Shown in pieces: positions 1-64,000 of a stretch of 64,000 nucleotides of DNA (positions are counted from its first letter, which is position 1; the number at the start of each line of letters is the position of its first letter). This stretch comes from Magnolia sinica. Taxonomy: Eukaryota > Streptophyta > Magnoliopsida > Magnoliales > Magnoliaceae. Location of the stretch: NCBI RefSeq assembly GCF_029962835.1, contig NC_080577.1:6634001-6698000 (forward strand). The letters are read 5' to 3'. A program made the translations under genes and the position numbers. The notes under the pieces were generated by a model. The model was not told the DNA's origin, searched no databases, and saw nothing but the letters and a program-made list of their open reading frames with translations.

Positions 1-840
1 ACTTGGTTTTATGGTCCAGCGATCTGCACCTTTCATCTGTTGGGCTACCATTGACAGGAGTATACAAAAGAAACCAATGGGATAGTTTTGGCCTCCGTAA
101 ATTTCCCTGTGAATCTAGATCTTCAGCCATTTTTGCTTTTAACAGTTTCTTTTAAGGCCAATAACTGGACGGATAGGTTGTCTAGCCAATTCAATCTTCA
201 TCCACACTAAGGCCCATCAGGTGGATGGTCTAGATCATACGTCTATACAGCCAACTCACATGTCTGCGCTTGATATCTATCGTATGCATTTACACCTTGC
301 TTGAATGTATGTTCTAGACCGTCCATATTGGTGGCCTTACTTTTGTCCACAGTTCTACAACAACTAATGGTCGGCTCTAAACAAGATGATTAGAATCAAA
401 ATGGTCCAGAGTCCATGTTCAGTGGGAAATGGGTGATTTCTGTGGCCTTCAATAAATGGTACAGCCCCCAAGTGGATTGCTGTGATCATCTCAATCTGAC
501 CATTCAGGAGATGGGCCCACTATTAATTGTCAGTGATCTTCTTCCAAGAGGAACTACCTCAAACTCAACAAAGCCAAAGCCAAAGCCATCCGTGCATGTA
601 TGTAACCACCTGGAGCCTAAAGAGACGGTCTGAGCAACTCAGAGAGAGTACTCCAAGCAGTGATTCATATGTCAAACGGACGCCAACTGGAGCCCGGGCA
701 GTTCCGTGGGGCCCACCGGGATGTGCGTTACATCCACTCCTTCTATTATTCGTGCCAGCTCATGTTAGGACGTGTCCAAACTAACTATCATCCGATAGTC
801 GAGTGAGCCAAAAGTAGCGATAGGGACACCTACGATTGGA
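1..840. other. Intergenic DNA, no gene seen
   Basis: No reading frame with a recognisable protein was found on either strand. The stretch contains phrases such as 'ggatggtctagatcata' that resemble worn dispersed repeats, but no clear ends or target duplications are visible. It lies beyond the 3' end of the arabinogalactan-protein gene, which points this way from the minus strand. Confidence 0.5.
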
Positions 841-965
841 ACCTTCTTGGGCCAGAGAAATTTTAGATCAGGCTGATAGTTGGTTTTTCCTTTTATCCTG
901 ATGGGACTCATTTTATTATTGACCGTTTGGATGGCATATAAACATCATGGTGGGCCCCAACAGAG
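841..965. repeat. Fold-back MITE remnant
   Basis: Contains the phrase 'tggatggcatataaacatca' followed by 'tggtgggccccaac', the core-to-right-arm signature shared with the fold-back elements near 6 kb, 20.5 kb and 58-60 kb. Only about 120 bases of that family are recognisable and no inverted partner arm was found nearby, so it is a fragment. Confidence 0.5.
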
Positions 966-1050
966 ACTTTGGTTAGACGGGCTCTTTGTAGAAAATTCGC
1001 GTCGGTGGCGAACGTCGAGAATGCATGTGGTCTTCCTAATATGGAAACGC

Positions 1051-1085
<35 letters not shown>
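1051..1085. repeat. (GA)n microsatellite
   Basis: About 16 uninterrupted AG/GA dinucleotides. It lies just beyond the 3' end of the minus-strand arabinogalactan-protein gene, perhaps in its 3' UTR. It creates meaningless Arg-Glu and Leu-Ser reading frames. Confidence 0.9.
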
Positions 1086-1089
<4 letters not shown>

Positions 1090-1234
1090 AGAAAGTATCA
1101 TCATCAATAAAGAGAAAAACCATATGACAACAATGAAACAAAATCACAAAGAACACAAATGTACGTGGGCATGCCAAACAACCCACGAAATGACTTTATA
1201 CCATGAAAATAACAAGAATGCCATCCATCAATCC

Positions 1235-2005
1235 TCACCAAACAGTCCCCATGATCATCATCAACCCAACCCCAACCACAGCACTCCACCTTACATTCAT
1301 CTCCCTAGAACCAGCATTGGGTGTCGAATCCGCCGATGCCGATGGCCCACCAGACGATGTAGATGATACCGGTGGGGACCGATTGGCAGACGGGGACGAA
1401 GGTGGTGGGGCCTTTGCTGTCACATTGGGCTTAGGCCCAAAGATATCCAAAGGTAGCAACACCTTATCCAGCTGGTACACTGCCAATGGGAAATCCGACC
1501 GGATTGCATTATTGATCTGGGTCTCGACAATGCCACTCGACACGTTCACCTGGTTGGCTGAGCTAGAGAAATTCAGGTTGTAGAGTCCGCCGTCGCTGCC
1601 TGACGCCTGTGTTCGGACGGGGTTGCTTACCGTCTCGAACATTGCCAACGTGTAGAACTTAGGTAGCACATGGTACAGTAACAGTTCAACCTGTTGTTGT
1701 GTGGTTAAGCCGTTGAGCGTGCCGGCCTTGAGGTTGTTGAAGGCGTTGTCGGTGGGGGCGAGGAGTGTGAGCCCTTGATCTGAGTTGTTGACTTGGTTAA
1801 CGATCTGAATGCCGACTTGGGTGGACCCCAGTAGGCGAAGGAGGGTGGTGTATTGGCCAGCTTTCACTAGGGTGGCAGTGAGGTTGAGTGGGCCAGGGGC
1901 TGGGGCTGGAGCGGAAGGAGATTGAGCTTGGACATGTGAGGTGGTGAGGAGGAGAGCTAGGGATAGGGCTAGGAGGAGCATGGTGAAGGGAGATGGAGTG
2001 GCCAT
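1235..2005 (-). CDS. FLA: Fasciclin-like arabinogalactan protein, single-FAS1, GPI-anchored type
   Basis: Encodes 256 residues, the usual size for single-domain (group A, FLA11/FLA12-like) members. These are cell-surface proteoglycans tied by family knowledge to secondary-wall and fibre properties. Seen in order: signal peptide (about 1-27, Leu/Ala-rich, ending HVQAQ); a short Pro/Ala/Ser glycomodule (29-39, APAPAPGP); one FAS1 domain with the H1 motif TLLAPTDNAF (80-89), the Tyr-His pair (111-112) and the H2 stretch VYQLDKVLLP (176-185); a second Pro/Ser-rich glycomodule (198-230); and a hydrophobic C-terminal tail after a small-residue stretch (about 229-234), fitting GPI anchoring. N-glycosylation sequons occur at 41, 73, 145, 154, 194 and 208. 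The Met at 2005 was chosen because the signal peptide follows at once; in-frame Mets at 2134 and 2122 would add 39-43 residues ahead of it, which is unlikely. The frame is intact and intronless. No convincing TATA box was found upstream. Biochemical role is inferred from family. Confidence 0.93.
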   Translation of the reverse strand: MATPSPFTMLLLALSLALLLTTSHVQAQSPSAPAPAPGPLNLTATLVKAGQYTTLLRLLGSTQVGIQIVNQVNNSDQGLTLLAPTDNAFNNLKAGTLNGLTTQQQVELLLYHVLPKFYTLAMFETVSNPVRTQASGSDGGLYNLNFSSSANQVNVSSGIVETQINNAIRSDFPLAVYQLDKVLLPLDIFGPKPNVTAKAPPPSSPSANRSPPVSSTSSGGPSASADSTPNAGSREMNVRWSAVVGVGLMMIMGTVW

Positions 2006-2883
2006 GGAGTTTATGATCTGTGGTGGAGGATTGTTGGTGAGGGAGAATGGGGTTTTATGGGATAAGGTGGGAGAGCTGGGGATATGTTGGAATGAGCTGG
2101 CTTTGGAGGTGAATCGCGACATGCCCACGGGCATTATTAGTAACTCAATTCATGGGTTGACGGTAAGATTAGGTTGACAAAGTAGGCCGGGTTTTGTTAA
2201 GAATTACGATGTTGCCATCCCCGGGTCTAGCGTCATTGGCGCAGTTAAAAATCGAGTCTAGGCCGCGGGTTGGTCCACCCGGTCAAAATCTGGTTAGATC
2301 TCTGCTTGTTGAGTGATGCTTGAGTGCTCTCTCTGTAAGTGACAGTGCTATTAGCTGTACTGGTTCACTTGGACAGTCCAATTGATTAATCTGAACTGTT
2401 CATTAAGTCCATAAGACATTTCATGCATGAAATTGCACAAAAAATTGCATTACTGAGATGATCGAATCCCTTGTTAATTTAGCCTTATTTTCTATAGCAT
2501 TCTTTTTGTGAGTATGATGGGATGGTTATGATTGCCTAACAAAAGCCTTCCTTTAGAATCATAAGCAATGCCCAAATTGTTGATTTGACCTATTTATTTT
2601 TTCTGTAGATGATCACAATAAAAGCCTTTGATCAAAAGGTTAGTATTTTTTGGATTAATGTGTTTTCATGGTAATCCTGGAAATCGGCGTGGACCTGAGG
2701 AACAATTTAGATCAATTGATTGTACTAAGTGTACGGATGCAATGGATTGAGATTTCACGAGCCACACATGTAAGAAAGTTTGTTCACACCACATGCATGT
2801 GTCAAGAGGCACCGAATCTGGACGATCTAGTCCATCAATTGGGTGGTCCCAACTCCCAACCATGTCTATGGCCTTTGTTTTTT

Positions 2884-2910
2884 AAAATAAATAAATAAAT
2901 AAATAAATAA
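2884..2910. repeat. (AAAT)n microsatellite
   Basis: Six to seven perfect AAAT-type tetramers in intergenic DNA. Confidence 0.9.
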
Positions 2911-3591
2911 CTCAAACCTAACTTGAAAGTGAGGTCCAAGGACCCGATGGGCACCCACTCCGGATTGGATCCATTCCGGATAGGGGTCCTCATAAAGACA
3001 TGACAAGAACCCGATTGGCCAGGGTGCTTTAAGGGCCCAACGCGAACCCAACCCTCTAACAGTCCTACATTGGGTTTCTAATTTGGAACCCCTCCATTTG
3101 ATAAGATGGGCCCATATTTAATGATCCGAACCGTCCACTTGGTTGATCTATGATCTGAGATCTGAGCTGATTGTACGATCCTGATCGTTGCATTAATAGA
3201 CGGATAGATGGTTGAAAGTGACTGAACACATTAAAGTAGTCAAACGATCTCGAACGTTCAGCTGGCGGACATAATTTTGTTTCGTTCCCTATATCTTGTA
3301 GTACGGTTGGAAAGACAAGTGTCTCTTAAATTGAGGCCCATCAAAGAGATGTCCCATTAACTGGACGATCCAGATCAAGGGATACATGCGTGGATGGTGT
3401 GTGTAAGATAGTATGATTCACATGGGAATCATTCCAATCTATTATTGATTGTTACTAGTACAGAAATCGTTAACAGTAGGGGTGTTGAGGGTTGATATGA
3501 TCCGTCCCTTGCGATTATGATTTTGAAAAGCAATTACAAGTCATAACCCACATATCATATTTATTTAGCCATCCTAATCTTACGTATAAGA

Positions 3592-3616
3592 CATTATTAT
3601 TATTATTATTATTATT
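3592..3616. repeat. (ATT)n microsatellite
   Basis: About eight perfect ATT trimers in intergenic DNA. A related AAT run lies at 4156-4176. Confidence 0.9.
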
Positions 3617-4360
3617 TGTACAATTTGAGCCGTTGGCTATTTTTCATTTTAACCGTTCATTAGATGACATCAACTTAAATATAGTGTTTGGTCAATGATC
3701 CATCTAAAGTAGACCATCAATTTGAACGGTTCAATTTTGCTAACATGTGCATTCAAACTTACACAATCGTAAAATCACAACGTGGTTAGCTTCCGTTGCT
3801 ATTGAAGATAATTAATGATTGACCTAATGAAATGACACTTTTGCCCTAAGAGAATTTTTTTTTTTTTTTGGGTGAGATCCTACGAGCTTGGTATGCGGCA
3901 ACAACATGGCCATGGCCTAGACCATCAAATGATGCACTGTATTCATGACATTTGATCTAAACCATTTAAATTGTGGATCAAAAGGGACCAAATAATGTGA
4001 ATAACTTTTTCGTATTGGTATTGGGATCAAATGTTATTTCTTGTAGTTTGTGGTTGACAATTTTCTTTAAACGGTCAACTTCAACAGAAATTAGTTGCAG
4101 GGTACTTGTATCCTTATATGAAAAAGGGCTGATATGCCTAAAAGTCTTTAAAAAACAATAATAATAATAATAATAACATTACAGCCGGTGCAACGAGAGC
4201 ATTGAGAATAAGGACATTTCGGTCATTTGATGGGAAGGTAGACCCGCTTGGGCAGTAATGATGGCCGCGGGGCATGTGCATCATGGCTGGCATGTTGTCA
4301 TCACATGGCATGAGGAGCCGGACATGCATATTCTATAATCATTTTAAAGCTAGCGTAGGA

Positions 4361-4466
4361 TCGGATATCATGTCATTTCCAGATACGGTAATATTTTCGG
4401 GTCGTATACGGAAAGTTGTGTAATTTCCAGATACGGTAATATTTTCGGGTCGGATATCATGTCATT
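4361..4466. repeat. Interleaved short direct repeats
   Basis: The 28-base unit beginning 'ttccagatacggtaatattt' occurs at 4377-4404 and again at 4425-4452. The 17-base unit 'tcggatatcatgtcatt' starts at 4361 and again at 4450. The order short-long-long-short in direct orientation suggests a local tandem duplication (offset about 48 bases) with partial copies at the edges. Confidence 0.8.
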
Positions 4467-4547
4467 TTCATTAGGAGAGTGAGAGACATGCGATTGATTT
4501 GATTAGGTTCTTAACAGTACTAAATCTTCCATCAACAAAATCACATT

Positions 4548-4567
4548 ACACGTGCCTTGGCACGTGT
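4548..4567. repeat. G-box inverted repeat
   Basis: A perfect 9-base inverted repeat around a TT spacer (acacgtgcc-tt-ggcacgtgt), carrying two CACGTG cores 12 bases apart. Further CACGTG-containing words lie near 4802 and 4974. No adjacent gene was identified, so a regulatory role is only a possibility. Confidence 0.7.
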
Positions 4568-4654
4568 TAGGTACATCTGTAACGGTAACCGTGTTAATAA
4601 AATGGATGGCTCAGTCATCAGGTTGGTTTTACTGTACACAAGCAACCGACGGTT

Positions 4655-5283
4655 TTGAATGAACTTGACAACGATACGCATTCAATTCCAATCTGTGGTC
4701 CTCGTGATGAGTGGATCGTGCTGATTTTTATGATTGTTTTACGGTCATGCTTTGAGATTCCTTTGGCACTGCTCAGATGTCCCACACGTTTGCTAGTTCT
4801 GCACGTGTGCTACATGCAAAAGTGCATGTACGGATGGAAATATTCCTCGCGCTATAGTAACTTTTCATTTGCCAACGAAGTTTGATTATATTATTGAGAA
4901 ATTATCGAAGTTCGTAAAGTCTATAATTAGTAAAGATATTTGGAAGTCCTGCACAGCTCGACACGCTGACCTGGCACGTGTGCAGGAAATCTAAGTTGCG
5001 CATAAAGTGGACTTAACCATGGAGATTATCTGGCACAAATTTAAATCCGGTACGCTCATTTGGTGGGCCACCAGGTAAGGAAAACAATGGACGGTTCAAA
5101 AGTAAATTTAGTCAGTACTTGATGACTGGAAATGCCTGATACTTCTGCCGGGTCATATTATGCTTGTGGCGCACCTTATGCACGGCTCAGATGTCCCACA
5201 CAAGTGGTCTTGGCACATGTGCCGCGAATGATTTTGATACAATGCATCGCCAAGCATTAGTGCCTTTTATGCTGAGACTTACC
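4655..5283. other. Intergenic DNA
   Basis: No supported gene. Several versions of the phrase 'ggcacgtgtgc' recur (near 4802, 4974 and 5216), suggesting decayed copies of one repeat. Nothing else recognisable. Confidence 0.4.
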
Positions 5284-5381
5284 CGTTGGGTGTGGGACCA
5301 TGTTTCAATGACCTGAACCGTTGATATGATAGAGTTGGGTGTGGGACCACGTTTCAATGATCTGAACCATTGATATGATAG
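5284..5381. repeat. 49-bp tandem duplication, two copies
   Basis: Units 5284-5332 and 5333-5381 share the phrase 'ttgggtgtgggaccatgttt' with a few substitutions, and both end 'tgatatgatag'. Intergenic. Confidence 0.85.
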
Positions 5382-5727
5382 CGGTGGGAAGCCAAAACTT
5401 CTTCAAAACTTGAAGATCTTATCGATGGCCTACAAACAGTTAGAAGAGACGGTTCATATTTAAGGAAAAAAGAGTTAAATGATAAAGTGTCAAAATATAA
5501 TTATTGAGGTTTTTTATTATTTTTTTAATCGCCATCCACAGTGAGGCTTATGATATGTTTGGATCGTTGATACATGACCCCTGATCAAACGGCTAGAGTC
5601 ACGACAAAAAAAATTAAAAAAAAACACATCCGGACACAGGTGCCACGCTGGACAGGGCCCAACCTGACCACTATCACTCAGGTAAACTCCATTTCATAAT
5701 ACACGGTTGTCGCAGAGCCATCAATGG

Positions 5728-5752
5728 TTTTTTTTTTTTTTTTTTTTTTTTT
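5728..5752. repeat. Poly-T run
   Basis: 25 consecutive T residues. Could be the tail of a minus-strand retroposed element, but no body of such an element is recognisable beside it. Confidence 0.85.
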
Positions 5753-5839
5753 GGAGTGTTTTGATATTCATTATTCATGCCATCTCACTCACAGGTAATT
5801 CATGGGACGCCTATTGCCTGTGTCCCGCCACAGCTGTTA

Positions 5840-6235
5840 GCCCAAAGAACATGGCCCCACCATGATGTTTGTAAGAAATCCAGCCGGGACATCCGTTTTT
5901 CTGGTTAATTTTAGGAGAAGAGTCCAAAAATAAGTCAGATCCAAAGCTCAAGTGGTCCACACGAGAGGAAAAAGTGGGGAGGGAAATGTCTATCGTTGAA
6001 AGCTTTCAAAGGTCCACTGTGATGTTTATATGCCATCCAAACCATTCTTATGGTCATTCCCCACTGTTTTTTGTTGTGTGGCTTACTTTAGTTTCTAATC
6101 TGCCTAATTTTTTAAGTCATGTCCTAAAATAAACTGAAAAAACGGATGAGGTGGATTTCTTGCAAACATTACATTGAGCCCCACGTTGCTTCTGCCCACG
6201 TGAACTTCGTGTGGGCCCGACCTAACCTGGCCGCA
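5840..6235. mobile_element. Fold-back MITE, internally shortened
   Basis: The left arm ('ccccaccatgatgtttgtaa' onward) and the reverse complement of the right arm (ending at 'gagccccacg' near 6185) align over about 120 bases. Shared phrases include 'aagaaatcca', 'tttattttagga'-type text and 'cagtgggg'. The centre is short, with 'atgtttatatgccatccaaa'. Same family as the elements at 20.4 and 58-60 kb. No coding capacity; transposase source unknown. Confidence 0.7.
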
Positions 6236-6837
6236 ACACCTTTTACGCAGCGCCCAGAACCCATGGTTTTAGGAGCAGCTTTTTACATTATTCTCATTGG
6301 TGTTCTCCATCAGATCTTTTCCAAAGGAGTATATTCTGTACTTATGGATCAAATAATAGTTCTAACCTAAAGGACGGAATGGATTTATTTATAAAACATG
6401 GTAACCCAGCTTCGATGTTGTAGACCATTCCGGTCCTTCTTGGTCCCTGAAATTTCACACGTCATCGACCAGAAAATATCAATGGGCCAGGCTTGGGATT
6501 GGCTTCTGTTCATATTTTTAACTGTTTTGGCCCAGCCTGATGGGCTGTCCCTATTCAAAAATTTGATTTGACAGGTCGAGCCTGGCCCATTAACAGCCCG
6601 CTCTAAATAGTGCATGCGCACATTTATGAATGACCCATGAGAAAAACATGTGGGGGTGCTTGAAAACAGAAAATGATACATTAGTACACAGGGTACGAGT
6701 AGAAGGCGTAAGAGGGCACAGGAAGATCAATGGTGGCAAACTTGGCGACGTGGGCGCAAGTGCACGGAAGATTAATGGTGGCAAACTTGATGACGTGGCC
6801 ACAAGTGCCATAGTGGCACATGGAACACGTGTATTAC
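6236..6837. other. Intergenic DNA with a short tandem repeat
   Basis: No gene supported. Around 6490-6600 there is GGCCCAGCC-rich, partly self-complementary text resembling the MITE at 6933-7222. Confidence 0.4.
6721..6810. repeat. 45-bp tandem duplication, two copies
   Basis: Units 6721-6765 and 6766-6810 both contain 'aatggtggcaaactt' and 'gacgtgg', about 85% alike by eye. Short open frames across it are by-products. Confidence 0.85.
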
Positions 6838-7700
6838 TCGATTCATGAGAGACATACACATGTGGGGTGCTTGAAATGGAGGGTGTCACATGTCACACAT
6901 GTAGAATATTGGCACATTTTACAATATTAGCATTAGGAGTGGGAATGGGCCAGGTTAGGCCCATGCCAGGCCAGATGCTTAAAACCAATGCCAACAACAA
7001 ATTTTAGCTGGGTCTAGGCCTGGCCCAAAATTTGATAAAACTCTATCTCTTGCTTGTGTGTACGTGTAAGAATGGTTGGACATAAGAATAATATATATAC
7101 GTGTGTGTGTGTTGGGCAGGTTTGGACCCTCGACCCACAGAGCAAGCTACTGGGCCAGCCCAGCTTAAGGCTGGGTCAGCTCATTGGGTTGGGCGGGCAA
7201 CCCGGTCCGTTGCCACCGTTAATTAGCATATTTGGCAAGCAAGAATCCTTTCCACTTGCAAGATGGCATTTTTTTAGAGGGAGCTGAGAAAATAAATAAG
7301 TTCATTGTCAGGAATTTTTTCATCAAAACTACACAAAACCGTGGAATGGTTAGGTTAAAAAATGCTACAAACTAAATGTCTGGGATTATGCAATCAAGAA
7401 GACTTTATATTTTTATCAGCTAGCAAATTGAATCAACATGTTGCGAAAAAACACCTGCACAAGATTAACGCAAACAATGCAATCTAACAAAAGAAAATGG
7501 CTAAATTAATATTCAAAAGATAAAGGAAAGAAATAAAAATAATAGACAAGAGACACACAAATTTACATGATTTGAAAATATATTTAATTTGTAGGACGGT
7601 AATTAAAAACTTTCTTCTTTATTAAAAGAAAAAACAAAAGTACAAGAATTATCTTTCTTACTCTTCCCCTTCCTTTGTATAAGAAACTTTCATCTAGTGC
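6838..7700. repeat. Tandem segmental duplication, copy A
   Basis: Aligns in order with 8020-9000. Shared blocks are 'attcatgagagacatacaca'-like text, a MITE, 'gggagctgagaaaataaata', and 'aatcaacatgttgcg' leading into the edge of a Copia-type LTR (from about 7439). Divergence is high (roughly a quarter of positions by eye), so the duplication is old. Copy A ends inside the LTR-like sequence and runs into a fold-back remnant. Confidence 0.7.
6933..7222. mobile_element. MITE with TTA...TAA-type imperfect terminal inverted repeats, copy A
   Basis: The left end 'ttaggagtgggaatgggcc' and the reverse complement of the right end (ttaacggtggcaacggacc) match imperfectly. The interior is rich in GGCCC words and has a short GT run near 7100-7112. 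Related copies lie at 8126-8525 and 35280-35600. Confidence 0.55.
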
Positions 7701-7990
7701 AATGGGCTGACATTGGAGCCCACCACAATCTCAGTCGAAATTGCTTCCCATTTATCAGTTTTGCTGGCTGAGGTTGGCATATAAGATTTCAAAAAATAAA
7801 AAAGATTCAAAACTCCAGCGTGCTGCATGGTTGAAGTGGTGGGGATGAAAATCCTAGCATTTAAACCTTTCTGAAGCCCATGAAGACGTTTATATGCCAT
7901 CCAAACTGTTAATAAGGTTACTTTGAAATGAAAACCCAAACATTAGCCTAATTCAAAACTTCTGTGGCTCCATGATAGGGCTGTCAACGC
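7701..7990. repeat. Fold-back MITE remnant
   Basis: The phrase 'gtttatatgccatccaaact' and the following 'tcaaaacttctgtggctcca' are core words of the fold-back family. Only one arm is recognisable. It separates the two copies of the tandem duplication. Confidence 0.5.
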
Positions 7991-8019
7991 CCCGGCGTGG
8001 GATTGACATCGGCACATGC

Positions 8020-8367
8020 ACTGCTCAACTCATGAGAGATACATGTTTGGGATGTTTGGAATGGACGGTGGCACATATCACACACATAGAATGAATATTA
8101 GCATGTTTTACCATATTAATTAGCCTTAGGAGTGGGATGGGCCACACCAGGCCCGACACCTAAAACCAAGGCCCAAGCTCAAAAATTGGTTAGGGCTATA
8201 GGCCATGCCCAAAAAATAATAAAACCATGTTTCTCGCTTGTATTATCTTGGCCTATCACTTGATCAAGTGGGCACACATGGACAAAGTAATAGATATTTT
8301 AGAGGAACAAATCAACAATATACCTTCAAAATAGATGAGTTACATAAAATGCTTGGATTAACATATA

Positions 8368-8414
<47 letters not shown>

Positions 8415-9000
8415 GACAAGTTTCAGCCTCCAACTCACAGTACAAGCTATTGAGTCCAAACCCAACCTAAGGTTGGGTTAGCTCCTTAGGCTCGGGCAGG
8501 TTACCCATTCCATCGCAACCATTAATTAATTAGCAAAAGTCACGTACAGGAATCATTTCCACTTTCAAGATGCCATTTTTTCAAGGGAGCTGAGAAAATA
8601 AATAAGCCAATTTTCAGGAATAGTTTTTATGAGACCACACAAAACCATGACATAGTTTGGTCAAAAAATGTTATAATCAGATTGCTAGGATCATCCAATA
8701 AGAAAAACTTAAAATTTTTATTGTCCACTATACTAAATCAACATATTATCAAATAAAACCTACACATGATCTTTACAAGTGATATCACAAAAGAAAAGGG
8801 CACCAATATCCACAAAAGATAAAGGTAATAAACAAAAATACTAAATAAGAGACATCAAGATTTACATGGTTCGACAATATACCTATTTCATGCAAGACAA
8901 CAACATATAACTTTCTTCTTCAATAAAACAAAAGAAAACAAAAGTATAAGAATTATTTCTCTCTAATTCTTATGTTGTATAAGAAACTTTTTCCTAGAAT
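8020..9000. repeat. Tandem segmental duplication, copy B
   Basis: Counterpart of 6838-7700 (see copy A). It includes MITE copy B and continues into the 3' LTR of the minus-strand Copia that starts near 8749. Copy A therefore probably captured the flank and first part of that LTR. Confidence 0.7.
8126..8525. mobile_element. MITE copy B with expanded (GT)n core
   Basis: Same family as 6933-7222, with ends 'ttaggagtgggatggg' and 'cgcaaccattaatta'. Its GT microsatellite (8370-8412, about 21 repeats) is far longer than the one in copy A. Confidence 0.55.
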
Positions 9001-9141
9001 TTCATAAGATTTTGTCCCTTTCTACCAATGTCCCATTAATATAAACCACATGATAAGAGAGTGCAAGGGGCAAATCCTAGAGGAGCTAAGCTTCATAAAT
9101 AACTATACATATGTATAGGCGTATGTATGAGAGAGAGAGAG

Positions 9142-9173
<32 letters not shown>

Positions 9174-12100
9174 ACAGAAGGACGTCTCCTAATAGGAGAC
9201 GCCAAAACCTCCATATAAAGCACCATCTCAAAATTCTCCTACTTGAAAATTAGTTTATTTAATAGTAATAACAGTTACTGAAACATCACCAATCACTAGG
9301 TAACAACATGACTAAGAGAAGTCTTGCACCAAACAAACTTTTTTTTGTAATAGGCTTCATCAATATATTCGCAATGAGATCTAACCATCTTCTGTCATAT
9401 CGCAAATAAGGTAATACTGAATACAATGTACTTGGTCTGAGCATGAAATATCAAATTCATGCTATGTATAACGTGCTCTAATTGTCACAATGAATCATCA
9501 CTACCTTTTGCTTTAACTTTAATTGATCTTCTAACAACCCTTTCAACAAAATACCTTTCTTATATGTGTGTGTAACTGGCATGTACTCTTCTTCCATACC
9601 AGACAAGGCCACCATTGACTGCAATCTTGATATCCAACTAATCGCACTACTGGGTAAAGAAAAAACATACCTAGTAGTAGATCTTCTTTTATTATGATCC
9701 CCTGCATAATTTTCTTATACGAGCCCAACTCTAATTTTTTTTCTCCAATACAACTAATAATCACCTATGAATTACCCTTCAAGTAATAAAGTAACCACTT
9801 CATAATAATCTAATGATCTCTATCCAAAATTTTCATGTATATACTCACTATTCTCCTTACTTGTGCAATGCTTTGTTTGGTTCACACTGAGGCAAACATA
9901 AGGCTCCCTACCACTAATAAATATGATACTTAAGATATATCTACATTTTTCGTTTCAATGCTACGACATGGATCTAAAGATATCTTGTAATTAACAGGGA
10001 ATTGCGTACTGACTGGGTTAGAATTTTGCATGTATATATAATCGTGCAAAACTCTCCTAACATAAATCTTCTAAGTTATTCAGATTTCTCTATTATTCAT
10101 GTCTCTAAGTATGGTAATCACAAGGATTTTATTAATAGCACATAAATCCTTCGTATCGAATTCTCAAGCTAAAAGAGTTTTAATATTGCAATAATATCTT
10201 TACTAATACCTGCAACTAGCATGTTATCCACATATAATAATAAGATAATGAAGCCACTATTGCTATGATCACGAACATAGGCACAATGATTTATTTTGAA
10301 TCTCTGAAATCCTAAGCTCATAATGAAGGAATCAAACAACTTGTACCAATTACCTACTTTAAGTCGTAAAGCAATCTATTCAACTAATGAATGAAATTCT
10401 TCTTATCTTCTTCAATAAACCTTTTGGGTTGGGTCATATAAATTTTTTATTAAAATTTTTATATAAAAAGTAGTTTTTACATCCAAGTGCAATAACTTCA
10501 AGTCAAGCATCATTGGCATATCTAACAAAGTAAGAATATTATTTAATTGGATAACTAAAGATAAAATTTCATTAAAGTTAATATCTAATTTCTAAGTATA
10601 TCCTTCCTGTACTCGGGTTTCGTATCCTTTAACATTCTTCTTAGTATCTTCTTCAGCTTGTAAATTTATCTGCAACCAATAACCGTCCACCCTTAAAAAT
10701 CTTTTGAATCCGATGCTTAATCATACGAATCAAATTTAGAATCATCCTAATTTGCTTTCCTAAGTTTACAATTTTTATATGTAGCCATTCTTTTCGTAAT
10801 TCTAACAATTTACTTTTTGTGCCTTTTCAACTTGAATTTTTTCTGATCTCTCCCACCCGTACCTTTCTCAGTGGATTTTCCTCTAACCATTATAGTGCCA
10901 CCAATAGATCCCCCATATACAGGACTATAAAAGACAAATGGAATAAACATAAACCATGGATAAAAGGCACAAAGATTTATATGTTTCGATAATATACCTA
11001 TTTCACAAGGAAACAATATGGAACTTTCTTACACACAAGATAGAGGATCGAGACTTCATCAATGCATTAGAACCCTATAACTCACTGTACTTACTTATCC
11101 CTATTTGTTTGGAGTTAAATAAAAGCCAACCATTTTGTTTGGATCCTTTTCACTCTCCTAAAAGATATGTGAAGAAAATTTTAAATTTTAAAAAAGAAGA
11201 TTGATTTTATCGTCCTATTATCATAATCACGAACATAGGCATAATGATTTGCCTCACGTAAATGAAATTTTAAACTCATAATTAAGGAATTAAATTGCTT
11301 GCACCAATTCTTGCTTTAAATTGTAAAGCAATCTATTCAACCAACAAATGAGATTTTTCTTATTTTCTTCAATAAAGCCTTCGAATTGAGTCATATAAAT
11401 TTTTTTCATTGAGATTCTTGTGCAGAAAGTAATTTTTTATATTCAATTACTCTAGCTTCAAGTCGAGCATCGCTCTCATATTTGACAAAGAACAAATATT
11501 ACTTAATTGGATAACTAGAAATAAAATTTTATTAAAGTTAATATCTGATTCTGAGCATACTATTTTACGACTAATCATGCTTTGTATCTTTTAACATTTT
11601 CGTTAACATCTTTCTTTAGCTTGTAAACTTATTTGCATCTAGCAGTCTTCCACCCGTAAATCTATTTTAAATCCAATACTTGATTATACGAATCATATTT
11701 AAAAATTTTCATATTTATTTTCCTGAGTTTACAATTTTTGCACGTGGTGCTTTTTCTATAATTTTAACACTTTCCTTTTTATGCCCTTTCAATTTAGATC
11801 TTGTCACTGGTACCTTTCTCAGTAGATTTTCTTATAAATATCATAGCGTCGTTAGAAAATCCCCCATATGTAGAACTCTTAAGCACTGTGGACACGATTG
11901 ACTCCATATTGAGATCTAAACCATGTTTATATTCATAATGCAATTATTAATCCATGGATTTGGCATTAAACGAACGAAAGTGTGACATTTTCTTCATCAT
12001 CAATTTTCACATCAACCACCACCAATATATTATTCAAGATATTAAATCCATTTAAGTATTCCTTTAAAAATAAAAATAAAAAATCATCCATTCTTCTTTA

Positions 12101-12754
12101 AGTTGTACAACTACCGTTAGAAAAAAAAAACTTGTTTAACATCGATTTCCCATTATACAAGCTTCATAATTTGTCCTACAAACATTTTACGATTGTTTAA
12201 TCCTATATATAGAATAAAACCAAATTATGTAGTGCAAGAAGAAGCTATGTTATAGCTTTTTTCTTTAAATACTTCATCTTTCATCTCTAGAAGTCTTCTT
12301 CTATTTTTCTTCTACTGTAATTGTGCAGCATTCTTTCATCAACATCACATTCATCTTTAGTTTCCACAACACATAATTGTATCCATCAAATTTTATCACC
12401 TCTAATATGATAGAACTTAATCCGGCTATCTAAAATATATTTGTGACAAACACCAACACCAATCCTGTGCTAAAAGACTTTTCAACATTTGGCTTTGATA
12501 CCAATTGTTGCAGAAAAACACTTGTACACAATCAATTGATATAAGTAATGTAAAATCACAAGAGAAAATAGTCAAACCAATACCAAAAAAATAAACAAAA
12601 TAAATAAAAAGCATAAAGATTTATATAATTTGGCATTATGCATATTCCATGGGATAACAATATAAATCTTTCTTACATGCAAGAGAGAAATAATGATTTC
12701 TTAAAAAAAAAAAAACAAACTTCAAAGCCTCTGTGTAAGGCACTGCCTTAACAC
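8749..12754 (-). mobile_element. Degraded Copia LTR retrotransposon(s)
   Basis: Plant Copia fossil on the minus strand. Parts: 3' LTR-like region about 8749-9230; a polypurine-type stretch just after it; decayed RNase H and reverse transcriptase sequence (about 9240-10900, and a second related stretch 11213-12490); a primer-binding site complementary to initiator tRNA-Met at about 12491-12504; and a 5' LTR-like region from about 12509. An LTR-like piece near 10945-11213 between two similar internal stretches suggests two related elements or an internal duplication. No long frame survives. Old, with many breaks. Confidence 0.7.
9129..9173. repeat. (GA)n(GT)n compound microsatellite
   Basis: About 8 GA followed by about 14 GT units, inside the LTR-like region of the minus-strand Copia. 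Confidence 0.9.
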
Positions 12755-13728
12755 AACAAATCATGGTATCTAGTTTGGTATGAGAGGATAAGACTTCATT
12801 GACACATCAGAACCTTACAATTCACTATATGAAAAAACAGTGTCATACTTGCGTGAAGTAAAAGCCAACAGTTTTGTTGGTCTTTTTCACTCTCCCAAAA
12901 GACATGTAAATAAAATTTTAAATTTTAAAGAGGGACATTAGGTTGTCGTCCCACCTTTAATGAAACTTATATATTTTACTAGCATCATTATCATCCAATG
13001 AATGGACAACTATATGTACTCAAAATTTACCATCGTACATGTTTTCTACAAACAAGACTTGTCTATATTCATCCACCCATTCTTTTATAAGACATCTATT
13101 TGATAAAAGATAGCTATTTGATACCATGGTTGGTTATGATGCTTGATAAGTAGGCACATGGCATATGTTGACTCAGATCAAAATAACTAAATTGCGGGCA
13201 CCAATATTTTTAAGTTATAGTCTAAAACTTAGATTAGTTGAAATTTTCTAACATTTAATCCATTGATACTTGTTTATCATCCAATAAATGTCCACCAATC
13301 TGATAGTAAGTAATTAAAAATGCTCAATTTTTTGGGTCAAGATACATCTAAATTGGTACACAATTTCGATGATTTAATTTGAATTTCTTACATTGCATGT
13401 GTGCAATTTTTAAGTACTTTTTAAGTCCCTGCGTATCTTCCAACGCATTCTGCCAAGTATCAAATTATTATTATTTTTCTTTGGCCAACAAATCTTCATA
13501 ATCTCCCTAGAGGATTTGATCGTACCATGCTATGAGTTGCACCAATCTTGGACGCTCCCAAGTACAACATGTGCCATGTGATGTCAACCTCATCTGGATA
13601 GTTCAACTACTGGGTCCCAAACCAGAGATGTCGTAAGCTAATTTGCCCCTCAATTCAGATATCCTGATTGATGGGTCACTTCTCAAACCTATGGAAACGA
13701 GATGTTTAACTAGATCACACCACACACA
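12755..13728. other. Intergenic DNA, AT-rich
   Basis: No gene, RNA or clear repeat boundary seen. The first 200 bases may still belong to the LTR of the preceding Copia. Confidence 0.4.
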
Positions 13729-13835
13729 CACTATAAGAAAATTGGCCCAAAAATCCACTGGTAAAGGTTTTACTGGCAGTCAGGGACCTTTACCGGCGGT
13801 TGTGTTGGACGCCCCTAAATCGTAAGTTTTTGTTG
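13729..13835 (+). mobile_element. CACTA (En/Spm-type) transposon end, first
   Basis: Begins 'cactataagaaaa', a CACTA-superfamily terminal motif. It continues with subterminal words (accggcggt- and actggcag-like). Only one end is present: no transposase and no matching opposite end was found in the window. Confidence 0.6.
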
Positions 13836-13932
13836 CACTACTAGAAAAATGGTCAAATGCTACGGATAAAATCCGTAGCTAGTGATATATGGCTACGGTT
13901 ATAGTCCATAGCTAAAGATTTCTAAATTTTCT
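13836..13932 (+). mobile_element. CACTA (En/Spm-type) transposon end, second
   Basis: Begins 'cactactagaaaaatgg', a classic CACTA terminus. It is followed by subterminal inverted repeats: 'gctacgga' and 'tccgtagc' around a TAAAA loop (13859-13879), then a similar imperfect pair starting 'tggctacgg'. It directly abuts a Copia fragment, so the body is missing. Confidence 0.75.
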
Positions 13933-13934
13933 CG

Positions 13935-16900
13935 ATGGCATCGACAAAACCTGTTGTTGAAAGATTTGAGACATCAACAACAATCTCAACCATGTCTTCA
14001 ATCTTCATTCCTTATAACTTTTTGTCCACAACTCTAATTCTGACATGCATCATAATTCCACAATTGCTTTTTGTGCATCTTTCGTCTTCCTTTTACGTCT
14101 TTACCAAACGCAGAGAAGTTGCACAGAACTTGAACTTCTCTGAGAGAACTACCTTAGTGAGCATGTTCACTAGATTCACACTGGTGTGAATCTTCTCTAG
14201 AATCACACTTCCTTCGTCAAGTATCTATCAGATAAAATGGTGACGAACATCAATACGTTTAGTACATAAGTGATAAACGAAATTTTTAGCCAAATCGATT
14301 GCACTTTCGCTGTCACGATTAACCTACATGGCCTCCTGTTGAAGCTTCAACTGATTTATCATCCCTCTCAACCAAACATATTTCTTGAATGTCTTCGTCA
14401 CTACCATATACTCTACTTTAGTTGTGGAAAGATATACCACAGACTAAACTTCAACATCCAACCAATCACTCCACCCACTAGCATAAACGAGTAACCGGAA
14501 GTCAACCTTATATTGTCCACATTGTCCGCGTAATCAGAATCCACATAACCTACTAACTTGGCCCCTGATTTCTCAAGAGATAAAACTTAGTCCTACGTAC
14601 CTTGAATGTATCGAAGTTGCTATTTCACTACTTCCCAGTATTACTTTCCAAGGTTAGACATGTATCTGTTAACAACACCCATCACATGTGAAATATCCGA
14701 TCTAATATAGACCATGGCATATATCACGCTGTCAATCGTGCTCGAGTAAGGCACACGAGACATATTATGCTTTTGTTCATCTCTTTTGGGACATTATTAC
14801 AAAGAAAGCTTAAAGTGAGTGGCGTGGGGAACGCTAATCGGCTCTGCCCTATCCATCCCATATTTAACCAATACCTTCTCAAGGTATTCCTTCTAAGATA
14901 ACTAGCTAAAACATGCTTCTTTTTATGTCTCTGTGTATATCAATGCCAAAACCCTACTTGCCGCCCCCGGATCTTTCATCTCGAATGTCCCAGATAACTG
15001 AGTCTTCAGTAAGTCGATCTTACATATGCTATGACTGACAATCAACATACAAGACCAAGATAATAAATTTTTCATCACTTAGTGTCTTGTAATAGACATA
15101 ATAATCATATTCACTCTTGGTAAATTCTTGACTCACCATAAAAGAATCAAACTTTTGGTACTACTGCCTAGGTAATTGTTTCAGGTCGTACAACAACATC
15201 TTTAACCTGCAAACCTTGTTCTTTGCCCCGTTTATTATCTGCTCTTTCAATTCCCCATGCTGGAAGGCAGTTTTCACATCCATCTTCTCCAACTTGAGAT
15301 CATATTGGGCAACCAGGACCAATACAAATATGATAAATACTTGTTTCACCACAAGTGTGAATATCTCAGTGAAGTTAACACCTTCTCTCTGAGCATATTC
15401 CTTCACTACTAATCTTGTCTTATACTTATCATGGTTTTTTTTTTAAGATCCACTTGCACTCGATCGTTTTACAGTAAACGGGAAGGTCCATCACCTCTCA
15501 CGTCTCATTATTGTACAAGGAGTCAATCTCATCAACCATCACAGTTTTTTACTTTTTAACATCTTTCTCATCAAAAGCCTCCTGAAGAGTAAACGGATCA
15601 CCCTTATCTGTAATGAGGGCATATGCGACATTAGGTCATCCATGTATTTCACCGGTAACCTAGGATCCCGCATCAAATTGCTTGTCGCTGGTGGCTACTC
15701 CACCTGCTCATGTACCTCTGTCTATGTCTCTATAACGACCTGAGTATCATTTGTGTCCATCATGAACATCTACAACCAAAATTTTCAATTCCTCATGCTC
15801 GTCCTTACATAACAAGGATCTCTCGTCGAATTTGATGTCACCATTAGGGATGATTTTCCATATGACCTGGTCATATAGCCTATACCCTTTTACACCACTA
15901 CTATAACCGATAAAAAATATAATTCTTTGCTCTTTTGTCTAGCTTATCTCTCTCAATTAACGGTACATGAGAGTAAGCATCGCAACCAAATACTCGTAGT
16001 CCCAAGTAATCTACCTTCTAACCACTCCACAATTCCTCTGAAATTTTACAATCAATGGCCGTAGAATGAGACTGATTTACCAACTAACAAGTCGTGTTAA
16101 CAGCCTCAGTCCACAGGTCTTCACTCAACCCAACATTACTGATTATGCATCAGGTCCTCTCCAAAAGAGTCTGATTCATTCTCTTAGCCACACTATTCTA
16201 TCTGATGTGTAGCAAATTGTGTTTTGCATCACAATTCCTTCGTCTTTGCAATATTGATTGAATTCTCCATAAGTGAAATTTTCATCGTTATATGTCCTTA
16301 GTACTTTCACTTTTCAATTTGTTTGTTTTTCATAATTGTCTTCTACTACTTAAAGTTTGTGAAAATATTAGATTTATTTTTCAAAAATAAACACATACCT
16401 TCTCAAATTAGTCGTCAATGAACGTGACGAACCATGATGACCCTCCACCAAAAACTACAGATGATGGCCCCTATACATCAAAATACACGTAGTTAAGAAT
16501 ACCCTTAATTACATACATGTTTACCATATTTATTAAATAACTTAAATTGTTTACCATACATACAATACCCGTATATACTCAAATCAAAACTTTTAAAAAC
16601 TGAAATTAAATAACGGTCAGAAAGTACCTTCATGCCCCACTCGCTCATGTGGCATAGATGTGCATGCCACATATATGTAGATGTGGAATCTGTTGCAGAC
16701 GCTACGGCTCCACCCGATGAAGTGTTCCCGATTAACTTGTAAAGGTTCACGTTACTCTGTGCCTTCATGATTACGAGTGCTCCCTTTGAAACTTTAGGGA
16801 CATAATCAAAACCGGTGAATCTGCACCCAAGCGCCTCGAGTGTTCCAAGAGATATCAAGCTCTTCCTCATATTAGGAATACGTCTCACCTTGGTCAAGGT

Positions 16901-17360
16901 ACGCTTCATGCCATCAAACATCTTAATGTGCACCTATCTAACACCCACTACACTACAGGCATTATCATTGCCCATAATACTTGGCACTATCGCACTCTCT
17001 ATAACTGGTTAACCAACTCCAATGAGGACTCATGTGATATGATGTCCCAGTATCCATAATCCACTTGTCCCTTCAATCATTGTATAAGTGTCCAACTGAC
17101 AACACATCATAACCACTTGTACATTCAACTAACTCGACAATGTTAGTCTCCCCGAAAGAAGCCTCTAAATTCTTTTTTCTTAGCCTCAGGATTTTTGCAA
17201 ACATTCTTTATGCGCCCATACATCCTACAATTCCAGCATTTCAACTTACATTTGCCATTGTCCTTGGATTTGAACCTTGATCGAAAAGACCCATTATTCC
17301 GTTCAAAATTTCGTCGCCTCATAACCAATGCATCAGTGGTGCTCATTGAATACCCACATT
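13935..17360 (-). mobile_element. Degraded Copia LTR retrotransposon
   Basis: Minus-strand Copia fossil read from 17.35 kb down. Parts: gag zinc knuckle of CX2C-type near 17225; GAG-pre-integrase region around 16505-16930 (WHAHLCHMSEWGM); integrase about 15850-16500; reverse transcriptase about 15160-15700 (KMDVKTAFQHGEL and LLYDLKQ); RNase H about 14190-15100. No LTR was found at either end; the left side meets a CACTA end and the right side a fold-back piece. Broken throughout with many interruptions, so old. Confidence 0.8.
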
Positions 17361-17619
17361 AAAAACTTCCCTGGGCCCGCCATAATGTTTATTTGCCATC
17401 TAACCTATTGATAACGTCACACAGGCCTGGACAAAGAGAAAGACAAATATCAGCTAGTTTCCAAAACTTTTATGGACCCTAAGAAGTTTTTAATGGTAAG
17501 CATTCAATCTCTACTCTACTATGTGGTCCACTTGGATATATAACAAATACATCAAGGTCATGTACAGGAAAATGTACACTCACTGACATGTTAGCCGGGT
17601 AACACCTAATCCGCTCCCC
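17361..17619. mobile_element. Fold-back MITE, right half, abutting the OMT fragment
   Basis: Runs from the family core ('aatgtttatttgccatctaa', 'ccaaaacttttatggaccct') to the terminal motif whose reverse complement is 'ggggagcggattaggtgtta'. That terminus resembles the ends at 20.44 kb and 19.2 kb. It stops exactly where homology to the O-methyltransferase gene starts, so element insertion or element-mediated breakage probably removed the 5' end of that gene copy. Confidence 0.7.
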
Positions 17620-18389
17620 TGCAAGGAGATGAGGCCAATGAGGTGTTGAAAGCCCAAGGCCATATATGGAACCATGTGCTTAACTTCATTACTTCCTTGT
17701 CCCTCAAGTGTGTCGTTCAACTAGGCATACCAGACATCGTTCACAGCTATGGCCGTCCCATGACTCTCTCCCAGCTGGTGGACGCACTTTCGATCGCTCC
17801 TGCTAGAGCGGCTCATGTGGGCCGTATCATGCGTTTGTTGGTCCACTCGGGCTTCTTTGCCTTACAAAAAATCAACGGTGATCAAGGAGGAGATGAAGAA
17901 GGATATGTGCTGGCACCACCTTCTAGGCTCCTGTTGAAGGACACTGCGACATGCATGTCGCCGTTTTTGCTGGTGGTGCTAGATCCAGTTGTAGTAATGC
18001 CGTGGCATTTCTTGAGCACTTGGCTCGTAGGGGATGATCCAACAACAGCCTTCAAGACCGCACACGGTATGGACATGTGGGACCACATGGCGCAGAGCCC
18101 TAGGCATCATAACTTATTTAATGATGCCATGGCTAGCGATGCTCAGGTAGCCATGAGCATAGTTGTTAAAGAGTGCGGTCTGGTCTTCCAAGGGTTGCGA
18201 TCATTGGTCGATGTCGGAGGCTGCACAGGAACTGCCACCAGAGCTATCGCCAATGCGTTCCCACACGTGAAGTGCACCGTGTTTGATCTCCCACACGTGA
18301 TTGCGAGCATGCCAAAGAGTAAGAACGTAGATATGGTTGGAGGGGATATGTTTGAGCCCATTCCTTGTGCGGATGCAGTTTTCCTCAAG
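17619..18389 (+). pseudogene. O-methyltransferase exon-1 copy, 5'-truncated and lacking exon 2
   Basis: An open frame parallel to residues 8-264 of the intact gene at 27802-30481, about 97% alike (roughly 20 base differences, many changing amino acids). The codon matching Met8 is CTG, no in-frame ATG precedes it, and a stop lies a few codons upstream. It keeps the SAM-binding motif I (LVDVGGCTG) and a normal-looking donor (aag|gtatac) at 18389/18390. The catalytic exon 2 was not found within the homologous intron stretch, which ends near 19198. A fold-back MITE abuts its 5' edge. Most likely a dead gene fragment. The alternative is an extra first exon able to splice to the exon at 30179, which sequence alone cannot exclude. 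Confidence 0.8.
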
Positions 18390-19198
18390 GTATACTTGTT
18401 TTACTTGCAGTTTACTATTCCGAAGTAGAATTTTCCACTACAGCTAGCGATCAATCTGAATAAGTGTGTCATCTACTGACGACCGTTAGTAGTTGGGACC
18501 GCTACCTCATATGTTGGTGGACCTTATATCTAACTATTTTCAGTTGGTGGGCCCTATCAGAATGAGATTCCTAGATTTAGAAACACCTATTAGAGTCTCC
18601 TATTCGTCCAAACAAATAGATAGTTTAAATTATAAATATGACCCGAGTAATTTTTACAAGTGATCCTGGGTGTCCAGTTTATAATTAGGGTTTGATCGAA
18701 TGCTTAGTATTGTTGGATTGGTGTGATTTTTACATGTGGCCCATGAAATAATGTATGTTTGACCAAATGTACAGTTCAGATCACCAATGAAGTTCTCGTA
18801 ACCCAAAGATCTCTGGAGCCCACTGTGATGTGGGTGGGAAATTTGTCTATCAGTTTTTCCCGCTCATGTTAGGACGATTCAAGATCCACGTGACCATATC
18901 ACAAGAAACGGTGGGGATTGTACGCTAACCATGGAAACTTTCTCGTTGCTGTTGTTTCCGGTGGTGTGGCCCACTTTATTCTTCGATCTACCTCATTTTT
19001 AGGATCTCATGCAAAAAAGATATGACAAAACTGATTGACAGAGTGGATATAACATTGATATCACCACGGCCCCACAAAGCTTTTAAGTTACTGGAAGTGC
19101 TTGTAATAGGTGCTACTGGAGTAGAAACCGGTCCACAATATTATTATTAATTATCTGTTTGCATGGCTATTTTATCAGTTTGCGTGTCTCTGTAGCCA
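18390..19198 (+). other. Intron-homologous sequence of the truncated O-methyltransferase copy
   Basis: Matches the first ~930 bases of the intact gene's intron (28594-29523), with phrases such as 'agtagaaaccggtcc' shared. It includes a fold-back element at about 18820-19085 also present in the other copy. Homology stops near 19198, before any exon 2. Confidence 0.8.
18820..19085. mobile_element. Fold-back MITE in duplicated intron
   Basis: Arms around 'cacaagaaacggtggggatt' and 'gctgttgtttccggtggtgt' are inverted versions of each other. The same element sits at about 29091-29360 in the intact gene's intron, so it inserted before the gene duplication. Confidence 0.65.
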
Positions 19199-19204
19199 TC
19201 CATC

Positions 19205-19952
19205 TTGGAAGCGGATTGGCTGGTGTACCACACACCACCGATATGGCTGGTGTGTTGACATCACCAAGTGGGTCCTATCATGAGCTATGAGTCATATCCA
19301 AACATGGTGAGCTAGTGGCAATGCTTAGCCGAAATTAAGATACATCCGAAAATGAAGTGGCCTACATTGTAAAAAGCTATGATTCTCGAGCAGCGTAATA
19401 GTCACTGCTTGGGGTTTGCCGACCAGCGCGTGGCTCGCTAACTGGACGGTGCTCCATGAGCCCTGCCATGTTGTATGTGTTTTATCCATGATGTCCATCC
19501 ATTTTTCCAAATCATTTTTGTGTGTGAGCCCAAAAATCATGCCCTAAAATGTGGAATATCAAAAGATTATGTACCACACCACAGAAAGTTAGAAACAATG
19601 GTGATTGAAGGCCCACCATTCAAAACTTCTTAGAGGCCACAAGTTTTGGATCCAGCAGAAATTTGTGTTTTACCTTCATCCAGGTCTTCATGAACTATTT
19701 ATCATGTTGAACGAAAAATAAACATTCCACTAAGCCTTAGGAAGTTTTCAAATGTGAGCATTCAATCCCCAATGTTTTCATGTGGTGCGCTCCACTTGTG
19801 CCTCTATTTTGGACTTATGTCTTAAAATGATAATAATACAAAATGAATGGGTTGCATGAATAAAATATGTACATCAATGTGGGGCCCACAAAGTACTGTC
19901 CAATTGCAACATTACTATTGACGATGTCAGTATGCAATCCGCGTCCATGTTA
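19205..19952. mobile_element. Fold-back MITE
   Basis: The left end 'ttggaagcggattggctgg' pairs with the reverse complement of the right end (taacatggacgcggattgca). Inner arms also pair: 'atgtgttttatccatgatgt' on the left versus 'tgaataaaatatgtacatca' on the right. The core has 'cacaagttttggatccagc'. The left arm carries extra sequence (about 19290-19440, with 'ctatgattctcgagcag') also found near 20330 and 61045, so it may be a composite. Confidence 0.65.
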
Positions 19953-19954
19953 AG

Positions 19955-20386
19955 TGTACACGTGGCATACAAATTAAACCATCCAAAATTCGACAGGCAT
20001 GCAATTTATATGGACCAAAAGACCAACAACTTCACACTTACTAAATTAGCTAACCAGCCTATTCATGTGCATTAGTTGACGGTTAAATGAAAAATCCAAT
20101 GGTCCAGTTTCAGCAAAAAGATTCAATGCGCCCATAGTTCATCCCACATGACTTGTATTTCAGGCATTTTAGTCGATGTCTTTTTTAGATGAATTCTTTA
20201 ATTGAAAAAAGTATCCACAAAAATAATACAAGAAAACTTGGATACATGAATTAAAAATCTTAATAATATTAAAACATAACTTGTTTCCTCGTACCTTTGG
20301 AGAGGCTGTGTAATTTATAAGAGAAGAAAAACTATGATTCTCGTGTAGAGTGTGATAGTCATTGATCAGGCACCGATAAGTTGTAG
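19955..20386. repeat. Dispersed/tandem repeat unit, copy A
   Basis: Starts near 'gtgtacacgtggcatac' and contains 'aattagctaaccagcctatt'. Its start is repeated from 20387 (split by a MITE) and its second half (about 20110-20345) resembles 60784-61066. No coding capacity. Confidence 0.6.
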
Positions 20387-21060
20387 TACACGTGGAATAT
20401 GACTAAAATTAAATTAAACATTCCAAAATTTGACCCCCAATTAATGGGAGTGGATTAGGTTTTAACCTGGTAACATATTAGTGGGTGTTATTTAGACCGT
20501 ATGCGGCCCACCTTGATGAATGTGGTATATATCCATGCTGTCCATCCATTTTCTGATCTTATTTTACAGCTTGATCCAAAAAATTAAGCAGATCCAAATC
20601 CCAGGTGGACCGCACCAATGGAAACTGTGGTCATTGACCAGTAAAAACTTATTGTGGGCCACAAAAGTTTTGGATCAATCTGTTCTTCGTATTTTCATTT
20701 CATCTAGGTTTTTATAACCTTATCAACAGGTTGGATGGAAAAATAAACACTACAGTGGACCCTGGGTAGTTTTTAGTGGTGGGAATCAATCACCACTGTT
20801 TCTGGTGGTGGGGTCCACTTGAGATTTGGATCTGCTTAATTTTTGGGATCACATCCTAAAATGATATGGAAAAACGGGTGGACGTGTGGATATATAAGAC
20901 ACTCATCAAGGTGTGGCCCACGGTCAGGGTAACACCAACTAAATTGTTACAAAGGGATAATCCACTCCCCCCATTTATATCGTTAAAAAGACTAACAACT
21001 CCAGACTTAACTAAATTAGCCAACCAGCCTATTCATGAGATGGTTATATGAAAAACATGT
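20387..21060. repeat. Dispersed/tandem repeat unit, copy B, split by a MITE
   Basis: The pieces 20387-20438 and 20977-21060 correspond to consecutive parts of copy A (19955-20070). The fold-back element lies between them. Confidence 0.6.
20439..20976. mobile_element. Fold-back MITE with long terminal inverted repeats, best copy
   Basis: Left arm from 'atgggagtggattaggt', right arm ending 'ggataatccactcccccc'. Inverted similarity runs inward for roughly 180-200 bases per side, through 'aaaaaattaagcagatccaa' and 'ggtggaccgcaccaatggaa'. The spacer of about 150 bases carries the family core 'ccacaaaagttttggatcaa'. No reading frame. It inserted into a repeat whose uninterrupted version lies at 19.96-20.07 kb. 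Confidence 0.8.
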
Positions 21061-21585
21061 AACAGTGAGGATTAAAACCTAACAACGGTGGCTCATGTAA
21101 TTTACAAGGAGATAATGCCACCTGTATCTAGCTACTTTGTGCATGTGTATTAACCATCACACTCTGCCATAGTATCAAATAAGTACTCTTTAAAATGGTA
21201 CAACTTGTGGTGTGCGACTTAACATTAGGCAATATTCAATTAAGAAAATAATGAAAGACAATTAATGAAAACCAGATACCGTGTTCAGTGGGCAACTTAA
21301 TACTTTGTAATATTGAGGCCGAGTTCCTTGCTTGTTCCTAGCCTTTAAAAAAAAAAAAAAAACAACAACAACTGAAGAATATATTCATATGGAGAACGAT
21401 ACGAGTTTTTCAGGTGGGCATTACCAAAAAGGGCAATGACCTCACTTATCATGTAGCTCTAACATTAAATCCTCATAAATATAGACTAACCTATCTTCTG
21501 CCTCCATCCTCAGCCCAACCAGACAGCTTAGTTTTTAGCCCTGGGGTCATGGTAGTTGTTCTATCCTGGGTATTAATCTGATGGC
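21061..21585. other. Intergenic DNA
   Basis: No gene seen. A 16-base poly-A run at about 21345-21360 may be the tail of an unrecognised retroposed sequence. Confidence 0.4.
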
Positions 21586-21990
21586 CCATCATGGATGGAA
21601 CATTCCTAGAATATACTTTCAACCGGTCAATTCTAACTTGCCGTTATTCACACGAAAATACATCTAGCAGTTTGCTGGAATGCACCCAGAAGGTATTGCT
21701 ACAAGATACGTGGGTACTTTGTCCTTTGGATCTAGGATTATCTTTCAATGATGCGGACCATTTATGTGATGGGCTTCACAGAGATGGAGTAAAGAAAGAA
21801 ATACAAAAGTTCTTGATGTGGAGTATCTTAACCTTGTTCTTTGGTGCCTTCAATCTGGGCAAAAAACAAGGGCATGGATCTGCCTCATTTTTGGCTCATT
21901 TATTAAAATGTACTGAGAAAATGGATGGATGGATGGCTTGGATAAACAGATATATTACGGTGGGCCCACAGGAGCCCCTGGTCGGACATG
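21586..21990. mobile_element. Fold-back MITE, degraded
   Basis: The right arm is recognisable ('ggcatggatctgcctcattt', 'atggatggatggcttggata', 'ttacggtgggcccac'). The left side is badly decayed, beginning near 'atggcccatcatggatggaa'. It lies upstream of the Copia-split O-methyltransferase promoter. Confidence 0.55.
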
Positions 21991-22427
21991 GATTATTGTC
22001 CGAGTGGGGTCGGATGCAATCGGCTTCCACTTGCAGACGGGTTAGATGCAAAACTTGCGTTGCGTGACATTTACCCGCAAGGCCCCAGTCGCATTCACGA
22101 TGTATCACGCAATTCTCGTGCACAAAGTTTGTACTGGTACAACTTCACTTTGTACAACCGGGACAGCTATTTCATTTATCTAAGCCGTTGATATTGCATG
22201 CATCATCGTAGAGTTAGCATGCACGAAATATCTCAAAGATTGTAATATCCTAACCATTCGATAGGTGCCCAAAAATAGATGACTAAGAAATATTCACATT
22301 CAACCAATATTTTATAGCTAGGATCTTCAAATCATAGGCAGATGCTATCCATGGGGAATTCCATCGGTTTGGATTGCTGAATCACTGGCCTTGCTTGTGC
22401 TAGCTGAAAGCCAAAGCATGCTGTATA
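21991..22427 (+). promoter_or_regulatory. Displaced native 5' flank of the O-methyltransferase gene
   Basis: Before the Copia insertion this DNA would have joined directly to 27662 (shared GTATA at 22423-22427 and 27662-27666). It should therefore hold the gene's original upstream promoter elements, now 5.2 kb further away. No individual motif can be named with confidence. Confidence 0.6.
22423..22427. repeat. Target-site duplication, left copy (GTATA)
   Basis: Five bases GTATA immediately before the 5' LTR, repeated at 27662-27666 right after the 3' LTR. Confidence 0.9.
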
Positions 22428-22771
22428 TGTTAGATACGGGGAGATTTGCAAATCCAAAAACCGTGTGCAGCAAGCTGTTAGCTTAGATTTTTTCTTCTTC
22501 TAAGATTAGATTGCTAGCTATGAAGATTTCTTTCTAGATTTCTCTGAATTATTTTTTCTTTATTTAGCTACCCCTAGGATGAATCTAGACAGGGATAGTT
22601 TAGTAATTTCACACAATAAGAAAGCCTATAAATAGGCAGCAGTGTAATACGATTTTCTTATTCCAAAAGGCAGTTGCTGTTCTCTCTTCTTCTTCTTCCA
22701 AAAGTTGCTGTTTTTTGTTTCATGGTGGCTGCAGCCACACGTCAGCAGGAAGCTGGGTTTTAGACCCAACA
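22428..22771 (+). repeat. Copia 5' LTR
   Basis: 344 bases, TGTTAG...CAACA. A TATA-like box (tataaata) lies at 22627-22634. Confidence 0.95.
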
Positions 22772-22774
22772 AAG

Positions 22775-22786
22775 TGGTATCAGAGC
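22775..22786 (+). other. Copia primer-binding site
   Basis: 'tggtatcagagc', complementary to the 3' end of initiator tRNA-Met, three bases after the 5' LTR. Confidence 0.93.
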
Positions 22787-22837
22787 CGACGATCCTTGGG
22801 CCTCATCAGCAAGAGGCAGATCCTGCACTCCCGGTTT

Positions 22838-23210
22838 TCAAAAAAAATCAGTTTTTTTTTCAAAAGAAATCAGATTCCAGCCGCAGGTCTTCAAAAAAAA
22901 CTGTATTGAAAAAAATTAGATTGCAGCAAAAAAAATCTGTTTTTCAGAAAAATCAGATTGAAAAAAAATCTGTTTTAAAAAAAATCAGATTGAAAAAAAA
23001 TCTGTTTTTTTTTAAAAAATCAGATTGTAGCAAAAATCTGTTTTCAAACAATCAGATTGAAAAAAATCTGCTTTTTCAAAAAAAATCAGATTGCAACAAA
23101 AAAAAAAAAAAAAAAAAAAAAAAAATAAAAAAAAAAAAAAAAAAAAGTTTTTTATAAAAAAAAAAAAAATCTGTTTTTCTAGTCTATCCTTTTTTTAAAA
23201 AAAAAATAGA
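22838..23210 (+). repeat. A-rich leader with repeated CAGATT/AATCTG words
   Basis: Between primer-binding site and gag, about 370 bases consist of A (and some T) runs punctuated by alternating 'cagatt' and 'aatctg', which are reverse complements. About ten pairs could form small stem-loops in RNA. A very long poly-A-rich stretch spans about 23098-23172. It produces a lysine/isoleucine-rich open frame that is not a real gene. Confidence 0.85.
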
Positions 23211-23215
23211 AAAAG

Positions 23216-26200
23216 ATGGCTAGCACAATCCAGCCGCAGGTTCCTAAGTTGTCAAAGGACAACTATGAAAAATGGTGCATCCAAATGAAGGCATTGTTCG
23301 GGTCGCAAGAATTATGGGAAATCATCACGGATGGGTATGAAGAACCCACTATGGAAGAAGAAGCCGTCTTCACCAATGAAGAAAAGATCACTCTAAAAAA
23401 TCAGAGGAAGAGAGACAATAAAGCTTTGTTTCTCCTCTATCAAGGGTTGGATGAATCCACCTTCGAAAAGATTGCCGAAGCAATATCAAGCAAGCAAGCA
23501 TGGGATACCCTTGGCACCATCTTCAAGGGTGTAGATCGAGTGAAGCGGGTTCGCCTTCAAACATTGAGAGCCGAGTTCGAAGCAACTCACATGAAGGAAG
23601 GTGAGAATGTTACTGATTATTTTTCGCGTTTGCTCGTAACTGTCAATAATTTGAAAAGAAATGGTGAAAAGATTGAAGATGTCCGAGTTATTGAAAAGAT
23701 ACTTCGATCCCTCACAACCAAGTTTGAGCATGTCGTTGTGGCGATCGAAGAATCAAAAGATATTGAGAAACTCTCCATTGAGGAGTTGATGGGATCGTTG
23801 CAAGTTCATGAGCAACGAATGCAGAAGAATGTTAGTTCCATGCCGATGGAACAAGCTTTGGAGTCAAGATTGACTCTTAATGATAGCAATGGTGGACGTG
23901 GAAGTTCACAACGTGGTGGACGGTTTGCTAACAATCGCGCAAGAGGCAGAGGGCGCGGATACCAACAAAGTCATGCCCAAAACCAACAGAAAAATACCAA
24001 TTTCCATGGAAGAGGAAATGGTAGAGGTAGATCTATGCGTGGACGGGGAAGTACAAAGAACATCCAATGCTATAATTGCAACAAGCTTGGCCACTATGCA
24101 TCTAATTGTTGGAGCAAGCCGATGAATCAAGACGAGCGATCCAACTATGCCGAAGCATCAGGACATGAACAAGAAAGCTCCACACTTCTCCTTGCACAAG
24201 AGAAAGGTAGTGATCAGCAGGACGTATGGTATCTCGACACGGGTGCAAGTAATCACATGTGCGGCGACAAGAAACTCTTTGTGGAACTCACAGAAGGAGT
24301 TCATGGCGATGTAACGTTTGGAGACTCATCAAAAACACCTGTGAAAGGTAAAGGTAAAATCCAAATCTTTCAGAAGAATGGTGTTCCAAACTATATCTCC
24401 AATGTGTACTATGTGCCTAACATGAAGAGTAACATACTGAGTCTCGGACAACTCCTCGAAAAAGGGTATGTCATACACATGGAGAACTCTTCTCTTTCCA
24501 TTAGAGATTTGCATGGACGTTTGATTGTAAAAGTCCAGATGGCAAAGAACCGTATGTTTCCTCTCCATATAAACACAATGCTTGAGAAGTGTTTTTATGG
24601 AAAAGCAAAGAATGATTCCTGGATGTGGCATCTTCGCTTTGGCCATCTAAATTTCAGTGGCCTAAAACTTCTGTCCTCATCAAGCATGGTGCATGGTTTG
24701 CCTACTATTGAAGCTTCAGAACATGTGTGTGAGGCGTGCACACTTGGGAAACAACAAAGAAACTCCTTTCCGAGTGGAGTATCCCGAAGAGCAAGAGAAC
24801 CGTTGCTGTTGGTTCACACCGACATCTGTGGACCATTAGAGCCAATCTCTCTTGGAGGTAATAAATACTGTATTACCTTCATTGACGATTACCGTAGAAA
24901 ATTGTGGGTGTATGTAATTAAAGAGAAGTCTGCTGCTTTTACTATTTTTAAAAATTTTAAGGCCCTTGTTGAAAAAGAAAGTGGTCTTAAAATCAAAACT
25001 CTCCGATCTGACAGAGGTGGGGAGTACACCTCAAATGTTTTTCGAGAATATTGCAGGGAACATGGCATTAAGCAACAACACACTGCAGCGTACACGCCAC
25101 AACAAAATGGAATTGCGGAACGAAAAAACCGCACCATCCTCGATATGACGAGGACCATGCTGAAGGAGAAAAGTCTGCCAAAGACTTTCTGGGCAGAGGC
25201 AGTTGCATGTACTGCCTATCTGCTCAATAGGTGTCCAACCAAGAGTGTCAGATTCCGGACACCGCAAGAAGCATGGAGTGGATACAAGCCGAGCGTGGCG
25301 CACCTTAAGATCTTTGGGTGTGTCGCCTACGCTCAAGTTCCAGAAGCGAGAAGAAAAAAGCTTGATGATCGTGGCGAGAAGTGCATCTTCATCGACTGCG
25401 AAGAGTCAAAGGCATACAAGCTCTACAACCCACTAACCAATAAGCTGGTGGTGAGTAGAGATGTGGTATTTTGTGAGGAAGAAGCATGGAAATGGAACGA
25501 GGGAAACTCAGCCAAAGAAAAGCAAATCGAGGTTGAAGAATATGAAGAAGAGAGACATGAGAAGCAAGAGCAGACACCCACATCACCCCCTTCGGATCAC
25601 AGAAGTCCAGGAGTACGCTCCATCTCTCCTGGAAGTACTTCATCAAATCAGAATTCATCCAACACATCTTCATCCGATTCTCCTTCACCCTTGGCTCCCA
25701 TTAAAATGAAAAGCCTCAACGACATCTATGCAGAAACCGAGGAAGTGAATTTACTCTGTCTGTATGCGGACCACGAGCCTCTCACATTCGAGGAGGCTAT
25801 GAATGAAGAATGTTGGAGAAAGGCGATGGAAGAAGAGATTCATGCCATCGAGAAGAATCGAACATGGGAGTTGACCTCACTCCCCAAAAGCCAGAAGACC
25901 ATTGGTCTCAAATGGGTGTACAAAATCAAGCGGAACGCCGATGGTAAGATCGAACGATATAAGGCAAGGCTCGTAGCAAAAGGCTACAAACAGAAATATG
26001 GGGTAGACTATGAAGAAGTTTTCGCCCCAGTTGCTCGCCTTGACACTGTAAGAATGATTATCTCCCTTGCAGCTCATCACAGTTGGATGATCTACCAACT
26101 GGATGTGAAATCTGCATTCTTAAATGGGGTACTCGAAGAAGAAGTATACGTTGACCAGCCTGAAGGCTTTGTCATGCAAGGGGAGGAACACAAGGTGTAT

Positions 26201-27310
26201 CGGCTAAAGAAAGCCCTATATGGGTTGAAGCAAGCTCCCCGTGCTTGGAATGCACGGATTGACAGTTATCTTCAAGAGAATGGCTTCGTCAAATGTCCGT
26301 ATGAGCATGCAGTCTACACAAAGAAGAATGCCCGTGGTGATATCCTTATCGCTTGTTTATATGTTGATGATCTGTTGTTCACTGGGAACAGCCAGGCGAT
26401 GTTTGAAGAATTCAAGCAGGCTATGTTCAAAGAGTTTGAGATGACTGATGGTGGATTGATGTCTTTCTTCTTGGGCATTGAAGTGAAGCAACAAGTCGAC
26501 GGCATTTACATATCCCAGAAGAAGTACACAAAGGAACTTCTTGAGAAGTTTCAGATGGTCAATTGTAAAGCCGTAAATACACCTGTAACAACAGGCCTGA
26601 AGCTCACAAGAGATGGAGAAGGAAGAAACGTCGACTCAACCCTATTTAAGAGCCTAATCGGAAGCTTAAGGTACCTCACAATCACTAGGCCAGATATAGT
26701 CTACAGTGTTGGGATTCTAAGCCGGTATATGGAAGCCCCAAAAGAGTCACACTGGCTAGCTGCAAAACGAGTACTGAGGTATATCAAAGGGACTATTGAA
26801 TTCGGTCTCTTTTATCCATACGATGATGAAGCGATGTTGTATGGATACTCTGATAGTGATTGGGGTGGTGACCAAGATGAAAGAAAAAGTACCACAGGCT
26901 ATGCTTTCTATCTTGGGTCGACAACATTTACATGGAATTCAAAGAAGCAGAGTGTGGTCGCCCTGTCCACATGTGAAGCTGAGTACGTAGCAGCTTCATC
27001 CACTGTATGTGAGGCGATCTGGCTAAGGAATCTGCTAAAGGAGCTGAAGCATCTACAGGAGGAATCCACTGTTATATATGTGGACAACAAGTCGGCAATC
27101 GAACTTGCCAAAAATCCAGTTCAGCATGGAAGGAGCAAGCACATCGACACAAGATATCACTTTCTTAGAGATCAAGTAAAGCAGAAATTGGTAAAGCTGG
27201 AATACTGTCACACCACTGAGCAAGTGGCAGATATCTTCACCAAAGCATTGCCAACTGACACATTCAGGAGACTTAGATCAATGCTTGGAATGAAGCCGGT
27301 TTTGGCTTGA
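23216..27310 (+). CDS. Copia gag-pol polyprotein
   Basis: One open frame of 1364 residues, of normal length for a compact plant Copia. Domains in order: gag (about 1-270; [13 protein letters not shown] near the start); CCHC zinc knuckle [14 protein letters not shown] (about 285-298); aspartic protease with DTGAS (about 341); GAG-pre-integrase and integrase with the HHCC region (HLRFGHLNF...CEACTLGK) and catalytic core (VHTDICGP about 533; RGGEY); reverse transcriptase with YVDDLLF (about 1048); RNase H with YSDSDWGGD (about 1210). Gag and pol share one frame, as is usual in Copia. The lineage within Copia is not assigned with confidence. Confidence 0.95.
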
Positions 27311-27317
27311 AGGGGAG
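27310..27317 (+). other. Copia polypurine tract
   Basis: 'aaggggag' directly before the 3' LTR, the plus-strand priming site. Confidence 0.9.
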
Positions 27318-27661
27318 TGTTAGATACGGGGAGATTTGCAAATCCAAAAACCGTGTGCAGCAAGCTGTTAGCTTAGATTTTTTCTTCTTCTAAGATTAGA
27401 TTGCTAGCTATGAAGATTTCTTTCTAGATTTCTCTGAATTATTTTTTCTTTATTTAGCTACCCCTAGGATGAATCTAGACAGGGATAGTTTAGTAATTTC
27501 ACACAATAAGAAAGCCTATAAATAGGCAGCAGTGTAATACGATTTTCTTATTCCAAAAGGCAGTTGCTGTTCTCTCTTCTTCTTCTTCCAAAAGTTGCTG
27601 TTTTTTGTTTCATGGTGGCTGCAGCCACACGTCAGCAGGAAGCTGGGTTTTAGACCCAACA
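27318..27661 (+). repeat. Copia 3' LTR
   Basis: 344 bases, apparently identical to the 5' LTR. It ends 140 bases before the O-methyltransferase ATG and carries tataaata at 27517-27524, so LTR-driven read-out into the gene is possible. Confidence 0.95.
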
Positions 27662-27671
27662 GTATAAACTC
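27662..27671 (+). promoter_or_regulatory. Probable TATA box of the O-methyltransferase gene, rebuilt by the Copia target duplication
   Basis: 'gtataaactc' lies 139 bases before the ATG at 27802, a normal spacing for a plant core promoter. Its first five bases are the target-site duplication, so the Copia cut within the box and its flank and the duplication regenerated it. In-frame ATGs at 27688, 27703 and 27709 fall near or after the expected start of transcription. Confidence 0.65.
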
Positions 27672-27801
27672 TCTGCCCGAGCATTTTATGCTATCTTTAT
27701 ATATGGGTATGCGTGGGTGCGTTAACAGGCAGAACTTGAACGTGAGTTACGCTAAAAGGAAGAGGGAAGAACAAATCAGTAGTTTGAGACGTGTGTTAGC
27801 G

Positions 27802-29468
27802 ATGGCGATGGCGATGGCGGTCATGCAAGGAGATGAGGCCAATGAGGAGTTGAAAGCCCAAGCCCATATATGGAACCATGTATTTAACTTCATTAATTCC
27901 ATGTCCCTCAAGTGTGCCGTTCAACTAGGCATACCAGACATCGTTCACGGCCATGGCCATCCCATGACTCTCTCCCAGCTGGTGGCCGCACTTTCGATCG
28001 CTCCTGCTAGAGCGGCTCATGTGGGCCGTTTCATGCGTTTGTTGGTCCACTCGGGCTTCTTTGCCTTACAAAAAATCAACGGTGATCAAGGAGGAGATGA
28101 AGAAGGATATGTGCTGGCACCACCTTCTAGGCTCCTGTTGAAGGACACTGCGACATGCATGTCGCCGTTTTTGCTGGTGGTGCTAGATCCAGTTGTAGTA
28201 ATGCCGTGGCATTTCTTGAGCACTTGGCTCGTAGGGGATGATCCAACAACAGCCTTCAAGACCGCACACGGTATAGACATGTGGGACCACATGGCGCAGA
28301 GCCCTAAGCTTCATAACTTATTTAATGAGGCCATGGCTAGCGATGCTCAGATAGCCATGAGCATAGTTGTTAAAGAGTGCGGTCTGGTCTTCCAAGGGTT
28401 GCGATCATTGGTCGATGTCGGAGGCTGCACAGGAACTGCCACCAGAGCTATCGCCAATGCGTTCCCACACGTGAAGTGCACCGTGTTTGATCTCCCACAC
28501 GTGATTGCGAGCGTGCCAAAGAGTAAGAACGTAGATATGGTTGGAGGGGATATGTTTGAGTCCATTCCTTGTGCGGATGCAGTTTTCCTCAAGGTATACT
28601 TGTTTTACTTGCAGTTTACTATTCCAAAGTGGAATGTTCCACTACAGCAAGCAATCTGAATGAGCCTCTGATCTTTTTTAATTTTTTCCTTTTTCTTTTT
28701 ATTTTTTATATTTTTGGGTTAGCTTGTTAATACACACCCCACTGTCAGTGTACACCCCATTGTCAGTACACAATCTGAATGAGCCTCTGATCTACTCACA
28801 ACCGTCAGTAGTTGGGACCACTGCCTCATATGTTGGCGGGCCCTATCAGAATGAGATTCCTAGATTTTGAAACACTTCTCTTATTCGTCCAAGCAAATAG
28901 ATGGTTTAAATTATAAAATTGGCCTGAGTAAATTTTATAAGTGATCCTGAGTGTCCAGTTCATAAGGCTTTTGATTGAATGCCTAGAATTGTCGGATTGG
29001 TGTGGTTTTTACATGGTAGCCCATAAAATGCATGTTTGACGAAATGTACAGTTCAGATCACCAATGAAGTTCTTGTAACCAAGTTCTTTGGAGCCCACTG
29101 TGATGTCAGTGTGAAATTTGCCTATCAGTTTTCCCGGCTCATGTTAGGACGGGAGCCGAAAAATGAGTCAGATCCAAGATCCACGTGACCGTATCACAAA
29201 AAACGGTGGGGATTGTATGCTAACCATGGAAACTTTCTTAGAGCTGTTGTTTCCTGTGGTGTGGCCCATTTTATTCTTCTATCTACCTCATTTTTGGAAT
29301 CTTATGCAAAAATGATATTGAAAAACTGATTGACGGAGTGGATTTTACATTGATATCATGGTGGGTCCACAAAGCTTTTATGTTTACGGAAGTGCTTGTA
29401 AGAGGTGCTACTGGAGTAGAAACCGGTCCCCATTTATTAATTATCTGTTTGCGTGGCTTTTTTTTTCT

Positions 29469-29502
<34 letters not shown>

Positions 29503-30481
29503 TCGGTTTGCGCCTCTATAATCATATTTTTTACATCTGAGAATGACTCGACATTCATCAATTTTACATTTGAGAAATGATAAGTGCTGCCTCTGGGATT
29601 ATAGGGATACTGTACGTACGGTGCATGCTTTTCTGTCATTGGGTTATTTAAGGAAATCAAATTGAGAATGGCTCGACATTCATCAATTTTACATTTGAGA
29701 AATGATAAGTGCTGCCTCTGGGATCACAGGGATACTGTACGTACGGTGCATGCCTTTCTGTCATTGGGTTATTTAAGGAAATCAAATACGTTCAAAAGGT
29801 TGGCCACATCATTTAGAACGCCTAATGTCAAAATAGCAATGATCCAGAACCTTATATGATGGATCAGATATTGATCGAAATCACAATCAGATAATATTAG
29901 TCATCAATTGACGACTTTTGACTTATGAACGAAACAACTGGTCTATCAGTCCTCAATGCTCCTCCAATCAGAAACTATGATCGCCTAGCATCTTCTGATT
30001 TTGGATGAAGCCCACCAGATGAAAGGTCCAGATTTAAAAAACGCAAACCATGTTGAATGTCTAATGACGAAGATAACATTGGTAGAATTGGACCCTCTCT
30101 CTTCATATCATCCCATTCATCTAATTATTAAATCATGGCCAACAATGGGTGCTTAACAATCATGATAATGGATTACAGTGGATTCTACACGATTGGAGTG
30201 ATGAAGAGTGCGTGAAGATTCTGAGACGGTGCAAGGAAGCGATCCCTTCAAAAGAAGAGGGTGGGAAGGTAATTATTCTGGACATGGTCGTGAACATGAA
30301 AAATGGAGATTACAAGTCAACTGAGACACAATTCTGCTTCGATCTATTGATTTTGGTTCTCTTTGGTGGTAAGGAGAGGGGTGAGCACGAATGGCGAAAA
30401 ATCTTCATTGATGCCGGTTTCACTCAATACAAGATTTCACCTGTCCTTGGTATGCGGTCCATTATCGAGGTATATCCATAA
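27802..30481 (+). CDS. Plant type-I (COMT-like) O-methyltransferase, two exons
   Basis: Exons 27802-28593 and 30179-30481 (donor aag|gtatac, acceptor acag|tgg, phase 0) give 364 residues, the family's usual size. It transfers methyl from S-adenosylmethionine to phenolic or alkaloid hydroxyls in the cytosol. Seen: N-terminal dimerisation domain (about 12-115; HIWNHVFNFINSMSLKCAVQ); SAM motif I LVDVGGCTG (203-211); catalytic His268 in LHDWSDEEC, with Asp299 and Glu330 (GGKER) at the usual assisting positions; C-terminal GMRSIIEVYP typical of flavonoid, stilbene and benzylisoquinoline methyltransferases. Substrate cannot be told. The motif-I third Gly is Cys209, unusual but shared with the truncated copy. 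The start is among ATGs at 27802, 27808, 27814 and 27823. The frame is also open upstream to the LTR, with in-frame ATGs from 27688. A Copia sits 140 bases upstream. Confidence 0.93.
29091..29360. mobile_element. Fold-back MITE in the O-methyltransferase intron
   Basis: Same insertion as at 18820-19085. This copy is fuller, retaining 'gagccgaaaaatgagtcaga', which the other has lost. Arms pair around 'acaaaaaacggtggggattg' and 'gctgttgtttcctgtggtgt'. Confidence 0.65.
29539..29788. repeat. 125-bp tandem duplication in intron
   Basis: Units 29539-29663 and 29664-29788 differ at only about five positions by eye. Both contain 'gatactgtacgtacggtgca', itself a near-perfect palindrome. The high similarity suggests a recent duplication. 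Not present in the truncated copy's flank. Confidence 0.92.
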
Positions 30482-32335
30482 TTATTTGATGGTTTGCAGT
30501 GTTTAGTTTGTTGCTAGTTCAGTTAATTCTTGAATTAAGAACACCTTTGGATTTATTAAGTGGTGTTTATGTATTGGGCTTGTGGTTGATGATGGTCATC
30601 TATTTCTGTGTATGTGTTTAATGCTAGTGTTATTCAATGAAATGGAATTTGTAGTTAGGATTGTTGGGTGATTTTAGTTTCTCCCTTTTTGACATGACCA
30701 ATGCATGGTGAGGCACACTCAATGAACAATTCGGATTATTGTGAAAGTGTTGGGGCATGATGATTCCAATCAAAGGTTACAAATGTGGCGCTTATGTTAG
30801 CACCATATTCAATTACAATGCAATAAAAGTATTTATAGTAAATCCTAACACCAATTAATCTAAATTCTTCCTTATCTTTTGTAATTTCTAATCTTAACCA
30901 TCAATTTCAACAAATTATTGAAAATGATAAGATACCCCTTAATCTTATCAAAACCATATACATCATGAGGGATTGGGCATAACTTAATCATATGATGTTC
31001 CAATCGCATGCTCTTGAACTCGTTGGAAAGTTATAATAGGCTTTCAAATGGAACTAGTTTCATATCGTTTTGTACATCATAGGTATCCTGAAAGTGACTT
31101 ATAAAGAAGTGATGAAAATAATAATTAAAACTTTAACTCAATTTAAATAATTAAAGTATGAGAATAAACCTAATTAAAAGAAACTAGCATGAGTTTATAA
31201 TCACTCAACCATAAGCCTTGTCATGTGGGGTCTAGGATGGCGGCCTACTTTTCAAATGATCCCAATCATCGTCCTTTAAATTTTTATTTATTTATTTAAG
31301 AAAAAAAAATCATGGAATACATGATTCCTTGAAAATATGGAAAGTCGAATGATTTAATTGCGGGTAGTTTTACAATCAATAATTCGGATTGACTTGGCCA
31401 GATGCGGCCTACATCAATATCTTGTTGAAGCATTCAACAATAAATTTATTCCAATCACCATCATTGTTTAAGGTACCCTATTTTGCAAGGATATCATTGT
31501 TGCAAAAAAATGAATTTAAAAAAGGAAAAACTAAATATTTATGTTTTGTCCTATTTTTGTTTGTTGGGTAGTGTTGGTTTTTCGATTGTCATATAATGTT
31601 ATTTTTAGTCACACCATCGAATATAAAGTAGGATGAGATAGTATTTATACTAGATCACTTTTCTTATATCTTGTATTGGAAAGCAAGGTTATGCCTCGTG
31701 GATAATTTCACTCGCGCGCTGGGCAGGGCTGCAGCATAGTCTCTTTGAATCGAAGAGCTTTTGTTTTTATGTTTTTTGTTTTCCTGTTTGAATGGCGTCC
31801 TGAAAGGGGCCATACATGCACAAGTTGTCGTACTTGCTACACATCCATGGATGTATCAATGCATGCACCATGTGTTTGATTTGAGTAACCTCTATGAAAG
31901 AATTTTGTTTTTTCATTTCAAAAGTACAGAAAAGCCGTCTCTCAATATTTCTCCTGTTCTTCTCTACTTCTTTCTCCATGGCCAAATCAAAGAGCAAACT
32001 TCATATTATAGTGTTTGTGATCATGCATGCACCTGATCTTAGCCATCCATCTACAAGGACAGCTATTGTTTTTTGGGGATAGAGTTGTTGAGACATAGTG
32101 CATCGATGATTTTTTCTTGTGAGACAAATCTATCTTTAAGACAGCGATAATAATATGCCACACAGTTCTTCGTTCCATTTTTTTTTTCTTTAATCTTCAT
32201 ATCATATTTTTCTGCTTGCACTTTGTAATTTAGAACCAACAATCATCTCTTTGCTTCCCTTGAGGATCTGGCAGTTTGAAGGAAGATTTCTTATTCCCCA
32301 TTTCTGCATACGGATTTGGAGAACGATTGGAAAAG
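30482..32335. other. Intergenic DNA downstream of the O-methyltransferase
   Basis: Contains the gene's 3' UTR, but no standard AATAAA could be chosen with confidence. No other gene, RNA or clear mobile element was recognised. Confidence 0.5.
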
Positions 32336-32339
32336 ATGC

Positions 32340-32347
32340 GGTTGAAG

Positions 32348-32410
<63 letters not shown>

Positions 32411-32507
32411 TGAAAATTCAAGTAATTTGATGAATGGAAGAGAGGGAAAGACGGAAAAATGAGGAAGGAGAGAAGGAAAAAATGTGGAAAATCAAGGTTG
32501 AAGAATG

Positions 32508-32558
<51 letters not shown>

Positions 32559-32613
32559 GGGAAAATAGGAGGGAGAGAAGGAACCAATTAAGAGAGGGTC
32601 ATTAGAAGGGGAC
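32340..32613. repeat. GA-rich tandem duplication with two (GA)n microsatellites
   Basis: The phrase 'ggttgaagaatgga' occurs at 32340 and 32496 (offset 156), each leading into a GA run (32353-32401 and 32511-32555), with similar 'gaaaatg' text after the first. Leu-Ser-rich open frames on the other strand are artefacts. Confidence 0.8.
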
Positions 32614-32629
32614 AAGTTGGAGCAATCCC
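32614..32629. repeat. LINE target-site duplication, left
   Basis: 'aagttggagcaatccc', repeated exactly at 34880-34895 after the poly-A. Confidence 0.9.
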
Positions 32630-34879
32630 TCGAAAAGCTAAATCTCTCAAAAAGTTGTTTCTACCACGCTCCTTCGCTCCCTCCTTGTAGAATGAGACGG
32701 ATTGAGAGGATTCTCGGCATCCACGGTTCCTCAGCCCCTTTTTCTTATCTCGGCGCCCCCATGATTCTCGGTAGAAACAAATGCTCATACTACCAAACGT
32801 TGATGCAAAAAATTGACTCCAAAATCCTTGGTTGGTCTGCGCGATACCTGTCTCAGGCTGGCAGGTGTACTCTCATAAATCACGTTCTTGGAAGCATCCT
32901 GATCCACTTGATGGCGGCTACTACTATCCCCTCCCGGGTTCTTGACATGATTGAAGCGAAAATGGCAAATTTCTTCTGGGGCTGGCAAGAGGGGCAAAGC
33001 TAAATTTCATTGGTTGAATTGGAAAAAGATAGCTTTACCAAAGGAGGAGCGTGGACTGGGTATCCGCCGCCTTAAGGATGTCCTTAAAGCCTTCAGGCTT
33101 AAGATGGCATGGACAGTGCTGAATAACAATGGATCCAGCAGCTGGGCAAATTTTGCTCTTTCTAAATACGGACTTCCGCGCTCAGGTGAAGCAGTGTAAG
33201 CCCACCGATGTAACACATCCCCGTTATGGAAGCAGGTTGTTACTTTGACCCATCTGATTGAAAATGCTTCTCAATGGTATTTTGGCTTGGGTGAAATGAA
33301 TCTTTGGTGCTGTAATTGGTCAGGTCTTGGCCCGCTGGAAAACTTTACTCTCCACCCAATTCCTTCTGACATTCTTCCTCTTAGAGTTAACGAGGTTATA
33401 TCTCGTGACAACCCTCAAATCCCAAGTCCGATCGCCAACCTTCTGCCAGACGATATCATTTCAGCACATTGTTGCAAATGGCTTCTGCACAATGTCAGCT
33501 CCTGATGAGCGGTTCTAGCCCCTCGACCGCATGGGTGTCTTCACGATTAAATCTGGTTAGAACCTGTGCAAATCAAGAAACCAAGTACTGGACTGGACCA
33601 AAAGAATTTGGAACCCACTCCTTCCCCTTGAAATCTCAATGTTCGTTTGGAGGGTTATTCAAGGGGCGATGCCAACTGATGATAGAGTGCAACGGAAAGG
33701 TGTCAGCTTAGCATCTAAGTGTTGCTGCTGTCGCCTTTATCAAACCACTACCACTCCACACAGTGAATCAATCACACACCTAGTCATCAACGGGCATTTG
33801 ACTGACCGTGTGTGGAAGCGCTTCAACGCCATTTTCAACATTTCTGCTCCCCACCATAATTCTGTCTTAGCTACGCTTACTGCGTGGTGGACCGCCCAGC
33901 CCCCGCGTCGGGGTCCTTCTCGTGTCCAGTGTGCCATCCCCTGTTTAATTCTTTGGGAGCTGTGGAAAGCAAGGCACGCCGCCCGTTTTGATAATGTCCA
34001 GCCCTCCACTAACTCCGTTGAGAACCGCATCAGTTGGTGGGTAGCTACTCTGAATCCTGAACGCCATGGGGCCAAGCCTTTCTCCAGATTTGATATCCTT
34101 CTGTTACAAAGGCTAAATATTCATCGCAATGCAGATACTGCTCCTTCTTTACGGGTGATAATCTGGTCCAGACCCAAACCTGGTTGGATTAAGGTTAACG
34201 TCGACGGTGCAGCATTGGGAAATTTGGCTTTTTCTGGGGGAGGCGGCATCAGTAGGGATTCCTCCGGTTCTTTCCTCTTTGCTTTCTCATTTGGTTATGG
34301 AGTTGGCACCAACAATAGAGCGCAACTCTGCGCCCTCCACGATGCTATGGTCCTCTCTCTCAATCGAGGCTTTCATCAAATTATTATGGAATCTAACTCT
34401 AGCTGTGTCCTCGACGCTTTCATTGGCAAATCTTCCCCTGCTTGGAAATGGAGTTATTGGTGGACGAGGATCAACAGGTTGAGAGATAGGGGCTGTTTTC
34501 TGATTCTGCACTCCCTAAGAGAAGGTAATGGCCTAGCCGATGAGTTGGCCAAGGTGGGTGCATTGTCCCAACAGCAAGCTATCTTTCTCTCAGTTTCTAA
34601 GCTTCCTTTCAGCGTCAGGGGTCTTTATAGATTGGACAAAATGGGTCTCGGCTCCTTATGGAAAGGCTAATGGACTAGCCGTCAGATGGTTTTTTTGTTC
34701 GTTTTTTTCTCGCTCTCCTAGCCTCCTTTTTTGTCCCCAGGAGTTTTCTTCTCGTGCCTGTACAGAGGTTTAGTGTTTTTCTTCTGTTTTGGTGGGGTCT
34801 ATCCTTTTGTTTTCCCCTCTCAGGCTGTAATTTTTCTGTGATTAATGGAATTGGGGCTGGGCCTCTTCTATAAAAAAAA
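32630..34879 (+). mobile_element. 5'-truncated plant LINE (L1-like non-LTR retrotransposon)
   Basis: Bounded by a 16-base target duplication, with a 3' tail 'taaaaaaaaa', so the ends are defined. It begins inside the reverse transcriptase domain (apurinic endonuclease and RT core absent), as expected of incomplete reverse transcription. The 3' UTR includes 'aatggaattggggctgggcc'. The truncated 5' end lies right beside GA-rich DNA. Confidence 0.92.
32639..34670 (+). pseudogene. LINE ORF2 remnant: RT tail, zinc-finger region, RNase H
   Basis: Shows the end of the RT domain (FSYLGAPMILGR, LSQAGRCTLINHVL; about 32640-33003) in frame 1, then a shift to frame 2 (KAKFHWLNWKKIALPKEERG; to a TAA at 33197-33199, reopening 33245-33505). 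A zf-RVT-like stretch follows with a stop near 33550 and further frame changes. Then comes a long frame from 33639 to 34670 that reads through a plant LINE-type RNase H (WIKVNVDGAALGN..., ESNSSCVLDAF, REGNGLADELAKVG). At least three frame changes and two stops make it inactive. The RNase H stretch is the best preserved. Confidence 0.88.
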
Positions 34880-34895
34880 AAGTTGGAGCAATCCC
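34880..34895. repeat. LINE target-site duplication, right
   Basis: Exact copy of 32614-32629, directly after the poly-A tail. Confidence 0.9.
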
Positions 34896-35279
34896 CCAGG
34901 GATATTGCTGGTGATTCAGTCATCAAGGAATCTACTTCTCTGTTGAAGGGTGCATGTTGGAGTCAATCCCCCAAGCAGATGTTGTTTTTCTCTATGTACT
35001 TGATACTGCGTTTTCAACAGCTTTTAGTGTGAGCAAGCACCATTTGTTTACTACTCAAAAATTATTTATTTAAATTGTGAGTAACCACAATTACTTCTAC
35101 CAATATCATTAATACATAATTATTACCGTTAACTAAAATGAGATGAACTTAAAATCCTTCTAATCGAGTCATAAGAACTGTCACCTGTGGGTATATATCA
35201 TCATCTTATATGTTGGCGGGCCTTACTACTAGCCACATTCCTTTTATGAGTACAAATACCTCCTCCTTAGGAAACAAAA
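34896..35279. other. Intergenic DNA
   Basis: Continues the DNA interrupted by the LINE. No gene seen. Confidence 0.45.
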
Positions 35280-35600
35280 TCAGCCGAGTTTGGACCACGC
35301 CAAGCTAGCCCCAGCCCAAAAATCGATAAAATCTCTATTTCCCTTTTGAATGTTCCTAGTCTATCCATTGATTAAGTGGGCCACACTTTCATGAAGAAAT
35401 AGACATTTTAGAGCGAAACCACTTAGTCTACATTTAAGATGGATGGATTACCTAACATAGGATTAGAAAGGCATATCTATGACATATAACACAAACAAAC
35501 AAAGTTGGTTTGGCCGGGCTATGCCGGGCTATCTTAACTTCAGCCCAAGCCAAAGTCGAGTTGGGCAGGCAACCTGATCCATCGTCACCCTTAGCCAGGT
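35280..35600. mobile_element. MITE copy C
   Basis: Resembles copies A (6933) and B (8126) in order: 'gcccaaaaatcgataaaatc', 'attgattaagtgggccacac', 'gaaatagacattttagagcg', 'gtcgagttgggcaggcaacc'. Its ends are less clear than in A and B. Confidence 0.5.
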
Positions 35601-35890
35601 ATCAATAGGCTGGAGGCAACATATTGGGCCTAAGCCTCTGTGTTCCGAGATTTTGCTTCGTTATGCGTGAGGCATGGGACTAGGTTTTATAAGATCTTGT
35701 TTTCAAATGGGCCCATGACCAGGACAAAGCCCATTTCGTGAAATTGTTCAATTCATGGGCTGGCCCAATCCAGCCCATTTCGATCTCTAAGGTGAGCTTC
35801 TAATTAATATGAAAAAGACTTGCAGTGTATCGATACGAGAATCTTAAATATTTTTCATACAAGATATGTACTCACTATGCTCAATGTGTG

Positions 35891-35934
<44 letters not shown>

Positions 35935-36486
35935 CTGTCCTATAAGTCTACACGGATATGATAGTAAGATAATTAGATAAGCATTTGTTCTGTTTCATAA
36001 TACATCTAAAGTGAAAGAAAAAAAATATTTTAAACAGTTTAACTTGAATAACCATATGCCAAATAGGCAATTTCTAAATAATTTCTATGTGCCTGTGTAT
36101 CATCCATCACACCCTACCAGAATATCAAGTTTTTCATGTTCATAACCTGGTTTGTTTTGCCTCTGTTGAGACTCAGGATCAAGAAGCACCTATCGTTGCG
36201 GTACATTGGGCCCAAATGCTGATTTTCTCGGTGATCACGATCATCTATGTTGCGGAATCATTTTTCAGCAGGCCACCATATGGAAATTTTGTTGAATAAA
36301 TGATTTTTATCATCACGATCTAGAGATAAATGAAGAACAATAAAAAGTAAATTTTCACTAGCTATTACTCAATTCCAAAAATCAAGAGGATCCCATTAAA
36401 GTGAAATGTTTAAGTAGAAAAGAATTTTAATGGTCAATTTTTGCATATGATGGCCCTTGTCTTACTTTTACTTTTCAGTAAAAGAT
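35601..36486. other. Intergenic DNA with microsatellites
   Basis: No gene supported. Contains (TG)n at 35885-35899 followed by (TA)n at 35901-35931. Confidence 0.5.
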
Positions 36487-37749
36487 GTAAGCATTACATG
36501 AATCGCCAGACTAGTCGTCCGAGTCTGGCGATGGAGGAGGGGCATCCTTGTCCTGCACACAACATAAGATAGCCCTCAAAGCACGAGACACCTTCTTGAA
36601 CTTTCGTTTCACTAAGGCTCGAGTCTCACCAACCTCTTATCGCAGGGCAGCCTGACCCTCCTCAAGTCGAGCCAATCGGGCTTCTATAGCAGCCCAATCA
36701 CTGTCACACTCCTGTGTAGCAGGAGGAGAGCCCTCATTAGTGTTCTGGGCCTCCTTTTCCTTTTCTTGCTCTCCTTCCTCCCTTATCTCATCTCCGCCTT
36801 CTTCATCACTCTCCTCTTCTTCGTTTTCTGTCTCATCCTCACTCTCATCGAGTCAGGCCTGACGCTGTCGTGGCCCAATCTTCATGTTGTTGAAAGTGGT
36901 GTCGTTGATAAAATGGATCGGCACAGGAAGTTCTGCGCCAAGTCTGTAGGCGAATTCACGTGCAAGCTTGCATATAAGTCGGCCGAAGGGGAGCGAAATA
37001 GATGTCCTAGAAGAGCGCGCAGTCTGCACTATCTATAGCAGTACATATGTAGACACGCACAGCTTCTCTCCCTGCCCAGCTTGGTACAGAAAGTCTACCA
37101 TCAGGCGCGTGCACTCGCTGCAATTGCTCCACCTGGGGTACACGTTGTACGTGAAGATGTGATGGAGCATGCGGAAGTCGTCGGTCATATTGGATGCCAG
37201 GAGGTTATTGTTTGGATTCCAGTGGGCCAGTTGGCCACAAAGGAATCGCGTGCGGCCATCCCTTTCACGTACACTCCTAAGACTCTTCTCACTAGCATGG
37301 ACTTTACCAAGCGGCATTCCCATGAGTCGGGCTAATAAGCCAACATCAATTGTGGCTTCCCGCCTTCCCACAGGAATTTTGAATTACAAGGGCTCCAGTG
37401 TTGGCTCTCGAATATGGGCATAGAAGGCTCAGACAGTGCCCACATTTGCACGAGACTTGCCCTCAAATATGGGACTCCACCCGGCATCCACCAGGCGGTC
37501 CATCACCAGATATTCTCCAAAGAGCTTCTCGTCCACGTGTGCTTCAAAGAGGACCCTATGGCCCTCAAATCTTCCATGGGATAGATCCGCCAATAGAGTT
37601 CTCTCGAGGGGAGCCTGGGGATCAAGGTCCCGCTTTGTCCTTATCTCACGATCGATGCTTATACCTACAGCGGCGCCTTTCGGCCTCCTCGAACGAGGAG
37701 GGCGGCTAAGCCCGACTTCATCCGTGGAAGCTCTCTTCTTCCCCATGAG
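36487..37749 (-). pseudogene. Plant-transposon-protein-like reading frame of an LTR-type element, broken
   Basis: Minus-strand coding remnant, read from 37749 down. It resembles the 'putative plant transposon protein' family: DPQAPLERTLLADLSHGRF, VLFEAHVDEKLFGEYLVMD, VGLLARLMGMPLGKV, HHIFTYNVYPRW. An acidic (Glu/Asp-rich) part follows, then a coiled-coil-like C-terminus ending in a Pro/Asp tail. Function unknown. It sits just inside a primer-binding site and LTR on the same strand, so it probably takes the gag position of a non-autonomous LTR element. Broken, with a few interruptions. A 195-base piece of it recurs at 52354-52548. Confidence 0.65.
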
Positions 37750-38089
37750 AGAAAGAAGCGTGGAGATGGAGAAAATAATCGTTACAAGCTCGAAAAGAGT
37801 CATATGAGCCAAATAACCTTAGAAGGAAGGTGGATTGGGAGAATTTTTTGAATATGAGACAGCTCAAATGTGTAGGGACAAGAGAAAATGGGAGTAGTAG
37901 GAGATAGGATTTGGAGGAGGACGATGGAAAAGAAGTATGTGGTGAAGGAAGTGAAGAAAATTAAAGAATGAAAGGGGATTTGAGAGGAAAATGTGAGGTT
38001 TTGAGGGATTTAGAGAGCTTGGAACGTGGTGAGGGAAAGAAATGAAGAAAATGGGATGAAATAAAGGGGTCCCACATGATTTCGTGGGC

Positions 38090-38621
38090 CCCACAGCCTT
38101 GCACAAGTGCCGGCTCGACCGGCCCGACGTAACTCGACAGGCTCGGACCGTCTGGGCGGCGAGGCCTCACCGATCTGGCGATGTCATCACCGATCCCTGG
38201 ACCTCCGGGCGAGGGATCGCCCCATGGGCGATGACATCCCCCCCGGGGTGCTGGAAATGTGCGGGGTCCACTTCGGCCCCCCCAATTTGCACTAAGTGGG
38301 CCCCCGACTCCATTTGAGTCATTTCGGGTCCCGATTCGCGTATATTCATGATTTTTGGGTTTGTTGCGTGTGAAATGGGTTGGAGTCTCATCTAAACCCG
38401 TCAATCGATAGTCTAGGAACGATCTGGGGTCACCACGCATGATCACAGATGTGTACGGGCCCCGATTTCGACGGTCAGATTCATCTATGAATGATCAGTT
38501 TCGTCGACAGGCGAAATTTGGAAATCCTAGGACTGTTCCTACGTTCATCGCACCCTCCTAAGTCAAAGTACATCAGTGTGTGTCGTGAGACCATAACCCA
38601 GGTCCAGTTTAATCCAAATTA
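38090..38621 (-). other. Untranslated leader of the LTR-type element, GC-rich
   Basis: Lies between the primer-binding site and the plant-transposon-protein-like frame. CpG-rich ('gtctgggcggcgaggcctca') and without convincing coding content. Confidence 0.45.
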
Positions 38622-38636
38622 TGCTCTTATACCAAC
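38622..38636 (-). other. Primer-binding site of the minus-strand LTR element
   Basis: The reverse complement reads 'gttggtataagagca', close to the tRNA-Met-complementary consensus. It directly borders an LTR edge (tgtaacgccc) at 38638. Confidence 0.7.
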
Positions 38637-38637
38637 T

Positions 38638-38942
38638 TGTAACGCCCTGAAAATCGGGGGTCGAGTAGGAGCCCAACTCCCGAGTTCCAACACATCACTT
38701 ATGCAACATAGAAAATGATGATTAAATGTTGTCTGTATTAGTGCCTTAAACATGAGTGGGATTATACCAAACAACATATCATACTTTAGAGACGGTTAAA
38801 TTTCACAAGAGGAAGACTGTGATAATTATATAAAATGTATAAACTGTTGTAAGTTTTCAAAGTGCGAACATGTTACCAAGTTAAATATATATATGTATAC
38901 TCCCAAAATGGACAAAATAAATATACATGGATGCTCCAAAAA
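38638..38942 (-). repeat. LTR (5') of the minus-strand element, probably incomplete
   Basis: Starts on the plus strand 'tgtaacgccctgaaaatc', like the LTR edge at 61067 (tgtcacgccccaaaatct). It continues to about 38942 ('atacatggatgctcc' plus A-run), where unrelated Gypsy coding sequence begins. Shorter than the 1.7-kb LTR at 61 kb. Confidence 0.55.
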
Positions 38943-40665
38943 AATGTAAAATGACAAGTGTAATGGCATCTAGACAGCATCCCTGCAACCCCGTTGATCA
39001 GAACACGGTCTACCATCCTGGCAAGGCCAACCTTGTGGTAGACGCGTTGAGCCGCAAGAAGACGATAGCATTTGCGACTCCGCTGATGATAGCAGAGTGG
39101 GACATGGTAGAGTTTGTGCGAGACTTTGAGTAGAAACTTACGGTCGAAGAGCCGTTCGAGAGCATCGCACACATGCGTGTACAGCCTCTATTGATGATCG
39201 AATCATCGTGGCTCAGGGGGAAGATGAAGGGTTGTTAGAGTTGAGGAAATGAGCTAGTAATGATGCAGACTCTGAGTGGAGAGTTGGTACGGATGGGGGC
39301 TTTCGTTATCGTGGCCACCTATGCGTGCCAAATCTTCATGACTGAGAAAGGAAGTTCTCGAAGCCGCTCACAATTCGAGGATGGCGATGCATCCTGGCAG
39401 TATGAAGATGTATCAAGATATGAAGAGGTCGTACTGGTGGGACAACATGAAGGTCCACATAGCAGATTATGTGTCCCGTTGTCTCACATGCCAGCAGGTC
39501 AAGGCAGAGCAACTCCGACCTCCTGGATTACTTCAGCCCATGCCCATAGCAGAATGGAAATGGGACTTCATCTCTATGGATTTCATCTCTGGGCTACCGA
39601 AGACGAGGAAGGGTCATGATTCCATTTGGGTGATTGTGGACCGGTTGATGAAATCGGCCCATTTCCTCCCTATTAGAGTTTCGAACTCGGCAGACGACTT
39701 GGCCAGATTATACATCAGGGAGATAGTGCGTCTACATGGAGTTCCTATGGAGATGGTGTCGAACTGAGACATGCGATTCACATTTATCTTCTGAACCCGT
39801 ATCCAAGAAGCAATGGGTGTGAAGTTAAAGTTCAGTACTGCGTTCCACCCATAGACTGACGGGCAGACGGAACGGGTGAATCAGGTGTTGGAAGATATGC
39901 TGCGAGCTTGTGTACTAGATTTTAAGGACAGTTGAGATGACTGTCTTGCTTATGCAAGTTTGCCTATAGCAACAGCTTCCAGGCAAGTATTGGTATGGCC
40001 CCCTATGAGGCATTGTATGGGCATCCGTGTAAAGCACCGCATTGCTGGGCAGAGGTTGGTGAGAGAAGTTTAGTTGGCCCCGAGTTAGTACAGACGACCT
40101 TAGAGAAGATCGACATTATCAGGCGTCGACTTCTTGCAGCGCAGAGCAGACAAGAGTTACGTTGATACGAGGCGGCGACAGTTAGAGTTCAAGGTCGGGG
40201 ACCATGTGTTTCTGAAAGTTTCCCCCATGAAGGGAATCATTCGGTTTGGAAAGAAAAGGAAGCTCACGCTGAGATTCATTAGCCCATTTCAAATACTAGA
40301 TTGAGTGGGTGTGGTAGTGTACCGCCTTACTTTGCCCACACTACTCGTAAGCGTGCACAATGTATTTCATGTATTTATGCTGAAGAAATACGTTCCTGAC
40401 CCTTCCCACATTATCAAATGGGAGCAGGTACAGCTGAGTGAAGACGCTACTTATGTACTGCGACCGACGCGTTTCTTGGACAAGAAGGAGCAAGTGTTGC
40501 GCAGTAAGGTTATTCCGCTAGTGAAGGTATTATGGACGCACCACACTAAGGAAGAGGCTAGTTGGAAAACAGAAGCTGAAGTTCGCAAGAACTACCCTCA
40601 GATTCTCGAGGAGTACGAAAAGGTACTAATTTCGAGGACGAAATTTTTCTTTAAGGGGGGTAAAT
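38943..40665 (+). mobile_element. Gypsy chromovirus (Tekay/Del-like) fragment, plus strand, broken
   Basis: Parts in order: end of RNase H (HPGKANLVVDALSRKK near 39015); integrase zinc-binding and core region (about 39380-39770: CLTCQQVKAEQLRPPGLLQP, WVIVDRLMKSAHFLPI); further integrase and GPY-like sequence (about 39790-40300); and a C-terminal chromodomain-like part (KKEQVLRSKVIPLVKVLW, KEEASWKTEAEVRKNYP; to 40670). The 5' half of the element is absent here. Several interruptions; fairly old. Confidence 0.85.
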
Positions 40666-40910
40666 TATAACGTCTCAAAAAAATTCATACAAAGACCCGA
40701 GTACCACCTCAGGCAGAAATCACTCAGGACTAAATCCTTTAGAAATTAGACAAAATTAACTAAGTGCTAAACTAGATTAGCTGTGAAATTAGTTTGAACC
40801 ACTTTAAATACGAACTGCAAGACCCAAAACTTATAGAATCATTAATGCTACATTACTGATGAGGGTCGAATATTGTATATTAGACCCCAATTATTACCTG
40901 ATTTTACATA
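40666..40910 (+). repeat. Gypsy LTR, first part
   Basis: Starts 'tataacgtctcaaaaaaatt' after a purine-rich tract (aaggggggtaaat) ending the coding region. This is the 3' LTR start of the plus-strand chromovirus, interrupted at about 40910. Confidence 0.55.
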
Positions 40911-42807
40911 CATGATGATGCTGAACATCATATTTTAATCGTGTTTGTGATGCAGGGTGTAATTAGGAGTTTGGACTGAAAAAAGATACTAAAAGCATGG
41001 AATTTACACTCCGAAGTTACCAAGGCAAGGGATGGACTTCAGGGGACCAAGATCGAAGAAATTACATTCCAGAGATTCAAGAAAATTAGGTCACTCACAT
41101 TAAACGGGCCCAAAATTGGTCCAGAATGCAAGATCACATGGTTCCAATCATCCATTCAGCTCAAAAATTCATACATGGACTGGGGGCCATAAATTAACCG
41201 TACATGTAAAATTTTAGCTATTGGATACCTCTGGAAGTGGCCCAATGGACAGATCAGCCCCTTAATTCCTTAAGTGGGACCCACCTGATCTCTGGATATG
41301 CCTCAGCTTTGGACTCAACGACTTAAATGGGGATACAAACTAAATGGATGGATTGGATTGCTCATAAAAATCACAGTGTATCCCACATGTGCATCGTGCA
41401 TACACATGCGCACGTGCACTGGCCGTGCACCAAATATCACAAAGTCGGTCAGCACACGCTGACCGACTCCAATTTCCAAAATATAAAAGGCCATCCGGCG
41501 TCTTTACGCACAGAGGCCGTTTTTGGCTAGTGGGTCCCACCTATATCATATTTTGATGATCTGAACCATTCAACGTGTCCAAAGGGGGGCGTGACCATCA
41601 CCTAGCTTCCCTTTTTAGCCCATACACGTGTACGCATGTGAATCGTCAGAAAACGGAAGATGAACGGTGAATTGAGTTAGTACAGTGGACCACACAAGAA
41701 CCTACTAAAACTACTCCTTCCCGACTGGTTTTTCGCCAGGATTTCAATGGACGGGGTGGATTTCTTCATAGACATAAAGGTGGGGCCCAACGATCATTGC
41801 AGCAGCGGTCTGTAAACTCTGTTTCGCAAACAGAGCCTGTGGACGAATCTTGTGGGCCACCACCGTGCTTCATCGGTCTGATCTAGACCATCCATCTGAA
41901 GCCCATGCTCCCTATCATCCAAGCCTAGATGACGGAATTGCAGGAATAAATGAAGATTGGATTTCAACCATCCAAACGGAGGATGGACGGTAGCACAAAA
42001 GATTGTGTGGACCACACCAAAACAGAAGAAAAATGGTCATGTTCGACCGTTTTTCCGTGATGATCTCAGTGAACGGAGTGGATTTTTTATCAGAGATCGT
42101 TTGTGGGGGCCACCAATACATCAGCGTAAGGAGTTACGCAGGTAACCGACTTTCCAGTTTCGCAGTTTGCTGCGTAAAAAAATTTCCGCAAGAGATCTCC
42201 ACCGCCTCTACACCCAGTCGTCCATCCTCCATCAGCCTATAAAAGAAAGAGATGTCAGAGAGGTGATTGATTCAGTCCTAGGAAGAAAGAGAGAAAAGGA
42301 GCTCGGTTGTGGACGTGAAGGAATCAAAGGGATGTGTTTTATCTCCATTATATTTTTCTTTCCAACTAATTCTTTGTTCCATCCCATGGATTTTTAAACC
42401 TCTTAGTTAGGGCTGAGATGAAGCCCCTAATTTGAATGACTCTTGTTTATTGTTGATTTCATTTGTAATTGATTGATTTATTTCTTTCTCTAGTGTAATT
42501 AAATGAAAATTTCATACCTCTCTAATCTATAAGCTTAACCAAAGTCTAGATGTGGATGTTGTTTGGAATCTTATTCTAGGTATGTTTGTGTCTGACCATG
42601 AACAGGTTTCCTACAGAGAAAGAAATAAATATATTTCAATAATAAAATAATATATAATATATAAAAAGTTGTTTTGAAAAATACTTTTTCTGTGGGTTTT
42701 TAGGAATAGTCCCACATGGAAAAGGGAAGAGAAAAATTTGTGGTTTATATGAAGGATGTGGAGTATTATAATATTTACCTACCTAGTCCGTTGACTATGG
42801 ACCTTAC

Positions 42808-42838
42808 GCTCGGGCTCGGGCTCGGGCTCGGGCTCAGG
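42808..42838. repeat. CTCGGG hexamer array in left Copia LTR
   Basis: Four 'gctcgg' units. The right LTR has an expanded, different array (about 48255-48310, CTCGGT type), showing independent evolution of the LTRs. Confidence 0.85.
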
Positions 42839-45800
42839 CACGGGTACAGTCTCGGTCAAGGGCTCGGTGCGAGGGCGTGGGCATGTGAGGCAGTGTGGCT
42901 GTAGAGGCGCTAGTGGCACACTTTGCACTTTGAACCGGAGTAAGATGTGGATGGGTTTCTAAACCATCTCAACTCACTCCAGCAAATCCATACGAACTGA
43001 GACAACCAGCCCTTCTCCACTCATATATTTTAGTGTTTCCAGCAACATAGCAAGGCTTAAACCTTAGCTTGAAGAACAGACCAGTTGTGTGGTCTAGGAA
43101 GGTTCAACTGAACTAGTGGCTGAAGATTTGAACTGACCTGTGCAGAAGTCGAAACTACTTTTCTTTTCTTTTCTTCTTCTTTTGGGATTTTTCTTTTATA
43201 CTGTAATATTGCCAGAAAGTATGTAATTGAGTTCCATTTGGTGGGCCTTCGTGTTTGCTGAACGCAGACCCACACCAGGCTCGTCGTATCCTAGAAGCTG
43301 TTTGCCTGTAACCTATCAGCATACTCAATTCACTTAAGTAGGGGCAAATAACGCTTTAAGGATAGCGTTTCAGACGTGCTTCAGCCTGTCCTGATTTCAG
43401 ATTATTTTGCAATTTTTGGTTTCCACATTATACAGAAATACATTAATCTATATAATTTTTAACAATCTTAAAGCGTTCTTTATTTGATGGAAGCTGACAG
43501 TGTTTCATCCATCAAGTTGATGAATCAGGACTTGATACGTCTTGATCGGTTCGATGGAACCAATTTTACAAGATGGCAAGACAAGCTGAAATTTCTCCTG
43601 ACGGCGCTGAAGATCTATTATATATTATATCCAAATTTGTAAGCACTACTTGAAGCATCTGACAAAGACACACCTGAACAAGTAGTTGCCCACACCAAAA
43701 GAGCCGAAGACGAACTCTTGTGTCGAGGACACATTCTGAACGCTCTCTCTGATCGCCTGTACGATCTATACCAACAGACGTCATCAGCAAACGAGATCTG
43801 GGCTGCTCTGAAATTCAAATACAAGGCTAAAGAAGAAGGTATCAACAAGTTTCTCATCACCAGGTATTTTGACTTCAGCATGATAGATAATAAACCGCTG
43901 CTGCCCCAAATCTAAGAACTGCAACTAATAGTAAACAAAATCAAAGTGATAAAAATCGATCTTCCTGAATCATTCCAAGTTGGGGCTATAATCGTCAAAT
44001 TGCCACCGATGTGGAAAGACTATAGAAAGAAGTTGTTGCATAAAATCGAGGACTACACACTGGAACAAATCCAAAAACACCTCAGGATTGAGGAAGAATC
44101 CCGTAACCGCGATAGAAAGAATGATAACGGGAATACCTCGTCCAAGGTACATGCAGTAGAAAACACTAATAACAAATATCCTGAGAAAGACGATTCCCTT
44201 AAACCTAATAAAGGAAAATTCAAGAAGAACACCCAAAAGAAGAACGGAAAGTTCAAGGGTCCATGCCATATTTGTGGAAAAACCGAACACTATGCTCGAG
44301 TATGCCGCTATCGCAAATCTAAAAAAGAGGCAAGTGCAGTAGAAGAAGGCGATATTGTGGCTATGATTACTGAGGTGAATACCATCCATGGCAAAGTTCC
44401 AGGGTGGTAGTATGATACTGACGCTATTATACATGTGTGCTACTACAAATCAGCCTTCAAAACATATGAGGAATTGACCAATGGTCAAGAAGTCCAAATG
44501 GGTAATGAAGTCCGATCGAAGGTCGTCGGCAAAGGAACTGTCGAACTGATATTCACCTCTGGAAAGAAAGTGATTCTAACTAATATACTGCACGTCCCAG
44601 ACATGAGGCGAAACTTAGGTTCTGGGGATCTTCTGAGAAAATCAGGCATACTGGTGGTGTATGAGTCAGGTAAACTGATTCTGTCCAAAAATGAGAATTT
44701 TGTCGGAAATGGATATGCTTGTAACGGAATGGTTAAGTTTTCTCTGAATGAAAGTAGCACTTCTACGTATATGGTTGAATCCGCTGAACTGTGGCATGAT
44801 AAACTAGCCCATATAGGGTATAGTACCTTGAAGTTCATGGCTAAGAATGGTTTAATCTCATACACAGATAATGAAACCGAAAAATGAGAAGTGTGCATAA
44901 GATCCAAAATGACAAAGAAACCTTTTCCGAGTGTTAAAAGATCATCTCAAGTATTGGATCTTGTGCACAGTGATATCAGTGAGTTAAACGACATTCTTAC
45001 TCGTGGAGATAAATGGTACTTTATAACCTTTATAGATGATTGCTCTGGGTATGTATATGTGTACCTATTAAAGAGCAAAGATGAAGCATTAAACATGTTT
45101 AAAATATATAAAGCAGAAGTAGAGAATCAACTGAATAAGAAGATAAAAATTCTCCGTAGCGATAGAGGAGGAGAATACTTCTCCAATGAATTCGATAACT
45201 TCTGTGAAGAACATGGACTGATACATCAATGTACAGCGCCATACACACCTCAACAAAACGGAATAGCTAAAAGGAAGAATAGAATGTTAGTAGAGATGGT
45301 CAACTCAATGCTGATAAGAGCAAAGTTGCCACTTAGTCTATGGGGTGAGACACTGTTTGCAGCGTGTCATATAATAAACAGAATTCCGTCTAAAAAATAT
45401 AAAATATCTTCATATGAAATATAGAGAAGTAGAAAACCTAATTTAGGATATCTAAAAGTGTGGGGGTGTCTTGCATATAGCAGAACCCCTGATCCAAAAA
45501 GAACTAAGTTAGAACCAAGAGCTATTAAGTGCACCTTCGTAAGGTATGCACAAAATAGTAAAGCTTATAGACTTCTAGACATGGAGTCTAATTCAATAAT
45601 AAAATCAAGAGATGTTGAGTTCTTTGAAAACTCACTATCCTTGGAGTCAAAAGATAATGAAATCCAAACTCTAAATAGAGAACCAGATAGCACAGCTCCA
45701 TAGATAATGGAAGCTCCTATTGAACCTCGTAGGAGTCAAAGAACAAGAATGGAGAAGAGTCTAAGAGATGACTTTATAGACTCACAACGTGTCATTTTCC

Positions 45801-48190
45801 ATTTTGTAGAAGGAGATAGAGAAAATGTTATAAGGAAAATACCTATAGTAATGACTATAGAAGATGATCCTAAAACATATAAAGAGGTTGTATCCTCTAG
45901 AGACTCAGCTTTCTGAAAAGAAGCTATAAACGATGAAATGGAATCCATACTATCAAACCAAACATGGGAACTAGTAAACTTACCTCCAGGTTCTAGACCC
46001 ATAGGTTATAAGTGGGTATTTAGGAAGAAATATCACACTGATGGGACTATCCAAACCTTTAAAGCTCGACTAGTAGCTAAGGGTTTTAGACAAAAAGAAG
46101 GGATATATTACTTTGACACATACTCACCTGTAGCTAGGATAACATCCATTAGGATATTATTTGCGCTAGCTTCTATACATCATCTTCACATCCACCAAAT
46201 GGATGTAAAGACCGCATTCCTGAATAGTGACCTCAATGAGGAGGTATACATGGAACAACTTGAAGGTTTCGTTCTACCAAGAAATGAAAACAAAGTATGT
46301 AGATTAGTCAAATATTTGTATGGATTAAAGCAAGCACCAAAACAGTGGCAGGAGAAGTTTGATTCTAAAATACTATCTCATGGTTTCATGCATAATGTAG
46401 TTGACAAATGCATATATTCTAAAGTAGATGGTAATTATATCATTATTATTTGTTTGTATGTTGATGACATGTTAATAATAAGTAATGAAATGGAAGGTGT
46501 GACTAAAATAAAGAGGTTTCTATCTTCCGTATTTAAAATGAAGGATCTTGGACAAGTTGATACCATTCTAGGTATCAAAGTTAAAAAATATTGTGGGGGT
46601 TATGCTTTGTGTCAATCTCATTATATTAAGAAGATATTAAATAAGTTTAACCATCTAAATATAAAAGAAGCAAAGACCTCATTTGATCCAAGTATCAAGC
46701 TAAAAGAAAATACTGGAAGAACAGTTGCACAATTAGAATATGCGAGTGCGATAGGGAGTCTTATGTATGCTATGCAATGCACTAGACCTGATATCACATA
46801 TGCTATAAGTAAACTTAATAGGTTTACTATTAACCCCAGTACTGAACACTGGAATGCAATCAGTAGAGTCTTTGGTTACTTAAAAGTAACCAAAGACTTA
46901 GGACTATTTTATTCAAAATTTCCTACAATATTGGAAGGATATACCAATGCGAGCTGGATATCAAGTGTAGGGGACAACAAGTCTACTACGGGGTGGGTAT
47001 TCACCCTAGGAGGTGCAGCTGTATCTTGGGGATCCAAGAAACAGACTTACATAACGCATTCGACTATGGAGTCTGAATTTATAGCCCTGGCTGCAACAGG
47101 CAAAGAGACTGAGTGGCTAAGGGATTTTCTATTAGAAATTCCTTTATGTGTAAAGCCTATATCAGCTGTGTCACTACATTGTGATAGTGAAGCCACATTA
47201 GCTAGAGCCTATAGCGGCACTTATAATGGTAAGTTTAGACATATTAGTCTTCGACATGATTATGTCAGACAATTGATTCGAGATGGAATCATTGCTATTT
47301 CTTATGTGAAATCAAGTAATAACCTGACAGATCCTTTCACTAAACCTCTACCGAGAGAGGTAGTAAAGGCTACATCTAGAGGGATGGGGTTGAAACTCTT
47401 CAACTAAAGTTCCACCAGTGATGGTAACCCAACCTAAAGTCAGAAAATCTCTAATTTTGGGTTTAATGGGTAAGAACAAGTCACTGATATGTGGAATATT
47501 TTCAACACTAAATTATAAAACCTCATCCATAATAGATAAGTGCTGAGCGTTACGATAGAGGGTTGAGTCTTAGAACTCTTAATGAAATTCAGTTTATAAG
47601 GACAAGTATCTTATAGTAACGGAGCCACTGAAAGGATTTCACCTATATGAACGTATAGATGGTGCCGTCTCTCATGAGAGTTAGGAGTTTTCTCTCGGGA
47701 TCATTCACGAATTAGGATAAGTACATGGACATTAATTGTGCTGAGCAAGATTGTGGGAACTCTAACAAACACATAGTGAATATGTGTGTGGTTTCTCCGA
47801 CTCTGTTATCTAGGAATAACTGGTTCAACGCTACAGCTACCAGTCATTTCAACAGAGTTTTGAAATACTTACATTAAGGAAAGATTAAAATCGAAAGATA
47901 TCTTTCTTTATGCATATAAGCTGATTATTTTGGCAGTATTGTTTAACCGAGAAAATAATTTTATAAAATCAAGTGGGGGATTGTTGCAAAAAATATTGAT
48001 TTTAATAAAATATATTTCAATAATAAAATAATATATAATATATAAAAAGTTGTTTTGAAAAACACTTTTTCTGTGGGTTTTTGGGAATAGTCCCACATGG
48101 AAAAGGGAAGAGAAAAATCTGTGGTTTATATGAAGGATGTGGAGTATTAAAATATTTACCTACCTAGTCCGTGGACTATGGACCTTGCCT

Positions 48191-48213
48191 GTTCCAGTGC
48201 GTAGCACTGGAAC
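48191..48213. repeat. Perfect 10-bp hairpin in right Copia LTR
   Basis: 'gttccagtgc', loop 'gta', 'gcactggaac'. It is followed at 48221-48241 by an alternating purine-pyrimidine CG-rich run (cgcatgcgcgcgcgctcgcg). Confidence 0.9.
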
Positions 48214-49739
48214 ACCCACACGCATGCGCGCGCGCTCGCGCTAGCCCTCGGGCTCGAGCACGGGCACGGGCTCGGTCTCGGTCTCGGTCTCGGTCTCGGT
48301 TTCGGTCTCAGTTTAGGTCATGGGCTCGGTACGAGGGCGTGGGCATGTGAGGCAGTGTGGCTGTAGAGGCGCTAGTGGTGCACTTTGCACTTCGCACATC
48401 CGCATCGTGTCACAAAGGGTCGCTCCTTCGCGACCTTGAGCGAACCGAAGCGAGACGTGTGCGAGTCGCGGTGCGACTAAGTAGCTATGGCGGGTGACTG
48501 GTTAGCAGAGAGACTAAAGGACTGGGAGAGAAATCTCTCAGTATAAATAGAGGGACTGAAAAGAGATGTTGTAGTAGAAACTGTAACAGCTGAGCCATTA
48601 GTGTAGGGTCCAACTGTAACTACTGCATGGTTAGCCCAACAGCTAGAAAACGGCTAGTTATTGTCTCACAACAGTCAGCATGCAGCAGATTAATGGCCCA
48701 TGCACAACAGTCAGAAAACGGCTATAAAACGGCTAGTTTTCCAATAGCCAGAAATAGCTTAATGAAATTTAAGTCTTTTGACCATAAACCCCTAGCCACC
48801 ATAGCCTATAAAAGGAGGGCCTGGATGGGTTTCCAAACCATCTCAACTCACTCCAACAAACCCATACGAACTGAGACAGACAGCCCTTCTTCACTCATAT
48901 ATTCTAGTGTTTCCAGCAACATAGCAAGGCTTAAACCTTAGCTTGAAGAACAGACCAGCGGTGTGGTCTAGGACGGTTCAACTGAACCAGTGGCTGAAGA
49001 TTTGAACTGACCTGTGCAGAAGTCGAAACGACTTTTCTCTACTTTTCTTCTTCTTTTGGAATTTTTCTTTTATACTGTAATACTGCCAGCAAGTGTGTAA
49101 TTGAGTTCCATTTTGTGGGCCTTCGTGTTTGCTGAACGCAGACCCACGCCAGGCTCGTCGTATCCTAGAAGCTGTTTGCCTGTAACCTATCAGCATACTC
49201 AATTCACTTGAGTAGGGGCAAATAACGCTTTAAGGACAACGTTTCAGACGTGCTTCAGCTTATCCTGATTTCAGATTATTTTGTAATTTTCAGTTTCCAC
49301 ATTATACAGAAATACATTCATCTGTATAATTTCCAACAGAATCTACATCTATTCATACCTGGCCATGGATGGAAAGATGTGATCCTTGTGCTTCAATGGA
49401 ATTATACATCATGTGTGCTTGACCAAGGACACAGAGTGTGCTTTATTTAGTAAATTTATATCAATCTGAATTAGGGTGAATCAACAAGTAAAACAAGGGT
49501 TATGATAATTAGGGGTGGATTCAAAATTCCTAGTATTCTCCTTGATTGAATTTTCCTTCTTATTCTCAGTTATTTTTCATAGATTTTTGTTATATTACTA
49601 GTTACACTATTTGTTAGATTAGTTAAGAAGAATCGTAAAATTCAAATTGTGACAACCAGTCCTCGTGGGAACGATCTCGTAATAAGTATCGTATCTACAC
49701 CTGATTCGTATACTTGCGAGTTTAAAATCATTTAAATCA

Positions 49740-52353
49740 GGTTGGTTTAAATAAAACATCAATTACCCTGAAATCCAGGATCAATCTCTAAACCCGGTTG
49801 CTCTCGGGAGCGCATCGAAACTTCGTATCGGACCTGGACCACGCGTCGAAAGTCCGATTACTGCAAAACCATACGATTAGGACCGCCTTACTAGACTTGA
49901 CAACCGTCTCATAAATCAAATCCAGATAGTATCCAGAAGCGCACAACTTGAGCCCGAAGCGAAGTGTGTGAGAAACGCAAATACCTTTGGGAAATAAACT
50001 CAGATTTAAGTGAATTGGGTCATTCGCTTGTAGGCCAAATTTAAGCTTTCAGACTATCAGAATCTGACCCAAATACACCTTCGGATCAGGGAAATTTCCT
50101 ATCACAGGTCCATGCACTCGTGGCCCTGATCGAGCAACGATGGCCGTTGAACTGAAACTGGTCCGCCACGGTCGATCCACAAATATGATCAGACTGAAAA
50201 CTTAGCCTGACCTATATCCAAGTCAGGGAGCTTAAGTCCGACCGCATGTAGAAAAGGAGCCTCCAGAACAGCTTCGTTGGACCGAAACGACCACTATTTG
50301 GCTATAACCCAAGTATATCATGGCCATGGTGCCATTCCCATCAGTTCTAGGCCTATATAAGCCCCTTAAACCCTCTCTCTCTCATTCCATACGAATTTGG
50401 AAAACCCTAAGAGAGAGAAGAGAGAAAAGAGAAGGAAAGAGAGAGAAATTGAGAGAGAGAGTTGGCATTTGTTTCTGGGATTCAACCCCGCCACTCCATG
50501 TGCTTAACTACCACTTCTATATTGCTATTCCGGCGATTCTGATCCTATTCTTAGGTAAGAAAACCTAACCCTAATCTGCTTTAGGGTTTTAAATAGTGTA
50601 AGTGATGAAATAGCTAACTTATTTTATGTTATAGGTGGCCATCGTGCCGTAGACAAAGACTTAGCATACAAACTGAGTTCGATACTCGTTTATCGGCAAA
50701 AGGTGCGGACTATAGATATTTAGGTTATCATTTTCAAAGCCTTCAATGTCAGTTAATGATTTATGACTGACTTGATTGCTATCACATATGCTTAGATTCG
50801 ATGTTTCCGTATATTACATATGTATGTAAACTATGTTGATTTTAATGCATTCCAAGTGTTTGATATAATGTTTGAATGAATTTGAAATTATGATTTGTAC
50901 TTGCCATGAATATTAGTTGTTAATGCATGATCATGGGACATGTGGCAACTCTTTTGTGAAAGGGTTCGCTACTATATGTGTTTTTCTTTAACTACCTTAT
51001 TACATGTATGTACTATGTGTAGTCTAAGTGTTTGATAAAATGCTTGAGTGTGAAAATGCTTGATGTAATGTATTTGATGAGAGCGTTGAGATGGGATTCT
51101 AAATCCCCTTATCTATAGTTATAGTTTCCTTTATGTAATCTATCTTGCTACTACATGATTCATGTATGCAATGCCTATGTATGTTAACATGTGTACTACG
51201 TATTTGTTGAAATACTTAAACGAGATGGATACTGAAATTAGTTGTCACATGCTGTCTTGACTATCACATGTGAATGTCATTGCTTGAAGTGTGATTGGGG
51301 CTACGATGTAGTCTAGGCAATCGGTAATGGTTCACGGTCAGTGGCCGAACTGTTTTAGCCACGACGGATGCGTTCGATGAATCCGAGTCGTACGTCGTTT
51401 GACGACAGTGGTTAGGCCACGCGGAATGCTTATACACTTCATGTCAATTAAGTCTACGTACGCTCGTACTAGTCGAGCTTGTCAAGTAACCCGATTGGCC
51501 CAATGTATGTTCACCATGTATGGACACTAATGTTTGAATCTAAGGTACCAAACTCACCAGTGAAAAGCTCGTTTAACCTTGGTACCTCGATCCGCTAAGA
51601 CTCATGAGCCGGACATGGTGGTATGGGACACCGTGGTCGAGCTGTCGGCCTACGCTGGGGCGACGAACCTCCCTTTAGTGTCCAGTGAGCAACCCAAACT
51701 CGTGAGCCGAATATGGTGGTATGGGACACTGTATTCGAGCTGTCGACCTACGATCAGGTGACGAGCCCGTAGTGACCTCGAATATACATTAAAACTATGT
51801 TAAGGCGACGAGCCTTTTCGTAGTAACTTGGAATATAAACTAGGCCTGCGCTGATGGTGACGAGCCTCTCCATAGTGACCTAGAACTGCTATTGTATGCG
51901 ATTAACTAGGATTGACGACCCTAGATGGATCATTGTTTGGGTAAATGATATAAAGGGGGTGCCTTAGCTTCCCAATCCTGTTGTATGAATATGCCTAATT
52001 GAGAACTTGGATAATCATGCACATGCACCGCATTGCATGTGCCTTTGGCGTTGGAGTTAAGCACAGCGGGAGTGTTACATGCCACGATCGTGAGATGTTG
52101 TCACAAGAGGGAGTGCAGGCGAGGGCATGCATCATTAACACATATCATCCTTGCATTAACTAGAGTACTTAGGGATGTTTGTTGCATTGCTTTATCATTA
52201 CTGCTTGACTAAATTGATAACATGTTAACCTTTGCTTTATAGCTCCACTGAGTTGATCACTCACTCCCACGTTCTGGGATGGTGTTTGAACACCAAACAG
52301 ACCCTGTTGTAGATGCAGATGATGGCGATGCTTTCGAGCTCTTATACTCATGA
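49740..52353 (+). repeat. Gypsy-type LTR, continuing part
   Basis: Probable continuation of the LTR begun at 40666. It has a TATA box (tatataa, 50354-50360) followed by a pyrimidine-rich initiator region and 'aaaccctaagagagag' leader. It also has the dinucleotide- and 'gacgag'-rich minisatellite at 51600-51890, and ends near 'gagctcttatactcatga'. No coding sequence. Confidence 0.5.
51600..51890. repeat. LTR minisatellite
   Basis: A 98-base unit appears twice (starting 51600 and 51698; 'tggtggtatgggacac'), followed by three copies of a shorter unit containing 'gacgagcc' and 'tagtgacct' (51765-51890). Confidence 0.8.
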
Positions 52354-52548
52354 TATGTGGGACTCCACCCGGCATCCACCAGGCGGTCCATCACCAGATA
52401 TTCTCCAAAGAGCTTCTCGTCCACGTGTGCTTCAAAGAGGACCCTACGGCCCTTAAATCTTCCATGGGATAGATCCGCCAGTAGAGCTCTTTCGAGAGGA
52501 GCCTGAGGATCGAGGTCCCACTTTGTGTTTATCTCATGATCGATGCTT
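52354..52548 (-). repeat. Second copy of part of the plant-transposon-protein-like frame
   Basis: Matches 37466-37660 in the same orientation with about ten differences ('gggactccacccggcatcca'). A short fragment, not a gene. Confidence 0.88.
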
Positions 52549-52598
52549 CCATGTATATTCATCATCACGACTGCGATCGTGATAATGAATATACATGG
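52549..52598. repeat. 22-bp-arm palindrome at an element junction
   Basis: Arms 52549-52570 and 52577-52598 match at 21 of 22 positions (ccatgtatattcatcatcac and its complement) around a 6-base centre. The right arm plus the following 'gtgctccaaaaaa' also occurs at about 38919-38942. Confidence 0.92.
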
Positions 52599-52611
52599 GT
52601 GCTCCAAAAAA

Positions 52612-55600
52612 AGTTCCTCTGAGTGAATATGTATCTAAGGTTCTTATGGTCGCAAAAGAGCTCGTACTCCTCTCCATAGAGGTAATGTCTCCAGAGCTTT
52701 AGTGTAAAGATAACGGCCGCCAACTCTAGGTCGTGCGTAGGTTAGTTTTCCTCGTGTTGTCTCAACTGTCGCGATGTATAGGTAATAACCCTGTCCTTTT
52801 ACATCAAAACACAACCTAAACCTACACGAGAAGCATCAGTGTATATCGTATACTTGACTCCTAAATCTGGCAATACTAGCATAGGGGTGGATGTCAACTT
52901 GTCCTTCAGTTCCTGGAAAGCTACTTCTGCCTTCTCGTTCCAGGTAAACTTGAGATCCTTCCGAGTCAGTTGAGACAACGGTCTGTCTATCTTGGAAAAG
53001 TCTCGAATGAATCGATGGTAGTAACCTACCAGGCCCAGAAAACTTCTCACCTCAGTAACTCAACTAGTCTGCTCTCAGTCTTGAACTGCGGCTACCTTAG
53101 CAAGGTCCACAGCTATCCCTTCCTTGGACACCACATGTCCCAAGAACTTGACTTCTTCTTTCCAGAAGTCGCACTTCTTGTACTGTGCAAACAACTGATT
53201 TTTCCTGAGAGTATCGAAAACTGCTCACAGGTGTTTCTCGTGCTCCTCCCGACTCTTGGAGTATATCAGGATGTCATCTATAAATACGATGATGAATCGG
53301 TATAAGTACGGTCTAAACACCTTATTCATCAGATCCATGAACACGGCCGGTGCATTTGTGAGTCCAAACGACATCACCAGGAACTCGTAGTGCCCAAAAC
53401 TGGTCCTGAAAGCTGTTTTCTGTACGTCCTCTTGCCTGACGTGCAACTGGTGGTACCCTGACTGCAGATCAACCTTCAAAAAATACTATACTCCCCTCAA
53501 CTGATCGAACAGATCATCAATCCTGGGCAAAGGGTACTTGTTCTTCACCGTCACTTGGTTCAACCTGTAATAATCAATACACAATCGTAGAGATCCATCC
53601 TTCTTCTTTACAAATAACACAGGTGCTCCCCAAGGAGACACACTTGGTCGTATGAAGCCCGCATCCAACAGATCATCGATCTGTTTCCTCAGTCCTCCAT
53701 CTCACATGGATGCATGCGATAAGTCGGAAGAGATATAGGTGTTGCACTAAGCACTAGATCAATGGTAAAATCAATCTCGCGCTGAGGGGGTAGTCCAGGT
53801 ATCTTTATGAATACGTCTGAGAACTTTTGGACTACAGGGGTGTCCTCAAGTGCAGGACCATTAACATCCTCTAGTAATGAAGCGTAACAACTAATGCGAT
53901 AGGGTTAACTAACCTGCACTGGGAATGTAAAGGTCGTGCCCTCTGGTTCATGGGCTGTCACCACTCTAGTATCGCAGTCGATCTCTGCCTTCACCTCCGT
54001 GAGCCAATCCATACCAAGAATGGCGTCATAATGGTATAACGGAGTGACAATCAGGTCAATGCTTACTGTTCTGCTCCCTAAGTCTATTGAACAACCCTTA
54101 CACATCCTGGTAGCGTCTGAGAAAGTCCCTATGACGGTAAGGATTCTCACCCCAACCATAGGACTAGTTTCCAACCCCGGTCGCTTAACTATTGCGCACG
54201 ATATTATAGAGATAGTGGACCCGGTGTCCGCTAATAAGAAGATTGGTGTACCTTGAATATGCGCAGTGACTTTAAAAGCCAGTGGTACTGCGGTTGCCGT
54301 CTCGGATGCCTCAGCTGCAAGTGCATGAGTGCACACGAGCCTGCTAAAAACGGTTCGGCTGCGGTACCATGGGCCGTAAATCGAAGTACAGGCTGCTGGA
54401 AAGATGGATGTGGTGGTGCTAACCGTAGGGGTGGAGTCGAGAGAGGTGGTGGCATCTGACGGTTGATCCTCTGAGGGGACGTAAAACCGTTATCCCTCAT
54501 CCTGGTGAAACAGTATGTGTCAGCATGACCCGACCTCTGACAGTAGGTGCACCATATATCAGGTCGTCTTGTCGGGGCTGGTGTAGTTACAAGTCTAGGA
54601 GGCGAATCCGCACGCGGTCTCTTACCGAGGAACGGTCGGCTCGGTAGATCTGGTCGAGGCCTCTGTCCCATGGGTGCTCGCATACAGGACTGCCCATCCC
54701 TGTCCTGCTCAGCTCGCAAAGACATGCTCACTATCTCAGCATAGCTAGGTATGCTAGTGCAGCACATCTTCGAGCGGATCTCGGGTTGCAGACCCTCAAA
54801 AAATCGCCGCATCTTCATTGGATCATCAGCTAGGATCAATGGAGAATACTTAGCCAGCTCCATAAATCTGTTCTCATACTCTGCCACTGTCATCCCTCCC
54901 TGACGGAGGCGAAGGAAATCTCCCTCCTTCTCATGACGGTACGTGAGAGGGAAATACTTCTAGTGGAAGCGCGTCTCAAAGGCCTCCCACGTCCACACGT
55001 AGCCAACAACAATAGTTCGCAGGACACTATCCCACCACAAACTGGCCTCCTTCTTGAACACAAAGGTGACCAACTCCACCTACTCTGCTTCAGTGTAGTG
55101 CAGCGACCTTAGCATCTTAGAGACGCGGTCAAGCCAATAATCAGCCTCCTCGGGTCTGTGAGTACCAGCGAAAGTAGGAGGCCGCAAGTGTTGGAATCGC
55201 TCGAATGTGCCGCTGGCACTTGCGTTCCCAGCAGGGTGCACAGGTGGTGCAGGTGGAGCCACACCCATAATCTGGCCAAGGACCCCTGCGATGGTAGCCA
55301 GAAACTGCTGCTGCTGTTGCTGCTGTATCTGCTGTTGTTGTATCAACAACATCATCTGCTCCAGCCTATCAGGAGGCAGAGCAGACTGTGGTATGTGAGG
55401 CGTTGAGGTAGATGTATGGTTCTACTCAGGAACAGATGGTGCAACAGGTGTCGGCCCATTAGTGGGGCCAGTAGTCAGCTGAGAATCCGACATAGTGTCA
55501 TGAGTCGAGCCCAAACTGGGGTCCGTCTGACTATCGCTTAGGGGAGGTGCCCCATCAATCGAATCGCCAAATGTGAGACGTGTCGTGCTCCTTGTGGCCT

Positions 55601-55620
55601 TAGGTGGTATTCCCTAAATA
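52612..55620 (-). mobile_element. Gypsy chromovirus (Tekay/Del-like) fragment, minus strand, broken
   Basis: Read from 55.6 kb down: gag with a poly-Gln tract (QQQQIQ-type, about 55290-55350) and FAGTHRPEEADYWLDRV; gag core (AEYENRFMELAKYSPLILAD); zinc knuckle CTYCQRSGHADTYC (about 54520-54560); protease ADTGSTISII (about 54210-54240); reverse transcriptase ([31 protein letters not shown]); start of RNase H (YTIYTDASRVGLGCVLM, about 52800). It ends before integrase. Several interruptions. Confidence 0.9.
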
Positions 55621-55857
55621 CAACATAGGGTGCAACCCGTGAAATTTAGCATACAACACTCAATTCTCCAAGCATACTTCACAGTCCATAACGAAAGGAG
55701 TCACGTGCATTTCATTTAACAAAATTTGCCACAATATATGAGATATAGTTTTACATGAATCATGACAAGAAACGTATGTGAGCTATTCTAAGCAGGGAGG
55801 AGGGGCATTCCTGTGCTGTGTGCAGGACAAGGATGCCCCTCCTTCACTAGCGAATGC
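55621..55857. other. Leader-like DNA with a palindrome
   Basis: No gene. At 55796-55844 the word 'ggaggaggggcattcct' and its near reverse complement 'aggatgcccctcctt' form an imperfect palindrome. The inner part (gtgtgcaggacaaggatgcc) is the reverse complement of sequence at about 36535-36556, the 3' end of the plant-transposon-protein-like frame. Confidence 0.75.
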
Positions 55858-57760
55858 TGTTGGATATTTGGGCATGTGGAAACATCTTAATATGGATTGA
55901 AACAAATAAATGAAAATGAAAATCCAAGCAAACACAAAGAATACAATTTTTATATGAAAACTCTTGTGGGAAATAACCACAACACTAAAGCGACGATCAA
56001 ACTATTATTCAGAGAAAATTATATGGATAGAGAAAACTTATAGCCAAAATCATCTCTCTCTCGGAGGCTCTAAAAAAATATTTTTTAAAAAATAACAAAA
56101 TATCGTAACTTTCTCTTAACCCTAACATAACTAACCCTAAAAGCTACCATTTCATGAGGAAAATGTAAAAAATACCCCTCTAAGAGTCCACTAACACTTG
56201 ATCCTTGTTAGCAAGTGAAACATGAGTCATATGAGCTTAGAAAAATGAATTGACCTAATAGTGATTTTGGTGTCACAACTTTAACAATCTCTAACTTGAT
56301 AGTAAAATAACTTATTCGCCTGACCAATCTTCTTCTAAGCATCACCATCATCGTTTCATACACACTCCAACTCTATTCCTTTCTTGCAAAGCCCAGAGAA
56401 GTCGAGCAATACTTGAACTTCACTGGAGGAACAATCTTTGTAAGAATATACGTTGGATTCTTAATGGTGTGAATCTTTTCAAAAGTAACATATCATTTTT
56501 CTAGTAGTTGCGGGATAAAGTGATAACGAACATCAATGTGCTTAGTTTATAGTGATATACCGAGTTCTTCGCCAAATTAATCACATTCTTGCTATTACAA
56601 TGCACAAGCACAACTTCCTACTGAAGCCCAACTCATCCATCATCCCTTTAAATCAAACAATTTCCTTAAATGCCTCTGTCACTGCCATGTATTCAATTTC
56701 GGTAGTAAAATGTGCAACCACAAACTGAAACTTAAACATTCAATTGATAGCTCTACCTACTAGCATAAACGAGTAACCAGAAGTAAATATTTTATTATTC
56801 ACATTCCTTGTATAATCCAAATCAACATAGCCTACGAGTTTCTCTTCTGAATCTCCGAAACACAAGATGTAGTCTATCGTACCTTATGTATACTGACGTT
56901 ACCATTTCACTACTTTCTAATGTTTCTTACTGAGAATTGATATATAGTTGCTTATAATACCAACTGCATGTGAAATATTCAATTTCATACAGATCATAGC
57001 ATACATAAGATTGTCAACTGCGCTTAAATAAGGCACACGAGACAAATATCATTTTTCTTCGTTCAACGTAGGATATAATTCCAAAGAAAACTAAACTGAG
57101 CAGAGTGGTGTGTGTTTATCGGTTTCACCTTTTTTCAGTTTGAACTTGACTAGAACATTCTCAAGATACTGATCCTTAGACAAGTATAGTGTGCTCCTCT
57201 CCTTATTCTTATGTATATTAATGTCAAGAATCCTCTTTGCATGCTCTAAATCTTTCATTTCAAACTTCATGAATAGCTGATCCTTCAATGTATTGATTTT
57301 AGACATGCTATGGTTGGTAATAAGCATATCATCAACATATAACACTAGAATGATGAATTCCTCCCTACTCAGTAATCTAAAATAAATGTAATGATCAAAT
57401 TCACTTCTAGTAAAATTGTAGCTGAACATGAAATAATCAAACTTCTTATACCACTGCCTAAACGACTGTTTAAGGTCGTATAATGACATCTTCAACCTAA
57501 AAAAAAAAAAAAAAAATCATTCTTTCTATGCACCTCGAACCATTCTGGTTGCTTCATGTAAATCTTCCCTTTTAATTTACAATGTAGAAATGCAATTTTA
57601 ACATTCAACTGTTCAAATTCCATATTATATTGAACAACCAGATCCAATATAAAATTGATAGATATCTGTTTTACCACTCGTCCGATATAAAACTGATGGA
57701 TATCTGCTTTACCACTGGTCCGATATAAAGCTGAGTTTTAACCTTTCACCCTTTTACATT
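55858..57760 (-). mobile_element. Degraded Copia LTR retrotransposon fragment
   Basis: LTR-like region about 55858-56286 (plus-strand edge 'tgttggatatttgggcatgt'), then minus-strand RNase H and reverse transcriptase remnants up to about 57760: YVDDMLITN near 57330, LYDLKQSFRQWYKKFDYFM near 57470, FEQLNVKIAFLHCKLKGKI near 57600. The upstream half is missing. Several interruptions, moderately old. Similar in arrangement to the fossil at 13.9-17.4 kb. Confidence 0.82.
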
Positions 57761-57960
57761 CAATCACCACTAATTTCTCTCATGTGGCTCACTTGAGTTT
57801 TGAATCTATCGTAGTTTTTTGTCCCAACATGATCTGAATAAATGAATGGATGGGGTGGATATCTAATAAAAATCACACTATTTTCCCCTCGTAGAAAGTT
57901 CATGCTAGAGGCTTTCGGGGGAAATTTGCTTAAAGATGAAGTGGGATTGTCACACCACCA

Positions 57961-59195
57961 GGGAGCGCAGATTTGGTACTACCCCCACCAGGACACAACT
58001 AGAGACAGACGGTAATGTCAGGGGTACTGTGTGGCCTACTATGATCTATATGTTTTATCCATGTTGTCCATCTTTTTACTAGATCATTTCAGGGCTTGTT
58101 TGGGAGCGTGGATTTGGAACCCCCTAGATTTGAAATCCTCCTATTGTATTTGGCACCTTATAAGATTCAAAAACAACTTTAATCCAAAAGTAGCTATACA
58201 TGGTATATTTATAGGGGTTTGAATTTAATTACTAAATCAACTTTAATATATCTAATTAGTGAAAGTACGTAACGTTTGACACAATGGTTGTAATAAGCCC
58301 GCTGAAATATATACTTTGACTGAAAATGATGAAATTCCAAGTCTTGGATGGGCCACAAGCACAAAATCATGTCCGAGTAACTAACCAACGATTTTTAACC
58401 GTTGATTTACATGGACAATATTTGGACGGCGTTGATCATCATATTCAAGTAATGATAGTGATGCAATTGATAATCTAGTTGTTTAGGGATATTACTATTG
58501 CGCCATGTGCCCAACAGATTAATATTCTAGTGACACACATGTTACAGATGCAACTCTTGGACAGATTTTAGATGTAATCCAAGCTTTTACAATGTATTGG
58601 AAACCCCTAGATTTGAAACCCCCAATTACTTTATAGTGCCAAACAACCAGGAGATTCGAAATCCCTCAAATCCCCCAATTCCATGGTGCCAAACGACCCC
58701 TTAGAGAATTATCCAAAAAGGGAGTCGGATTGAAGGCTTAAGTGGACCACACCACATGAAGCAGTGGGGATGAAAAAGCCTACCGTTGAAAACCCCTGTG
58801 GGGCCACAAAAGCTTTGGATTAAGCTAATATTTATGCTTTCCCTTCGTACAGGACTGTGAGACCTTATAAGCAGGCTGGGAGGTTTTGGATCAAGCTGAT
58901 ATTTATGCTTTTCCTTCGTACAAGTTTGTGCGACTTTATGAGAAAGTTGTATTGTAAATAAAGATCATGGTGGGCCTTGGATGTTTTCAATGGTAAGAGT
59001 TTAATCCCCACTGCTTAATCTGGTGTGGTCTACTTAGAGCCTTCGATATGCCTACTTTTTGGGTTAATGCCCTAAAATGATCTATCAAAATAGATGGACG
59101 GTGTGGACCAAACATATAATATAGATCACGGTGGGCCTCTGATATGACCGTCTGTCCTAACTCAGTCCTGGTTTAGTACCCAATTCGTGTACCTT
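57961..59195. mobile_element. Fold-back MITE, interrupted by another MITE
   Basis: The left end 'gcgcagatttggtactac' and reverse complement of the right end (cacgaattgggtactaaac) begin arms that pair through 'gacagacggtaatgtcag' / 'gacagacggtcatatcag' and beyond, about 200 bases each. The core duplicates itself: 'ttttggatcaagctgatatt'-type text appears twice (58818 and 58893). A 609-base MITE lies inside the left arm. Confidence 0.75.
58092..58700. mobile_element. MITE nested inside a fold-back element
   Basis: The left end 'gggcttgtttgggagcgtgg' pairs with the reverse complement of the right end (ggggtcgtttggcaccatgg). Inner arms share 'gatttgaaatcc' / 'ggatttgagggatttc'. No coding sequence. 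Flanking sequence continues the host element's arm across it. hAT-like or Harbinger-like by look; target duplication not resolved. Confidence 0.75.
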
Positions 59196-59224
59196 GGGAG
59201 GTGTGTTTACATTTGGTGTGTTGA

Positions 59225-59373
59225 CGTAATCAAGTCCCATGGGCCTCACCATGATGCATGTGTTATATCCAAGCTGTTCATCTATTGGACAAGATCATTT
59301 TAGGTTAGATTTGGCTGGATCACGAGAGATGAAAGCAAAGCCTGTTTAAAAGTTGTCAAGTATTCATGAAACT
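59225..59373. repeat. Fold-back MITE, left-arm fragment
   Basis: 'gggcctcaccatgatgcatg' and 'aagatcattttaggttagat' belong to the family's left arm. It is cut off by the next element at 59374. Confidence 0.55.
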
Positions 59374-59902
59374 TGGAAGCGGATTGCTCGGTGAGTAACT
59401 CACTGCCCTTAGCATACTGAGTAAACTCAGTGAGGTTCACCATAATTTATGTATTTTATCCGCTCTGTTCATCCATTTTATCAGATAATTTTAGGGCCTG
59501 AGCCAAAAGAATTAAGCATATACAATGTTCAAATGGACCACACCACAGAAACAGTTGAATTGTACATCTACTGTTGAAAATTTCTTGGGAGCCACAGAAG
59601 TTTTGGATCAATCTTATATTTATGTTTTCCCTTCACCCATGTTTATATGATCTTATGAACAAGTTGGATGACAAATAAACATCATTGTGGGGCCTAGCAA
59701 GGTTTCAACGGTGAAAATCATTATCCCCACCGTTTTCTGTGGTATGATCCACTTGATCTTTGGATATGCTTCAATTTTGGGCTCAACCCCTTAAATTAGA
59801 TGGAAAAATGGATGAATGGCGTGGATAGACAACATACATTCAAGGTGGGCCCAACTGAGTTTACGCCCTATGATAAGAGCGTACTGAGTTCCGATTTCTC
59901 GA
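59374..59902. mobile_element. Fold-back MITE
   Basis: The left end 'tggaagcggattgctcgg' and reverse complement of the right end (cgagaaatcggaactcagta) begin pairing arms. Shared inner words are 'gtaaactcagt', 'ccatttt' and 'gtggaccacaccacagaaac' versus its complement-like 'tttctgtggtatgatccact'. The core is 'agaagttttggatcaatctt'. Confidence 0.75.
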
Positions 59903-60009
59903 AACTTAGCCTCATCTCTGACAACTGCATATGCAGTAATGATATGGACCACAATCAAGACACCCCAAATGTGCCTATGGTCCATCAATTTAATTTTCAA
60001 ACAATGCTG

Positions 60010-60500
60010 ATTGCCTATGATAGCATAGCCTGTTGGAGGAAGCTAGGTGAGGCCACAATGATGTTTATGAGAAATCCATCTGTTTTTATTAGATCATGTT
60101 AGGAGATTAACCCAAAAATGAGGCTGATCCAAAGTATATACACTGCGTAACAGGAAAAGATGAGTAAGGAAATGCCCTCCGTTGAAACTTACCGAGTTCA
60201 TCATAAAGTTTAAATGTCATCCATACCATTAGTAAGGTCATCCCTACTAGGATGAAATCAAAAGACAATAATATTAGCTTGATTCAAAACTTCCAATTGG
60301 CCATAAATGTTTCAATAGTGTAAGTTTAATCCACACTGTTTCTTTAATGGGCAGCCCACTTAGAGTTTTGGATCGGCCTAAATTTTGGACCCATGTTCTA
60401 CCATGATCAAAATGGATGAACAGGGCAGATATCTCACAAACATCACAGGGGCCCACCTAGATTACTATTGGAGGGGTTCTGTCACCAGCAATCTTGGTCA
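60010..60500. mobile_element. Fold-back MITE, diverged
   Basis: The left arm ('aggccacaatgatgtttatg', 'cccaaaaatgaggctgatcc') and right arm ('gatatctcacaaacatcaca', 'ggatcggcctaaattttgga') are inverted counterparts. The ends are imprecise. Confidence 0.6.
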
Positions 60501-60509
60501 CAGTGCAGT

Positions 60510-60783
60510 CCTATGGTGGTGCCTACTTTGATGTATGTGTACAGTATATCCACGCTGTCAATCCATTTTTTCCAGCTCATTTTAGGTCATGAGAACCAAA
60601 ATGCAGCAGGTACAACTCTCAATTCGACCACACTATAGGAAAAGTGACGATCAAGCATCCACCATTAAAAACTTCTAAGGGACCACCATATTGTTTATTT
60701 GCCATCCAACCAGTTCATAAGGTCATGATAACTTCAATGAAGGGAAACAATAAATATCAACTTATCTAAAACTTTTGTGCCCC
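60510..60783. mobile_element. Fold-back MITE, left half
   Basis: Left arm and core ('gtatatccacgctgtcaatc', 'tatttgccatccaaccagtt'). It ends abruptly at 'cttttgtgcccc' against another repeat. Confidence 0.6.
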
Positions 60784-61066
60784 AGTTGCAGCAAAAAGAT
60801 TCAATCCATAGTTCATCACTGAGGAGTTCACCTGATGGACAGAGCGGATTGATTGCACGTATGCAACATGTTCAGCTTTCAAGAGATTGGGTGCGTTCTA
60901 GCGGATTCCTATCCCACATTATTTGTATTTCAGGCATTTTATAAGTCGATTTCTATTTAGATGAATTGTTTAATGGAAACGTGAATACATAAATTGCTTC
61001 CTCCTTCATTATTTGGAAATGCCGTGTAATTTATAAGAGGAGAAAAACTATGATTCTCGTGCAGAG
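60784..61066. repeat. Dispersed repeat shared with 20.1-20.35 kb
   Basis: Same order of words as 20110-20345: 'gcagcaaaaagattcaat', 'gtatttcaggcatttta', 'ctatgattctcgtgcagag'. A Gypsy LTR is inserted at its end. Confidence 0.7.
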
Positions 61067-62771
61067 TGTCACGCCCCAAAATCTGGGTACCCAAATAGGG
61101 TGTCCAAGACCCGAATTCCAAACCCGTGACCTATATAAAAATAAAAATAAAAATACAATTAAAGTATAACAATTTTATATGTATTTCATTTTATTTTTTT
61201 TTCACACCATAGCCCAATACTTTAAAATCCAAACATAAATTAAAATATCTAATTACATAATCTGTTATTACATCGATGCATAATTATTTAACTTAACTTG
61301 AAGTAAGAAAATCAAGCACAAACATTACTACACTCAGAGTTCTAAAATAAAATAAAATTTATTCTATGTAGAATGACATGCCACGTGCTTCTAACCACAT
61401 TCCATGCTCCACTACTAATAGTAGTACCCTGCATCTTCAAAATATTCATAACCTGAAACGGTTAAAACATAATGAGTTGATAACTCAATAAGATCACATC
61501 AATCCCGAGTTGAAAATCTCACAAATATTACCAAATTTAATCTCGACATATTAATCAAAATAAGACGAACATTGGATGTAAAATCATAGTAAATAATTTG
61601 ACATTCATGAATATGGAATGAATAAATTGTTTAACATAGCTTTTCTAAAGATGCTAAGATTTGGAGTAGGCAAAACACTCATGTGTGCTGATCCTTTTAG
61701 AGGATGACCCACGGCAGAGCACCGGTGTTGATCCTTTCAGGGTATGACCCTCGGCAGAGCACCGGTATAACCTTTTAGGAACAAAAGCCCAAGGCAGTGT
61801 ACCTGTGTGTACTGATCCTTTTAGAGAATCACCCAAGGCAGAGCACCCGTGCCGATCCTTTTGGGAATGACCCTGGGCAGAGCACCCATGTCGTGTTGAT
61901 CATTTTGGGAATGACCCTGCGCAGAGCACCCGTAAGAATCATTGCATAAAACAAATAATTGTTCACATAAGATGCATCTAACTTACAAGGAAATATGACA
62001 GATATAATGCCTATATTCACATAATGAATATTCATTATCACCACTATATAATATTAAATGAAAAAAATAATATTTGCATTGGTTCAAATAATAAAAAAAT
62101 ATTTCAATGTCTATATTATATAAGACAATTAGTTATGAATTTTTCAATGGGGAATGATGACCTACCTGTTATGAAAAAATTGTGTGATAGGAGGAAAATA
62201 ATTTGAAGTGATGCTGATTTCTACCTGTACTAACTTGGATTGATCAACTCTGAACTCGATGTGGAACCCTCACGGATACTCTCCCTTCTCCTGAGCTCTC
62301 TTTTTCTTCTCACAGATTTTCTATATGGTTTTCTCTCGATAGCATGAGAAATAGGGTATGAAAATGATGTTAGGTGAGTTGGTGGGTTCTGAGTTTAATG
62401 GGCGGTTTAGATTGAGGAGTGGGTCCCACCATGATGATGGCAATCATGGGTGATGGGTTCCCATTCGCAACCGTACCACGGAGAAGTGGGAAAGAGAGAG
62501 AGAGAGAGAGTCGTGGAGGATAGGGGGGTTAGTTTGTGGGTGACGTGCGTCAGCACGTCACTTGCTTTGCTTTCTTTTTTTTCTATATTTTTTTTTTGAG
62601 AATGGGCCCCTACAGGATCACGTGATAAATCCATACTGTTCATTAGTTTTGCCTTTCAAAGTTAGGGCATGAGCCCAAAAATGAGGGTCATCCACAGCTT
62701 AGGTGGGCCACATCATATGCAACGGTGGGTTAACGGTGGAACCCACCATTTGAAAGAAACAGAGTATTACA
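61067..62771 (-). repeat. Gypsy LTR (3' LTR of a minus-strand chromovirus)
   Basis: 1705 bases, TG...CA on the plus strand ('tgtcacgccccaaaatctgg' to 'agagtattaca'). It is followed by a purine-rich tract on the minus strand (62772-62787, gttaaggtgggtagaa). Contains a six-unit minisatellite and a short GA run near 62491-62510. Confidence 0.75.
61688..61934. repeat. ~40-bp minisatellite in the Gypsy LTR
   Basis: About six imperfect units built on 'gatccttttgggaatgaccc' followed by 'ggcagagcacccgtg'. Units vary in length and spacing. Confidence 0.88.
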
Positions 62772-64000
62772 TTCTACCCACCTTAACAAAATTTCGTCCT
62801 CGAAATTTATATACCTAAAAGAGGTTATGGTACTTTTCTCGAATTTCTTATTCTCGCTCCCACGATGCTTCTTCCTTGTTGTGATGACTCCACTGTACCT
62901 TCACAAGTGGTGTAACCTTCGTACGAAGTACTTGCTCCTTACGATCGAGAATGCGCACAGGTTGCTCTTCATATGTGACATTTTCTTGAATCTCTAGCAG
63001 CTCCCATTCGATGACATAAGAATCGTTCGGCTTGTACTTTCGAAGCATGGAGAAATACATTGTGGATATTAGATAACTGAGGCGATAGGGCCAGCTTGTA
63101 TGCTACAACTCCTACTCTTTTTAGGATCTCGAAGGGTCCAATAAAACGTAGCGCGAGCTTCCCTTTCTTTCCAAAACGCATAACTCCTTTCATGGGGGAA
63201 ACTTTTATGAACACATAATCTCCCACACAAAACTCTAAGTCTCTGCGTCGATTATCTGCATAGCTCTTTTGGCGACTCTGGGCGGCACGCATACGTTCCC
63301 GAATGATGTCAATCTTCTTGGAGGTCTCTTAAATAAGTTCTAGTCCCTACAATGTCCTTTCTCCTACTTTGGTCCAACAGCTTGGTGATTTGCAGGGTCT
63401 TCCGTGTAAAGCTTCAAATGGTGTCATACCAATGCTGGCTTGGTATCTATTATTATATGCGAATTCCACCAGTAGCAGATGATCATCCCAATTTTCCTTG
63501 AAGTCGAGAATGCAGCTACGTAACATATCTTCTAAAACCTGATTTGTCCTTTCTGTTTGTTCATCAGTCTGTGGGTGAAATATTGTGCTACAATCGAGAG
63601 TAGTTCCCAAAGCTTCCTGTAGACTTGCCCAAAACCGTGATTTAAACCTGGGATCTCGGTCGGAGACGATGGATACTGGAGTACCATGAAGTTGGACGAT
63701 TTCTTTAATATCAATTTGACTCGAGTCCACTGCAGATGCAGAAATTTTTATCGGGATGAAGTGTGCGAATTTGGTTAACCTATCCACGATCACCCATACA
63801 GTGTCAAGGTGTCGACCTGTGTTTGGAAATCCAATTACGAAATCCATGGATATATGCTCCCATTTCCACTTGGGGACCGGTAACGGCTGTAAGAGTCCTG
63901 GTGGTCTTCGATGGTCTGCCTTCACTTGTTGACATGTCACACATTTAGATACGTACTCGGCGATTTTTCGCTTCATGTTGTTCCACCAGTAATGGCGCTT
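62772..64000 (-). mobile_element. Gypsy chromovirus (Tekay/Del-like), runs off the window
   Basis: Minus-strand 3' part: integrase (about 63347-63976: SKCVTCQQVKADHRRPPGLL, DRLTKFAHFIPI, IVSDRDPRFKSRFW), GPY-like region (GKKGKLALRFIGPFEILKRV, about 63110-63160), and a C-terminal chromodomain-like stretch (RKEQVLRTKVTPLVKVQW, about 62860-62950). It appears only lightly broken within the window. Same family as 38943-40665 but better preserved, so probably younger. Confidence 0.88.

Follow-up and report, generated by a model that had tools for sequence, protein, structure and literature searches.

At the MYB gene Ruby of blood orange, the 3' LTR of the copia-like element Tcs1 supplies the transcription start and the regulation, according to the account of this locus in the review PMC5056178. 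The same account includes a copy in reversed orientation at Ruby, so that sense orientation is not strictly required. Insertion of an LTR retrotransposon into a promoter is also described for rice Hwc3, as at the locus studied here; the element at Hwc3, unlike the present one, is 1740 bp long with 103-bp LTRs; that it is absent in other varieties is known, and it was complementation-tested (PMC6382335). A further likeness is found in rice stress genes, where mPing parts the core promoter from upstream DNA, although in the account of PMC3782648 mPing is a small DNA transposon, whereas the present element is an LTR element. A young copia insertion upstream of a gene is an ordinary event of a known kind, of which Tcs1 at Ruby is an example.

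In the window analysed here, a 64,000-nucleotide stretch of Magnolia sinica DNA, a full-length copia element occupies positions 22428–27661 of the + strand, in the sense orientation of an O-methyltransferase gene, and is flanked by GTATA target duplications, with the upstream copy at 22423–22427 and the gene-side copy at 27662–27666. Together with both duplications it spans 22423–27666; the preliminary description had given 22423–27671, of which the start is right, whereas the end takes in five native bases past 27666. The two 344-bp LTRs (22428–22771 and 27318–27661) are identical at 344/344 positions, have the ends TGTTAG...CCAACA, and the 3' copy reads in the sense of the gene. The 5' LTR is followed by the PBS-like sequence TGGTATCAGAGC (22775–22786), which we take to match the initiator Met tRNA, and the purine run GAAGGGGAG (27309–27317) stands ahead of the 3' LTR. 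An open frame of 1366 codons (23210–27310) encodes a copia-type gag, a zinc knuckle, an integrase and a reverse transcriptase, with the domains Retrotran_gag_2 at residues 25–206, rve at 529–629 and RVT_2 at 882–1126; all of these features lie on the + strand.

Chance does not account for identical LTRs flanked by a 5-bp duplication, and these features of Ty1/copia elements are present: TG...CA LTR ends with a short target duplication, a PBS and a polypurine tract in the expected places, and a copia-type gag and RVT_2 with the integrase encoded ahead of the reverse transcriptase. The element is a young, intact Ty1/copia LTR retrotransposon. As its LTRs show zero differences, it is at most approximately 0.3–0.6 million years old (95% upper bound, for substitution rates between 1.5e-8 and 7e-9 per site per year), which is young enough that empty alleles may persist for a clean comparison. 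A comparison of its reverse transcriptase with viral contigs returned six stretches that fit the pattern, none of which was confirmed as a relative. Elsewhere in the window, neighbouring open frames at 43916–47407 resemble, by eye, a broken second copia-type element; only 149 bp of this region align with the present element, at 67% identity.

The gene downstream consists of two exons on the + strand, exon 1 at 27802–28593, with the first ATG at 27802, and exon 2 with the stop codon at 30179–30481. The splice sites were assigned by visual inspection of their GT/AG context and by comparison with relatives, and the resulting product is an uninterrupted protein of 364 aa. It carries both domains of plant O-methyltransferases in complete form: Methyltransf_2 (PF00891, E 3.1e-58, profile positions 1–209 of 210) and Dimerisation (PF08100, E 3.2e-21, profile positions 2–93 of 93). 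The protein aligns nearly end to end with solved O-methyltransferases, the best being PoOMT1 (9waz, E 3.6e-139). For the best two solved relatives the alignment opens at residue 8 and residue 9 of the 364-aa form, and across the 60 solved relatives listed it starts at residue 5 at the earliest, the query being the form without an N-terminal extension. The intron contains a head-to-tail 125-bp duplication (29538–29787, 97% identical).

A second, partial copy of the gene lies at 17620–19173 and aligns with 27824–29463, which covers exon 1 together with a portion of the intron; a blastn search of the window found no copy of its exon 2 elsewhere. Both copies read VDVGGCTG (28411–28434 in exon 1; 18207–18230 in the partial copy) where the two aligned solved relatives have VDVGGGTG, a stretch that is presumably the SAM-binding motif, and judging from this variant the methyltransferase activity may be lower. 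Across exon 1 the copies differ at 19/770 aligned bases (one codon change is synonymous, 18 are nonsynonymous), and in the intron past 28645 at 86/689. Since synonymous sites have diverged much less than the intron has (0.6% versus 12.5%, Fisher p 5e-8), the comparison suggests gene conversion across exon 1; the nonsynonymous excess by itself is borderline (p 0.05). We also considered using the partial copy in place of the empty promoter and rejected it, as it holds none of the promoter: the alignment starts only at 27824, within the fourth ATG, and does not reach a start codon of the copy.

Once the element and one GTATA are taken out, the flanks join to gcatgctGTATAaactc (also written agcatgctGTATAaactc and gcatgctGTATAaactctctg), which puts the T of TATA 139 bp upstream of the first ATG. 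This reproduces exactly the junction of the preliminary description, which had proposed that the insertion split the TATA box GTATAAAC (27662–27669, + strand) of the gene and that the target duplication rebuilt it. Part of that account is supported: a copia element did insert in sense orientation within the proximal promoter, and native upstream DNA was displaced by about 5.2 kb. Its identification of the split sequence as the TATA box of the gene is not supported. The register in question, TATAAACT, has two mismatches to TATAWAWR and is absent from the list of sites with no more than one mismatch. The sequence TATATATG at 27698–27705 (+ strand), 35 bp downstream, untouched by the insertion and 104 bp ahead of the ATG, matches TATAWAWR without a mismatch. 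Within the 500 bp before the ATG of the empty allele, TATATATG at −104 ranks best, followed by an overlapping register at −106 (the overlapping registers of the untouched box span 27696–27705), and the site at −139 is third.

This ranking is that of the scores of a TATA matrix that is general, not plant-specific: the GTATAAAC box has 3.14 and the box at 27698 has 7.37, and in the + strand background beyond the element these scores are reached by 5.35 and 0.66 sites per kb, respectively. A third candidate, the TATA-like box TATAAATA (CTATAAATAG) of the 3' LTR (27517–27524, + strand), has the top score of the three, 13.50, which is reached by 0.02 sites per kb. A TATAWAWR match alone is weak evidence, because the motif is over-represented in the window, with 81 exact occurrences versus 32.1 expected (shuffle mean), 24 of the 81 lying in a TA repeat at 35901–35930. 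Such comparisons rank the candidates and prove none of them; on this ranking, TATATATG at 27698–27705 is the likelier, predicted native TATA box.

The leaders that the two native candidates would produce were also compared. In three rice genes the distance from the TATA box to the start is 38, 31 and 33 bp, as reported for these genes in PMC3782648. With this spacing, the start predicted for the 27698 box falls at approximately 27729–27736, with a pyrimidine-purine CA at 27726–27727, just outside this range, and no AUG lies between the predicted start and 27802. For the GTATAAAC box, a spacing of 31–38 bp predicts a start at approximately 27694–27701, after which the in-frame AUGs at 27703 and 27709 would add 33 or 31 residues to the predicted protein. 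An AUG after a very short leader may be skipped. The leader comparison indirectly favours the 27698 box over GTATAAAC.

Taken together, a young Ty1/copia element has inserted in the sense orientation into the proximal promoter of the O-methyltransferase gene, and we consider it probable that it landed a short distance ahead of the core promoter (TATATATG, 27698) without entering it. The native core promoter would thereby survive, with 36 native bases (27662–27697) left ahead of the 27698 box, and the distal native DNA would now lie 5.2 kb from it. In addition, the 3' LTR could start a second, longer RNA near 27548, a position that is assumed from a distance of about 31 bp past the box at 27517.

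That the 3' LTR could serve as a promoter had been proposed in the preliminary description, and its own box TATAAATA and its sense orientation agree with this. On sequence grounds an LTR promoter for the O-methyltransferase is plausible: the LTR has its own TATA-like box and lies upstream of and facing the gene, the structural arrangement of Tcs1 at Ruby. A stronger version, in which the 3' LTR has become the chief promoter of the gene and imposes the expression pattern of the element, would also fit the position of the LTR end, 140 bp from the ATG, the top score of its box and the start supplied by the 3' LTR of Tcs1, as summarised in PMC5056178. Against it stands the predicted leader of approximately 254 bases. 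This RNA would contain a 13-codon upstream ORF within the LTR (27612–27653, + strand) and then the in-frame AUGs at 27688, 27703 and 27709, whose frame is open into the gene (27688–27801, + strand) and which could extend the N-terminus by 38, 33 or 31 residues; little enzyme, or an extended enzyme, would therefore be expected from it. Young plant LTR elements are, moreover, frequently silenced. Such a takeover by the LTR is possible, although we hold it to be clearly less probable than the survival of the native core promoter.

The frame that would carry such an extension is stop-free from 27538 to 28659, running out of the 3' LTR, across the former leader and into exon 1 of the methyltransferase gene, and the predicted 38-residue extension contains 8 basic and 2 acidic residues. 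The possible LTR-started leader (27548–27811) showed no special fold, with a z-score of −0.86 and 40 of 200 shuffles folding as well. The filled allele might even yield two enzymes, the normal 364-aa form, started at the native core promoter, and an LTR-derived form with 31–38 extra N-terminal residues, possibly in another compartment; we regard this as very unlikely, but if true, the expression pattern and the location of the enzyme would both be new through a single insertion.

The insertion might instead silence or weaken the gene, by detaching the core promoter from elements further upstream and attracting DNA methylation to the LTR. The native upstream DNA, now 5.2 kb off, is in keeping with such an effect, as is the case of rice OsDREB1A, whose cold response was reduced by mPing inserted between its TATA box and a regulatory element lying upstream; that insertion, however, was without effect under non-stress conditions, in the same account (PMC3782648). 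We rate a loss or weakening of expression as tentatively as a takeover by the LTR.

Less probable than either of these two is that GTATAAAC was the TATA box of the gene and that the element landed in it, leaving a working copy on the gene side: TATAAA is indeed intact at 27663, 139 bp ahead of the ATG, and starts in few random 5-bp targets, but the mismatches, the third-ranking score, the better box downstream and the in-frame AUGs of the resulting RNA make it improbable. Nor was the rebuilding of a box a special event, as the geometry of the duplication leaves the whole 5-mer on each side. Because a target duplication always does so, the rebuilding is uninformative on function; since the whole 5-mer stays joined to native DNA, the gene side is unchanged from the first base of the target onward. 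TATA-splitting itself would teach little for the same reason, the target word always being preserved on the gene side.

How often such a pattern arises by chance was counted on the + strand outside the element. TATAAA, a pattern picked after the fact, starts inside a 5-bp target at 190 of 58,706 positions (0.32%), and a TATAWAWR site with at most one mismatch does so at 1735 of 58,706 (3.0%). Targeting of TATA boxes by the integrase was considered and rejected, as there is one site only and the pattern was chosen post hoc (0.32% of random targets). The target may also be compared with the consensus ANGTT-TSD-AACNT of the rice copia element Tos17, as quoted in PMC6911290. Tos17, like the present element, has a 5-bp duplication, and the target ATGCT-GTATA-AACTC agrees, at the one site analysed, with its consensus at 6/8 fixed positions; 384 of 58,726 background positions (0.65%) fit as well or better. 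An integration preference may then lie behind the AAC with which the supposed TATAAAC ends, and the likeness of GTATAAAC to a TATA box would come from an AT-rich target that chanced to stand before AAC. The two patterns are about as rare as each other (0.32% and 0.65%) and are inseparable here, because both share the AAC. A palindromic target was rejected as well: the 15-mer is not unusually self-complementary, since 56% of background positions are as high, and for plant LTR elements overall any palindrome preference is slight, as stated in PMC6911290.

Narrow phrase searches of the open-licence literature returned no report of a retrotransposon insertion in a TATA box, and a narrow search of the same literature for LTR insertions acting as an alternative promoter likewise returned none; neither result implies that such cases are unpublished. 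Among the systems closest to the present one is Tcs1 at Ruby, as described in PMC5056178. In both, an LTR element lies in the promoter of a secondary-metabolism gene with its 3' LTR placed to supply the start. At Ruby, LTR-driven expression has been reported, whereas at the methyltransferase gene the LTR is a candidate promoter. The present case also differs from that described for Tcs1 in that the gene encodes a methyltransferase and in that an upstream ORF and in-frame AUGs stand between the LTR and the ATG. If the LTR does drive the gene, this locus would be, alongside Ruby, another natural case of a copia element rewiring secondary metabolism, here at the level of an enzyme.
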